A DNA stretch of 64,000 bases from positions 19,538,001 through 19,602,000 of the forward strand of contig NC_058339.1 in the NCBI RefSeq assembly GCF_905475395.1. Direction: 5' to 3'. The stretch is from Chrysoperla carnea. Taxonomy: Eukaryota; Arthropoda; Insecta; Neuroptera; Chrysopidae. The notes under the pieces were generated by a model. That model searched no databases and was not told the origin of the DNA. It saw nothing but the letters and a program-made list of their open reading frames with translations. Below are positions 1-64,000 of this stretch, piece by piece. Both the position numbers and the translations under genes were made by a program. Within the stretch, counting starts at the first letter, position 1. Each line of letters starts with the position of its first letter.

Positions 1-29
1 TATTCACAAAGCAAAATTTGGGGTAAATC

Positions 30-490
30 ATATTAGGTTAGGTGAGGTTAAAGTGGCTGTTCTGGGGTGGGACACACTTAGACCATAGGGTCCGTTGTGA
101 TACCGAAAAAGGGTTGGCCCATTCCTACTCCACTACTCCATGAACCATTTTGAGCTGTTTAAGAACAGCAGGAGTGCTTTAACGTCGACGAACTTTAGGT
201 AGCAGAGGCCGTCAAAGAGAGGCTGACTCAAGTAAGTTCATCTTCTCATGACAAGAGCTGGGCAGTGACAGAGAAGATGAGACATTGTCTCCTTCCCCTC
301 AGTACTGTGACAGCTCCTGCAGTAGTCATGATACACTACCAGACCCAGGCGTTCAGCATGTCTGTCCCCAAACAGTGTCCTGTAATAGCCACAACAACTT
401 TGCTAATATGGGCCCTTGGAAGTGATATAAGATCTTCGGAACGATTGCACTCAGACCATATCTGTCTTGTAGTACCACAAGTACGGTAAA
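30..490 (-). mobile_element. degraded non-LTR retrotransposon (LINE) 3' end
   Basis: Read on the minus strand, this stretch encodes the end of a LINE polyprotein: a segment with a TGH motif, then a C-x2-C ... H-x4-C cluster followed by CPAL, as found after the RNase H domain in Jockey/I/LOA-like insect LINEs. The frame shifts near 355 and stops soon after the CPAL motif, so the copy is dead. The short plus-strand reading frame here (265-489) is only its shadow. Downstream on the minus strand (about 117-72) lies a stretch that recurs at 1655-1730 in opposite orientation. Confidence 0.65.
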
Positions 491-674
491 TCATATTAAA
501 ACTTTATATTTTCGCAATACAGTGTGAATATTTCAAAAATATCCACACTTGGCCTAATGTGATTATTGTTTTGATTGAAAACACGTTGATAACGAGGGAG
601 AGGTTCAAAAATGATGTAAAAAATGGTACTTAGAGAATTTTAAGTTTCATTCCTTCATCCCTGAGCACTCCAAC

Positions 675-858
675 TTTGAAATTTCAAGTGGCACCCCCTA
701 CCTTGTCATTCTAAAGGGCATAAAATTCTCTATTTATCATTATACAAAAAATGAAATCCCAACTTTAAAATTTCAAACTACACTTTCTACTTTGTAATAT
801 CTTAATTGAAAGGGCATGCAATTCTCTCTTTAATAATAGTAAAAAAAATAAAATCGAT
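675..858. repeat. two-copy direct repeat
   Basis: Two diverged copies of about 85-90 bp lie side by side (about 675-759 and 768-856). Each has an 'aacttt-aaatttcaa' start, an 'aagggcat' core and an 'aattctct' segment. No coding potential is visible. Confidence 0.5.
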
Positions 859-967
859 CGATTGGTTAGGCTACACAGATTATGGAGGGTATGAACTCAA
901 TCTTGTGGGTAGTCTATATTAAGAACACCAATCGATCGATTTCATTTTTTTTATCATGGTTAAAGAG
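824..967. mobile_element. small foldback/MITE-like inverted repeat
   Basis: Arms of about 40 bp face each other. The left arm (about 824-866) and right arm (about 932-967) both contain ATCGATCGAT and a run of A/T, with a spacer of about 65 bp between. The arms pair with few mismatches, as in a hairpin-type MITE. No clear target-site duplication was seen. Confidence 0.55.
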
Positions 968-969
968 AT

Positions 970-1650
970 AATTTTCCGAGTAAAATTTGGTTAAAAAACT
1001 TGTTGCTGCTTACACTTTTACTTGTCTACTATATTACGTTGTATTAATAAAAAAAATTTTAATTTGATTTGTCAATTACAAAGCAAACAACATCAAAGTA
1101 CAATATACCTATAATAATCATAAATAATAAATAATTAAATATTTTCTAGAATTACTATTCGTTTCGTCAATTAGTTCAAATAATTATTTGTATACCTATA
1201 TACAAATACAAACAAGTACACTTTAATTAGATAACTTTTATTTTCCATAAGAATAATAAAATTATTAATAATCATGTTTAATTGAAAATATTATTGAAAC
1301 TTTTTTGTTCCATTCATTTTACATGTAGGTATTATTTTTATTTAAGTTTTTTCATACCACAAAAAATATTTGGTTTTTATTTTATACGTAAATTAAAATA
1401 ATTAGATTTAATTACTATTGAATGTGAACTTAATGAAATTAATTAAGTATTATTCATAAAAATCATTACGAGGTATTTTAAAATTATTCTAAATATAAAT
1501 TTTTTCTGTAATTTCAATTTAAAAAAGCTACTTTTTTATACTGATTACGAAACTTTATTAATATTTTCACATTGAATTTCCATTCTACGGAAAATAGATA
1601 ATTTTTTAGGCACTAAAAAATCTCCCTAATTAAAATTTTTTTTTTTTTTT
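970..1650. other. AT-rich gap, nothing recognised
   Basis: Almost pure A/T sequence with many stops in every frame. No RNA gene or repeat structure was recognised. Confidence 0.6.
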
Positions 1651-1654
1651 TTTT

Positions 1655-1730
1655 GAAAACACCTTTATGGTATCACAATCGGTTCTATGGCCTAAGTGTG
1701 TCTCTCGTGGAAAGATAATGTAACCTAATC
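1655..1730 (+). mobile_element. LINE 3'-end fragment, inverted relative to 30-490
   Basis: The stretch from 'ggtatcacaa' to 'gtgtgtct' matches, in opposite orientation, the segment near 72-117 at the 3' end of the LINE remnant at the window start. It follows a long T run at 1637-1654. Confidence 0.45.
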
Positions 1731-2667
1731 AAACACAAACTTACTTAAGTCTAACTAAGTCTAATAGTATTTTTTCTATTTTTCAAATAACCTTATTAAC
1801 TCTTTGGGAATAGTTTTTTAGCCATACATACCTACCGAACTGTTTGCATACAAAGCTATCGAATAAAGTAAAACGGTAAATTTCCTTCCATATTTGCTAC
1901 TCTATGCTTTCCAATTTTTCCTATTATTGGTACGTAAAATTATCAAAGAGAATAAATGAAAGTGCAAGGTATATGAAATGAAATTCACCTGAGCGGTGGA
2001 CTAACCCAAAACAACTCCAAATCAGCAGTTTAGCCAGTTGAGCTATTAGAATTAGGTGTGAAAAAAACCGGTCAAAGTATATTTTTAATATCATATTTAA
2101 CCATGATGTAAAAAATGACAAAAAGAAAATAATTTCAATTATTTTCAAAAATAATTAGCCGTTCCCAAAAAACAAATATGAAAATATAAAAAAAAATGCA
2201 AAGTATAATTATCATCTCCATTCAAAGAAAATCTATTTTTGGTATTTCCAAATCACCGCACCTTTTAAATTATAGGGTCTTTAATATTTCTTAGTAGGTG
2301 GTAAAATACAATTAAAATAAATTATTAATAGATATATTATTTATATTAATTACAGTGTACTTAAATACAACATTTGTTAGAACGAGAGCCCATAACCAAG
2401 TCAAAAATTCCTGATTCTTTATGCCTGCCTTTTGAATGATTGATAAATGCAATTATTTTATTCAAAGGAAAATTAATGTTTTATCAGGACTCGTAAGCTA
2501 TACATATATGTAAATTATTCAAGAAATGAATCTTTCGGCTAACGTCTATTTTTTGTTTACTGTATATGTTAAAAGAAAGTAACTGTGAATACAATACAAA
2601 ATTTGTGGAAAAGGGAAATACAAAATTCATTTTTCAACCCGAAACTTACAAACTTCCCACCAATTTT
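1731..2667. other. gap without gene
   Basis: AT-rich, with only short frames broken by stops. I see no splice-supported exon, RNA gene or repeat boundary. Confidence 0.5.
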
Positions 2668-3236
2668 TATACCATGTATATGAAATATGCCAAGGTATAC
2701 TAAGAACAAAGTTTGGGTATAGATGATTCTATGAACACAATTTGGGTATAGATGTTCATAAAATCATCTAATCGGATAGTCCATTTCCGGTTGTCTGTCT
2801 GTCGTCTGGCTGTCGTCTGTCTGTCGTCTGTCCGTCTGTCATCACGATTACTCAAAAACGAAAAGAGAGCTAAAATTTTTATAGCGTGCTTAGGCCGAAA
2901 AAGTGAGGTCGAGTTCGTAAATGAGCAACATAGGTCAATTGGGTCTTCTTCCTACGGATCCATATTGTAAACCGTTAGAGATAAAACAAAAGTGTAAATG
3001 TAAAAAATGTTACTTATAAAAAAATATACAACTTTGGTTTGAAACATTTTTTCGTAAACATCACTGTTTACCCGTGAGATCGCAAATTATGCGCAAATTG
3101 TATAGTATGTATTATATGGGAATATCAGTTATATATGTGTAACATGTATGTATGTATGTATAACAGAGTAATCAGCACTATCTTTACATGGTATTTCAAC
3201 AATTAACACAGTCAATTGTTTATTTTCACTTGTTAT
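2668..3236 (+). repeat. dispersed repeat family A, copy 1
   Basis: About 570 bp starting with 'ataccatgta', running through a CTGT/CGTC-rich stretch (2788-2840), a block with 'gaggtcgagttcgtaaatga', and ending 'cacttgttat'. Nearly the same sequence occurs at 50709-51233 (same strand) and 10430-10930 (opposite strand). There are no obvious terminal inverted repeats. The reading frame at 2752-2970 is a by-product. It is probably a non-autonomous mobile element of unassigned class. Confidence 0.65.
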
Positions 3237-3954
3237 CTATATCTTCAAAGAAAAATCGACGAAGAAAAGAAAAATCTTAAAATTCGATTTCGAAACCACG
3301 GTTAAAGCCTCAATTTTTTATATTGGGAAGCCTTATCTTAACAATATCACAAAATCAGGCATGATCAAATAATCTCAGATATTTAATTACATTATGAGCT
3401 CACGGTCTGAATAACGTAATAAAAGTGTGAATACATTTATATTAATTAACATACATACACATATGAAATATACTTTATTCATAATTGCATTTCAAATTGA
3501 CAAGATTCATTTTAAAATGAGATTTAAAAAAAATTAACACAAGATTGTTCAAAAAAACGTTCCTATATTAATATATATTATATAGTCATTACCCGGAAAC
3601 TAATCACAAAATAATTATAATAACATTTTTAAAGAACTAATAATATAAAGTAACCTTGAACATTTAATTGTAAGAAATATCCTACTTGGTACCCACTAGT
3701 ACCAAATTAAGTATATTAATTTTATGATTGATTTAAAAAAAGACATTCAAACTATTCCGAGCAACAAAAAAAAACTCATCAAATTAGCCAACAGGTATTG
3801 AAACATTTCTTTGTGACGCAATAAATTTATGGTAGTTCTATCCCAACAGCCCAGGTCAAAAATTATTGGGTTTTTATACGTATCTACATAACTACTGTAC
3901 AACTCACATTACTGTCTCACACATATACTAGAAATGAATACACATATGCCGCTT
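3237..3954. other. gap without gene
   Basis: AT-rich sequence with no supported exon or RNA gene. Confidence 0.5.
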
Positions 3955-4213
3955 GAAGCTGTCTCGTTATATGCCATATAAAATATATGAAATGAGAAGA
4001 CGTTTTATGGATACGTTCATATGTATAAAACAAAGAGAGAATGCAGACTGTGTGTTATGATTATGTGTTAGTGTGTGTTATTGGTATTGTATGTGTCCAA
4101 CTTCAAGTGATGAGTCTGACCGAATGTGTTTATCCCTCTTTGTTTTATACATAAGAACGTACATGAGAAGTCTTCTTACTTCATATGATATAAATGGCTA
4201 ACGATTCTCCTTC
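3955..4213. mobile_element. hairpin MITE
   Basis: Imperfect inverted repeat with arms of about 80-90 bp. The left arm carries 'ttttat...acgttcatatgtataaaacaaagaga', the right arm its diverged complement with 'ctctttgttttatacata'. The outermost bases (gaag ... cttc) also pair. The spacer has TGTGT-rich sequence. Confidence 0.55.
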
Positions 4214-6962
4214 ATTAAAATAATTTTTACCATTTTACCATAATGCAATATAATGTATTACATATATTTCATGAAACTACTTACAACTGAATATATTGTT
4301 TTACAATTCAATTGAAGTTTTACCGTAATAACATACAATGTAAATGTGATGTACACTTTGTAAGATTTGAAACATATATTTAATAAATAAAAGATAGTAT
4401 CTCAAGTGTCACCGATGACAATCGAATTTTTCTTATATTCATGTGTTAATTTTTTAATAACAAAACAGAATAATAAATTTTCATCAGACAATAGTTGTAG
4501 GTTAAACACCATTTAAATTCATTAAACACTCATGGAAAATAATTAATACGTTATTTATTCAGATTAAAATAGAATAATAAGAGATAAGAATGCGAAACTG
4601 TTACTAGCGTTGCATCCATTGCCTACTGTAAAATTCAAATTCAAAAACGGTAAAATGTGGGTGTCATTATTTTCGGGAAAAAAAATGTATCTAGTTTTGT
4701 TTTCCGAGGGAAAATTCCGGTTTAACTACGGTGAACTTCGTTTTTTTAGTCATCAAATCCACTTTCTTAAGAAAAATTTTTCTCTTAAATTTCAATTTTC
4801 AGTACAATTTTTTAAAGCTAACAAGTGGTAATCAGGGCCCAAAATTTGAGGTCTAAGAAAATAATTTTGCAGACAAAAGTTGTTTCTTTGATGTTTTGCA
4901 TCAAAGAATCTACTGCAAAAAATTGATCCTTGTTTGGTCCGAAAAGCGCACTCAAAGAATAAAAGTAGAGAAATTTCTTTCATTTCCCCCGAAAATAAGA
5001 AGAGTTGTTTATCGATTTTAGATATTCGTTTTTAAAAAATTATGTAAAAACTTATAAAACAATAATTTTTATGCTCCTAGCGCCTGTCAATGGAGATACC
5101 ATCTAAATAAAAACAAAAACAATTAAAATTTTCAACGAAATCTAAACGTGTCAATACACTAACAACTCTTTCAACGAGTATCGAATACTAATTAAGTAAT
5201 ATATTACGAATATTATTATTGATATTCGATATTGTTCTTTTAAATTAATAAAGGCACTTACTTACGTATTGAATGCATCACAATAAAAACATACATACAT
5301 ATAAATAAATTATTATTGTTGCTAAATATTCATTTGTTGTTCAAATAACAAACTGACATATGTTTTTTTTAATATCATTTCATTTGAATTTGTTGTGTGA
5401 CGGGATTCAATTATTATTAAATATTGTTACATAATTGTAATGATATTATAGTCATTTATAATTATAACATCAATAATGTTTTAAATATTGAAATTATATT
5501 ATTACAAAATATAGTTAAAATTGAATTTTAAACAACTGTTGAAAAGGTTCCAATCAAAAAATAGGGACTGCCGATAGAAGTGAAAACTTTTAGTATAAAA
5601 ATTTGAAATTTTATAACATTTGAATTAAAATTATCAACATCAACCTGGTTTTCACATCTATTGACACTCTGAGCAACAATTATATGCATGTTTATATGGT
5701 TTTTAATTATTTAAATATATTACGGGCTGTACAAGATTATGACAAAATATAAATGCAATTCAATTGAAATAACGCAGCCCTAATGTTACACAATACCTCA
5801 GATGTATAGCTACAGATATACTGCTATAAGCTTCTAGGCGCGCGCACAGCATGTCGGTAACGAGAATCCATTACATTTTCCCTTACCAAAAAGTGCCCAA
5901 CGTCGCTAAAGAAGTTTACACTTCAAAACCGTGTGGCATTTATTAGAAAACTGTATATTAAAATCCTCTATTAAATTACCAACTGTGGCATGTTGACAAA
6001 GTGGAAGCGTTTTTTATCCGCGATCTAGTAATAGTGATCGAATCTGAAAAAGAATAAGTTTGACAAAAGGAACGGTCTAGGATGGAGTAGTAGTCTGTGA
6101 AGTGACTACAACTCTATGGACTATCAATCAAATGTCAGAATATTTGACGTCAACAGAAAACACATGTAAGTAATTTTTTTCACTTAAGTTAATTTATTGA
6201 ATTTAAATATAAAAATTCTTTTTTTTTTGTTTTTTGAGTTTACAAACATGTCTTACTAAAGTTAAAAATCATTAAATGAATTTAAAAAAATAAGAAACTA
6301 AAAAAGGATCACAACTTCACAAAAATCACAAGGCGACATAACCTTATTAAAGTAAGTTTCGTTTTTTTTTTTTTTTTATTATTTTTGTTTTATTAAAAGG
6401 TGTGATTCTAGTGTGAATTGAACATTTCCGATTTTGGCGTAAAATTCTTCTTGTGCAGTGAACCAATTCACTATCCTCGGTATCTGACCCGTGACTCGAT
6501 TTAGTCAAGCATTACACGGGGCAGAATACAGCGAAGATTAAAGACCGCGAAGTCCAGCTCCGAGCGAGTTTTCGAGACACCCGTAAATAGGGCTGTCTAA
6601 ACTCGTGGTCAGCTACCTTCTAATGCGGTATTGGTCCACATACACAACAAAATTTATATATTTTAATGGAAATCGAATCGGAAATGTTCAATCGCTTATT
6701 TTAAAACTACGTATATTAAACGTTTTTTGAATTTTTTTGTAGGAAAATCTCCAATTACTATTAGGTACGGATTAAAACAGAAGAAACAAATAACAACCGT
6801 ACCTTAAAATCTAGGAAAAACCACCATAGGAAACCGAGCGGTACACAGCCAAACAAACAACACCAGCCGTTGATGAAATGTCCAGGTATAATTAATTTGA
6901 TCGTTATGTAAGTCCACTTCTTTGAAGTTAAAACCAATTATCTTTATTTCCAGATTAAATTG
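4214..6962. other. gap; moderately GC-richer patches, no supported gene
   Basis: Mostly AT-rich. Two patches stand out by higher GC and CpG content: about 5835-6165 and about 6460-6620. The first ends with a good donor consensus (GTAAGT after 6165) that could close a short exon, but I could not link it to any coding exon. The second contains several CG dinucleotides and may be part of an unrecognised transposon. Confidence 0.4.
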
Positions 6963-7540
6963 CCCCATCAATCCATCAATTGTACGATGTAATATTAAAA
7001 CGTGCTCGCGTTGCGGGCACGAACGTGTATATTATTGATTTTAATAAATTTTATCTTTGATGTGTACCATTCAACGGTGATTTTTTTTTTTTTTTCAAGA
7101 GTAATTCCGTCGTTGATTATCCCAATCCATGAATTGTCGATGTAATATTAAAAACGTGCTCGCGTTGCGGGCACAAACGTGTACAATTATTAATTTTAAT
7201 AAAATTTTTATTCGAAGTGTATCCTTCAATGGTGATTTTTTTTAAGAGTAATTCCGTCGTTGATTATCCCAATCCATGAATTGTCGATGTAATATTAAAA
7301 ACGTGCTCGCGTTGCGGGCACAAGCGTGTAAAATTATTAATTTTAATAAAATATTTATTCGAAGTGTACCCTTCAATGGTGATTTTTCAAGAGTAATTCC
7401 GTCGTTGATTATCCCAATCCATGAATTGTCGATGTAATATTAAAAACGTGCTCGCGTTGCGGGCACAAGCGTGTAAAATTATTAATTTTAATAAAATATT
7501 TATTCGAAGTGTACCCTTCAATGGTGATTTTTCAAGAGGA
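6963..7540. repeat. four-copy tandem repeat, 145-154 bp unit, with GC hairpin
   Basis: Four head-to-tail copies. The anchor 'cgtgctcgcgttgcgggcac' recurs at 7001, 7155, 7302 and 7447, giving periods of 154, 147 and 145 bp. The anchor can fold into a hairpin (GTGCTCGC against GCGGGCAC with one G-U pair). The rest of the unit is AT-rich. Copies 2-4 are nearly identical and copy 1 is the most diverged, suggesting recent expansion from one edge. Confidence 0.8.
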
Positions 7541-7644
7541 CCTAATTTTTAAATTGTCTCATCTTATCAGCTCGGTTCTGTATTCATACGCCGCTACGTT
7601 GTTATTGTTTGTTAAATTTTAATAATTGTTGCGCGTGGTGGCTA

Positions 7645-7688
7645 TTCACACGTTAGCGTGTACTGACGTCCGTTCACACGCTAGCGTG
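7645..7688. repeat. paired short palindromes
   Basis: Two copies of 'ttcacacg(t/c)tagcgtg' lie 28 bp apart (7645 and 7673). The second contains the perfect 12-bp palindrome CACGCTAGCGTG and the first differs by one base. They sit 100 bp after the tandem array. Confidence 0.5.
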
Positions 7689-7999
7689 ATTTTAATTCAA
7701 TTTTTTTTTTTTTTTTTATTATTTTATTTTTCACTTTTGTACATATTTCTTTTCGTGTTCGTGTGTTTTAATGATTGTTACCCCTTCTGTCCCAATCCGT
7801 ATAATGTTTTTGATCGTGCTTATTACTCTAATTTAAAAGATTTTTAATTACTGTCAACCAAACCTACAATCAAAATACTTTGAACCTTATTGAACGGTTC
7901 AACCGGAAAAAATTAAAATATACGGTAAAAAATTGGCCTTAATAAGTCTATCAAGAAATTTATAAATATAATTAATACTGATATATAGACTGCATATTT

Positions 8000-8385
8000 T
8001 ACAAGGTGTTCAATAATTGACTGCAGAATTGTCAAGTTATATTTTTCATTCTTTTAAATTTTTATTAGACCCAGCCCAGTAACCTGTGTGTATTATTACA
8101 TACCATGGTAATTACTGGGAGGGTTTTAATAAATATTTAAAGGTGAGATAGATAATTTGTTAATTAAATGCAACCATCCATCTCACTTTTATAAAACTTT
8201 ATTAAACCCCACCCAGTCACGATTAAGACATCCGTCTATTTCTAAGTATTCTATCATTGGATAAATTTATTAATTGATTTGGTTAATTATTTCGGAAATT
8301 AGGCTTCGAATGAAAAATTTGGTAAAGAGCTTTTTCGTTCGTTTTTATAAGCTTATTTAGGAAATCAATTATGGAGCACCTTGTA
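8000..8385. mobile_element. MITE with TACAAGGTG ends
   Basis: Terminal inverted repeats of about 22 bp: 'tacaaggtgttcaataattg' at the left, and its diverged complement ending 'caccttgta' at the right. A second inverted pair lies inside (around 8063-8130, with 'cccagtaa' facing 'ttactggg'). No open reading frame. Confidence 0.55.
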
Positions 8386-8754
8386 TAGAGGAAAAAATTT
8401 GTATATTATTTCTGATTGAATATATTGAAGAGTCAAGTAATGGGTACAAAATATTATTAATTTTATGTCAAGGTGTCAGATTTACAAATTATCAGAATTA
8501 AATATTCCCATTCATATCAGGTATCACTAAATTCATATTGGCTGTCAAATCATTTATTTATATATTTATAGAAAATATAATTCTTTGAAATACTACACTT
8601 TCTAGCTATCATTCAGATAAGAAAATAATAAATCATTTTTATGTTTTATACATAATACATTCGTTCAAAGTAAAACGTATACATTTTATTTTAATGGGCA
8701 TTACTGAATTTGTCAAGAAAAGGCTATTAGTACACTGAAAATTCCAAATTATAA

Positions 8755-8872
8755 GGGTCCCCTCCAGAATACACCATTAGTGTCTATTGTGTGCTTGTCT
8801 TGCCCAGCAACCACCAGCAACAGATTCAAGCTCATCACACCATCTTTTAGTTGGACGACCTTTGGAATTAAT
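8755..8872 (-). mobile_element. RTE/CR1-type LINE remnant (end of reverse-transcriptase ORF)
   Basis: The minus strand reads GRPTKRWCDELESVAGG, then CWARQAHNRH, a stop, then WCILEG. This matches the familiar end of endonuclease/reverse-transcriptase LINE proteins (G-R-P-x-x-R-W-x-D ... W-x-x-x-A-x-D-R-x-x-W). The stop inside the motif and the lack of upstream coding sequence show a dead, 5'-truncated copy. Confidence 0.65.
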
Positions 8873-9319
8873 AATTGTCGAGATGATATTTGGCATATAG
8901 CTCCTTATATGTTCTATAAAAGAATTTAACACATCTTTACCTTTGAAAAGACATTTCCAAAATTATGTCAGTTCTGCCACATAGAAACCGCATTGGTCAC
9001 ACGCTGGTTATTGGGATGTGCCAAAATGTTGGTGTTTTTCAAGTTAAGGAAGTTGATCGATGTAATTTGATACAAAATCATGTGTGATAGTGTTAATTTG
9101 CTTGTGTAAAGTTAAATGGTACAGTGATAATAGAATCGCTAATGACTCAATTGTTGAAGCGACCTTAAATAACAAAAAAAGTTTTATTGAGATTTATATT
9201 ACATTAAAAAAATTATTAGATCAAAATCTCATCTAGCCTTATAGTGATCTTGAATTAAATTATGACCCCCACGATGATTTAAAGTCTAATCTGGCTTTTA
9301 TAAATGATAAGAAAAACAA

Positions 9320-9850
9320 AATAACTCTGTAAATCCGGAAGATAAACAAAATTTAGAAAAAATCGAAAAATTCGAAAAAAAAATTTTTTTCCCAATTTCG
9401 ATAAAAATCAGTATATAAGGTAATTTTGACCTGAAAAAAACAAAAATCGTATTTATTTTATGGTTAGAGTCTGAGAAAATCGTTCTTCGAGTTACAATTT
9501 CGACGATATCTCGGAAACTATACATCCAAGTGTGATATTAACCCGATTTTTGTTTTTTTTGAATCAAAATTACTCAAGAAAATGTTTTTAATACAAATCG
9601 GACACAAAAAAATTTTTCCGATTTTTTGCAATTTTTTTAAGGGGTACCCCTTTGACAGAAATCGAGAAAACCACGAAAAAATTTTTGATTCGGATTTTAA
9701 TAAAACTTGGTTTATAAAGTAATTTTGACTCAAAAAATACCAAAATCGTATTAATTTAACGTTTGAGTGAACAGTTTTTGAGATATCGCCTAATATGATG
9801 TATAAACAGTTTTTTTTTTCGAATCGATTCTAGAGATATCTCGAAAAATA
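9320..9850. repeat. dyad-symmetric repeat family B, copy 1
   Basis: Same sequence family as 34920-35250, 36545-36945 and 63470-64000. It has alternating palindromic halves built from 'ggtaattttga', 'aaaaatcg', 'gagatatc' and 'aaggggtaccc' blocks. The short minus-strand frames at 9298-9525 and 9518-9733 are by-products of the repeat. Confidence 0.6.
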
Positions 9851-10429
9851 CTCGACTATTCATCAAATGAACTGAACTTTTAAATTTTAATTAAATTAAC
9901 ATGAATTGAACAATTCATTCTGCTAAATTTATCGAGAAAATGATTTTAATAAACATTAAGTTCAAATAAGAAACAATTTTTCTAGGACTCTGGGTTTTCC
10001 ATTAAATAATTTTCAGACTCACGGTCAGATGCAATCTCATAACAAGATGTCCGCTTTGAATTCGACACATCATTTTTTCAATAAAACTTACTTTTCATGT
10101 ACATCACGTTTGTCAAGATAAAAAAGTGGCACCCCTCGTTTTATATGATAAATAAAATTTTGATTTATTAGATTTAAGATTTACATCTACACGAGAACAA
10201 CACGTGAGGTAATTATATTCCTTGTTATTTATATAAATATAATAATATTACCTAAAGCCAAATACATATAATTAAAATATATTTAATTATATTTAAAAAC
10301 AAATATTTTTTTTTATATTATATTCTAATTTAGTAATTACCTCATAATAATATTATAACTTGGTATTTTTTATGAAATTCAGTTTAATTTCAATAAAATA
10401 TAATATTTTACAAAAACTATTATATAATA

Positions 10430-10930
10430 TAACAAGTGAAAACAAACAATTGATTGAGTTAATTGTTGAAATACCATAAATAGAAAGTGTTGATTACGAA
10501 ATCGTTTGTTTTTTCGCGTCATGTCAGTAAAGGGAAATAGTCAGCCATACATGACTGGTATTCTCCCATATAATACATACTATACAATATTCGAACCCAA
10601 TTTGCGCGCTCACGGGTTAACAGTGATGTTTTCGAAAAAATATTTCAAACAAAAGTTGTTTATTTTTGTAAAAGGAACATTTCTTACATTTAAACCTTCG
10701 TTCTATCTCTAATGGTTTACAAGATGGATCTTACGATCCCAAGACCGACCTATGCTGCTCATTTAAGAACTTGACCTCAGGTTTTACGACCTGAGCACGC
10801 TGTTTTGAGTTATCGTGATGACTGATGGACAGGCAGACAGACAGGCGACCAACCATCAATATATTTAAGCATTACAAACTTGGGACTAAACTTAGTATAC
10901 CTTGATATATTTCATATATACATGGTATAA
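10430..10930 (-). repeat. dispersed repeat family A, copy 2 (inverted)
   Basis: Reverse-complement copy of the repeat at 2668-3236, beginning 'aacaagtgaaaac' and ending 'catggtat'. It retains the GACAG/CAGA-rich stretch and the 'ctcatttaagaacttgacctc' block. The frame at 10506-10712 is not a gene. Confidence 0.65.
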
Positions 10931-11699
10931 AAATACCAAAATAATTTGCAAAAATGTAAATGTAATTAACATAATATAATGAAGGCGTATCACATAGAGG
11001 TATAAACATATTTCAAATTACATTAAATACTGGACACGATCAATTTTAGAAAGTACCTTCTATGTGTGTATAATTTAATTTAATTTGTAGAAAATAAAAT
11101 CATTCCTATTAATACCATAATTTCCGACCGACTTTGATAAACGAGGAGGTTCTCAAATCGGTTGTCTGCTTAAGAAAATTCCTGAAACTTCTTTGAGAAA
11201 AATTATCCTTAAAAGTTGACATCAATCATAGAACTATTTAACTTACATTTGTTTTAACTTAGTATTGCTTTTTTTGTTACTAGTTTTATGTTATCTAATG
11301 ACTCCTCCTTAAAAAAGCGCCTTTATAGACTAGCTATAGAGAAATACCCGGTATATTACAACAGTTCTTTAATTTCGCATAAAGAATTAAACATTATATT
11401 CAGTTGTTATCGCTTATGTTTATTCATTATATAATAACAAAGATGTTTTCTATTTAGATTAAATGAAAACTATATGCAACTGAAGGAGACCAATTTAATG
11501 TGACTTAAATTATTGTACATTATTATTTTTTTTACGATCAACCAATTTATATTGTCTTGGCATGTAAAATTTGGTTTTTACAGCAATCAATATGACGCGC
11601 ATTTAATGCAATTTTATTGTTTGTCATGGTTTAATTTATAACCATATATAATTTGTAAGGAAAATAGTATAAAATGTAAAATGGAAAATGAAGTATTGT
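10931..11699. other. gap without gene
   Basis: AT-rich, no supported exon, RNA gene or repeat. Confidence 0.5.
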
Positions 11700-11840
11700 A
11701 TTATAGATAACCAAATCAGCTTATAAATAACGTATTTCGACTACCAAGTGGTCATCATCAGTATGAATTAACTAATCGTAATTACTCTTACCGTGTATGT
11801 TACTCGTTGCTAATTTGGTGACGGAGAGCAGTCCACCAAG
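11700..11840 (-). mobile_element. dispersed element fragment (possible Penelope-like)
   Basis: About 100 bp from 'cgactaccaag' to 'gctaatttggtg' is shared with 56860-56975 at about 90% identity by eye. It carries the hammerhead-like motif. No coding sequence is next to either copy. Confidence 0.4.
11716..11770 (-). ncRNA. hammerhead-like ribozyme motif in a dispersed element
   Basis: On the minus strand the order is CTGATGA, a stem-loop (TGACCAC / TTG / GTAGTC), then GAAA. This is the conserved core order of a type I hammerhead ribozyme. The flanks TTCATA (before) and TATAAG (after) can form most of a stem I, and a very short stem III (TA-CGT-TA) is possible. A related copy lies at 56858-56910. 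Hammerheads with tiny stem III are known from Penelope-like retroelements. A T bulge next to stem II and the weak stem III leave activity uncertain. Confidence 0.35.
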
Positions 11841-12203
11841 AAGTTTGGAAGTTTTTGTTTGTATTTATTCAATAAAAATATGCACGCTTTCAGAAAATAA
11901 ATTTTACGTCTCCATCAGAAAACAATAAAAAAAGAGAAAAGGTATTATTGGAATTTCCACTTTTCTCCAATTGCTAACACTCGACTTTGTTCCAAGTTGG
12001 GCATAAGTTACAAGAAAAAAAATTGAAAAATTTACATCACTTATGAACTCGAACCAGTACAAAATATAATAATCAAAACTAACAGAAGATAAAATCGCTT
12101 TACTAATCAAAATTTAAATAATCATTTTAATAAACCACACAGTACCTTATGTCATCATTACTAATAACAATAGAACGAATAGATTAATATTTATTGTTAA
12201 ATA
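11841..12203. other. gap without gene
   Basis: AT-rich; the reading frame at 11904-12110 has no recognisable motif or splice context. Confidence 0.5.
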
Positions 12204-12679
12204 TACAGAGTGATTTCTTAGGTCACAAAAAAACTATTTGACGAACATTTTTTTTAACTGCTTACAAACTATCAACTCTTTTAAATTTGTCCAAAACTCC
12301 GAGGATATGTTTTAACGGACTTTGCATTCAATGTTCCCAGAACCAAGAATAGCAGCTTAGTGATTTATCTCCACGGAGTACGGGTGAACAGAGCATTGGA
12401 TCATTTAATTACTGAGGAAAATTTAGTGTGTAAGAATAAGTATGTGATCTTCTAGGGTCAATCGGAAATGGAGCTAAATCTATCAATTTTTTCACAATCT
12501 GGAATCTCTTTTTAATAACTCATAGAACTCAATTTTTTAATTCATATTTTGATATTTAGATCCTAATCAATAGTAAAAATAGTACCCTAATTTGTAATAA
12601 CAATTACCAAATTTCGGAGAATATTTGATCAGTTTGTTCCTTGTAATAGCTTAATTGTAAGCTAAGAAATCATCTTGTA
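12204..12679. mobile_element. MITE with GTGATTTCTTAG-type ends
   Basis: Terminal inverted repeats of about 20 bp: 'tacagagtgatttcttaggt' at the left and 'ctaagaaatcatcttgta' at the right. Length about 476 bp, no open reading frame. Confidence 0.55.
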
Positions 12680-13189
12680 CTATTAATACAGTTTTTTTAA
12701 TGTCATTTGTCAACATATAATAATTAATTATTATTTAAAAATAAATTGTTTTGATTTATAATAATAATCATAAATAATTATAATAATATTGTTAGTGTTC
12801 ACTCTCTCCTCGACATAGCGATAATGACCTAGTAAAACGGAAGGATATTAATATAACAATTTTAATACTTTATTGTTAATAATTTTTTATTTAAAATATA
12901 AAAAAAAAAAAATAAATAAATAAAATTTTATCTATTTATTTATTAAAAATATTAACATACATATGTTTATTTTAAATTGCAATTTTCACTTTTTTTATTG
13001 TAAAAAAATATTAATTAAAAAGTAATCAAAAGTAAGTTTTTATGATTCTTTAATTTAAGTAAATAATTATTTAAATATTGTATACGAATGTTTTTAAATG
13101 CGCGTGTTTAACAAATTTAGCGTCTTATAAAGCAAATTTTATGTTGAAATATAAATTTTCAACATTTTCTTATTTTGGAAACAAATATT
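12680..13189. other. AT-rich gap
   Basis: Simple A/T tracts (for example 12900-12950). No gene seen. Confidence 0.55.
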
Positions 13190-13194
13190 AAAGG

Positions 13195-13450
13195 GCGCTA
13201 GCTAAACAAGTGAAATTTACAAAATTTAAAAAACCCGTGACTAATTTTTCGGGTACAGAACTATAAACTCACCTTGGAAACATATATCTAATAACACTCT
13301 CCATTAAATTACCTTTTTCTGAAAGCCTTTTCCAAACTAAGTCGATTTTGAAGATCATCGCCTATTTTTTTGTTTTTTTCGAGTACGATACCCTAAACTC
13401 GCAATTGAAACATAGCTAAGAACAAAATTTGCAGAGTTATTGCAACTTTA
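13195..13450 (+). repeat. dispersed repeat family D, copy 1
   Basis: Shares with 19350-19660 the order 'aagtgaaa-ttacaaaattt', 'tttttcgggta', 'gaaacatat', 'ttaaattacctttttct', 'ttttgaagatc' and 'gaaacatagctaagaaca'. A truncated, diverged copy without coding sequence. Confidence 0.55.
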
Positions 13451-13899
13451 TTTTTTATAGTATACTAAAAAACATTTGTGTTTGGAAAATGATAAACTTG
13501 TTTGGTAATTTTGTTGTGCTTTTTTTTAACAAATAGTTTGTAAGTATTTATAATTATTTTTTTACTGTGTATCGTTCGTAAAATATATTTTGTATGCGTG
13601 TCAAGGTTTGATAAGACACTCACAATAATAAGTCTGATTTTTTTTTTATGTTTTCAATTGTTATACCTACTGCGACTTACATATGATTTACAGTCGCCGT
13701 AATTTTTCAACATTATTCATTAAAAAAATCACAATAATTTTTACAAAAGCATTACTTATATTTTTTATCTGAAAAATTTTTATCCTATTGAATTTATGAA
13801 ATAAGTCAACAAAATTTCTTAATTCACTGGACTTAAAAGTAAAAAAACACTGCTTTAAAGACTCCACCTCTCTTGATATCACTTATCCCTTTTCCATAA

Positions 13900-14225
13900 C
13901 ACTCGAAAGGATTGTTTGACACAGCTAAAATATATGCAGTTTTCAATTTTTTAAAGTGTAAAATAGTCATAATTCATTGAGTATATCAGAAAAGGTGGCC
14001 ATGAATTGTTTGAACATTTACTATTTGAAAATTTTACAGAAATCTTTAGTTTATAGTTCAAAATGATGACCAAAGAATTCTTTTCTTTACAAATTATAGC
14101 TCATGTGCTATTCTGATGTATAAGCAACATTATTATTCAGTTTCATTCAAATCCATTCATTAGTTTTTACGTGAAAGCGTAACAAACAAACAAACATCCT
14201 TACATTCACATTTATAAAACATAGG
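13900..14225 (-). mobile_element. possible LINE 3'-end tail
   Basis: Read on the minus strand, the end near 14225 runs 'tttataaatgtgaatg', a GTTT-repeat and 'gttacgctttcacg', then a 'gaatggatttgaatgaaa' stretch. This resembles a tail common in insect non-autonomous or RTE-type elements. Recognised from memory of the pattern only. Confidence 0.35.
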
Positions 14226-14229
14226 GAAG

Positions 14230-14798
14230 GGATTTAATCTTGAAATCAGACTAGTTCCTCGGTGCAAGAAATTGTTCTTGTCGCAAGAAAATTTGCACAA
14301 AGAGAAATAAATATTTATTTTTTTATGTTACTTGCAACATTTAGAAAAAAGGACTTCATTTTATTTTAACTGGTTATCTATTCAAATTAAATAAATTTAG
14401 GTTACAACGACCGTGAATTTTTTAGTAAACTGATTTATAATCGAATAATAAATAATATTTACCAAATAAACAAAAAGAAATTTACGTAGTTAATTAATAT
14501 GTGAGTACACACTAAAATATAATAATTTTGATGCATACTTTTTTATTAAAAGTTAAATATCATAAAAAAAAACTGGGTAATATATCAATTTTAAATAGTT
14601 TTTGGTATTGTTGATTGCACGAATATCTAATTAAATTTTTGTTTAGTACACATAACCTTCAAATGATAATAATAATTGTCATAAATATTTTGAACATATT
14701 CAAAATGAAACACAACTTAGAACTTAATTAACAAAATAACAAATAAACGTAATAATATACCTTGTATAGCTGTCAGTCAGTAGGTAAATATTATTAAT
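14230..14798. other. gap without gene
   Basis: AT-rich, nothing recognised. Confidence 0.5.
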
Positions 14799-15012
14799 AT
14801 ACCGGGTATTCTATTTTAAACGGACCATTAGAAGGGAGATATATACCAATCTACTATAGGGATCATTTTCGGGATCATTGAGTCCAACTTTATGTTTTTA
14901 AATGGAAAGCTAAATTTATAATTTTTTGTAGCAAGTTTTTTTCTATAGTAAAAAATATAAAACGCCAGAAATTTGAATAAGTAGCTATTTAAAATCGAAC
15001 ACCCTGTGTATA
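14799..15012. mobile_element. short MITE, about 210 bp
   Basis: Left end 'ataccgggtattctatttta' and right end 'taaaatcgaacaccctgtgt' are inverted copies with a few mismatches. Confidence 0.5.
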
Positions 15013-16480
15013 TGTAATGATTTTTTTACAGATAATATTACAATAGTACTTGCACCAGTAAACTAATATTGTTCAACATACTTAAGTTATAATTGTTTTA
15101 TATAATAATTATTAATGAATGTCTGACTTTTATTATTATTCTACAAAAACTATTTCAAATTCATAAATTATACGTATATGTACTTTTTTTAATCAGTAAA
15201 TAAATGGTCAAGGTGGCATATTCAATAAATTAAATATACTGCTTCAAAAACTAAAATGACAAAATATTTGCTTAACTCAACAAAAAAAAATTTATTAGTT
15301 GTTAATATACGCCTCTAAATAAAATTTTTTATTGTTTTTTATAGCCATTTTTGAGTACCAACCAATGAATTTATTCAGAACCATTAAATGGAATTTTTAT
15401 AATTGTTAAAATTGACTGTGAATCCATAATGCAACGAAATTTCTTTGATTCTTTTGTCACCCATTTAAAGAATTAATAAAGATAAGGGTTTTCAATTTTA
15501 AAGATTTTCGTAGTTCTCTGTTTTTCATGCATGTTGATTATATTTAAATATAGCCATTAACAATACAATATATAGAAATAAATGAGAAAAAGTTTACAAC
15601 AGTCGACAGAATTGGCAAATCGAAAAATATTTCTCTTTGCCATTTTTTTCCATTCGGCAGTTTCAAACTTTAACGACTATTTTTTAAACGGCAGGCAGAA
15701 AATAATCGAAATTCGAAAAATTGAATTTTCATAAATTCATCACTCGAGTCGCACTTAAAACCTCACATTTCTCTATTACCAACCTATCGTTAAACAACTC
15801 TAAATAAAAGACAAACAAATCGATGAATTTTTACTTCACATACAGGCTCTGCGATTCAGCGATACTTTTAAACAAAAATAGTTTAAGCATAGGCAAAAGC
15901 TAAATAACTACTAAAAAGTGGCTAATTTTCAAATTTTTTATCATTTCCTGTAAATAAAGTATATTTTTACGAAGGAACTTTACTTTAACTTTTTTTTTTT
16001 TTGAAATCAAGTATATTAAGTTGTGATGAAAAAATATAGAATTCTTACCAATAACTTCTGAATATACTACTATCGTTAGAAAGAAGATTGCTCTCCGACT
16101 CACCTAGAAAAAAGAAACAGAAATGAACATTTTTACTAATTTTAAAACCCACAAAGTATATTTTGTTAAGTTTTGACAAATTTGAGATGGTTCTAAAAGT
16201 TGGTTTTAGGTCCATGATTGGCCAAAATTAAACCAAAGGCATTGTAGTTATTTACGATACTAGTGGGATAAAAGCATTATGAAAGTACGCCCGCAAAATA
16301 CAAAACTTTATCTACGCCTCTAAAATGTGAAAATAAACGATAATTATTATTTAAAATCACGGCTTATCGAGAAAAATTAAAAATTAAAAAAGTTGCTATA
16401 GTAAGTGAGAAAAGTGCTTCTTTTCTCACGGGTGTAGATAAACATATAAACGTTATTTTTATGAAATTATTATTATTATT
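15013..16480. other. gap without gene
   Basis: AT-rich. Frames at 13688-13882 and 15900-16103 on the minus strand have no family motif. No RNA gene seen. Confidence 0.5.
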
Positions 16481-16489
16481 TTGTTATCT

Positions 16490-16562
16490 TAAAAGAATTC
16501 AGGACATATAGGGGTGTATGAAAAGGTTGTATAAAGAATTCAGGACATATAGGGGTGCATCT
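16490..16562. repeat. short tandem duplication
   Basis: A segment containing 'aagaattcaggacatatagg' occurs twice, near 16494 and 16534. The copies differ at one base just after it (gtgta versus gtgca). Confidence 0.6.
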
Positions 16563-16973
16563 TTACATCTCTTGTTTCAATTACTACCAAAAACTGTAAG
16601 GTTTACAGCAGTTTTTTTGAGATATTTATCGATTTGAATCTTTGATGAGACTTCCAAACTTTCTCTTTACCACTTTTTTCGAAAGCGCTGCGTTTTAAAA
16701 TGAGCATGTTAACGTCATATTTAAGCCATCGATCTTAAAAAAATGCAGCAAGGAATTTGTAAGCTTGAACATTAATGATTAAAAAAAGGTGTTTTCTTTA
16801 TAAGTAAGTCGATATCTTTAGAAGTAAAGTCGCTTCCAAATTATTGGATCAGTTTAAAATTGTTGTTTTAAGAATTTTATCAATTCGTTCGAATGTGGTC
16901 CAAAGCGAAGTCCTGGCCCATTTTTAAATTAAATAACAGCCTTAAATGTTACTTTTCTATACTTTTCAATAAC

Positions 16974-17454
16974 CAGGGGCGGATTTACGAATTTGCCGCC
17001 CATAGGCAGGCATCAAAGGGCCGCCTTTTTTTATAAACAAAAATCTAATAACTTTTTAATCATAAGTAAGGTATACAAAACAAAAAAACAATTCATTTTT
17101 CAATTATTTCAATGTACATTTTTTACGCCGGACTTTTTCAACAGCAAATGTATCGATGATTTTGTTCAGATCAACTTGTAGCAAAGTTTCAACTTCAATA
17201 CACATTATAGCCAAGTACAGTTGACCAAAACGAGACGGAAGGTTAGGTTATAGTATTTCTGAGAAACGTTCTAAAACTTCCAGGATAGTGACATTCGCGA
17301 ACATAGTAACTAGTTATAGTTTAAGTAAAGTGGCGACTTTTTCAAATGATTTTTTCACGCAAAATTTACTAAAATTGAAAAAAAATTCACATTTTTACAT
17401 TTTTATTAAACAAAACAATTTTTCATAATTTGCCTACGCATAAATCCGCCCCTG
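16974..17454. mobile_element. hAT-type MITE with 8-bp target duplication
   Basis: Ends CAGGGGCGGATTTA and TAAATCCGCCCCTG are perfect inverted repeats. They are flanked by TCAATAAC (16966-16973) and TCAATAAT (17455-17462), an 8-bp duplication with one difference. CAGGG-type ends and an 8-bp duplication are hallmarks of the hAT superfamily. The 481-bp element has no transposase; the frame at 16993-17181 lies inside it and is not a gene. Confidence 0.8.
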
Positions 17455-17462
17455 TCAATAAT

Positions 17463-19350
17463 ACATGACATGTTTTGAAAGTTTTGTTTTCTTAAAGTTC
17501 ATAAATCGTTATCATTGCCAATTTATATTCCAGTCAAAAACATTTGATACGGAAAGATAATTATTTTGTATCTAAAATTTTATCATAACTAATAGCAATT
17601 ATTATGATTCTCACTTTGTGTTTTATGGATGTTGTTGTTACCTTAATATAACAAAACAAATTATAACATAAATAACCGTGTAATCAAAAAAATTTAATAA
17701 TAATTATTTAATACATATTTTTAATGAAATAATGTCTACTTAAAAATTGTTGGCCTTGACATTCTTTTGAACAAAAATTTTTATAAATCAATAAAAATTT
17801 AACACCATCATTTAAAACTAATAACATTCAAAAAGTCAATGGTAAAATATTAATAAGTGTGAAATCTTCCACAATATTTGTAATAAATTCTCGTTTTTTT
17901 TTTTTTTTTTACCTTCGAATAGTGTAAATGCGAAAAGAATTTTATTAATTTCAAAGTCAAAAATCATGTATAAAAACGCAAATATCATACCTATTACCTA
18001 TCTATGTGAGATGCATATTTAAATTTTTATGAATTTATATTTTTATATTTACCTAATTTATTAAAAATTATGAAATTTATTTTTGGAAATAATACTTATA
18101 AATCACTTCACTAGGGAATATCTACAGGCAGTAAATTGATTTTATGTGGTACCTAAGTAAATTACGCGAATTTTGTATTTGTTTCTTTTATTTTTAAGCT
18201 AATTTTAAGTTAAACCTCTCATAGAACTTCTAAAGGTATCATTAACTTTGAGAAGGACATATTATGAGATTCCTAATCTGGGGTTCATTCAGCATTCATA
18301 GAGAAGCCATACGTAGACAAACTTAAAATTGAAGGATATCAGTTACTTTCCTATTCTAATAGAAAGATAATTGAATAACAAATACCAAAAAATTTTCCGG
18401 ATAAAATAGGATGTCCAATGTCTGACACCCTTCACATTTGAGAATCAATATTCGCACCATGCGTGAGTTTTATTGGAGGCGTTTCCATGATAACAATATA
18501 CTACTTTAATTATAGAATTGTAAATGGATGCATATATAATTGTATGGATTGCATTTATGACTTACATTGAAAATTTATTATTATTGTATCACAAATTTAA
18601 ATAAATAATTATGATAATTTACATTTGAAAAATAATATTTGATGCAATTTGATTTCTTATTTTCACAATTTTTAATGCAAAGTTTAATTAATTGGTGTTT
18701 TTCAATAAGTTTTATTTGACATTTTCTATAACATTAACATGTAAAGAATTGCAAATTAGTCATAACAGAATCCTTTACCGTCAAAATTTTTCACTGGAAC
18801 CACTGGCATCGATTTTATTGTCCCTACCATGACTACGCTTACAACGACTAGATACATTTTATAGACTCTTTTGTCAGATAAAAATCTTACAAATAAATAT
18901 AATTACAATTAATACAATATTTCTAGGTATTCTTATTCCAATAACCTCTTTATCGAGATAATTTTAATCCTATTTGAATATTTAAAAAAATAAGAACGTC
19001 ATCTGGATGAGTAATTAAATTACTATTGTAAAAATTTACAATCCTAAATACAAAAAAAAATTTAATAAACAAAATAATAAAATATATGAGTCAACTTTCT
19101 TCCACAATAAAAATCTCTTTTTGGAAATTTGTATAGAACGTATAAAAATATAATCTTTGTTATCTGTTAATAAGGGCTTAAAATGCAAATACATATATTA
19201 TATTGTAAAATAAAATTTTAATATGCTAATATTAACTTATTCTCTGAAACAAAGCGATTCTTTGTTCAACGAGTTTTCATAGCAACGATTTTTCACTTCA
19301 ACAGTTTTAAAAATCATATTTCGTTTTGATTGAACTCAAATTGCAGTTGC
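17463..19350. other. gap without gene
   Basis: AT-rich, broken frames, nothing recognised. Confidence 0.5.
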
Positions 19351-19680
19351 AACAAGTGAAACTTACAAAATTTAAAGAACTCCCGACAAATTTTTTTCGG
19401 GTACGGATCCCTAAACTCGCACTTGAAACATATATAAGAACACTCCATTAAATTACCTTTTTCTTTAAAGCATTTTGAAGATCGTCGCTAATTTTTTTGT
19501 TTTTTTCGAGTATGGAAACCTAAGCTCACACTTGAAACATAGCTAAGAACACTTTCCGTTAAATAACCTTTAAAACGAGACCAAAAAAATTAAAATCGGT
19601 TCATCCGGTCAGGCACTACGATGCCACAGACAGACACACATACATAGCGGTCAAACTTATAACACCCTTGGTTTTTAGGT
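19350..19680 (+). repeat. dispersed repeat family D, copy 2
   Basis: Longer copy of the family at 13195-13450. It ends with 'ggttcatccggtcaggcact', 'gatgccacagacagacacac' and 'cggtcaaacttataacaccc', a tail pattern common in insect non-autonomous repeats. No coding sequence. Confidence 0.6.
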
Positions 19681-22600
19681 CGGGGTAAAAAATGGTTTAT
19701 TGTACATATATAAAAGTTTAAACTATGCGAAAAGAATGCATGCTTTATATTTTTAAATTATCTGTGGTTCTTTTTTTATAAGCCGTAATTTACTTAGATA
19801 AACCCAATTTAGGGACTTAAAAAAATCGTTAAATCGTTATTTTTCGCAGTCAATGTGAATCAGAAAGATCAGAGTAGATTAAAAATGGATTTTATAAAAA
19901 TTGATGTGCATTGCTTCAGTTCCGAGGCAATTTTTGTGCCAAAGATTGTCATAAAGAATTTGAAATTTATAAAATATATGAAATGAATATTTACCTTACA
20001 TATATTATTTTTATAATTGAATAAAAATAACTGATTAACAATATTATTTGTTTAATTGATATAATTAAAATTAAACAATAAATTTATTGTGTACTTATGA
20101 TATGCTACAAAAACAATGAAAATTACGTATTGGTAGAGAAATTTGTAGGTACAGTTCTTATAAATAAAATTGAAAAAAGAAAAATCAAATACATTGAAAA
20201 CTGTTTATGTAGCAGTCTTATGTGTGTATGTAACGATTTATTGATATAGACAGATTGCAACACGTTTGTTTACAAACATTAAGATTTCTTCCGCCACAAC
20301 CTGGGTATTTGGCAAACTGAGTAACATCTTAAAGTTGCAAAAAAATCCTACCTCCTTTGACATCCCAGTTACCAAAGTTCCACAATATTACCTGCAGAAA
20401 ATTAACCCAGAATGAATTAACAAATCAATTTTTCGAATCAACGAGTGTTCTGAATTATAATTAAAACCTTTCCAAAATGTTGGAACTTGCTTCCTTAAAA
20501 AATTGGCCATGGTATTACGTGGTTTGAAGTAGGAAAGTCGTTAGCTTAAAAAGAGAACTTATTCAATATAACTGGGCAGGCTTGAAAACAAAGACAACTT
20601 CTTCTACTGGCTCGAAATACTGACCACGTGTAAACAGGGTTAGCGCTATCTTGATGGTTCTAGTGCTTGTTGGCTTAAAAATTAAGTTTATACTAGACTT
20701 GCAGTTTCATTATCTCACTGATTTACTGGCTTGAAAAGTCTGGTGTGTACGAGGTATGTATGTCTAAAAAATAATTTTCCAAATCATGCTTTATCGATAC
20801 ATTTCAAAATGTAAATATTTTTCTTATAAGTAATTAAACAAAACACGAAAAACATGTTTTCTTGGAAATTGTTATAATTCAAATAATGTAGATTTATGTT
20901 GTTTAGATCAAAATAACTGACATAACATGTCAAAACACATATTTTTCATAAAAAAATTTATGCAAAAATCATTGATTCAATAAAATGAAATGTACATATT
21001 TTTCAAAAAATATAAACAATACATAACAAATTTCAAAATATGAATTCAATGACAGACAAAACCATATTTGTTTGTTAATTATTCATAAATTATATTTTTG
21101 TATGTTTTTTTATTATTTTTACTATTATAGTTTTAAATAAATAAATAATATTTCATTCATATTTCATTTCTTTATAAAAAATATAACTTATTGTTTGATT
21201 ATTGTTAATTTATTGTATCGTTGTGTTTTTTGTTGATATATTGTATGTGGTGAGTGACTACTTTATCTTTTAAAATAATAAATTTTCAATGTTTACATAC
21301 TGTTTACATTACCTTTCATTTACTTACAAAATAATTACTTTAAAGCATGTGATTGTCATATATTTTTCACTCAAATTTTTGTTTGAGTTTCATAACCACT
21401 CACTATGTACTGTGGAAATTGTGTTCCACTGGTAACAAGGACGTAGAAGGTCTCTTTGTTAGTCGTTACCTTCGACTCACTATTCACGGGGCCAAGAAAT
21501 ATACTTTTTTTTGAGAAATATACGGATTTTTATTCGTTTTATTAGAGGTTATAAAGTGACAATTCAGGAATTTCATGAACAAAACATTTCATGATAAAAC
21601 CGTACATGATAATATATATAATCCTTTATGACAAATTTACTAAGGATCGTTTTTCTAGGTCATCCTTATCCTGGGAAATAGCCGATTAAAAAAAAAACTG
21701 TTATTCCGAAAATTTAGAAAATCCAAAACAAGAAAAACCGTTCAGAGGGAAACCAAAAAATGCCGATTTTCGATGAAATTTCGCGATTTTCTAGGGGAAT
21801 AACTCTTTTGTACAACTTTCTAATTCTAATTTCTTGTTTAGTAAATTGCTTTGTTTTTAGCAAAATTTCCGGAGGAAATGGAGCTATTGCTTTTGTACTG
21901 ATGATAGAATTTTGAAATGTATATATACGTTTATGTGTCTGTAAACTCTCTAGCGATCGTAATTTAAGTCTGATGAGAATAAATTTGGTATCAAGAAGGG
22001 TTTTATAGAAGAAGAGATAAATAAAGGGTGGAGGGTGTGTGCAAAGTACAAAATTTTGAATTATTCCAATTTGATTTTCCGCTTAGTTTCTTCGATTTTA
22101 AGAAAATCGTGTTACTTTTTTAATCTCTGAAGGGATTAGCTTAGCTAACACTGCTCCTGCGCTACGAATTTTTTTATATAAATATGGAAAACCGATTTAC
22201 CCTATCTATTCTAGAATTTTATCTCCTATCCGATCAACTTTTTTGCTTGTCGATAGCATAGATTATGTTTTCTTTCGTACATTCCCTGATGTAATAAACT
22301 GACTACTGAAATCCATTTCTCTAAATGATAATTACTTGACTCTTAATTAAAAAATTTATGTAATGTATTAAAAGGTAGATTTATGGAGGTGTACAATATA
22401 TTTTTGTTAATTTATATTTGTGACACTACTTGTATTATTCTTATTACTTATTAGTTACTGTATTTATAAATAGATATATTATATTTTTTAATATCTCAAT
22501 TACTATTCAGACTGGAAAAACTAAATTAGAAAGTCAACTTGATCAAATTGGTAATAAAAATACAATAAATTTATTTTAAAAAAAACAGCAATAACAAATA

Positions 22601-25600
22601 AATCAACGCATGTATTACATGTAATCTATTAATTTATAAAAACCATTTACTTTTTTGTTCATACTGTAATATTGAAATGAAACAAAAACTTAACAAATTA
22701 AATTTTTATTTTTCTGACTACAGTCTCGGTAAAACCGTTATTTTTTCACACAAATTCAAGTGTATTTTCTGTTTGACATTCAATTTGTTTAAAAAAAAAA
22801 ACCCTTACGAAAGCAAATGCCAACCCTTGGTTTATCTACCTTGGCCTGTTAGCCAATAAAACGAACCTTGGTTTGACAAACTTCGACATTAAATTGTCCA
22901 AAAAATTGGAATAATTAGAACTGTGTATCTATGGATTCTCTTGATCTGTAGACTATTAGAATCTAGTGAAACTTTGACCATAACCATTTTCGATAAGCAA
23001 AATACAAGTCAAAAAAGAACATACATTGAAATGATATAGTTATGAATAGTAATAAAGCAGGAAATAATTTCCTGCTAATAAAGCAGGAAAAAGATCAGAT
23101 CCTGGTAGTTCTAATTACACGTCAGAGTTTTGATGAAACCACGAAGAACTTGTTGTTTGAACGTTTGTTTATAAAATTGTCTGGTGACAACAGGGTTGTG
23201 CACGCCCGTCCTCTAGATGATCAAACAATTTAACTTTGGTTCTTACCTGTTAAAACTAATATTTCCTCGTTTGATACCCTAGGAGCCATTATCATCAGAC
23301 TATTTCATTAACACCCAAAACAACACATTTCACCCGATTTCATGAAAACTTTGACGTGTAATTAGAAATCCTAGGAGTTTTGCTTCGCCAGCTAGACTGG
23401 AATATATAGATGTAATGAAATTTAATTGAAATTCTTTAATGACGAATCATCAAAAGAAATATATACGATAACATAAATTATAATAACATTTTATATTAAA
23501 ATTCGTTTTAATATTAAATATTATTTTTAAAATAATATGCAAAATATTGTTTATAATCACAATATTAATAATTCCTACTTTCAACAATTTATACCAAAAA
23601 ATAAAATATGATGTAAAAAGTCAACACGCAATAGCTACGTTAGCTTAGCAAATTTTCTTACTCAAACGATTCAAAATGTAGAACATAGTAAGTTTATTAT
23701 ATGTACCCAAAGGATCTTTCAATAAGAGTCATGCTTTTTAAAACTTTCCAGTTCTAATATGTAAGTTCATCATGCCGACTCACGATTCTTACACGCTTAG
23801 AAATCGTTGAAATTACTTTCTTCATAACGTTTGTTTTGACCAGGTAAGAGAATGACTATAATTTCGATCAAAAGACCAAAATTTTTCGCAAAATACACCC
23901 TCAAAAACCAAAAATAGCAAGTTGGAGATGATATCCTATATTTAAACAGATACTTTAGACGCTCGAAGCACATACATTTCCCTCCTCGAAGCACATACAA
24001 AATACATCAGCTAATGGTAATTTCAATTTTAATTCACAGTATCCCTCTCATTGAAAGAAAGACCCAATATAATACCCTAATATCTTTATAAATATTAAAA
24101 AAATGGCCACTTTAAAAATGATTCTAGCGAAAAATTGTTGTCAAATTTCTACAATTCATACATTGTAAAAAGAGAAATTTTCAAAGTTATTTTTGGCACC
24201 TTCCCTATTGAATCCGTTTGAAATTCCGTCATCGGTACAAAGTCAATAGCTATGTTTTCTGAATGAAAATTTGCTAATAATGTAACTAACCCAATTTCTT
24301 TTCAATACACGTAATTAAGGCAATATATTAATTATGTAAGACAAATTATATTTTAATTGAAATATCGGTCAATTTTAGCGATATATGGATTACAAGTATT
24401 CAAAATTAATATTCCCAGAATTTGAATTTTATTTTATTATTATACGATGCACAAAATAGGCAAAGCATTCTACACAACCTACAAATGTGTCAAAACTCCT
24501 TAAAAAAACTATATAACGTTTATGCAAAGAAAATGTCTCATTCCCTAGGAGATTATTTTCTTGGGCAAAGCTATTTTGCTAGATACTAGATTTTCGACTA
24601 TTTGTCTAATGTGGTATCCATCTGTCTGTATCATGTATGTATTACATGCTTTTCCGAAATAAGAAATATTGTTATACTAATGATCTAAATTGCAATGGGC
24701 TTTTTTCATACCGTTTTTCTTTTGTCATGAAATAAGTATCAATCTATTGAGAAAAAAAACGCTCTTTATATGATTCTTTATATTAACCACGCGGCGAAAC
24801 TGCTGGTAAAAAATGTTTTTTTATAATTGGATGCAGACTAATTAACAAAAACAATAATCATAAACAAAGACCTGAATAAAATATTAATTTCGTATTATCA
24901 GATTAAATAAAAGATTATTATTATTTATAAGAATCAATGTGATTGTGAAAAATATATATTCAAAATTTCAATCTCTGATAATCAATTGTTCAAAATTGCA
25001 TAATGTTTTAAAAATTATCTTAGAAATTTGTTTATATTATTTTATATTACATTCAATTATAATTCATTTATTTCGTTGCCTCTGTTGTTTTTAAAATTAA
25101 TTAACCTTCAAATCAGTTGTATACCCTGTATAACTGAGTTTTATAATCCATAAAATACATCAAGTGACTGATTTTGTTTGATGTAAAAGAAGCCCGAGCT
25201 ATTATCTTTTTGAATATTTTCCTTATTAGTTATAGATCAAGAAAAGAAATTCAAAACTTCTATATATGTTTCTGTGATTACTTCTACAGGCATAAAGAAA
25301 ATTTTCGAAGATTTCCAAAAAATAGAGGGGGTAACTTAATCCACAAGGTTCAGTATTAAGTCTATTTATCTTAAAAATATATCAATTCTTAAAATTATGA
25401 GTGAATTAATTTGAATTTATACTGAAAGTCATAGCCAATCATGGCAATTATTTTCTTTCTCTAGATTACACGTATTTTCAAAATGTTTCTCATTAATTTT
25501 CACAAGTAAAATAAATTTCCACAAATCATATGTTTAAAATAATTGAAAAGTATTGCAAATTTTTAATGATTGGAATTCTAAAATTATGTATTTCTTGGTC

Positions 25601-26560
25601 AATTAATTTTAATTTATGATGAAAATCATAGCAAATATAATAGCAATTTATTTCTTTCTTTAACCAACATCTAATTTTTAAATATATAATGATCCTAAAA
25701 ATTGTGAACCAGGTTAATCCAAATTGGACACTTCAAAAATTTAATAGTTGATTATTTGATAATAATAATAGAGTTTAATTTTCAAAACAATTACTCTACA
25801 AAATTACGTAAGTTTATTACGAAGGAAAATGCAAATCCGTTGTCAAATTTGCTAATTTTTATACTTTATATGATTTATTTTTACCGTATTAAAATAGGGA
25901 CTACCTATATCTGAAGACACAGTATTTGGCTGCGTGACCAAATTGATTATTCTGAGTTAGGAAATTACAAGCAGAGACATACACAGTTTTGTATTTTATT
26001 TTTTTTAGGTCTTAACTTTTAATTAAATAGTTTTTTATTCTGTTTATCAATCGTTTTGCCATAAAACGAAGGTTAAATATGTCTACTTTTAAAGTCAATT
26101 ATTCATCTACACTATCGGATAACCCAACTCCTCAAACTTGCAGAATTAATTTACTAAAATTTGGTACCCCACTTATACTTCCTTAAACAAAAAAAGTTGC
26201 AAAAATTTCACACATTTATACGTCTCAACCTTTTTAAAGATGAAAAAAAAGTAAGAATTTTGCGATGACATTGCAAAAATAATACAGTAAAAACTATTTA
26301 AAAATCCGGTTTTTGTCAAAGAATTATTAAATTATTCAAAATGATAAAATTATTGAATACATAATTTACAATTATTTATTTGCAAAATTAATCGCTAAAA
26401 TCCCAATCAAATAAAATATATTGATATTCATATTTAAATGACCATTTTATTGTTCGTTTAAGTTTTTTTCCCATTTTTTATACATCTATAGTTTATTGTA
26501 TTTTCACAGCCTTGACTCTACAAATAAGCTTTCGCCATTCTGTGTTTTAAATAAAAATGA
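19681..26560. other. long gap without a supported gene
   Basis: Nearly 7 kb of AT-rich sequence. Small frames at 22677-22859, 23042-23233, 23797-24000 and 25174-25359 show no domain, signal peptide or splice context. Two loosely similar segments near 25430-25500 and 25610-25680 may be an old duplication. No tRNA or rRNA was found. Confidence 0.5.
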
Positions 26561-26562
26561 CA

Positions 26563-26718
26563 GACAAGATGGATCTAAAAACTACTCTCATTATCATAGA
26601 CATAATTAGTAAAAGAATCATTGCTTCCTCTTTTTCCTTATAGCTACAACTCCCGTAGTAGTCTTGGTGTAGTCGGTGTATTTCGAGCCAAAAATCCACC
26701 GGTGCCATCTTGTCTTTA
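26563..26718. mobile_element. short MITE with AGACAAGATGG ends
   Basis: Inverted ends 'agacaagatgg' (near 26563) and 'ccatcttgtct' (ending near 26716) bound about 155 bp. The boundaries are approximate. Confidence 0.5.
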
Positions 26719-26734
26719 TTTCAAACACCTATCT

Positions 26735-26885
26735 AAGGATAGTTGGGTTGTTAAGGCAAATATAACGATACTTTAACTGTCTAAATCCATCCAGCCGTTT
26801 GGAAGATACGAGATAAGAAAGTATATACATACAAGATACGAACGAAAAACATAACCCCTCCTTGACAGTCGGGTAAAAATTAAAA
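26735..26885 (+). repeat. LINE/SINE-like 3' tail fragment
   Basis: Contains 'atccatccagccgtttggaa', 'gatacgaacgaaaaacataa' and 'ccttgacagtcgggtaaaaa', a tail pattern frequent in insect dispersed repeats. Family not assigned. Confidence 0.35.
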
Positions 26886-29800
26886 ATTATTATCTCATTA
26901 GTTGTATATCGAATCAAAAATTTCGTTTATCTACAATATTACTATATTATCCGAATGCGATCATTTTAAGCTGTCCTATAAATGACAGAAAAGCTAGTTC
27001 GTCGGCAACTTCTGTAAAGCCCGAACTTTGATCAGGTCAGTTTCTTTTTTTACCCTCGAACTAAGTCTACTCTTATGAATATTTAAAATTGAGTTAATTA
27101 GTTCCTAATGGGGAATACGAAATTTGATGCGATGTGATTTTCTGCTTAACGCTCCTAAGAACAAAGTTCGTAACTGGTAAGTGGTAGAGCTGGAACCTTA
27201 TCAGAAACAGTTACTACATCTTACAGCTACGGTTATGATTCTGAGCGACTGTTCAACGCCCTCCGTTATGTATATCGTACATCGCAAAAAATTTTGTAAT
27301 GCATTTCGCGTTACGAACTATCTCTATTTTGAGTATTCAAAAAGGCAATGTGTAATCAGTTATTCTATTTTTCTGTTAAAATTGCCCGATCTATTAAAAA
27401 CCTTGTAGTTCTGTAAATTATAAGTAAAAGTTAATATGAACCATAGTGTATTTTTAGCATACATCATATTCATCTTTGTTTACTTTGCATCTTGAAGACG
27501 TATCAGATATCAAACAAGTTTTGCAGATAAAAACATTTATTTGACTACAAACACTTATGTAAATATTAACGATTTCGACCTTAAACAACAAAAAGAATTT
27601 CAAATTTATCATTTCAATAATTTGCATTTAATTTATCAGAGAATTATTTAGTTTCTGAGATAAAGTAATGCATTCCGCACGGCAGAAGATCATCGAAGTT
27701 TTTGTTTTAACTTTATTATAAAAAGATATACTATGTCAAAATAATTTTTAATCTTAAAATCGAATAAATTTTAAAACTATATTAAAAATGGGTTTTTAAT
27801 AAAATTGATGTAAGATTTTACCCATCAATAGAAACAAACCACAATACAAAAATTTATATTTTGTTTGTTACAGGTAAGGAGTTCAAGCAACTGTCACGAT
27901 CGTCACGATTAATAGAAATATAAGACTTTAACCAAATAAAAGATGAAATTTCTTCCCTACTACCATTGAAATTGCTATTTCTCCTTGATTTTATAATTCT
28001 CTTCCAAAAGCCAAAAAAAAAATCCCTATGTAATTTCAATAAGAAATATATCTAAAATTCAGTCGTCTGGAAATTACCTTTTTCATGACGTAAATATCTC
28101 TTATACCAGGGGAACGATGTCTTATTACATAGTCACCGATATTTAAAATCATCTCTAAGAACTCTAAAAGTTCTGCTTTTCAAAATCTTCACTCAGTGTA
28201 CAACCATTAAGCAATAATTCTCAATTTTCCAGTTTTGTAGAACACAATTATTTTAAATTATTTTACGTTGTGTAGCAAACAGTGTGAATAATAAAATTTG
28301 AACTCTATTCTGTATATATTCAATACTTTTCTCATATATTCTGTGATAAATTTATCAATAGTGAAAGTATTAATTTGTTTATGTTTTATGCATTCAAAAA
28401 ACTTTTGCAAAAATTACCAATTTTATGTAAAAACAAAACACAAAGATACAAAAATTACGTAAATGTTTTCGTGATACCTATTTCAGACAATTTTTTCAGA
28501 AAAATATGTACACTTATTCGTACAATTGACACGAAACATTACTGTACTCATGAATTTTGGCAAAAGCCGTAGAATTTAAAGAGCAATAATATAGCATATA
28601 CTTATAGAGCAGCGAACACAACTGGCGGCACGAGTCTGCGAAGGAATTCGACCAGTTTGTGGATGTTTTTTAATTTATCTAAGTAAAACAATTGGCTCTA
28701 TGAATATTATTAATAATAACAATAAAATTGAGAGGGTATAAAGTAAAAGAAAGGCTTCACGCGTGTGGCAACCATCAGTTATAGTTATTTATAAAAACCT
28801 AATAAATTAAATTAATTAATTCAAATTAATTAAAACGTGTGAAATATAAATTTGATAACAATTGCACTTTTTATCAATAAATCATTTTTATTGTTTATAA
28901 TTACTAACTACAATAGTGACTACTAACACCATTTTGAAATAAAAACCCGGACAACGCATGGTACCGCTGCTACGACTCCAATTAAAACAAATTTATGTTA
29001 AACATTTTTTTTAAATAATTCATTTTTTTAATGACAGTTAAGGTAAATAAATTTTATATAATCCAATATAAGACCTAATAAAAATCCAATTCATTGATGT
29101 AGCCAAAAAAAGCGATGGTATGTATTTGACTTTCTGAGATCAAATCAATAGCTTTCTGATAAAATAAAGTGATGTATTATTATGTATTTTTAAAAAAAAA
29201 CGTAGATGAGAAGATGAATTTTGAAATCGTTATACATTACTTGTGAGGTCGAATATTGTGAGGTCGAAAATATAATTAAATTATTTTTTTTAATAATTTA
29301 TTTTTTACTGTACCCTACTAATGGAAACAAAATTTGAAGGGAGGTGCTTCAAAGTATAAAAAATGATTTGATTTTTACCAATAATATCTGAGAAATTCCA
29401 AATTTTTGTTCGTCCTATAAAATCAAAATATCTTTATTTCGATTTTCAGGTAGAAAATATTAAGTTTTTATAAAAAATTTAAAAATAAAATGTCATAATA
29501 AATTTAGGAATTAAATACTAAGAAGTCGATGATAAGAATTTAAGTACATTTAAGCACATAATATATGTAAAATAAATATGTGCCTATATAAAAATTAAGA
29601 AGGATTTATATAGAAGACGACGACGGGACAGCATGGTGCTTACAAATAATTATGGTATGAGAACTGGCAACGCTTTCGACAGTTTAAGTCGGCCAAATTA
29701 CCTCTTGCATCTAAGAGCGATTTTTGTCATGGCTAATTAAATTTGCATTCTTTAATTATAGAACTAACCATATTGAAATTATATCCCCACTTAAATAGTT

Positions 29801-30114
29801 TGAATACATTTTTTGGGACCAAAGCTCCTTAACGCGGCTTGCCATGGTGAACAAACTGGTAGAAATCGTCACATAAGCATGTGAGATATGCTGTGTGCTT
29901 GCCATATTCATGGAAGCCACTATATGTTCAACTACTTGACACTAACCAAATTCATTACTATTCTGTTAGTTGTCAGACGAACAACAATTTATAATCGTTA
30001 ATTATTTTAACTAATTAGTTTATATCTTTATTTAGGTGAGCAATCAAAAACAGATTATATAAATAATACAGATTTAGAAAAGTAAGTTAATACAATTGTA
30101 TTTAAGTGTTTATT
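26886..30114. other. gap without a supported gene
   Basis: AT-rich. A TATAAAG-like box near 28737 and a TCAGT near 28775 could mark a promoter, but the spacing is long and no exon follows. Frames at 27181-27408, 27854-28039 and 28375-28572 lack recognisable features. Confidence 0.45.
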
Positions 30115-30405
30115 TAAGGAGGATCCCTCACCAGAAATAGAAAAAAATAAATTAGTAGAAAATGATCCAAATTTTTAGTATGTTGTAGTTAACGATACAT
30201 AATATTAAATCAAAAAAAAATTTGGGTATCTTATCGATCAATTAAGAGAGTAATTAATTAATTAAAAATACACTAAATAACATAGCATGATATGAGGATG
30301 ATATGTTATTTAATGTATTTTTAATTAATTAATTACTCTCTTAATTGATCGATCATTTTCTACTAATTTATTTTTTTCTGTTACTGGTGAGGGATCCTCC
30401 TTAAC
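30115..30405. mobile_element. nested foldback element
   Basis: Two nested inverted pairs. The outer arms (30115-30172 and about 30348-30405) contain 'aaggaggatccctcacc' and its complement. The inner arms (about 30234-30282 and 30302-30350) contain 'aagagagtaattaattaatt' and its complement. The left side has about 60 bp (30173-30233) with no partner on the right, most simply an insertion into the left arm or a deletion on the right. Confidence 0.65.
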
Positions 30406-30939
30406 GTTTATTTTTGTTTTTATACATATTTCATTTCGTTCCTAACGGGGTTTCCACAATCGCACTCTTTTTTATTATATTAACATCTTGCACTGCATTT
30501 GATCTTGCTAAAACGACGTGAAAAATGATTAAAAGCATGTTCTAAAATGATTTTAAAATTAGAAAATTTGCTAGGCATACTTACTTAGTTCATGCCTACC
30601 TAATTTCAATAAGAAAAGAAAACTCAAAAATCTAGCCATCTAAATAATTTTTTCGTGACATTGGCTCCTGTACCATAATAAATATTATGATTAATTTATT
30701 TATCTTTAAAATTTTGGTCATGTACTATAATCATATTTATTGTCATATTAGCAGTATGACACATCTACCAGTTTAGTGTCAATACAACAGAGTTTATAGT
30801 ACCTATCAAATTTTTATTACTCAACTTTTAAATAGAGGGTTATTAATTCAACCCTATTTACTTCATTATCTTGCAACACAATTTTGAAGCAGTTATCCTC
30901 AACCGATTGAGCTGAAATTTTGCATGCACATATACCTTC

Positions 30940-31255
30940 TTTAGTTTTAAATAAGAAATACTTTTTAAAAAGCACAAACTTTTATTTTAGTAAAAAGTAG
31001 AAAATAGTTTTGTTCGAGTCACTTCATACATGACTATTAATAAAAGCATGAAGCGTTAAATGAAAAAAATAACAATAATTTGGAGAACCTCAATGTATGT
31101 GAGTATGTAACTATCTTTGTTCGGATGGAATCTTGCAACTTACTTATATTGAGCACCCCAAGTATGTATGAGTGACTCCTACAAAATTATTTTCTACTTT
31201 TTAGTACCTACAATAAAAGCTTCTCTTTAAAAAGTATTTTTTATTAAAAATTTAT
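30940..31255. mobile_element. foldback/MITE-like inverted repeat
   Basis: The left arm (about 30945-31016) with 'aaatactttttaaaaag', 'cttttat' and 'aaaaagtagaaaataa' pairs with the right arm (about 31183-31250) with 'ttattttctactttttagta' and 'ctttaaaaagtatttt'. Confidence 0.5.
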
Positions 31256-31791
31256 AAAGAATTTCAAATTCTTGATAAAATTAATTTGTTTAAAAATTAT
31301 TTTTTAGCAATTTTAAAGTTAGGTCTATTTTGTGTAAAATTTTTTAAATTTTATCAATATATTATAATGACACATGTATAATTTTCCATTATTATTGATA
31401 ATATTTATTAAAATCATTCAAAATCATTATTAGATACAAAGATTGTATTTATCACATAATTCGAGAACCAAATTTTTTATGTTTTCTTTCAATCATTTAT
31501 TACGATAATTTAATTACAGAAATCATAACAATTTCAGAGAAACGTAACTGACTTTAAACAGGAATAATTGCACAAAAATAATAATAAACAAAAATGATTC
31601 ATGCTAAACCACAAAAATTTCTAATCATTTAGGAAAATTTTTAATAATTTACTTCATAACTGACGAAATAAATAAACTTACGAAATAGAGATTTGAATGG
31701 TGAAGCTAGCGGGAAGACTAAAATTCGTTTGTGTGGACGATGGTATTCGACAAAATTGAATTTAGTGGGTCAGAAATCAGATATATCACCT
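31256..31791. other. gap without gene
   Basis: AT-rich, nothing recognised. Confidence 0.5.
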
Positions 31792-31795
31792 TTAA

Positions 31796-32367
31796 CCCGA
31801 CAGCACTCGCGTTATGAGCATTTTGCTCATGCTCAATTAAAAAAATCAATACTTTTAATTTTAAAATGGTATATGTGGTTGAAACTTTTCCTATCTTTTT
31901 GAACCTATCTACAGTTTTTTAATATATTTTTTCGAAATATTCCTCTTTCAAAAACTGTGAGAATGTCTCTCATCACGAAAGTAAATGTGTGAGCAAAAAA
32001 ATATTACCTTCGTTATTTTCGGTCCAATTTGTGTACTTTCGTTAGTTTAACATAAGTCGTACTTAGTAAATTAAAAAAACTTGTAATAGAAATATGATGA
32101 ACATTAGTTAAAATTAATTTAATTATTTAAATTATTTCTCTGCTCTAATATTTATTTTCACTCTCAAACATGATTCAATAATCACGTAATCAAACTATTT
32201 TTAATTAGCCTAGTGCATAAATTTATACAAAATTATGCAGAGGTAATGATTTACAAACTAAAAGAAAATTTAACGCGCGAAATATTTGACGCATGTGAGG
32301 AACATGTGAGAAAATCTCTCATCACGTGACTAAAAATTAGCGAACGATTGACACGAGTGCTGATGGG
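31796..32367. mobile_element. piggyBac-type MITE with TTAA duplication
   Basis: The element is bounded by TTAA on both sides (31792-31795 and 32368-32371). It starts CCCGACAGCACTCGCGT and ends with the complement of CCCATCAGCACTCGTGT (14 of 17 bases pair). TTAA target duplication with CCC-starting ends is diagnostic of piggyBac elements. At 572 bp without a transposase frame it is non-autonomous. A lone left end of the same family lies at 36510-36545. The frame 31693-31902 straddles its border and is not a gene. Confidence 0.8.
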
Positions 32368-32371
32368 TTAA

Positions 32372-33384
32372 ATATTCAAGTTTGCGAATTTATTACCAAT
32401 GTTTCGAGGATTTCAAGACGCATTTTAAATTTGCAAATTTTATAGACAAAAAATGACAAAAAATCTTTTCCAGTCAATATAAGTAAATAATTCAGGGTTA
32501 GCTGGTCATCGTTTTATCAAGGAGAAATTTGAAAGGTAAACAAAGAAATATTGTCATTAAAATTAACTTTGGTTTGTTATATAGACACTCTGGTAAGAGT
32601 TGAAAATGAAACTTATTATTGGAAGTTAATTTTGGAATTGAAAATCTGTTGTTTTCGTTTAATCGTTATGAAATTATTGAAACGTTTAAATTTAATTTAA
32701 TTAAAATAATCCATAGTTGAATTATTTTTTTGCTAAATTATTCCTTTTATTAAATCGTTCCTTTAAAAAAATTATGGCCAACCAACCTTGATAAACCTTT
32801 TTTTACATGCATGTCTTTGAACTATTTTCAATTGTAATTGAATATTTTGATTTGCGGTTTCTATAACTATTATAGAGAAATTCGATCCTTAAGTGGACCA
32901 TTCAAAATTCAACCAAGATTCACAGCTATTGGAAAGATGCTTCACGTATTAGTTTTGAATAGAAATTAAACTTGACTATGACTTGTCATTTAAGGAAATT
33001 TCTAGGATTTTCCATAAGATGGGCTTTAAAATTTTCCAGAAAGGTGGCATAAAGAAATAATCGATTTTGTACAAAATATTTACCCAATAAAAAAAATATA
33101 TCTTTGTTTGTTAAATTATATTTAGGTATATTTTAAAGTATACAAAATAATTTATTGTTTTTTAAGTAGTCTAAAAATTTATGCTGATTTAAAATTATAT
33201 GACACCAAATAAATTATGTTAAATAAATTAAATCCGACAATTCACACCTATTTATTTAAATACTTATCATTAATAAAAAAATATTGCTTACAAAACTGAA
33301 TAATAAATCATTAAATATCAGTAAAAAAGAAAGCCAATAAATATATTGACATAGGTTAGTATATTAACAATAAAAAAACTTACC
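32372..33384. other. gap without gene
   Basis: AT-rich, nothing recognised. Confidence 0.5.
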
Positions 33385-33640
33385 GTATATTTAACGTATC
33401 AACCTATACTGATGCGAACTGATCAACAAAAAGCACAATGGTTAAAAATTGTTTACTAACAACACATAAGTACAAAAAAAATATATTCAAAACAATTAAC
33501 GAAAGTTAACGCTAACGAACTGTATTCGAAAACGTTACTCGCACGATTTCCAAAAACACTTTTGCGCGACCGCGAGAAATAACAAATAACGAACTGTTTA
33601 AAAATTGACTATTGACTATCGTCTATATATATATTACAAC
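33385..33640 (-). promoter_or_regulatory. possible promoter and non-coding first exon
   Basis: On the minus strand a TATATATATA box (about 33626-33637) is followed some 35 bp downstream by a CAGTTCG initiator-like site. About 210 bp with several CG dinucleotides follow, ending at a good donor (GTAAGT, after about 33385). This is the arrangement of a TATA promoter with an untranslated first exon. No downstream coding exon on this strand could be linked to it, so it remains a suggestion. Confidence 0.22.
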
Positions 33641-34919
33641 AATGTATGGTAAAAGTTGGCAGACTGGTTTTTGTGAAGATTGTTTAAAAAAAAAAAAATT
33701 TTTTAATAATTTTTAAAATCACTGTTCACACATACAAAGTGAATATTATACTAAACAATATTTAACCACATGTAAGTATGTGCAAAGGTAATGTTTTAAA
33801 CTCGACAAAGTAAGTAACAACAAATAACACTAAAATACTTCAGGTGGGGTTTACTGATTCTTCTGGTGAGGTATACGACTCTACGACACTACGAGGTCTT
33901 TATGCCACCACCAAAGATTTTAATCAGCACTAATATATAACCAACAATCAGTTTTTATATATACATTAATTATCAATGTCATTTGTTGACCGAAATCTTA
34001 TCATACCCATACCAACTATGACGTCATAATTATATTTTCAATTTTTTTTTTCACTTTTTTTTGTGTGTTTCTTCGAACTTCCTTCTTTTGTGTGTAGATA
34101 AATACAATCATAAATTACTTTTCTAGTATCCAAATATAGTGATGGCGTTATTTTTGTGTGTGTATGTCAAGGAAAATTTAAGCTTAATTTTTCATAAAAT
34201 CTTTATTTTGTTTAAATTTACAATTTTTGAATAAATAACAAATAATTACACAAAATTTTTAATTAAACATCTTAATTGTATTCAGTGTGTTTACATTTAT
34301 AGGTTGCAAATTTTATTATGAATTTGTATCAACAAAATAATTTAATTCTTTATTCAAGAATTTTATTAGTTTACTTTTTATTGGAATACAATGATTGTTG
34401 AAGTACCTTCCATTCGTATTTGAAACTATATTAAGTTATTCAATGGCTTTGTTGCCATCAATAGTTTGTTTACTAGGCAACTTGTAATACATACTTGTAT
34501 TACACCATGGTATATACTATTATTATATTGTATAGTGCTATTGCGAGTGGGTTAGGTAATAGGTCGAAAATGTGGTAGTCCATTTTCGAAAAGAATGCCA
34601 GTGCGCTCTGAGTGCTCTTGTATGTTATGTTTACTGAATACTTCGCTCATGTTACGTGCTTTTTAAAGCGGATAATATCAGGCTTTGTTAATTTTAATCT
34701 AGTAATCTTGTCGCCTAAAAAAGTACGGGCTAGTTTGCGTCAAATTCGCTAGTTCTGGAACCCTAGCAAAAATGGAAAAAAGCATGAAAATTACAGTTTT
34801 TTCAGCTTTTGGCAATTATAACTTTTCAGAACGTTTTTAAAGAAGATTAAATTTGGTAGACTAATAAAGTGAAGCTTAGAACGAAATAGTCTTTATGTTT
34901 AAAATTGCAATTGCCTAGT
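33641..34919. other. gap without gene
   Basis: AT-rich; nothing recognised. Confidence 0.45.
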
Positions 34920-35250
34920 GAAGCGGGTGGGTAGACTTATCGCAATGTTTGGCTCGATTTTAGTCTGTATTTCAACAACTATTTGACCAGTCTACTTCTT
35001 GGGTCAAAATTACCTTATAAACAGAGTTTTATCGAAATTATAAATAAAAAAAAATTTTTCGATTTTTTGCAATTTTTAAGGCTCGAAAAAATCGAGAAAA
35101 ACGCAATAAAAATTTTGTTTCGGAATTTGATAATACTTGGTGGATGGGGTAATTTTGATCTAAAAATTATAAATATCTGATTAATTTAATGATTGGATGC
35201 AGAGTTTCTGAGATATCGCAATATTTGGATCGATTTTAGTCTATATCGTA
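34920..35250. repeat. dyad-symmetric repeat family B, copy 2
   Basis: Opposite orientation to the 36545-36945 copy but the same block order, with 'ggatggggtaattttgat', 'gattggatgcagagtttctg' and 'gatatcgcaatatttgg'. The frame at 34983-35180 is a by-product. Confidence 0.65.
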
Positions 35251-36079
35251 AAGATCAGTAAAAGCGTTTTTTTAAATTTTCAGCGTAATTCAAAAAAGTA
35301 ATTATTCACCTTCAAAATTTTGTATACCTACCTCAATAAATCTTCCATAAACATTAAATTTCATGGGAAATTAGTCATTCATCTATTTTACGCAATTACG
35401 ATTGAAATTTATAATCTTAATTGTACTTTAACAAGATCTTAATTGTAATAAAGTAAATAAAATTTTAAATCTACATAAATCTTAAGTAAACCTTGAGCAG
35501 CGACATCAATTAAGATATTTAGTAGTATTTTCTATAAAGATTACTTTAAGAAGAGACAATAACAAATTAATAAAATCATTCGCATATCAAAATTCAATAA
35601 AATGGAATTTTCCGGGCTTAGACTTGAATACCATATAGTGAATATCAACACATTTATAACATTTCACAAGCAAACTACCTAGGGAAAGGTGGTCTAAAAT
35701 AATCCCCCTAAGAAAAAATGTAATTTATTGCCAAATTATTCGACATATGCGCCACATCGAAATATTTTCGAGTTCTTTATTCAATAATAGTACAATATTG
35801 GTATGTAAATTTCTTTAGATCTGTTCAAATTTTTAGAACTATTCAATATTTCTCAAAAGGGCTGTTCTTTAACAGTGTATCAACGATTAGTATGAAAACA
35901 AAAATCACTGGTAAATTCATCTAAATCAACACATTCAAAACCCATTACATGATGGAGGATCATCATATCTATTATAATTTTACACATAAAATAGGGATCA
36001 TTTTAGCTTATATAAAGGGGATCATTTTACCCGTTTTATTCTTATTTTTCGTTTACATTTATGAAGTTATAACAAAATT
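35251..36079. other. gap without gene
   Basis: AT-rich. The 88-codon frame at 35949-36215 runs into a MITE-like repeat at its 3' end, has no recognisable domain, and is most likely chance. Confidence 0.45.
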
Positions 36080-36167
36080 CAACATCAAAGTTGGAAATAA
36101 GGTACAAATAATTTCAACCACAAGGCTAAACTTGCCTTGGCGCTTGTGCTACCTTAAAAGAGCAAAA
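36080..36167 (-). mobile_element. partial MITE of the GAGCGCCAA family
   Basis: The stretch with 'ggtacaaataatttcaacca' and ending 'ggcgcttgtgctacctt' matches, inverted, the element at 60285-60422. Confidence 0.55.
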
Positions 36168-36509
36168 CTCATAACATATTTTGATCTTGATATAAAAACA
36201 AAATACAATAATTAAAATATCAATTGATGATCATTACTCATTTATTTGAAATAATTTACTAAAAAAAAAGATTAATGTATTCTCTTATCTACAGAAGACT
36301 GTTAAATACACATTTAAAATTTTTTTTTAAATAAATACGAATTAATATAAATGTAACTGGTGCAATAATATGTGCAAACTGTAAAATGCAAATACGTCCA
36401 TAATATTTATAGATAATAATACAAATTTTTTTACAATTTTTTGTTTTTGCAATTTATTCAATAATCAATGCATCACATTTTATCACAATATGTAAGTGAA
36501 TCGATCTTA

Positions 36510-36545
36510 TTAACCCGTCAGCACACACGTTTTGAGCATTTTGCT
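36510..36545 (+). mobile_element. solo end of the piggyBac-type MITE
   Basis: TTAA followed by CCCGTCAGCACACACG and 'gagcattttgctcacgctc', as at the left end of the complete element at 31796. It abuts repeat family B directly and no right end is present. Confidence 0.65.
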
Positions 36546-36945
36546 CACGCTCCAAAAGGTACCAAAATCGGGTGCATTTGTTGGCTGGTCGAATAGTTTT
36601 TGAGATACGGACTTCAATCGATCCAAATATTGCGATATCTCAGAAAGTCTGCGTCCAATCATTAAATTAACCCGATTTTTATACTTTTTGAATCAAAATT
36701 ACCCCATCCACCGTTTCATCAAGTTCTAAAACAAATTTGTTTGTGCGATTTTCCCGATTTTTTCAAAGGGGTACCCTTTAAAAAAATTCCAAAAATCGAA
36801 ACATTTTTTTTATCTCCAATTTTGATAAAACTCAGTATATAAGGTAATTTTGATCCAAAAAGTACAAAAATCGGGTGCATTTGTTGGCTGGTCGAACTGT
36901 TTTTGAGATACGGACTAAAATCGATCCAAATATTGCCTTAGTATC
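36545..36945. repeat. dyad-symmetric repeat family B, copy 3 (1.3 units)
   Basis: 'caaaatcgggtgcatttgtt' appears near 36560 and again near 36868, a period of about 308 bp, so this is a short tandem piece of the repeat. Each unit is made of two back-to-back palindromic halves. Confidence 0.7.
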
Positions 36946-37149
36946 CAAAGGCAAACGAATATTATTCATACAAATTGATGCATACACACGCATATTAATG
37001 GCTAAAGTTAGTGCACATCGATAGGTAAAAATCCGTGGATGGAAACATCCATTTCTAATAATGAATATTCCATACCATGTAGGTACACAATCACTACTAA
37101 ATCGAAAAACTTGATCCGAGGAAAAATATGGTAGAATTAATAGCTTAAA

Positions 37150-40100
37150 TTAAAATCCTGTACCAATTTTAATAATTTTCTCAAATAAATTAAACTCATT
37201 TGTGGTAGTTACGTTAATAAAAGTGTTATTATTTGTAACAGCCCAAATACTGTATTGAGGTCCAGCAAAAAATTGAGTTACAAATGGTAATTTTTCTGCG
37301 GATTGCATAAGTATTTTATGATTTTCTGCTTGTAATGATTTCCTGTAAAAATAAATGAAAATTTTATATTAATTATTATTTTATGTTTTTTATTTTAAAC
37401 GAACCTTGAATATTTTGTGTATTTTTTGTGGAAAAAAATAGTGTCAACAATGCCAATATTTGTATTTTGTACGTTTCTAAATATTGGATATTTTAAAAAA
37501 TACACAAAATTTACTAGGTCTTATCTAAATTTTTCTTTACTTAAAGGTGCTCTAATATTTGCTAATCCATATTTTAAAAATATATTTAGTTTTATTTATG
37601 GAACTAAATGTAGTAATTAGGTAATACATTTTTATTTGGTAATCAACATTTCCATTGAGAAAAATCAACAAACTTAAAATAAATTTTTTACGACCATAAA
37701 AAATCGTTTACAATTTTTGCTACATATACGAAAGAGTATGTGTATCCTATACTAAATTTTATTTTAAAATTGATCTAACAAAACAAAAGATCTAACAAAA
37801 TAAAGATCTAACAAAAAACAGTTCATCTGTTTAAAAAATCCAATGAAAAGTCCATTGAAAAATCACGTGCGCTAAAAAAATTATTAATGGACAAAGTTCG
37901 CGAAAATAGGTTCTTTTTTCCAAATATCACGTAAACCATTATTTTATTCGTAAGTTAATAACACAAAAAAGGTTCTATACAAAATTTCCTCAGAATCCAT
38001 AGTTCCCAAGATACTTGGCCGAAAAATCTTAAAGTTTCATCCTTACTAATATTATAAATGCGAAAATAATTCTGTCTGTCTGTCAGTGGCAAATTTTTTA
38101 TCATATAATTTGGCTCAAAATTAACAAAAAATATTCTTAGACACATTTTTCTAGACCCTTCAGTTTTCGAGTAAAAAATTCGTAAAGTTTGAAAAAAAAC
38201 ACGATTTTTACGATTTTTATCCCTCAAAAAGTGTAAGAACAATTCAGATTTTTAATGTGTATCAAATTTTATTTGTAGTTTAAAGCTTACTCAACAAAAT
38301 CCCGCAAAAATTTTTGGTCGAATTGCATTTTAAAATAACCATTTTGTGTTCTATACACTTTTTGAGGGATGAAGATCGTAAAAATCGCGTATTTTCGAAA
38401 ACTGTAGTGTAAAACATCGCATTTTCTTACATTTTTATTTTTGTTGAATTCATAATAGTCAAACCCAGGCTGCATTAATAATAAGGCCAGGGAGGCCTCA
38501 GGCTTATTACCCTTCTTTTAAATCAAAAAAGGTCCTTAGCCCATCCTGTCGGTGGTAGGCTATGGGAAAGCCTAAGAGCCATTGTCTATTAAATTCACAT
38601 ATTAAAATACTTTGAACGTAAAATAATGAGATCGATCTGTTTTCCTTAAATTAGCTATCTGTTTGTTTTTACGATTTACGACCTGAAAAACTTCTTGCTT
38701 TTAATTTTCTTATCGATATGCCAGAAGTGTCAGGATTTGACGTTCCATAATTTGATAAGAATTACATAACTAATTTTGCTATCCTTAATTTCAAATTAAT
38801 TTTGCATTTTTGACTCAAAATTGTAATTCTTAAAATAAACCTTCATGTTATGTCATTTCTATGTAAATAATTATAATGTATCTCAATTGTAATACAATTA
38901 ACATTGAAATTATGTATTCGAAAACTGACATGACCTCAAAATTTTATGTCAACAAACAACAATATTATATTGCACAATGTTTATGTAAAACAAAACGAAA
39001 ATTAATATATTTTAAAATTGTTATAGTTTAAATATTATTTTGTTCAACAATTTTAATTGCCATTTAATCGAAGTAAATCCGCCTAGCCAAATTAAAATTT
39101 GTCTAGGCGGATTATAATTTAACCGACACATATTACATAATATTTATAGCAAAATTCTGTTCACAATTCTAGAATACAAAATATGAATTTATTTTTAAAC
39201 TTTAGCATTAACAATGGTTTATTTAAAGGCTCAAACTTTTTATAGGTAGACTTTTACTCAAAGAACATGTCGTTAAAATTTCAGCTCAGATATCCATACA
39301 AATTTTTAAGAAAAAGCTGTGAAAATCGATATAAAATACATTGCTCTTATGGAGTAATCTTAAAAACGACTTATTTTGAAAATTTTTGATAAAAAAAAAC
39401 TTTTTGATAGAAATGATATAGAAAAAAAAAAACATTGTGTCTCCGTTAATATAAGGGATGTAAACGCGCAGGGTACATTTAGAGCAGGCATGGGCGAGTT
39501 ATTTTAAGTCGAAGTCACCATTGTTATAACTTTATTGTGTGCCATAAACTTTATTGTGTGTCTCTTTATCCAAGTCCGCATTGCTCCTAGAGAAGGAAGC
39601 GAGACGGGTATACGACTCTTTTACTTATCTCAGTTCCTCTAATAATAATGACTCGTATTATTAGTTGACACTGGTAAGGTTGTCACTGTCTTGCTCGTTA
39701 TTTAGTTACAGAAGTATGAGGGACTTCTCTGAGTCACATTTGCCCATGCCTGATTTAAAGTTGCAATTATTCAAATCTTATTTTCATATTTTACAATTAT
39801 TCAATACTTTTTTGGTGTAAATCAGATATTAATGTAACGTATACAAAAATTTTTCTAATTTAGAACAAAAGCCTACTATAAGAACTTCTTAAAAAATTCA
39901 AAGATAATTTTGAGAAATCCTTTTTCGCTTAGGTATATACCTTTCAGCTTGTTTGTACGATTTGAGAAATGAAAATTGAAAATCCAAAATAACAGTAGTA
40001 ATATAATTTGACTATTTTTACATTGTGATGACAACACATACAACATTTGAATAAAAATTATCTAAGCAGTACAAGGTGTTAAATATTTAACATGTAATAT

Positions 40101-42103
40101 TATATATCATTTTGATAATAGTACTTTTAGCACTATATTCTGAACACAAACGCGCACAAAATCTGCGAAATACAAAAAAATAAAAAATTTCCATAATGCC
40201 AAAGTGGTTAAGGTCGTTGTATTACTATGGTCATAGAGTCATGAAATTCGAAATTTTGTAATACTTATTAAGGATATTATAATACAATTACCAAAGAAAT
40301 TTGAAATCGATTGACAGCCTCTAACTCTAGATAAACCTAATCAAAGTTGGAATCATTAATCCTACCCCCCTACCCCCCGCCCTTAAAGTTACAGTAAAAA
40401 TCCTTAAATAATCGGCCTAGAAGATGCGAATTTTTTTTTATAATTTGGAGTAAACAATTCTTTGCAAACTAGTCAGAATGTAAAAAATAAAGCTTTTGTG
40501 CATCTAATAAAATCACTCAATAATATAAAAGATTAAGATACAAAAAATTATAATTATGAATTATTGTTATTATTTTTCATAATTTTCCTTGATTTTTCAA
40601 GGACTTTGAATTTTAGAAACTATACTCATTGTATACAATATTGACGACATAAGTAATGGTCCACGTTATAAAACATTTTCGTGTTTTGTGGAATAAAATA
40701 AATATCAATTTCCTTTTTCTAGATAAGGTTATTCATTTATAGCGTACCTATATCGTATGTTTTAAAATAACCATCCGGTTTTGTCTATTCGTGTTTCTAG
40801 CACATTTGAATCAACGTCCCTGTGGCGCAGAGGATAGCGCGTTGGACTTCTAATCCAAAGGTCGTGGGTTCGATCCCCGCCAGGGATGCAGTGACTTTTT
40901 TATTTCATTTTCAATTAGTCAAACAACTTAGTTATAATTGATTTTATTAACAATTTCATCAAAAAAAAGTTTTTTTATTCAAAATTTTTATATATTTTAT
41001 CCTTTATCGAGACGGTGCATCTTTAAGAAAAAGAATATTTTGCATTATATGATGAATCTTTTTAATTATTTACGTTTTAATTAATTAAATTCAAAAATAT
41101 TCGTTGTAAAAGCCGATATTTTGTAACTTATTACTCACATACTTTGCCTGGCCCAAAAGAGAGAGACCTCATCTGCAGACGATCACAGTCTATATAAGAA
41201 TCTTCATCTCTCTAAATCTACTCTACTAATCTTATCTAATACTTACTTTGCATTCCATCGAACTACAGCATAATCTCTGATTAAATAATAATAAATATTT
41301 CCTTTGAAATCGGATATTAATCCTGAAGAAGGGCCTAACTTATTTCCTAAATAGGTCACATTGATAAAAGCAGGTTCTATCTACAAAAAAATAATTAAAT
41401 TAGTTGAAAAATTTTTAAAAATATATATATGCTTAGGTCTTACATCACCAACGATTGCAGGAGGTCCATTCAATTTTCTTAAAATATTCAAATTAACACT
41501 AAATAGTCGCTCATCGGATTTTCCACTCAAATACAATATTGGTTCCCTTTTTGAAACCGCAAAATAACTAGCAAAAATATTCAATGGGCTATTTTCATTT
41601 TCAAATTTTAATCTCCAGTAACGATGCTCTTTTAATGAATAAACCAAAATTTCATTTTCATTAGAATAACCAATATACGCCCTAGATCCTGTAAATGCAT
41701 TGACTACGGGATCAATGATAATTGTATTCAAATTATCCTTCAAAACATTTTTTAAATCACAGCTTAATAGTTCGGTATATGTTAAAGTATTGTACACTAA
41801 AATTTTAGGAATAACTTCATTTGATTTAGGCACATCTAATATCCACAATCGACCACGCGAATCTATATCCATCCGTTTACATGTTATTAAATTATTTTGA
41901 TTCGCGAATGGTTTTAATTTTGTTGTTGGAAAATATATACTGAAGTATTGAATTTCGTATAATGTTGGTATTAATTCAGGTAAACACACAAAAAATCGAT
42001 TACGATAGTAATTTACACTGGATAAATATAATGTATTGTTTATATCATTTGCATTGATGTTTAAGAAACATATACAATAAATCAAACTAAGTAACAAGAA
42101 CAT
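37150..42103 (-). CDS. Yellow/MRJP-family secreted protein, three exons
   Basis: Exons are 42103-41444, 41380-41247 and 37342-37150 (987 nt, 328 residues); each junction has GT/AG (donors GTAAGA and GTAAGT) and the frame continues through all three. Residues 1-18 form a signal peptide. The body matches the Yellow/major royal jelly family: CKRMDIDSRGRLWILDV at 75-91, an AYIGYSNENEILVYSL stretch, WRLKF, PILYLSG...LFSV, SSGLISDFKGNIYY in exon 2, and a QYSIWAVTNNN ending in exon 3. Yellow proteins are secreted and act in cuticle pigmentation and related processes; the role of this one is unknown. It is short (family usually above 400 residues), mainly at the N-terminus. The exact paralog is not assigned. 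The 3.9-kb second intron hosts a tRNA gene and a hAT MITE. Confidence 0.85.
38040..38480. repeat. repeat with internal inverted arms inside the yellow-like intron
   Basis: Starts with 'tactaatattataaatgcg' and a CTGT run, a motif common in insect dispersed repeats. It contains facing arms near 38200-38235 and 38350-38390 ('tacgatttttatccctcaaa' and its complement). Minus-strand frames at 37955-38242 and 38287-38475 lie in it and are not genes. Confidence 0.5.
39076..39113. repeat. 18-bp near-perfect hairpin
   Basis: Arms 39076-39093 and 39096-39113 are inverted copies with one mismatch and a 2-base loop; the core is AATCCGCCTAG. It is GC-richer than its surroundings and lies in the second intron of the yellow-like gene. 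Confidence 0.6.
39485..39752. mobile_element. hAT-type MITE with 8-bp target duplication
   Basis: Ends CAGGCATGGGC and GCCCATGCCTG are perfect inverted repeats. They are flanked by ATTTAGAG (39477-39484) and ATTTAAAG (39753-39760), an 8-bp duplication with one difference. At 268 bp it has no coding capacity. Confidence 0.8.
40816..40888 (+). tRNA. tRNA-Arg (anticodon UCU)
   Basis: A full cloverleaf of 73 nt without intron. The acceptor stem GTCCCTG pairs with CAGGGAT (one G-U at the end). The D stem is GCGC/GCGC, the anticodon stem TTGGA/TCCAA with loop CTTCTAA, the T stem GTGGG/CCCGC with loop TTCGATC, and the discriminator is G. The anticodon TCT reads AGA codons for arginine. The internal B box (GGTTCGATCC) is intact. 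It sits on the strand opposite the yellow-like gene, inside its second intron, and has its own polymerase III control. Confidence 0.95.
40896..40901 (+). terminator. polymerase III terminator of the tRNA gene
   Basis: A run of six T residues begins 7 bases after the tRNA end, as expected for RNA polymerase III termination. Confidence 0.75.
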
Positions 42104-43415
42104 TTGGATTCAGAAAATATAACATGGAATACTTAATACAAACATATACTCTACAGGTACATTTACTATGCAGTCGTTTTAAAATGTTTTGGATAAAATT
42201 TGCTGAATATTGTATTTTGATTAAGAAATGTTTACAAGAATCTAATAAATGAGGTCAAATTTTATTGCAAAGAAGTTTGTAAAAGAATATAGAAACTTCT
42301 CCATGATATTTAATAAAAGGAGACAGAGTCTTGTAAAATATTCTAGGAAAATAAACTGGTGGTAAAGGCTGCATTTTGAATAAACTAAAATGCTGCTATC
42401 ATTTTGGCCAATAATTTTTACAACGTAACATATTTTTGTAATTTATACTTAATAACTTCCTATAATAGGTTCTCTAACACCTTTGGTTAAATGCTAAAAA
42501 CGTTTCATCCAATAAAAAATTTTTAATCCATAACTTTCGAGTGTTCTGATTCAATTGTTTTGCTCTGTTCATAAAGATAAACCTCATATTTAAATTTAGA
42601 AGTTTCCATGTTAGGTGTTGATATTCTCTATAACTTTTTTCTGTAAATAATCATAGAGTAGTTAGTAACACAATTATTAACAGTAGATATATAAGAAAAT
42701 ATAGATGCAGCATTGACATATAATAAGAATCTGCTGGTGAAACAGCAAGCTGTTATTGATGCGCTATGTTTGGGTGATAACGATTCATGTCATGTAATTA
42801 CATAAAATAATGGACAATGAGTGTTTGTAGGCTACAAAATATCATACTTACAAAAAAATGAAAATGAAAGGATTTAGTTATTTACGCTTTTGGATGAGCA
42901 GGCAAGTTATTAAATTACATAACTACTTTACTAAATGATTGCCCTAATGTGAACAAGACCTTAGCCAAACACGACGTTGAGGACCTTGTTTTTTATGTAG
43001 TTGTCCAATCCTTTTTTCTTTTTTATTTAACAAAAATTGGCAATAGACATATCCAATTCTTTAATGCTATAAAAATAACAAGAAATTAAGTACCCATACT
43101 TATGCATTGGTTTTTAAAATAATCAGTACCCGTTACAATCATAACGTTACGTTACCCGTTACTTTTGATTAATATAATTATTAATATGACCATTGGTAAG
43201 ATTTAATACGAGTAACGAGTAATTCATTATTGTAAAGTTTCAGTACTCGGTACTAGATGGCGGACTCGTTACTCAGTATTCGGTACATTCGGTTTTTTAC
43301 AGCTTTACAATCCTTACCTTTATTTACCATGCTTACTCTATTACCTATGACATCTATGGTATGCATACATAACCTTACTTCATAATATTATAAATAATAA
43401 AATAAGTCTTTAAGC
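42104..43415. other. intergenic region between yellow-like gene and Pop5
   Basis: The two genes are transcribed away from each other, so both promoters should lie here. No clear TATA box was picked out. A stretch near 43130-43260 is rich in GTTAC/GTAAC words in both orientations. Confidence 0.4.
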
Positions 43416-43933
43416 ATGGTTAGATTTAAAAACAGGTATGTTATAATTATTAACGACAATTTATTCAGTTTTTTTTTGTATTACACAAGTTATGTTTTAG
43501 ATATGTGACAGTTGAAATTACTCCAGTCGAGAAGCATTCCGCCAAAATATTCGAACTTAAACCTAATGGGCTGTATAATGCTATTATTGCAAAGGTGCAA
43601 CAATTGCATGGGGATTTTGGAGTTGCTGCAATCAAAGCCGGATTCGTAGCTAAATATTGTAATAAATTAACCAGGATTGCATTAGTTAAAGTAAGACATG
43701 GACCACATAGATTTGTCACGAGCTCATTGCCCTTTATTACAAGTATTGATACAAAAGCCGTTACTATAAGGACGTTATATACAGGTGCTACAATAAAACA
43801 ATGTTTCAAGTTTATCATTGGTTACCAAAAAACAAAATTAATTGAAACCTTACGCACGTTTAAAACAAATGAGGAAAAAGAAAATTTCAGAAAAGCAATT
43901 ATGGATTTAGAAACAATTGCTAAAGTTACGTAG
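43416..43933 (+). CDS. Pop5: ribonuclease P/MRP subunit POP5
   Basis: Two exons: 43416-43435 (20 nt) and 43501-43933, with a 65-nt intron bounded by GTATGT and TTTTAG; 150 residues. POP5 belongs to the protein core of the nuclear RNase P and RNase MRP ribonucleoproteins, which mature the 5' ends of tRNAs and process rRNA. The tiny first exon supplies MVRFKNRY, matching the MVRFKHRY start of animal POP5; without it the protein would begin inside the family domain. Other family hallmarks are GDFGVAAIKAGF, LPFIT (83-87) and YTGATIKQC (100-108). The length fits the family. The next gene starts 786 bp downstream on the same strand. The minus-strand frame at 43465-43818 is a shadow of this gene. 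Confidence 0.93.
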
Positions 43934-44020
43934 GAATAAATAATTAATTAATGTTTCCTATTTAATTTTGTAACATTTTTTTATAAATAGAATTAAAAAT
44001 TTTTATTTTTTACAATAATT

Positions 44021-44026
44021 AATAAA
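44021..44026 (+). terminator. polyadenylation signal for Pop5
   Basis: AATAAA lies 88 bp after the stop codon. Another AATAAA (43935-43940) directly follows the stop and is less likely to be used. Confidence 0.5.
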
Positions 44027-44718
44027 ATGTTTTATTATTTTATATTTCCTTGTAACGATTGCTGATTGCAGTAATTGCAGAGATTTTTGTGAGCAGAGTA
44101 ATTAAGCCATTAAAGCAATTAATAATTTGGTAATACTTTCTTATTTGATCTTTGGTCTTGATTTATAAGCAGATTGACGCCCTAATGTTTAATGAGACAA
44201 TCAAAAAAGTTGTTAAATAATTATAAAATTGGAAAATTCGTTGGATTTTTTAGCGATTTTTCATGAAAACTTCTCAGACAAAGACACCAATTGACACACC
44301 TAGGGCTATCACAAGAGCGTTAAATTAATTCACTTGCCCTCTTCTATCATGTTACTATCGAGTTTTCTCCCACTTTTAAAGAAAACTAAAAAGGGTAGAC
44401 TGTTTTTTTTCTGTAAAATTGATATTTATTAGGTGGTTCATAGTTTTGAGTTTCATTAGGCTGAAAACACATTAAGAAATTCAAAACAATAGTTTTCTGT
44501 TTCGAATAACTTCGAATGTAGCTACACGATAAAAAAATATTTATATAAATATCGTACGAAAATATGAAGTAAGAAAATTTTAAAACTACTTAGCTCAGTA
44601 AAATAGTTTTAAATAATCGTAAATACGCATGCGTTATGTAATGAATTAAAATGTCAATTGTTTTGGGCCTACTTTTAATGTTTTAAACTAACCCCATTTA
44701 TCCAAAATATAATATAAA

Positions 44719-46970
44719 ATGCAAATATTAGAAATAGCTGAAGAAGAAACAGAAAAAAATGTTGCTGTAGCAGAAGTTGATAATGCTGTTGAAGCTACTA
44801 GTCCCAATTTGGACGATTTAGATAGGTATATATTACATTAAGTAAATAAATATAGTTGTCGATCGTTTGTTATGATCGTTTATTGATCATTTTAGTGAGG
44901 CTGGATTTTTCCAATTATTTATTAGGCCTATGTTAAAACCAGGCCATGAAGGAGAGTTATGCGAATGGTTAAAAGAAATGGGACTTTTACAGCGTACAAT
45001 GAAATGTAATAATTCGGTTGGAAACGAAATTTGCAATACTTCAATGCATTGGGCACCCGCTCGAATATTAGATAAATATCAGTAGGTTTTAAATTAAAAT
45101 AAGGCTATTTTTAGAAGTTATTATTACTAGTTACATTTTTGTAGATGGTTGTGCCATAAATGTAATTCGAAACGAAGTATTCGAGAAAATACCGCATTCA
45201 AACAAATGAAATGTTCTCTTGCTACAGCATTGAGGATTATTTTAGGATGGTGTAAGAATATTGAAATGGAAGAAATATCTGAAATATTGCGTTAGTATAC
45301 AAAAATTTATGATTTTTTCACTAAATTATTAATATTAAAATTTGTTTTCTTATAATGCATATATTATTTTTGGATGTAAGTTAAGGTAAAGCAATTAATT
45401 GATACTGTGAAATATTTATGTTGATTTTCATTTTTCTTCTACACTTTTATTGTGAATTAGTCAAATTTGAATTCGTTTCTATATAAAAGCACAATCTAAA
45501 AAAAACTTAAATCCCAAAAATTTCATTTCGACATTGTATTGATTTTTAATCTAATTTACTTACTTAGTCGTTATTAGTAATTCTGTTCATATTGATATGA
45601 TTTAATATTGAAACGGAAACGATATGATTTTAATTTTATTAACCGACTTCAAACCAAAAAAAAGAGGTTCTCAATTCGACTGTATTTAAAAAAAAAAAAT
45701 TTTTTTTAATGTTTGTTACCTCAGAACTTTTGACTGGGTGGACCGATTTTGATGATTCTTTATCTATTTGAAAGCTGGTGATTCCCGTGTGGTCCTATTT
45801 CATTTTGGTCTAGTTCTGACAACGCCATCCATGAGAAAACCATAAAAGTCTTAAATTTGCATTCATTATGCACAACAAGAGGACGAATAACATCAATACC
45901 ACGTCAACCGATTTCGATGATTCTTTTTTAGTGAAAAATTACTTAGTGTACTTCAGATTCACTAAAAATGACGGGAAAAAAAACTTTTAACAAAAAGAAA
46001 ACCGACTTCAAAAGAAAATCTTTTCCAAAACAAATTAATATGCGCTAAAAAGGAAAAAAATAACGATAATATAATGCAGTTAAAATTATTGTTTTTTTTG
46101 GAGTCGGTGTCAGTCAAGCTAATGTAGCAAACTGTTCTGTCAGAGCTGTTTCCTTGGCTGACTCCAAAAAAAAAAAAAAACAATAATTTTAACTGCATTA
46201 TATTATCGTTATTTTTTTACTTTTTAGTGCATATTAATTTTATTAATAATAATTTATTTTATTATTAGATACAAAATTATATATTGTTAAAAAAATTTAC
46301 GAAGTGTGTACATCGATTGTGATAAAATTTTTCCAAATACATAAGAAGGAATTTATATTTGGTGGATTCAATAGTTTGGTTATTGTTGACACATTTCCAA
46401 TACTAGGATATGATGAAGAAATTAATAATAGTTTCCAAAATAATAATAATATTCAACCGATATTATGTATTGCTGAAATAAAGGTAAATATTTCTCACTT
46501 CCCTTGTCTCAAAACTTAAGCATAATGTGAAATAAATTTTTAGGAATAACGAATAATTTTATTATTTTTAGGAAATACCAACTCACTTCTATTTCTATCC
46601 ATATAATACAATTAACGAAGCTGTGATAAAAATTAAAGAAATTGTTCAACCGGGAACTGCAATTGTTATTAATTCAAAATTATATAAAGATGTTTTTGTT
46701 AATTTACGAGATTGTAATAAATATAGCGTTATCATTAGTACGGAAGAATTAACTCAATTTGATACACCGATAGCTAAAACTTTAAATGAAAATTTAAATA
46801 CTATATGGCTGCCAGCTAAAAATATTTGCGAGGAAGCACAAAAGTATGGAAATAATATGACTAGTTATTTAATTGAACAAATGTGGCTTGCTAAATTTGG
46901 CTCAACACCATCCACTGCATTTGAGTACTTAATGCATAATTTTAATGATTGTTGGGAAAATCAAGATTAA
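44719..46970 (+). CDS. Merlin/ISXO2-type transposase-derived protein, probably domesticated
   Basis: Five exons: 44719-44825, 44896-45081, 45145-45290, 46269-46483 and 46572-46970 (1053 nt, 350 residues); all introns are GT/AG and in phase. After an acidic N-terminus (1-35) come a zinc-ribbon-like set of cysteines (C73, C82, C101, C104), then N-S-K-R-S-I-R, the layout at the front of Merlin/IS1016-type (ISXO2-like) transposases. A DDE-like core follows: IVDTF with D187, IVQPGTAIVINSKLY where the second acid of the S-D motif is K254, and LNTIWLPAK (293-301) where the glutamate of the usual I-E motif is missing. So at most one catalytic acid remains, while the frame is intact over five exons. 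This suggests a host protein that kept zinc/DNA-binding rather than transposition. Its function is unknown. Confidence 0.75.
45640..46020. mobile_element. dispersed element in intron 3 of the transposase-derived gene
   Basis: Begins 'accgacttcaaaccaaaaa' followed by 'gaggttctcaattcgac', a start seen in many insect repeats. The same 'accgacttcaaa' motif recurs near 46000. It contains 'gaccgattttgatgattctt' and a similar block near 45910. Confidence 0.55.
46034..46235. mobile_element. hairpin foldback in intron 3
   Basis: Arms of about 75 bp (46034-46107 and 46158-46235) with 'ataacgataatataatgcag' and its complement pair almost perfectly around a 50-bp loop. The minus-strand frame 45962-46198 is produced by this hairpin. 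Confidence 0.7.
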
Positions 46971-47588
46971 AATTAAATAATTTTATTTCTAGCTAGTATA
47001 ACCACAGTTTTCTTCTGCTCGTAGAATCTTTTTGTTATTTTCTTTGATATTATTTTTGAGATTCAAATGTATATCTAATAAGACTGAATTTTATTAGTCA
47101 CTTAATTGTGAATTATTTTTATTAGTATTAAAATTAATATGTACAGTATTGTCCCGTATAAGCCCCCAGTCGACGTTTAATAAGTAAAATATTGATTGGT
47201 TTCTTTTTGAATTATGGGTTCATATTGTATAATAAAATACTGTATGGCAGTCCAGAAGTTTAAACGATTAAACTTAGAAGTGTCATATAGTATTTGACTA
47301 AACCATAGGAGGATATTTTACAATGATGTTGAATTTGACTTTGTTCTTTATAGATATTTAAGTGTTAATTCAGGTTCTTATCTGATGAGAGATAAGAGAC
47401 TTCGTTATTGATTAGAGAAAAGAGATCATTATTAAATAAGAAATTGTTCATTTAAAAAAGCTTCAAAATTTTCCGACCATTGGATAATTTTTCGTTCATT
47501 GGTTATCAACAACTGTTGTTTTAATCTGACCCTTCAAAATATTCCTTATTAAAGTATGACTAAGGACTTATGGTACAATATATATATG
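46971..47588. other. gap without gene
   Basis: Downstream region of the transposase-derived gene. No strong polyadenylation signal or further exon was recognised. Confidence 0.45.
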
Positions 47589-48155
47589 TACAATGGTAGA
47601 AAATAATTCGACAACGTTAAAATTACTTTGAAAATGTACAGAATAAGGTGTAGGAACTTTTATGAGTTCAAGAGGAATATAATACGCTTCTTTTTACGAC
47701 AATACCGCACATGCAGACCACTTATTGAAGGAAAAATACGTTTTTTAAATGAAACACAAACCAGAGGGGGCTTAGAATTAATCAATCACATGGAAATGCC
47801 ATTAACCAACATGTTCGCGAAAAAAATGCGCATGTGTGTGTCTTAGGAGAGACAAGGGCTCCATGTTTCGTCATTTCCACATTATTTGCTTAGTCTAAGC
47901 TCCTCCTGGCGTATGTATTTTAATAAAACAAAAAATTATTAAAACCGGCTACTTTTAAATCGTCGTAGGTCTGTGAAAAAATTCGTTCCGTTGCATTAAA
48001 AAACGTTTTTTGTCTTCCCTAAAGGGGCTGCATGAGCGGTATTGTAAAATCTGTATTATATGGTCTTATTGAACTCATGGAAGGTTCAGCTTTTTATCTT
48101 GAACCGTTTGAAAGTAATTTGAGAGTTGTCGAACATTTTAGTTCCCATCACTGTA
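47589..48155. mobile_element. TA-flanked mariner-like MITE
   Basis: Terminal inverted repeats of about 45 bp: the left end has 'caatgg', 'ttcgacaacg' and 'aaattactttgaaa'; the right end has the complement, ending 'cccatcactg'. TA flanks both sides. The frame at 47628-47846 overlaps the left end and has no transposase motif. Confidence 0.6.
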
Positions 48156-48296
48156 CATAATGCATATATGTACTGCAAAAAATAGCTATAATTAACATTG
48201 TTATTCTACCGAAATGTTTAAAAATTGTTTATCAATATCGAAAATACGCAATTTATTTTAGGCTAGAGTGAGACTCCTATCAAGTTTTCCCGAAAT

Positions 48297-49339
48297 TATA
48301 CTGGGTGTTCCAAACCACCCGTCCAGGCTGATTATTCTGAATATTTTTCAAAAAAAATTGAAACGAAAAAACACGTATCAAATATTTTTTGAAACTCTAT
48401 CTAACCATACCAAAAACACCCTCCACTCTCAACCCCTGTTAGGGGTAGGGGGTGTGACTTGAAAAAATCAAATGGTAACCCCTATTTTTTTCTGCAGATT
48501 TGAATTCTTCAGAAGAAAAGACAAACATTTTGTCTAAGAAATTTTTCCCGATTTTCGGTAGATCACGCTACAATCGACAAAAATCGTTCTTTTAGATTTG
48601 GCATTAGAATTGCAGTTCAAGTGAAGGCGAGAAAAGTTTTTTGAGTCGAGAATAGTTATTTTCAATTTTGTTTTTGTTTTTTTGAAGAAAAGACTATTCT
48701 GTTTTGTTTTTCATATTTTATTATGATTTAGAAAAATTATTTTTGTAAAAATGTTTTTTTTTATTTTGGAAAGTCTGAAAAAAAATTAAATCTAAAATGA
48801 TTCATATCTAATTCTTTCTAAGAGCTTTATTTAGTATCCTCCCAATTGTCTAGTCATCTAGTGGTTTACCTCAATTACCGCAATTCGACATTTTCGCTTC
48901 TCTTTTATTTTCGTTGAATTTCTAACTTTTGTGTTGCTTTTGTTTTGTTTTTGTTTTGGTTCTGTGTGTTTGTGTTTTTATTTTTTTTTACTTTTTCGTT
49001 TTGATTTTTGTCATTGAACGGCGCAATTCTTATGCCAAATCTAAAAGAACGATTTTTGTCGATTGTAGCGCGATCTACCGAAAATCGGGAAAAATTTCTT
49101 AGACAAAATGTTTGTCTTTTATTCTGAAGAATCCAAATCTGCAGAAAAAAATAGGGGTTTCCATTTGATTTTTTCAAGTTACACCCCCTACCCCTAACAG
49201 GGGTTGAGGGTGGAGGGTGTTTTTGGTATGGTTAGATAGAGTTTCAAAAAATATTTGATACGTGTTTTTTCGTTTCAATTTTTTTTAAAAACTATTCAGA
49301 ATAATCAGCCTGGACGGGTGGTTTGGAACACCCAGTATA
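48297..49339. mobile_element. large foldback element, arms about 320 bp
   Basis: The left arm 48297-48615 and right arm 49021-49339 are near-perfect inverted copies, with outer ends 'ctgggtgttccaaaccaccc' and its complement. The middle 400 bp (TTTG/TTTT-rich) is unpaired. TATA flanks the 'ctggg' ends on both sides. The minus-strand frame 48905-49177 runs through the middle and right arm and is low-complexity (Q/N/K-rich), not a supported gene. Confidence 0.8.
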
Positions 49340-50312
49340 GATTCGATAATTCAAGTTCAACTGATATATGATAAGTATTAAAGTTCTCGTTACTATTTAC
49401 AATAAAATGCGTTAGATGTTAATTTGTTGATGAATAAATTATATTTTATATACTTTCATAGGAATACATTTTATAGAAATATTTTTCAATGAATTATTTG
49501 ATTATAGTTAAATGTATCTTTTATATTGTTGTAGTTATAAAGTTTAATTTTTTAGACTATTATTATTTTTTATGAAATATTTCAAATTTATATTTACTCT
49601 CCAATTTTTACTAATATTAATATTGATTTTGAAGTTATATTCTTAGTTATCACTAAAAAATTTTATTGTTACGTGTATGAAAAGCAATATTTTAAAATTT
49701 CTTCAGATTTATTTCTATTTGTATGAATTTTATGTTAATAAAATGAATTTATCAACAACAATGTATTAAAATGTTTTTATTTATTAATATACCAAATGAC
49801 TTTTCCTGGCTTAAAGCTCGAAACTCCCCAAAACCGCCAAGGCCAATTAAATTCTTTCGTTTATCTCACAAAATTACGGTAGACGTAACTTAATACGGTG
49901 GACGTATATCTCACAAAATTCCGTTAAGAAATTTCGATTCACGAAGTCTTCAAAGAATTGATGCAAAGAGAATATTAAATTTTCAATGTGCTTACTGAAT
50001 GGATACTAGTCGAGACAGCCTTACATTGGTTTGAGGAAGCGATAGAGAAATTATCGGATCAGCGAGTGCGAGTTATACCACTATTTAGTACTATAACAAT
50101 AGTAACTTTCTAGATTGAAGATTCAATTCACAGCATCAAAGCTATTTAATGATTGTTGATTTAAAAAGTTCAATGACCTAAAATTTGAAGAAGATCAATA
50201 CTCAAAGAAATAATAATCTGTCAATCTTGTTTAAATATTAACAATAAGGTGTTTAATGGTAGGTACCTAAACTTTTTGTTTAAAATGATTACAGTTAGAA
50301 TATTATTTGCAA
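49340..50312. other. gap without gene
   Basis: AT-rich. The segments around 49790-50120 are slightly GC-richer but have no open frame of note. Confidence 0.45.
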
Positions 50313-50654
50313 TATACAGGGGGTGTCAGTAAAAGGAATTCAATGTGGATTTATTGTTGAAGAGGATTTAAATTCTGTCATACGGAAACGAAATAGGCTT
50401 TTAAATGTACTCCCCCCCCCATTGTACTGCCATCTAGTGGATCTTTTTAACCTTCAGAGGAAAAAGGCTAATTTATAACTTCTTCTGGCTCTAAACAAAA
50501 TTGTTTCAGAATGTTGTAACATCTTAAAAATATCGTGGATTATTATTTACCTTTATGGGCGTAGAAATACAATGTTTAGTTAAATCGACTTATTTTGAGT
50601 TGCACTATATCTGGTAGAGCGATGCGTATAGACCATTCAGGGACACCCTGTATA
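50313..50654. mobile_element. MITE with TATACAGGG ends
   Basis: Left end 'tatacagggggtgtc' and right end 'gacaccctgtata' are inverted copies, apart from two extra G residues at the left. Confidence 0.6.
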
Positions 50655-50708
50655 TCTAAGACAACGATTACCTTTAGACGTGTTTCTAAATCTTATATGT
50701 ATATTGTT

Positions 50709-51233
50709 TTTATACCATGTATATATGTAATATATATCAAGGTATACTAAGTTTAGTCTCAAGTTTGTAACGCTTAGAAATGTTGATGCTACGAACAAAA
50801 TTTTGGTATAGGTGTTCATAAAATCACCTAATTATTCCATTTTCGGTTGTCTGTATGTCCGCCTGTTCGTCTGTGAGCACGATACCTCAAAAATGAAAAA
50901 AGATATCAAGCTAAAAATTTTATAGCGTGTTCAGGGCATAAAAAGTGGGGTCGAGTTCGTAAATGAGCAACATAGATCAATTGGGTCTTGGGTTCGTATT
51001 ACCTATCTTGTAAATCGTTAGAGATAGAACAAGTTTAAATGTAAAAAATGTTCTTTATAAAAAAAATAAACAACTTTTGTTTCAAACATTTTTTCGTAAA
51101 CATTACTGTGTACCTACCTATAAGGGCGCAAATTAGGCGCCAATTGTATAGTATGTATTTAATGGGAATCGACACTGTCTATACATGGTATTTCAACAAT
51201 TAATTCAGTCAATTGTCTGTTTTCACTTGTTAT
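50709..51233 (+). repeat. dispersed repeat family A, copy 3
   Basis: Same orientation and ends as 2668-3236. It has the 'gaggtcgagttcgtaaatga' style block (here ggggtcgagttcg) at about 50948 and ends 'cacttgttat'. Confidence 0.65.
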
Positions 51234-51594
51234 ATTGTATGTTACTTCAAAATAATGACCTGAATACACGAACAATAACGATTTATTGAGGGTCATTCAT
51301 CCAAAATTTTGTAAGTTTAAATAGTTGTAATTGTATAAAGTTAGTTAATTTTTACAATATTTATTTAACGTTAAAATCATCAATCATAAACTTACTAGGC
51401 AAAGCAATAGCAGAAACACTTACGTATTGATAAACTTATAGATAGATTAATTATACACCTACAATAAAAAACAAAATATAAATAAAGACTTTGAAGCACG
51501 AACTCAAGATTAGGGTAGAAAACTGCCCTTGATCTCCCATTGATAATGAAAGAGTTTGGTAAAAGAGCTTCAAAATGAAATCTAGATCTCATTG

Positions 51595-52555
51595 CAATAT
51601 TTTTTTTGAAACCCACTAATTTTGGGTCATTCTTTTCGGCTGTGATGTCATTTTTTCGCTAGCTATCACTTATGTGCTTAATTCCGGGACCAGGACTCCA
51701 CATTCTTGAAATCTATTAGAGCTAGGTTAATTTTGATCACAAATTTGAAAAGTATGACTCAAATTTAGTAGGACTACATACTTGGTTTATCAAAATCGGA
51801 TAAAATTTGGATGTGATAGAGCAAAATTAAATTTTATTTATTCTGATGACGTCATCAAGTTAAAAAATTTCATTTTTTGATAACAGAGCCATATTTGATC
51901 CGATTTTATTGGAATTTTTTTTGAAACCCACTAATTTTGGCTCGAACTTTTCAGCTTTGATGTCAGTTTTTTGCTAACTATCACTTATGTGCTTAATTCC
52001 GGGACGAGGACTTCACATTCTTGAAATCTTTTATAGCTAGATTAATTTTGATCACAAATTAAGTAAGAAAAGTATGACCCAAATTTAGTAGGATTACATA
52101 CTTGATTTATTAAAATTGGATAAATTTTGGATGTGATAGAGCAAAATTAAATTTTTTATTTTAAACCCAACCCAACCCAACAGTTAAAAAATATATAATT
52201 TCGGTATATAAATTCGATTTTTTTGATAACACAGGCAAATTTGATACGATCTTATTGAAATTTTTTTGAAACCCACTAATTTTGGGTCATTTTTTCAGCT
52301 GTGATGTCATTTTTTCGCTAGCTATCAATTATGTGCTTAATTCTGGGACCAGGACTCCACAATCTTGAAATCTATTAGAGCTAGGCTAGTTTTGATCACA
52401 AAAAGTATGACCCAAATTTAGTGGGATTACATATTTAGTTTATCAAAATTGGATAAAATTTGGGTGCGATAGAGCAAAATCAAATTTTTTGGATTCTGAT
52501 GACGTCAAAAAGTTAAAAAATTCGACTTTTTTGATAACACAATACTTTTATTTGA
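51595..52555. repeat. three-copy tandem repeat, 315-345 bp unit
   Basis: 'gaaacccactaattttgg' recurs at 51608, 51923 and 52268. Each unit also carries 'gctatca-ttatgtgcttaatt', 'gggac-aggact' and 'gatgtgatagagcaaaa'. Some units hold a 'gatgacgtca' word. The repeat is non-coding in all frames. Confidence 0.8.
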
Positions 52556-53189
52556 TACTCTATCATTTGAATAAATTTAAAAAGTTTATCAATTAAATGT
52601 ACAGACTAGTACGCAAAATAAATACTTGCCACCGGCGCTATGTACCCTCGTAACGGCTCTGTCAACGACCAGTATTAAGTATTTGTATTTTAGAAGAAGT
52701 TTAGGTGCTTCGATTGAAATGAAGCGCCTAGTATATATTCTGATTCTTAACATATATTATTTACAAAAAAATTTATCACTTATAAAATAAATAAAATAAT
52801 ATTAATATGTCAACAGTAAAATATTTTTACAAAAATTAACATAAACAATCCATTGCCCTAAATATCAAAAGAGAAAGACCAATTAAATATAACGTTATAG
52901 TTTATCGATTAGAGAAATGATTTGTACTTATTTCACATGCAGTTAAGAAAAGTTCACGATAATTATTATATTTAGCAAGGTAATAGAAACCTGTTAAACG
53001 GCCTCCAATAAAGAAGAAGATCTAATATACATACAAGTTCAAAGCCCCTCTAACAATTCTACTGATAGAATTGCATTGAATTTCAAAATTACATAAAATG
53101 CATTTACAACTACATTAATTCAAGTGCTATTCAAACAATCAAACATCGAGAACAAACAATAAGAATTAATTTATTGATTGAGATTGAAA
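52556..53189. other. upstream region of the first secreted-protein gene
   Basis: AT-rich. It presumably includes the promoter of the gene at 53190, but no TATA/initiator pair is convincing. Confidence 0.4.
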
Positions 53190-53752
53190 ATGAATCGATT
53201 CATTAAACTGTCGTTGATTTTCATTATAATAATTGAAAGTAAATTGTTTTTTGTAAACACAGCTCCAGCAGCAAATTCATTAAAAAAATTACCAAACAAG
53301 TCAAGTGATATTGATCCAGAAGATTGTAGTGATTTGGAAATTCATGATGAACGACAAAATGGTACTGAAAACTATCGAATTGCAATTGATGGATTAATTT
53401 TTATCGTTGGATCCCCAGAAAGTTTAGCTTCACTGGGATCAAGTGATTTGTTTAATGAACAAAATGCGACAAATATTGTTGACCCAGTTTTGGAAGATGA
53501 TTATCCACCAATTTATGTGAGTCGACCCACTGTTGAAACTACTACTGAAAAAAGTTCAAATATTAAACAGTTTTTATTGTAAGTATAAACAAAAGAAATT
53601 AAGTATCGTTAAAGATTCCAATTATATATCTTTATTTTCATTTTGCATATAGATCACAAAATCAACAAATTCAGAATATGCTGATTCCATTATTTACAAG
53701 AAATTCTCCGAAAACTAGAAATAAAAATGGTAGATTAGATAATAAACTGTAA
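53190..53752 (+). CDS. secreted protein of the YDQRQ cluster, tail without cysteines
   Basis: Two exons, 53190-53578 and 53653-53752 (GTAAGT donor, ATATAG acceptor), 162 residues. The ATG at 53190 is the first in frame. Residues 1-24 look like a signal peptide (N-R-F-I-K, then a long isoleucine-rich core, A-P-A after it). Residues 52-73 (HDERQNGTENYR...) align without gaps with residues 29-50 of the protein at 56364-55537 and 41-62 of the one at 62646-60472, which marks the three as paralogs. A T/S-rich stretch and an R/K/N-rich C-terminus follow (TRNSPKTRNKNGRL), with neither cysteine of the C-x11-C tail seen in the other two. Possible N-glycosylation sites at N-G-T and N-A-T. Function unknown. 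AATAAA occurs at 53922. Confidence 0.75.
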
Positions 53753-53921
53753 ACAATGAAAACTTAAATTTAAATTAATGAATATGATTATTATTATTTA
53801 TTTATTCATTTTTAATGGTTACATTAATTTATATTTATGTTTTTTTTATTACAATTGCAACAGAAGTTAAATAGCAGTGTTTTGTATATTCTCCAAAAGC
53901 CAAGAATATAAAATGGATATA

Positions 53922-53927
53922 AATAAA
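53922..53927 (+). terminator. polyadenylation signal for the 53190 gene
   Basis: AATAAA lies 170 bp after the stop codon, inside an A-rich run. Confidence 0.4.
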
Positions 53928-54369
53928 AAAGATTTTTAAAAACTAATATATTTTATTTATTTTTTTAAAAGAAAGTTTTTTAAAAAATGTAGTTGGATTG
54001 GTTTCTAGTCTGGTGTGGCACCCAAATTACATATCCAAAAAATAAAAATGTTTCGATATGGGGTTTAAATTTAACAAAAATAATTTATTTATGCAAATTT
54101 TCTCTACTGGCTCAAATGAAATTTTTATTTAGTCAATTTTATATTAAGGTACGGTTTTGTGTATGGTATATGTGTGTTTTCATCCTAGTATATATGTGCA
54201 TTTCTTACTTGTATTGTGTTCGATAGTAGTAGTCACACTACAGTACAAGTAAAAAAACTTGGTTGTATGCTATAATTGTGTATATACGTATAGCATGGGT
54301 AATGTTATAAGTTAATAATTTTTTACTGCAGTGCTAGAAAAGAGCTACCCTAATCATTTTAACATAAAT
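53928..54369. other. gap without gene
   Basis: Frame 53993-54226 is AT-driven and has no recognisable motif. Confidence 0.45.
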
Positions 54370-54946
54370 TATACAGGGTGTGACATATGCTTGAAACTCG
54401 ATAAATAAATTTAATCCAGGAAAATGCTTCAAACAAAAAATGTTAGTTAAAAAGGCACACATCTTATATTAGGATCGAATTCGATCTAAACTTTCGAGTT
54501 GAATTAAAACCTCACTCTGATTCATAACTGGCAAACATTAGATGAACGCTTTAAATTAAAAAGTTGTTTTTTATAAATTTTATTTGAAACATTTCTTTGC
54601 AAGCCGAATAGTTAAGACAGTAATCGATAGCAAAAAGAATGTCTTGATTTCGCAGAAACTTTACAGCCTTTTTAGCTTAAACTAAACGGTTTGCGGAAAA
54701 AAGTTTCGAACAAAAAATGTTACTTTTTTAATCAATAACAACTTTCTCATTTAAAATGTCCAACTATCGATAACCAGTTATGGAGTAGAGTGAGCTTTTC
54801 ATTGAGCTTAAAAACCTAGGTCAAGTTTAATGTCTGCATAAGACGTGCGCCTATACACGCAACATTTTTCGCTTGAAGCATTTTTAGCGATAAAAGTTAT
54901 TTTTCGAGTTTCAAGTATATGGCAACTTAAAAAAGCGTCCTGTATA
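54370..54946. mobile_element. MITE, about 577 bp, with long inverted ends
   Basis: The left arm starts 'tatacagggtgtgacatatg' and continues with 'cttgaaactcga'. The right arm carries 'tcgagtttcaagtatatg' and ends 'gtcctgtata'. The arms pair over roughly 100 bp with gaps. It lies between two of the secreted-protein paralogs. Confidence 0.65.
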
Positions 54947-55346
54947 TGTATTAAACATACTAAAGCAAGGTAGGTATTAAAATTACAACATAGATAAAGA
55001 TGGAAGCATTCAATATTTTTTTCGAAAATTTTTGGCTATTTTTTACGCGACTGAGCAACGCAAAGTAACTGAAAAGTGTATCTCGGGTGCGAAGTTCCGG
55101 GGGGTAACTCTTATTTATAGTAGTAGTATAGGGAGGTTTATGTGACATTTCAAAAATTTGTATTTTAAACCTTTCGTAGAGAAAATAAAATTCTTATCTT
55201 ATCACCAACCATAAGATGGGCAGGATTTTTACATAAAAATGGGATTAAATACTTTTAATTGAACAACTTATAAAAAACATTATTGTTTTTTATTGATAAT
55301 TAAAAAATGATCATGAATAATAAATAATTATTTTTAAAAAAAATTT
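54947..55346. other. gap without gene
   Basis: AT-rich. The minus-strand frame 54960-55148 is not supported. Confidence 0.45.
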
Positions 55347-55352
55347 TTTATT
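55347..55352 (-). terminator. polyadenylation signal for the 56364-55537 gene
   Basis: AATAAA on the minus strand, 185 bp beyond the stop codon. Confidence 0.4.
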
Positions 55353-55536
55353 GAAAAATCATAATAAAATATTTGGCACATTTTACAATCTTAAAAATAT
55401 TATATCTAATTGATAAAAATAAATTATAATATATAATTAATAAATATCACCCATAAAAATAAAATAAATACACAAAAATATTTATAAATAGCACATAGAT
55501 CATTCATATTGATAATAATTAATTTATAAATAAATT

Positions 55537-56364
55537 TTAATTATCATTAATAAATTTACAGACTCCGTGATCATCTCGTCTACGTCCTGGACCACACTGT
55601 TCTAAAGCACCAAGTAAAATTAGTTGTTCTGGTTCATCTTTTGCTTGTTTTTCTAACAAAATAAATAAACCAAATTAAGAAATAAACAAATACTAAGTTC
55701 AAAATTACTTACCATTAAATGCAGGACCTGATTGGTTACTATCTTCAATAATTAAATCCGTTTCCATCGCTAAAGTTTGTGCTTCTTGATCAATATTTAA
55801 TTCACTAATAGGAATCGGTTGTTTCTCAAATTTTTCACCTTTAATTTCTCCAGTTATATATAATTCATCAGGTACTTGAACTATTGCTTTTCGAAATCTT
55901 CGTACACTTGGAGTTTCATTTTCTTCGGTAGCATTTTCCAGTTTCTTAACTTGAATTGTTGGTGATATTAGTATTTCCTCATTCACTGGCAATAATTCGG
56001 GATGTAATTTAGCCAAATGACTTCGAGTTCGTGATATATCTACACGATATGGTGCCGCTGATTTTGATTCAATAAAATGTTTTAATTCTTCATCAGATTC
56101 AATTGATTTTTCAATATCATCATGATTTTTGCTCTTTTTCGAATCACCTTTATGTGGTATCATTCGAGTTAATAAATCAAATAAACTAAGACCAGATCCG
56201 GTCGATGTTGGTATTATTAATACAACAAAATTTTCTAAATCAGCACGAACATTTACTTGTCCTTCTTGTCGTTGATCATATTTAACTGCAGCACTATTTA
56301 TTCCAATCACAGTTATCATAAATAGGATTGTAATTGCATGTATTAATTGTTTCTTAATCTTCAT
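55537..56364 (-). CDS. secreted protein of the YDQRQ cluster with C-x11-C tail
   Basis: Two exons, 56364-55713 and 55652-55537 (donor GTAAGT, acceptor TTGTTAG), 255 residues. A signal peptide covers about 1-25 (K-I-K-K start, hydrophobic core, N-S-A-A). The shared motif YDQRQEGQVNVR starts at 29 and continues to a hydrophobic LENFVVLI. The middle is charged and rich in E, K and S. A basic R-R-F-R-K site (155-159) could be cut by a furin-like protease. The second exon encodes the tail CGPGRRRDDHGVCKF, with C237 and C249, following C-x2-G-x-R-x-D-x2-G-x-C. The same pattern and spacing end the 62646-60472 protein. It is a paralog in a local cluster. I do not recognise a named family, and the function is unknown. 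Confidence 0.8.
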
Positions 56365-56857
56365 TTTTGCTTCCTAGATTCGCGTGATGTTGTTAATATG
56401 GTATCTGTTCAAGAACTGAATTGAACTATCACATATAGAATATTTACAACCTCCTGATAATGCAGAAGGTACACATCTTCATCAATATATAAATTAAATT
56501 GTTGTATTTACCGCTTGTTGGCCTGATTTAATATTGTTTATTATTATTTTTAATACTAAGAAAGTATTAATTTTTTTTTTTTATAAATATTAAATATGCA
56601 ATAAAAATTTTTTTCTTTTCAATATAATTTACATTTAATTGATATACTTAACATATTCAAGTATAATACTAAAAATAAAAGAAATTCAAGAAATAAAAAT
56701 ATCAATTTCTTTCTGTGAATATAACTGGATTTATCTAAATTAATTACTGATATTGCGAAGAATATTAATTTTATTTGTTATAGGATTCCGTTTCACAAAA
56801 CTATTTCAATCTAAATAAATTTCGATTTTGCCCCAATTTCCTTGATCGGTTTTTTGT
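56365..56857. other. upstream region of the 56364 gene
   Basis: Presumed promoter region. AT-rich, no clear core promoter chosen. Confidence 0.4.
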
Positions 56858-56910
56858 ATTTTATAAATACGCATTTCGACTACCAAGTAGTCATCATCAA
56901 TATGAATTAG
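56858..56910 (-). ncRNA. hammerhead-like ribozyme motif, mutated core
   Basis: Second copy of the motif at 11716-11770. Stem II is a perfect 6-bp hairpin here (GACTAC / TTG / GTAGTC) followed by GAAA, but the core reads TTGATGA instead of CTGATGA, which should abolish cleavage. Compensating changes keep stem II paired (C/A mismatch in copy 1, T/A pair here). Confidence 0.35.
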
Positions 56911-58769
56911 CTAATCGTAATTACGCTTATTATGTATGTTACTCGTTGCTAATTTGGTGGCGGACTGCACAGAAATATCCTAGATTTCTCATTTATTATC
57001 TTCGGCAATATTTATATTTCAATCTAGTTCGAAGGCAAATATTTATTATTTAAAAGCAAATTTAACAAATTTAATCCAAGAAATATCATTGCCTAAATAA
57101 ACAAGTAACTATATCCGGAACAATACGTGTGTCGTTGGCGAAACTTACATTAAGTTCCAAAACAGAAATACCTAAGAACCATAAATAAAATCAAATGGCC
57201 AAGGCTTAATTTTTTATTTTTAGAAAATGTCTATTTAATTATGTTATGGTAACGAAATTCCTACCTAGAATGGTTTGTGAATGATTCTCATGTCATATTT
57301 ATCTGGAGGAGTAGTTTGTTGCCGTTGTTGGACTATTTTTGGCTCTTCACGGGTATTGGAAAATTTTTATCGATTTATCCTTTGCACTTGAAAATATCAC
57401 CTAGGTGATATTTTTACGGATTCAATTAGAGCATCCAGGTGCAACCAAGGAACAAGATGCGTGATTCATAGTGACATTCAAGCTGTTCTTTGATTAATCC
57501 GTTTTGCTACACTGTTAACTTCGATTAGCTTTGTGCAAGCCTGTTAGCCATTTGATGCTTGCCTCATTCCGTTCTTGTTTGGTGTTCGCCTTCGTACCTG
57601 GCCGCAGAGTTAGAGCCAAATTAATAAATAAGTATAATACTAAGATTTTTAATTTACATAAAATACGCTCATGTAATTTCATGTATCTACGCCTTCACCA
57701 CTCTTCGTTGGATCCGCACTTGTGAGTAAAGTTCCGTATTTTGGTGATTTTATATTAAATTTTAATTAATGACCCCCATATGTTAGCTATTTGAAATATA
57801 TTTTACTTATTTAAATTATTTGATTTATTTATTATTTATTTATTCAGTGGACGATTCTTACAATTTTAATTCTACTTCTTATTACATGTTTTACGTGTTC
57901 CAATCGCTAAATTACCAATTAGGTATATTTTAATTATTCTGTTTAGCATGTTGTTTTTGTTGCAGTCAGTAGAAAATAACATAATCACAACCAGTGGCGC
58001 ATTTAGGTTAGTATTTCGGAGTGCTTTTTCGCTCATAGCTTTTCTTCTAATAGAGCTAGCGAGTTGTATGATCACTCATTTTATCAAGGAAACATTAACA
58101 AAAAAATTTGTTATCCGCGCCTCCTGTCTGTCTACTTGTTATTCGATAACTCCTTCTAAACCACGCAACGAATTTTGAAATGGTTTTCTCCAGCATAGGT
58201 ATAGATAAATTTTAAAGGGATGATTTCTTTGTATGTGGCGAACCTTTCTGTATCAACGTGGTATTTTTTTTTATAAAAAATGTATAAGTAGAGACGTTTT
58301 TATTTTTTTTTAGTTTTCGTAAATCATCTTGCCACGGCTTTATGTGACGAACATCTGTACAAAATTTTTCGCAAAAATTTCGCAGTTATTTGGCTCCCAA
58401 AAGTTATGTAAGCCTCCTGGGAAAACTCGGATTACACGCATTTAGGGCCCATTATTTATTATATATTTACAGTATTGAAACCATTTTCAGATTCCTGGAA
58501 ATTAATTCTTGCTCGAAAAATTTTAATTTGATTAGTCGACTATCATTTATTTGTTTTGCACATTTCACAACATCACAACGCCAGCAGAATTTAAGACTTA
58601 AGGTGGGGATAAGATAAAAAAGGTAAATAAATATTTAATTTGAATATTTTATAAAATATTATAAATTTTTATTAATTTTACAAAATATCACAAAAATACA
58701 TTTAATTAAAATACAATAAATAAAATTATATTAAAAAAAGTTTTAATGGCTAATTGAGGAATAAAATTA
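56911..58769. other. gap without a supported gene
   Basis: Patches at about 57480-57730 and 57990-58060 are GC-richer, but only short frames cross them (57531-57725, 57948-58178, 58390-58617) and none has a recognisable motif. Confidence 0.4.
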
Positions 58770-58842
58770 TTATGGTTTTTTAACCATTGACACTCCTGCT
58801 CTTCTTATTTTTGATGCCAATCTACCAAGTTGTACTTCAAAT
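58770..58842 (-). other. possible orphan terminal exon
   Basis: After a TTTGCAG acceptor the minus strand stays open for 23 codons (FEVQLGRLASKIRRAG, then VSMVKKP) and ends in a double stop. The basic, R-R-A-G-containing end resembles a secreted-protein tail. I could not find a matching donor upstream; the nearest good one (near 59078) gives an immediate stop in the needed phase. Confidence 0.2.
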
Positions 58843-59934
58843 CTGCAAAGAATTCATATTTTTATATAGTTTTTATTATAATATTGTTTTATTCACGGCT
58901 GCCTGTCTTCTCTATCTGTTCTATGTTGGTAAATTCTGTGTTTGAAAATTAAGATACTTTCCGATAGTATTATAGAAAGTTTCAAATCACAGGGTAATGT
59001 GTAAGTTGAATGACAATACAATATTATGACAAAGCATAGAAATGTGGCAGTTTTAAAACTAGACTGCTTTTCTTACCATCGCTTCCACCATATTTTGATA
59101 TAATACACTTTTTTTGCCTTGTATTAATATAATACTTTTTTTATTTATTTTAATTGTAAAATCATTATTTATTTTAACTGTACTGAAAAGTATGACGAGA
59201 TAAAAAAGCTTTAGATGCTCAAGTTAAGATGTTCAAGAAATTGGAGTTTTATATGGATTGTATTTAATCAGTGCGGGATTCGGTTGTCATTTTCGGGAGA
59301 GACTACACAATTTCGGGAGTCTCCCGATCAAATCTGGAAAGGTGGCATCCCTAATGACTTTGTATTCAAATAAGTCCATATAGCCTGAGCGCCTCGAGCT
59401 CTTACATAGAGTAATAGAGAATTTTTTTTCTTAAAAATACTTTTTTTAAGGGTTTTTTTTCTTAAAAATACTTTTAGTATTGATTTTTCCAAATTTGAAT
59501 TTTGTTAAGGACGAAATTTAGTTTTACGAAACCAATTTATATTGTAAAAAAACAGCTCAATGTAAAATCAGATAGAGAATTAGGTCAGGAGGTCATTACG
59601 TTTTTTTTTTATTTTGTTTTATTGAATATGAATGAATTTCGTATAAAATTAAAAATATCAATACATAACAAAAGAAATTTAATCAAAATTATTTAGTTTC
59701 ACTTTTTCAAAAAAGATCGCCTTCGAAATTTAGCCTTCGTAAAGTTTAAACATTAAATATTTGTAAAGTTTAAAATTTGTATTAAAACTAAAATTGAAGA
59801 AAATCAATTTCACTATACAATCAGTTTTTGTTTGAGTTTAATATTTACGGATATTTAATATCATTTAGATTAAATAGAGTTTAATAGTTATAGGTCCAAT
59901 TTGCCTTCTGTATTTAGAAAAATTCGTTTCTTAG
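58843..59934. other. gap without gene
   Basis: AT-rich. A stretch near 59270-59350 contains CGGGAG repeats facing CTCCCG. The frame 59502-59696 is not supported. Confidence 0.4.
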
Positions 59935-60195
59935 AGCTTCAGATACCTTCTGGCGAAGTATTATAAGCATTCTGCCTAGTCCATAATTAACGCAGATACC
60001 TCTCAGGGCATTTCTGTAGGCTATGCTATGGAAATCACAGTCTTAATAAGCGAGGGGAACTTCTTCTATACCTATTACCTTGCCCGTCTTCTTGTCAGAG
60101 TAGCCGGGTACTCGGATCAGTCTAATAATGCCATTCAGTACTGGAGGTGATTCAGTTTCAAGAAATCTTCGACGCCAGAGTCGTCCAAAGTGTGT
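59935..60195 (-). pseudogene. GC-richer broken reading frame, origin unknown
   Basis: The minus strand is open for about 90 codons except for one TAA. It reads HFGRLWRRRFLETESPPVLN at the start, then GIIRLIRVPGYSDKKTGK, VIGIEEVPLAY, the stop, and NALRGICVNYGLGRM. Its balanced base composition and amino-acid use look like real former coding sequence set in AT-rich DNA. I do not recognise the family. It could be a retroelement piece or a gene fragment. Confidence 0.35.
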
Positions 60196-60284
60196 TAATA
60201 CTAATAATTAATACTCTTACCAATTTATATTTGTGATGTACATTCTTGTTCGTCAAAATTAAGACCGTTTCAGATTCTTTTAAG

Positions 60285-60422
60285 GTAGTACGAGCGCCAA
60301 TGCAAGTTTAGATTTGTGGTTGAAATTATTTGTACCTTATTTTCAACTTAGATGATTTTTGAATTTTTTATTTTATATAAAAAATCAAGCCTTTTATCCA
60401 AAATTGGTTTGGCGCTTGTACA
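60285..60422 (+). mobile_element. MITE of the GAGCGCCAA family
   Basis: The ends 'gtacgagcgccaa' and 'ttggcgcttgtac' are inverted repeats bounding about 135 bp. A partial copy lies at 36080-36167 in inverted orientation. It sits just 3' of the 62646-60472 gene and may supply its polyadenylation signal (AATAAA on the minus strand at 60372-60367). Confidence 0.65.
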
Positions 60423-60471
60423 TCCTTAATATATTCTTATAAATAAATAATTGAAATATGTGTAAAAATAC

Positions 60472-62646
60472 CTACGGTATTCCAGGTCTTCTTAATCGTC
60501 GACATCTACCTAGTTTATCTTTTCGATAACCATTGATACACCGTCTTCGTTTTTGCAATGAATTTGAATCAACCGATGATGATACAGTAGTTTGATTGGA
60601 TAAACTTGGCAATTCGGTAACATCTTCAATAACTATAGCTGTTGTGTTTTCTTTATTGCTAAGCTCACTTTTTTCAGCTAATGGTATTTTATTACTTTCA
60701 AAACCAATTGGTACGGCACTTTTTATTAAATTATTACCATTTAATGCTTCATACAATACTTGAACAGCAATTAATGTTTCATTATCTAATGGTTTTGTAT
60801 TGTTATGTAAAAATATTATATCAGAATCTGGTTGAGTTGAATTTTCTGGCTTTGACGAATTATTCTCAAGTTTTGTTACATTTAAATTTTGTTGTTCATT
60901 TAAATTTTCTGTTGGTCCAGTTGATGCGGTTGTGGATAGATCTAATGGTTCATTTGTTGTTGATGTTGGTTGTTCGGTTACGTTGCTCAATGTGCTATTT
61001 TTCTCTGGATTTGAAGTTGCTAATGTGGTCGATGATGTTGGTACAGAAGATGGTGTTGTAAATACTGGCAAGACTGGTTTGATTGTTAATTCTGAATAAT
61101 CGTAATTATAGTCGTAATCCTAGAACAAGAAAAGTTTGAATTACATTTTTGATTTGAATCTAAAATATTTTAATCCAGTAATTTTCATAGCGGTTTCGAA
61201 TAATTAAAACTTTATACAGTAGAAAAATTTGACGCCCGAACTACAAAAAACACAGTTCAAACTTGATCTTATTTTTCTTTATTACCAATCCTCCAAATTA
61301 TCATAAAAATTAAACGCTATTATCGACTCAAGATCTATAAATACGGATTTATGAGTCTGATCATTATGGAAACCCGTAGGAATGCACGTTTCGTACCATT
61401 TAGTTTCGAAGAAATAATACCTAATTCAAAACTTTTAAATATATTAATTTACCTTTAAAATCATAGTTTTTGAGAGCGAATAAGACAAGTATATATACAG
61501 GCTCTTCTGATTATGCGTATGATATTAATACTATATTTGTACAAAAAACTGCCCAAAAAGTACAGTATAAGTTATTTTTCTCAGGGCAAAGAAGCTTTTT
61601 TAAAGACGAACTGAAAAATGATCTTGATCTTGACCTTGAATGTTATTTCAAAGGAAAATTGAAATTTTCAAATGATAGCTCATATTTTTAAACCCCGCGA
61701 TTTTGAAACTTTACTTCCTGGTATGTAATATCTACGGCGCCATGGTCAACATGACCTTTAGAGATCGTTTAACACTTTTTGCTTATTTCAGGCTGTATTG
61801 GTTAAAGTAGTTAAAAACCAAAATTCGTAAAATTAGTATGGTGGAAAAAAATTCAAAAAAAAATTATTTTAAAAAGTATCGTACAAATATTTATCGACAA
61901 CTCGTAACATTATAATTAACAAATCCAATTCTTGGTAGATAGTACATTTTAAATTTTTCATTCCTGATCTAAGTCTCTACCAAATTCAAAATATAATCCA
62001 TAATTATAATTCTGCCAAAAAACAAATCATAAAAACTATGGTATAAACATATAAAATGGTTTATTTTTCGCCGTGAAGTCCCGTCATTGAAGTAAAATTT
62101 ATATAACTACATATCTCAAAGTAAAACTTCCCAAAACTTAACAAATTCAGCAGAAATCAAATACAATCTACCGCATTTACGCATTGAAGCAGAATGTGCA
62201 AATTGTTAGTCCGAGAACTCCATTCATTACAGGAATATACGGATAAAAAAAAACTATGATTCAATTACTCTAAAGATGTGAAATGAATGCATTTTTTTAA
62301 AATTTTGCTTATTTAAAAGAGTATTTCAAATTACAATCTTGGTGAATATATTAAAGATTTTTACATCGAGTTTTTGATCAACTACTTTCTAATTTAAAAA
62401 TTAATGAAAACACGAAAATTTTAAACTCACCCCTAAGTCACCTAATCCATCATTTAATAAAGCAATAATTTGAAAATCTTTCAAATGTAATCGAATATTA
62501 TAATCGCCAGTTTGTTTTTGATCATATTCTTCTTTTTTCGGTTTATTATTGTCATAACGATGCTTTTTTGGTCTCGCTTGTGCTATTGTTACACATATAC
62601 TAGCAACAATAATTACTTTAACAATCGTTAACATTGTTGTAAACAT
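60472..62646 (-). CDS. secreted T/S-rich protein of the YDQRQ cluster with cationic C-x11-C tail
   Basis: Two exons, 62646-62431 and 61119-60472 (donor GTGAGT, acceptor TTCTAG, phase 0), 287 residues; the 1.3-kb intron is the longest in the cluster. A signal peptide covers about 1-24. The shared motif YDQKQTGDYNIR (41-52) leads into LKDFQIIALL. Exon 2 begins with a tyrosine/aspartate stretch (DYDYNYDY), then about 100 residues rich in T, S, N and P with many N-x-S/T sites, so heavy glycosylation is likely. The end is K-R-R-R (262-265), then C266-x11-C278 with the C-x2-G-x-R-x-D-x2-G-x-C pattern and a basic RRLRRPGIP end. Cutting after KRRR would release a 22-residue cationic peptide with one possible disulfide. 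Function unknown; a peptide precursor is inferred. The plus-strand frame 60681-61061 is a shadow. Confidence 0.8.
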
Positions 62647-63469
62647 GATTGTCTATTTAAAAAGCAAAAACACACACTTAAGTATCTAACAACATAAGCT
62701 ATTGTTGTAAAAAACAATATTGGCAATCACAATTGATCAATCAATCTCCAGGTTGAATTATTTAACATTTGTAATCGTTTCCACACTAAACAATTGTTCA
62801 AACTTAAGTGTTGTGTTTTGTTTGAAGTTGTGTCTCCCACAATATTCGATAATAAGTAAACAAAGTTTTTTATTATTGAAGGAAAAAGTATTCCATACAC
62901 TTTTCATCTCTCTTTGTTGACTCTTTGGCCGAGTACGAACTGACCACAAAGTTCGATGGCCTCAAATTCTTTTTTATATTACTTACAACAATAATTTTGC
63001 CGTTTTAATGCAGTTTGTAAAATAACAAGGCCATATCTTTCTCTTTTTGAATTTACCGTAATAATTATTTTACCTAAATAACGGATTTTTTTTATTTTTA
63101 ATGTGTGATATATTTTAGTGGTAATTTATGTGGTCATGTTATTTGGATGGTGTTACAGCTGTAAATTATGTAAATATGTACCATCTTATTGCAATAAGAT
63201 AAAATAATTATTAAATTATGTCAATAGATCAATGGTAACAAAAATCCTTGAACTCTATTTTATGGTCAAGTTTTTTTTAAACATTTTTAATTCTAAAATT
63301 CATGAATAAAATTTATATCAAGGTAGCTGGGTCACGAAATTAGAATATTAAGAAATCTCCGAAACTTTTATTACAAGTAATTAAAAACCTATGACATTTT
63401 AACACATGTCATGGGAGAAGCGTGTGAAAATGGTCATTTTAATTTTTTCCAGTGAAGGAGAATTATCGT
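62647..63469. other. upstream region of the 62646 gene
   Basis: Presumed promoter side. Frames 62720-62920 (+) and 62758-62949 (-) overlap each other and have no recognisable motif. Confidence 0.4.
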
Positions 63470-64000
63470 TTTTGACAAAAAACTAATATTTCGAATCATT
63501 AAAAAAAAGAGTTTCATCAAATACCAAAACAAAATTTTTTTTTTGCGTTTTTCTCGATTTTTTCAAAAATCCTTAAAAAATCGAAAAATTTTTTTATTTC
63601 AATTTCGATAAAACTCAGTATATAACGTAATTTTGACCTAAAAAGTACAAAAATCGGGTGCATTTGATGACTGGTCGAATAGTTTTAGAGATACGGGCTA
63701 AAATCGATCCAAATATTGTGATATCTCAGAAACTCTGCACCCAACCATTAAATTAACCGAATTTTTATACTTTTTGGATCAAAATTACCCCATCCACCGA
63801 CTTTCATCAAATTCTGAAATAAAATTTTTTTTCCCGATTTTCTCGATTTTTTCAAAGGGGTATCCCTTAAAAAAATTGCAAAAAATCGAAAAATTTTTTT
63901 TATTTCCAATTTCGATAAAACTCAGTATAGAAGGTAATTTTAACCCAAAAAGTACAAAAATTGGGTGCATTTGTTGACTGGTCGAATGGTTTTTGAGATA
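63470..64000. repeat. dyad-symmetric repeat family B, copy 4, runs off the window
   Basis: 'gggtgcattt' with its flank recurs near 63656 and 63962, a period of about 305 bp. Within one unit, 'ggtaattttga' ... 'gagata' is the mirror complement of 'tatctcag' ... 'tcaaaattacc', and the poly-A/T half is similarly self-complementary. Frames on both strands (63774-63977 and 63785-63970) encode look-alike peptides because of this symmetry and are not genes. The array continues past the window end. Confidence 0.7.

Follow-up and report, generated by a model that had tools for sequence, protein, structure and literature searches.

The C-terminal ends of two genes in the window, i.e., the whole 64,000-nucleotide stretch of Chrysoperla carnea DNA analysed here, carry the consensus published for insect cytokines of the growth-blocking peptide (GBP) type, which are stress hormones. 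We consider that these genes, B and C, probably encode secreted precursors of such cytokines, and assign this reading a probability of roughly 0.58. Their membership of the GBP type is a sequence-based assignment that rests on the consensus and on the layout of the predicted precursors, in which a hydrophobic start is followed by a short module, then by a linker that is long and variable and, at the C-terminus, by a motif with two cysteines. A third gene, A, contains the module and not the two-cysteine tail, which is thus found in two of the three module genes. Gene A may be a module-only relative, in which either the cytokine was lost or the pro-region acts alone.

The models of the three genes were inferred from open frames and splice sites, and signal-like starts were judged by hydropathy. 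Gene A lies on the plus strand, and its predicted protein has 162 amino acids in all. Exon 1 (53190..53578; ATG at 53190, GTAAGT donor at 53579) encodes a hydrophobic, signal-like start, the module and an acidic linker; exon 2 (53653..53752), behind an acceptor ending in ATAG, runs in frame to a stop codon and ends in NSPKTRNKNGRLDNKL, without a cysteine hairpin. Gene B lies on the minus strand (255 amino acids in all). Its exon 1 (55713..56364; ATG at 56364, GTAAGT donor at 55712) encodes a hydrophobic start, the module and a charged linker with an RRFR site. A 60-bp GT/AG intron (55653-55712) separates it from exon 2 (55537..55652), whose frame runs to a stop codon and which ends in the cysteine hairpin motif; this second exon was overlooked in the earlier note. 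Gene C, also on the minus strand (287 amino acids in all), begins with an exon encoding a hydrophobic start, a basic spacer and the module (62431..62646; ATG at 62646, GTGAGT donor at 62430). After a GT/AG intron of 1311 bp, exon 2 (60472..61119) encodes a linker rich in Ser, Thr and Asn, in which 10 N-glycosylation sequons occur; KRRR and the cysteine hairpin motif follow it. The cysteines of B and C are those of the hairpin pair, plus one in the hydrophobic start of C. Pfam scans of gene A exon 1, B and C gave no family above cut-off; sub-cut-off rows for Osmo_CC and WRNPLPNID (gene B) and Fung_rhodopsin (gene C exon 1) were set aside.

The module comprises 22 residues, namely HDERQNGTENYRIAIDGLIFIV at residues 52-73 of gene A (53343..53408, plus strand), YDQRQEGQVNVRADLENFVVLI at residues 29-50 of gene B (56215..56280, minus strand) and YDQKQTGDYNIRLHLKDFQIIA at residues 41-62 of gene C (62461..62526, minus strand), each located by pattern and alignment. 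The earlier note had aligned these residues without gaps, close behind a signal peptide; our alignment confirms the former, and hydropathy bears out a signal-like start ahead of the module in all three proteins. Within the first 110 residues, the ungapped 22-residue BLOSUM62 scores are 57 for B-C, 41 for A-B and 31 for A-C, the module being the best ungapped match between B and C. In 60 shuffles the means were about 20 (standard deviation about 4) and the maxima 34, 30 and 31, respectively. Because its score equals the shuffle maximum, the A-C match alone is within chance. Across a scanned region of 264 kb in six frames, the strict pattern [YH]D[QE][RK]Q.G..N.R occurs at 3 sites, whereas 40 resamplings under a second-order Markov model gave 0.0 on average. 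A relaxed scan, in which up to two of the nine module positions could differ, returned exactly the same three sites, in A, B and C. A chance origin of the module was rejected on these alignment scores, the resampling and the relaxed scan. Among 8239 open reading frames, a leave-one-out profile of A and B recovered C (E 0.0067; next best 0.47), and one of A and C recovered B (E 0.0025; next best 0.95). Gene A is the weakest member, since it is absent among the 11 matches listed for the B and C profile.

A search of the same genome with the B and C modules found no relatives beyond the window. Pattern scans of viral contigs gave 53 matches and those of prokaryotic contigs 71, with no confirmed relative in either set, as expected of an insect gene. 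Among the open-access papers listed for the strings YDQRQ, YDERQ and YDQKQ, none concerned the module, judged by title. A structure model of the module alone was poor (mean pLDDT 52).

The tail motif is CGPGRRRDDHGVCK in gene B (55555..55596, minus strand), where it also resembles hairpins encoded downstream, and CINGYRKDKLGRCR in gene C (60499..60540, minus strand). Both fit the GBP consensus C-x2-G-x(4,6)-G-x(1,2)-C-[KR], as stated in an extract of PMC6439351; the fit ends 5 residues ahead of the stop codon in B and 8 in C. The earlier description of strongly diverged, secreted-type proteins with one short module stands, most weakly for A. Its statement that the proteins are unlike one another outside the module fails for B and C, since both end in a cysteine hairpin motif, and its failure to recognize a named family does not hold up either, as gene B exon 2 and the last residues of C carry a published consensus. 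That consensus occurs at 4 sites in the 264 kb, against a mean of 0.075 in 40 resamplings; it is found in B, C and two downstream genes, D and E, and not in A or in two others, F and G. For a slightly widened tail motif, carried by two of the three module proteins, the chance expectation over the whole window is 0.067 occurrences. The form C..G...D..G.C has 11 sites in the 264 kb, against 0.0 expected by resampling, all confined to the minus strand of a 54-kb span from 55.6 to 109.5 kb; a looser pattern without the aspartate has 12, against 0.6.

AlphaFold2 predicts a beta hairpin for the gene C tail with modest confidence (mean pLDDT 68, about 79 in the core), with strands at residues 17-19 and 25-27, the second beginning at the second cysteine. 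A Foldseek search of the PDB with the hairpin gave 27 weak matches, none significant. These are led by IMPI and include the Manduca paralytic peptide (1hrl; 16 columns, 1.2 A) and armyworm GBP (2eqq; 16 columns, 0.9 A). Neither phmmer with the gene C tail nor a profile built from both tails matched any PDB sequence, and the hairpin string retrieved nothing relevant from open-access papers (a tapeworm topic, by title).

Similar hairpins are encoded by D, E, F and G, which lie 27-46 kb past the window and all lack the module. D and E are signal-bearing, single-hairpin proteins with the GBP consensus at the protein end; F holds six hairpin copies in one protein; in G the hairpin is preceded by an RTKR site. 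Basic sites that may serve for cleavage are present in B, C and G. A profile built from the downstream hairpins and run against the 8239 open reading frames placed the gene B tail first among non-members (E 0.13; next 5.7). Conversely, a two-sequence profile made from the tails of B and C recovers F at 5e-15 (a sum over its six repeats, of which the best reaches 0.066 by itself), followed by E at 2e-4, D at 0.035 and G at 0.092, the next other frame being at 0.3. The gene C tail is poorly linked to the other hairpins, by itself or by profiles built without it. A genome-wide search with the gene E tail gave 8 matches including E itself, all inside the cluster, the other seven at E 0.004-0.39.

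If B and C are GBP-type precursors, the signal peptide would be removed and the two hairpin cysteines would pair in one disulfide, with the module serving as a pro-region for folding, sorting or latency. A protease would then cleave at a basic site, which would be RRFR in B and KRRR in C. The C-terminal peptide so released would circulate, with blood cells and tissues as its targets and a Methuselah-type receptor as a possible mediator. The Drosophila GBP receptor is Mthl10, according to a passage in PMC6439351, and the genome analysed here has at least five matches to the Methuselah_N receptor domain, in keeping with its insect origin. With the GBP-like cytokines outside the Lepidoptera, B and C share the signal-like start, the C-terminal two-cysteine motif, the exact consensus and the predicted hairpin. 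They differ in that their precursors, of 255 and 287 residues, carry at the N-terminus a shared module that was not found by string search in open-access papers, and in that the basic sites of B would not obviously free a peptide of 19-25 residues. The ENF peptides of Lepidoptera are alike in cysteine spacing and hairpin, 1hrl and 2eqq being among the weak structural matches, but the Pfam family GBP_PSP (PF02425) has no match in this genome at E 10 and none in the tails.

Could the hairpins instead be effectors similar to secapin or IMPI, i.e., protease inhibitors or antimicrobial peptides, with the module as a secretion or assembly pro-region? We regard this as a minority possibility, though the most serious of the competing explanations. 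The gene F protein as a whole passes Pfam Secapin (PF17521; 48 bits against a cut-off of 25.9, E 1.2e-12), and G matches weakly, below cut-off (E 0.086). F and G also share hairpins of the type VI[DE][VT]PxKC[PA][PA]G, with two cysteines each. An excerpt of PMC11335235 describes secapin-like peptides of several insect orders as single-disulfide beta hairpins; for secapin-1 it refers to activities of a protease-inhibitor-like and an antimicrobial kind. However, repeats inflate the F score, because F also exceeds the cut-offs for adipokinetic hormone, antistasin and KH domain while its single repeats fall below that of Secapin; packing six copies into one protein is itself a difference from secapin. 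B and C have neither the N-terminal stretch of the F and G hairpins nor any PF17521 match, and the residue after their second cysteine is basic, as in the GBP consensus, whereas it is Q in all six F repeats. On the side of an effector role, IMPI shares the turn C-x2-G-Y-x2-D-x2-G-x-C, tops the weak structural matches and, unlike GBP, is listed in the PDB profile search. It is, however, an inhibitor with several disulfides, whereas in B and C the hairpin pair accounts for all cysteines beyond the hydrophobic start.

That the tails of B and C resemble GBP and the downstream hairpins through convergence on a common EGF/TIL-like turn seems improbable to us. The all-hairpin profile has PDB matches to fibulin-4, guamerin and IMPI as well, and the gene C tail is only loosely tied to the rest by profiles; against this stand the confinement of every C..G...D..G.C hairpin in the 264 kb to one strand of a single 54-kb span, and of every gene E tail match in the genome to the cluster. 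Slightly less credible still is the view of the earlier note, in which a fast-evolving secreted family has the module as its working part and everything else, the hairpin included, is incidental. The absence of a hairpin from gene A and the rank of the module as best ungapped B-C match in the first 110 residues favour it, but the rarity of a tail motif present in two of three module proteins, and the recurrence of similar motifs in four nearby genes lacking the module, argue against it.

More tentatively, the GBP-type cytokines and the secapin-like peptides might belong to separate branches of a single ancient gene family of insects, kept side by side in this cluster (B and C, A, D, E, G and F). 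The module would then be a pro-domain of the cytokine branch that has not been described before, and the secapins of venom would have been recruited from this signalling family; we hold this possible, and doubtful. If true, B and C would be the cytokine precursors, A the module-only member, D and E single-hairpin secreted proteins, G a precursor with an RTKR site and F a six-hairpin protein. How widely GBP signalling and its components are shared by other insects is unclear according to part of a review (PMC6439351), and a section of PMC11335235 leaves the origin of secapin-like peptides open. A cluster with both hairpin kinds beside precursors sharing a pro-region would make both questions testable by orthology, and searches can start from the module, which is longer than the hairpin with its 14 residues. 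Among the matches listed in an open-access search, no paper contained both 'secapin' and 'growth-blocking', and none was found that joins stress response peptide, GBP and uENF. One of those listed, PMC10610885, contains 'secapin' and 'paralytic peptide', once each.

Three predicted secreted-protein genes of the window, designated A, B and C, carry a common N-terminal module, an ungapped motif of 22 residues, and the positions that the earlier note had claimed for it (residues 52-73, 29-50 and 41-62, respectively) were borne out in all three. According to the predicted gene models, gene A, on the plus strand (exons 53190-53578 and 53653-53752), encodes 162 residues, while genes B (56364-55713 and 55652-55537) and C (62646-62431 and 61119-60472), on the minus strand, encode 255 and 287. 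The three predicted introns all have GT/AG ends, and their site differs by gene, i.e., after the linker in A, immediately ahead of the C-terminal 38 residues in B, and directly after the module in C. Each protein has a hydrophobic N-terminal stretch, as judged by hydropathy only (peak 11-residue Kyte-Doolittle means of 2.97, 2.83 and 3.04); the protein of gene C also has ten glycosylation sequons and a Ser/Thr-rich linker. Comparisons covered one genome (559 Mb in 337 contigs; window at C3:19538001-19602000, with a G+C of 24.6-32.0% in 2-kb steps), Pfam, the PDB and published papers.

The module pairs B-C, A-B and A-C score 57, 41 and 31, while 60 shufflings of each pair average about 20. When residues 1-24 are kept in place, the highest shuffled scores reach 30, 34 and 37, respectively; thus, B-C and A-B exceed chance, and A-C remains within the shuffled range. 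Six-frame translation of 264 kb yields 3 sites that fit the three-way pattern, against a mean of 0.0 in 40 resamplings, and a 7-of-9 scan of these 264 kb returned those sites again and no others. In leave-one-out profiles over 8239 ORFs, A+B recovers C and A+C recovers B; with B+C, A was not among the 11 matches listed. Genome-wide queries with the B and C modules, in which only the best first-pass candidates were scored, returned self-matches only. On the joint sequence evidence, gene A would belong to the module family, its membership being less certain than that of the other two.

Exon 2 of gene B ends in ...LEQCGPGRRRDDHGVCKFINDN and gene C in ...QKRRRCINGYRKDKLGRCRRLRRPGIP. Both tails conform to the consensus of growth-blocking peptide (GBP), an insect cytokine, namely C-x2-G-x(4,6)-G-x(1,2)-C-[KR], as given in PMC6439351. 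A slightly widened consensus has 2 matches in the window against 0.067 expected (30 resamplings), and all 4 GBP-consensus matches in the 264 kb lie on the minus strand. No GBP-type tail was found in gene A; the terminal residues NSPKTRNKNGRLDNKL may represent a vestige of one. The earlier observation holds, but the identity that we propose is more specific than the one given with it: judging from their sequences, B and C would be precursors of GBP-type cytokines within a cluster of hairpin peptides, a reading to which we assign a probability of just under 0.6.

Twenty 10-kb stretches around the window were scanned for further hairpins, i.e., short two-cysteine motifs of the form C..G...D..G.C, with each open frame measured from the stop codon before it and coordinates continuing those of the window. 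Four more hairpin genes were found, all outside the window and on the minus strand. Genes D (frame from 91329) and E (frame from 109885) carry CPPGYFPDEKGVCREVW and CEDGYRPDEHGICREIW, respectively, near their ends. Gene F (frame from 103172; about 102200-103100) encodes six secapin-like two-cysteine hairpins, arranged in tandem within a single protein that has a signal-like start. They follow the scheme VI[DE]VPxKCPPGxxxDExGxCQ, with slight deviations in the sixth. Gene G (frame from 107496; about 107239-107496) has RTKR followed by AVIDVPSKCAAGQRADENGQCH, this site immediately preceding AVIDVPSKC...; no signal-like start was seen in its ORF, and an upstream exon is therefore likely. Between 55.6 and 109.5 kb there are 11 C..G...D..G.C hairpins, where 0.0 are expected, and none was found in the remaining ~210 kb scanned; when the aspartate is not required, the count is 12 versus 0.6 expected. 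The module was not seen in the 264 kb outside A, B and C. The cluster is only a loose one, because other genes intervene, e.g., an ORF of 504 aa between genes C and D (L003:2851-4365, plus strand) with RGS domains (Pfam E 6e-34), which we take to be AKAP10-like.

Tail and profile searches suggest that B and C are partly linked to D-G. The best non-member retrieved by the D-G hairpin profile among the 8239 ORFs is the B tail (E 0.13; next 5.7). Alone, the B tail matches gene E at an E-value of 0.0014 and gene F at 3.7e-6; the latter value sums all repeats, of which the best reaches 0.53 by itself. D and G were not above noise over the same ORFs. The C tail alone gives no clean separation, F ranking second at 0.035 with weak single repeats and unrelated ORFs standing at 0.13. 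The two-sequence B+C tail profile ranks F, E, D and G above every other ORF. Genome-wide, the E tail retrieved itself, D and six F repeats, all 8 in the cluster (E 0.004-0.39 for the seven other than itself), and the G tail itself and three F repeats (E 0.010-0.56); the B and C tails returned self-matches only.

According to PMC6439351, Drosophila GBP is made by proteolytic processing and signals via the GPCR Mthl10 and calcium; the peptide has 19-25 residues, and its main source is the fat body. By analogy, the B and C precursors would be cleaved at basic sites, and the freed C-terminal hairpin would be the signal. The sequons and linker of C would be in keeping with a spacer that is secreted. 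For the module, which lies near the start and is common to otherwise unlike linkers, the preferred reading is a putative pro-region; the cytokine tail, once released, would not need it. At least five Methuselah_N matches lie within 12 kb outside the window (C4:32778001-32789353), and this cluster may consist of receptor genes; such matches are consistent with an insect genome.

Other ORFs in the window include one with an MRJP (major royal jelly protein/yellow) domain (41381-42109, minus strand; Pfam E 5.9e-10) and one with an Rpp14/Pop5 domain, of the RNase P/MRP subunit family (43454-43933, plus strand; E 4.9e-25). A dispersed repeat probably accounts for the recurrent ORF fragments of IFVLFGSKLPYILSFIEIG type at 63517-64000 and L003:55-646. 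Outside the window, a Gly/Ser/Tyr-rich ORF of 755 aa with a signal-like start (about 113404-115671, minus strand) adjoins gene E.
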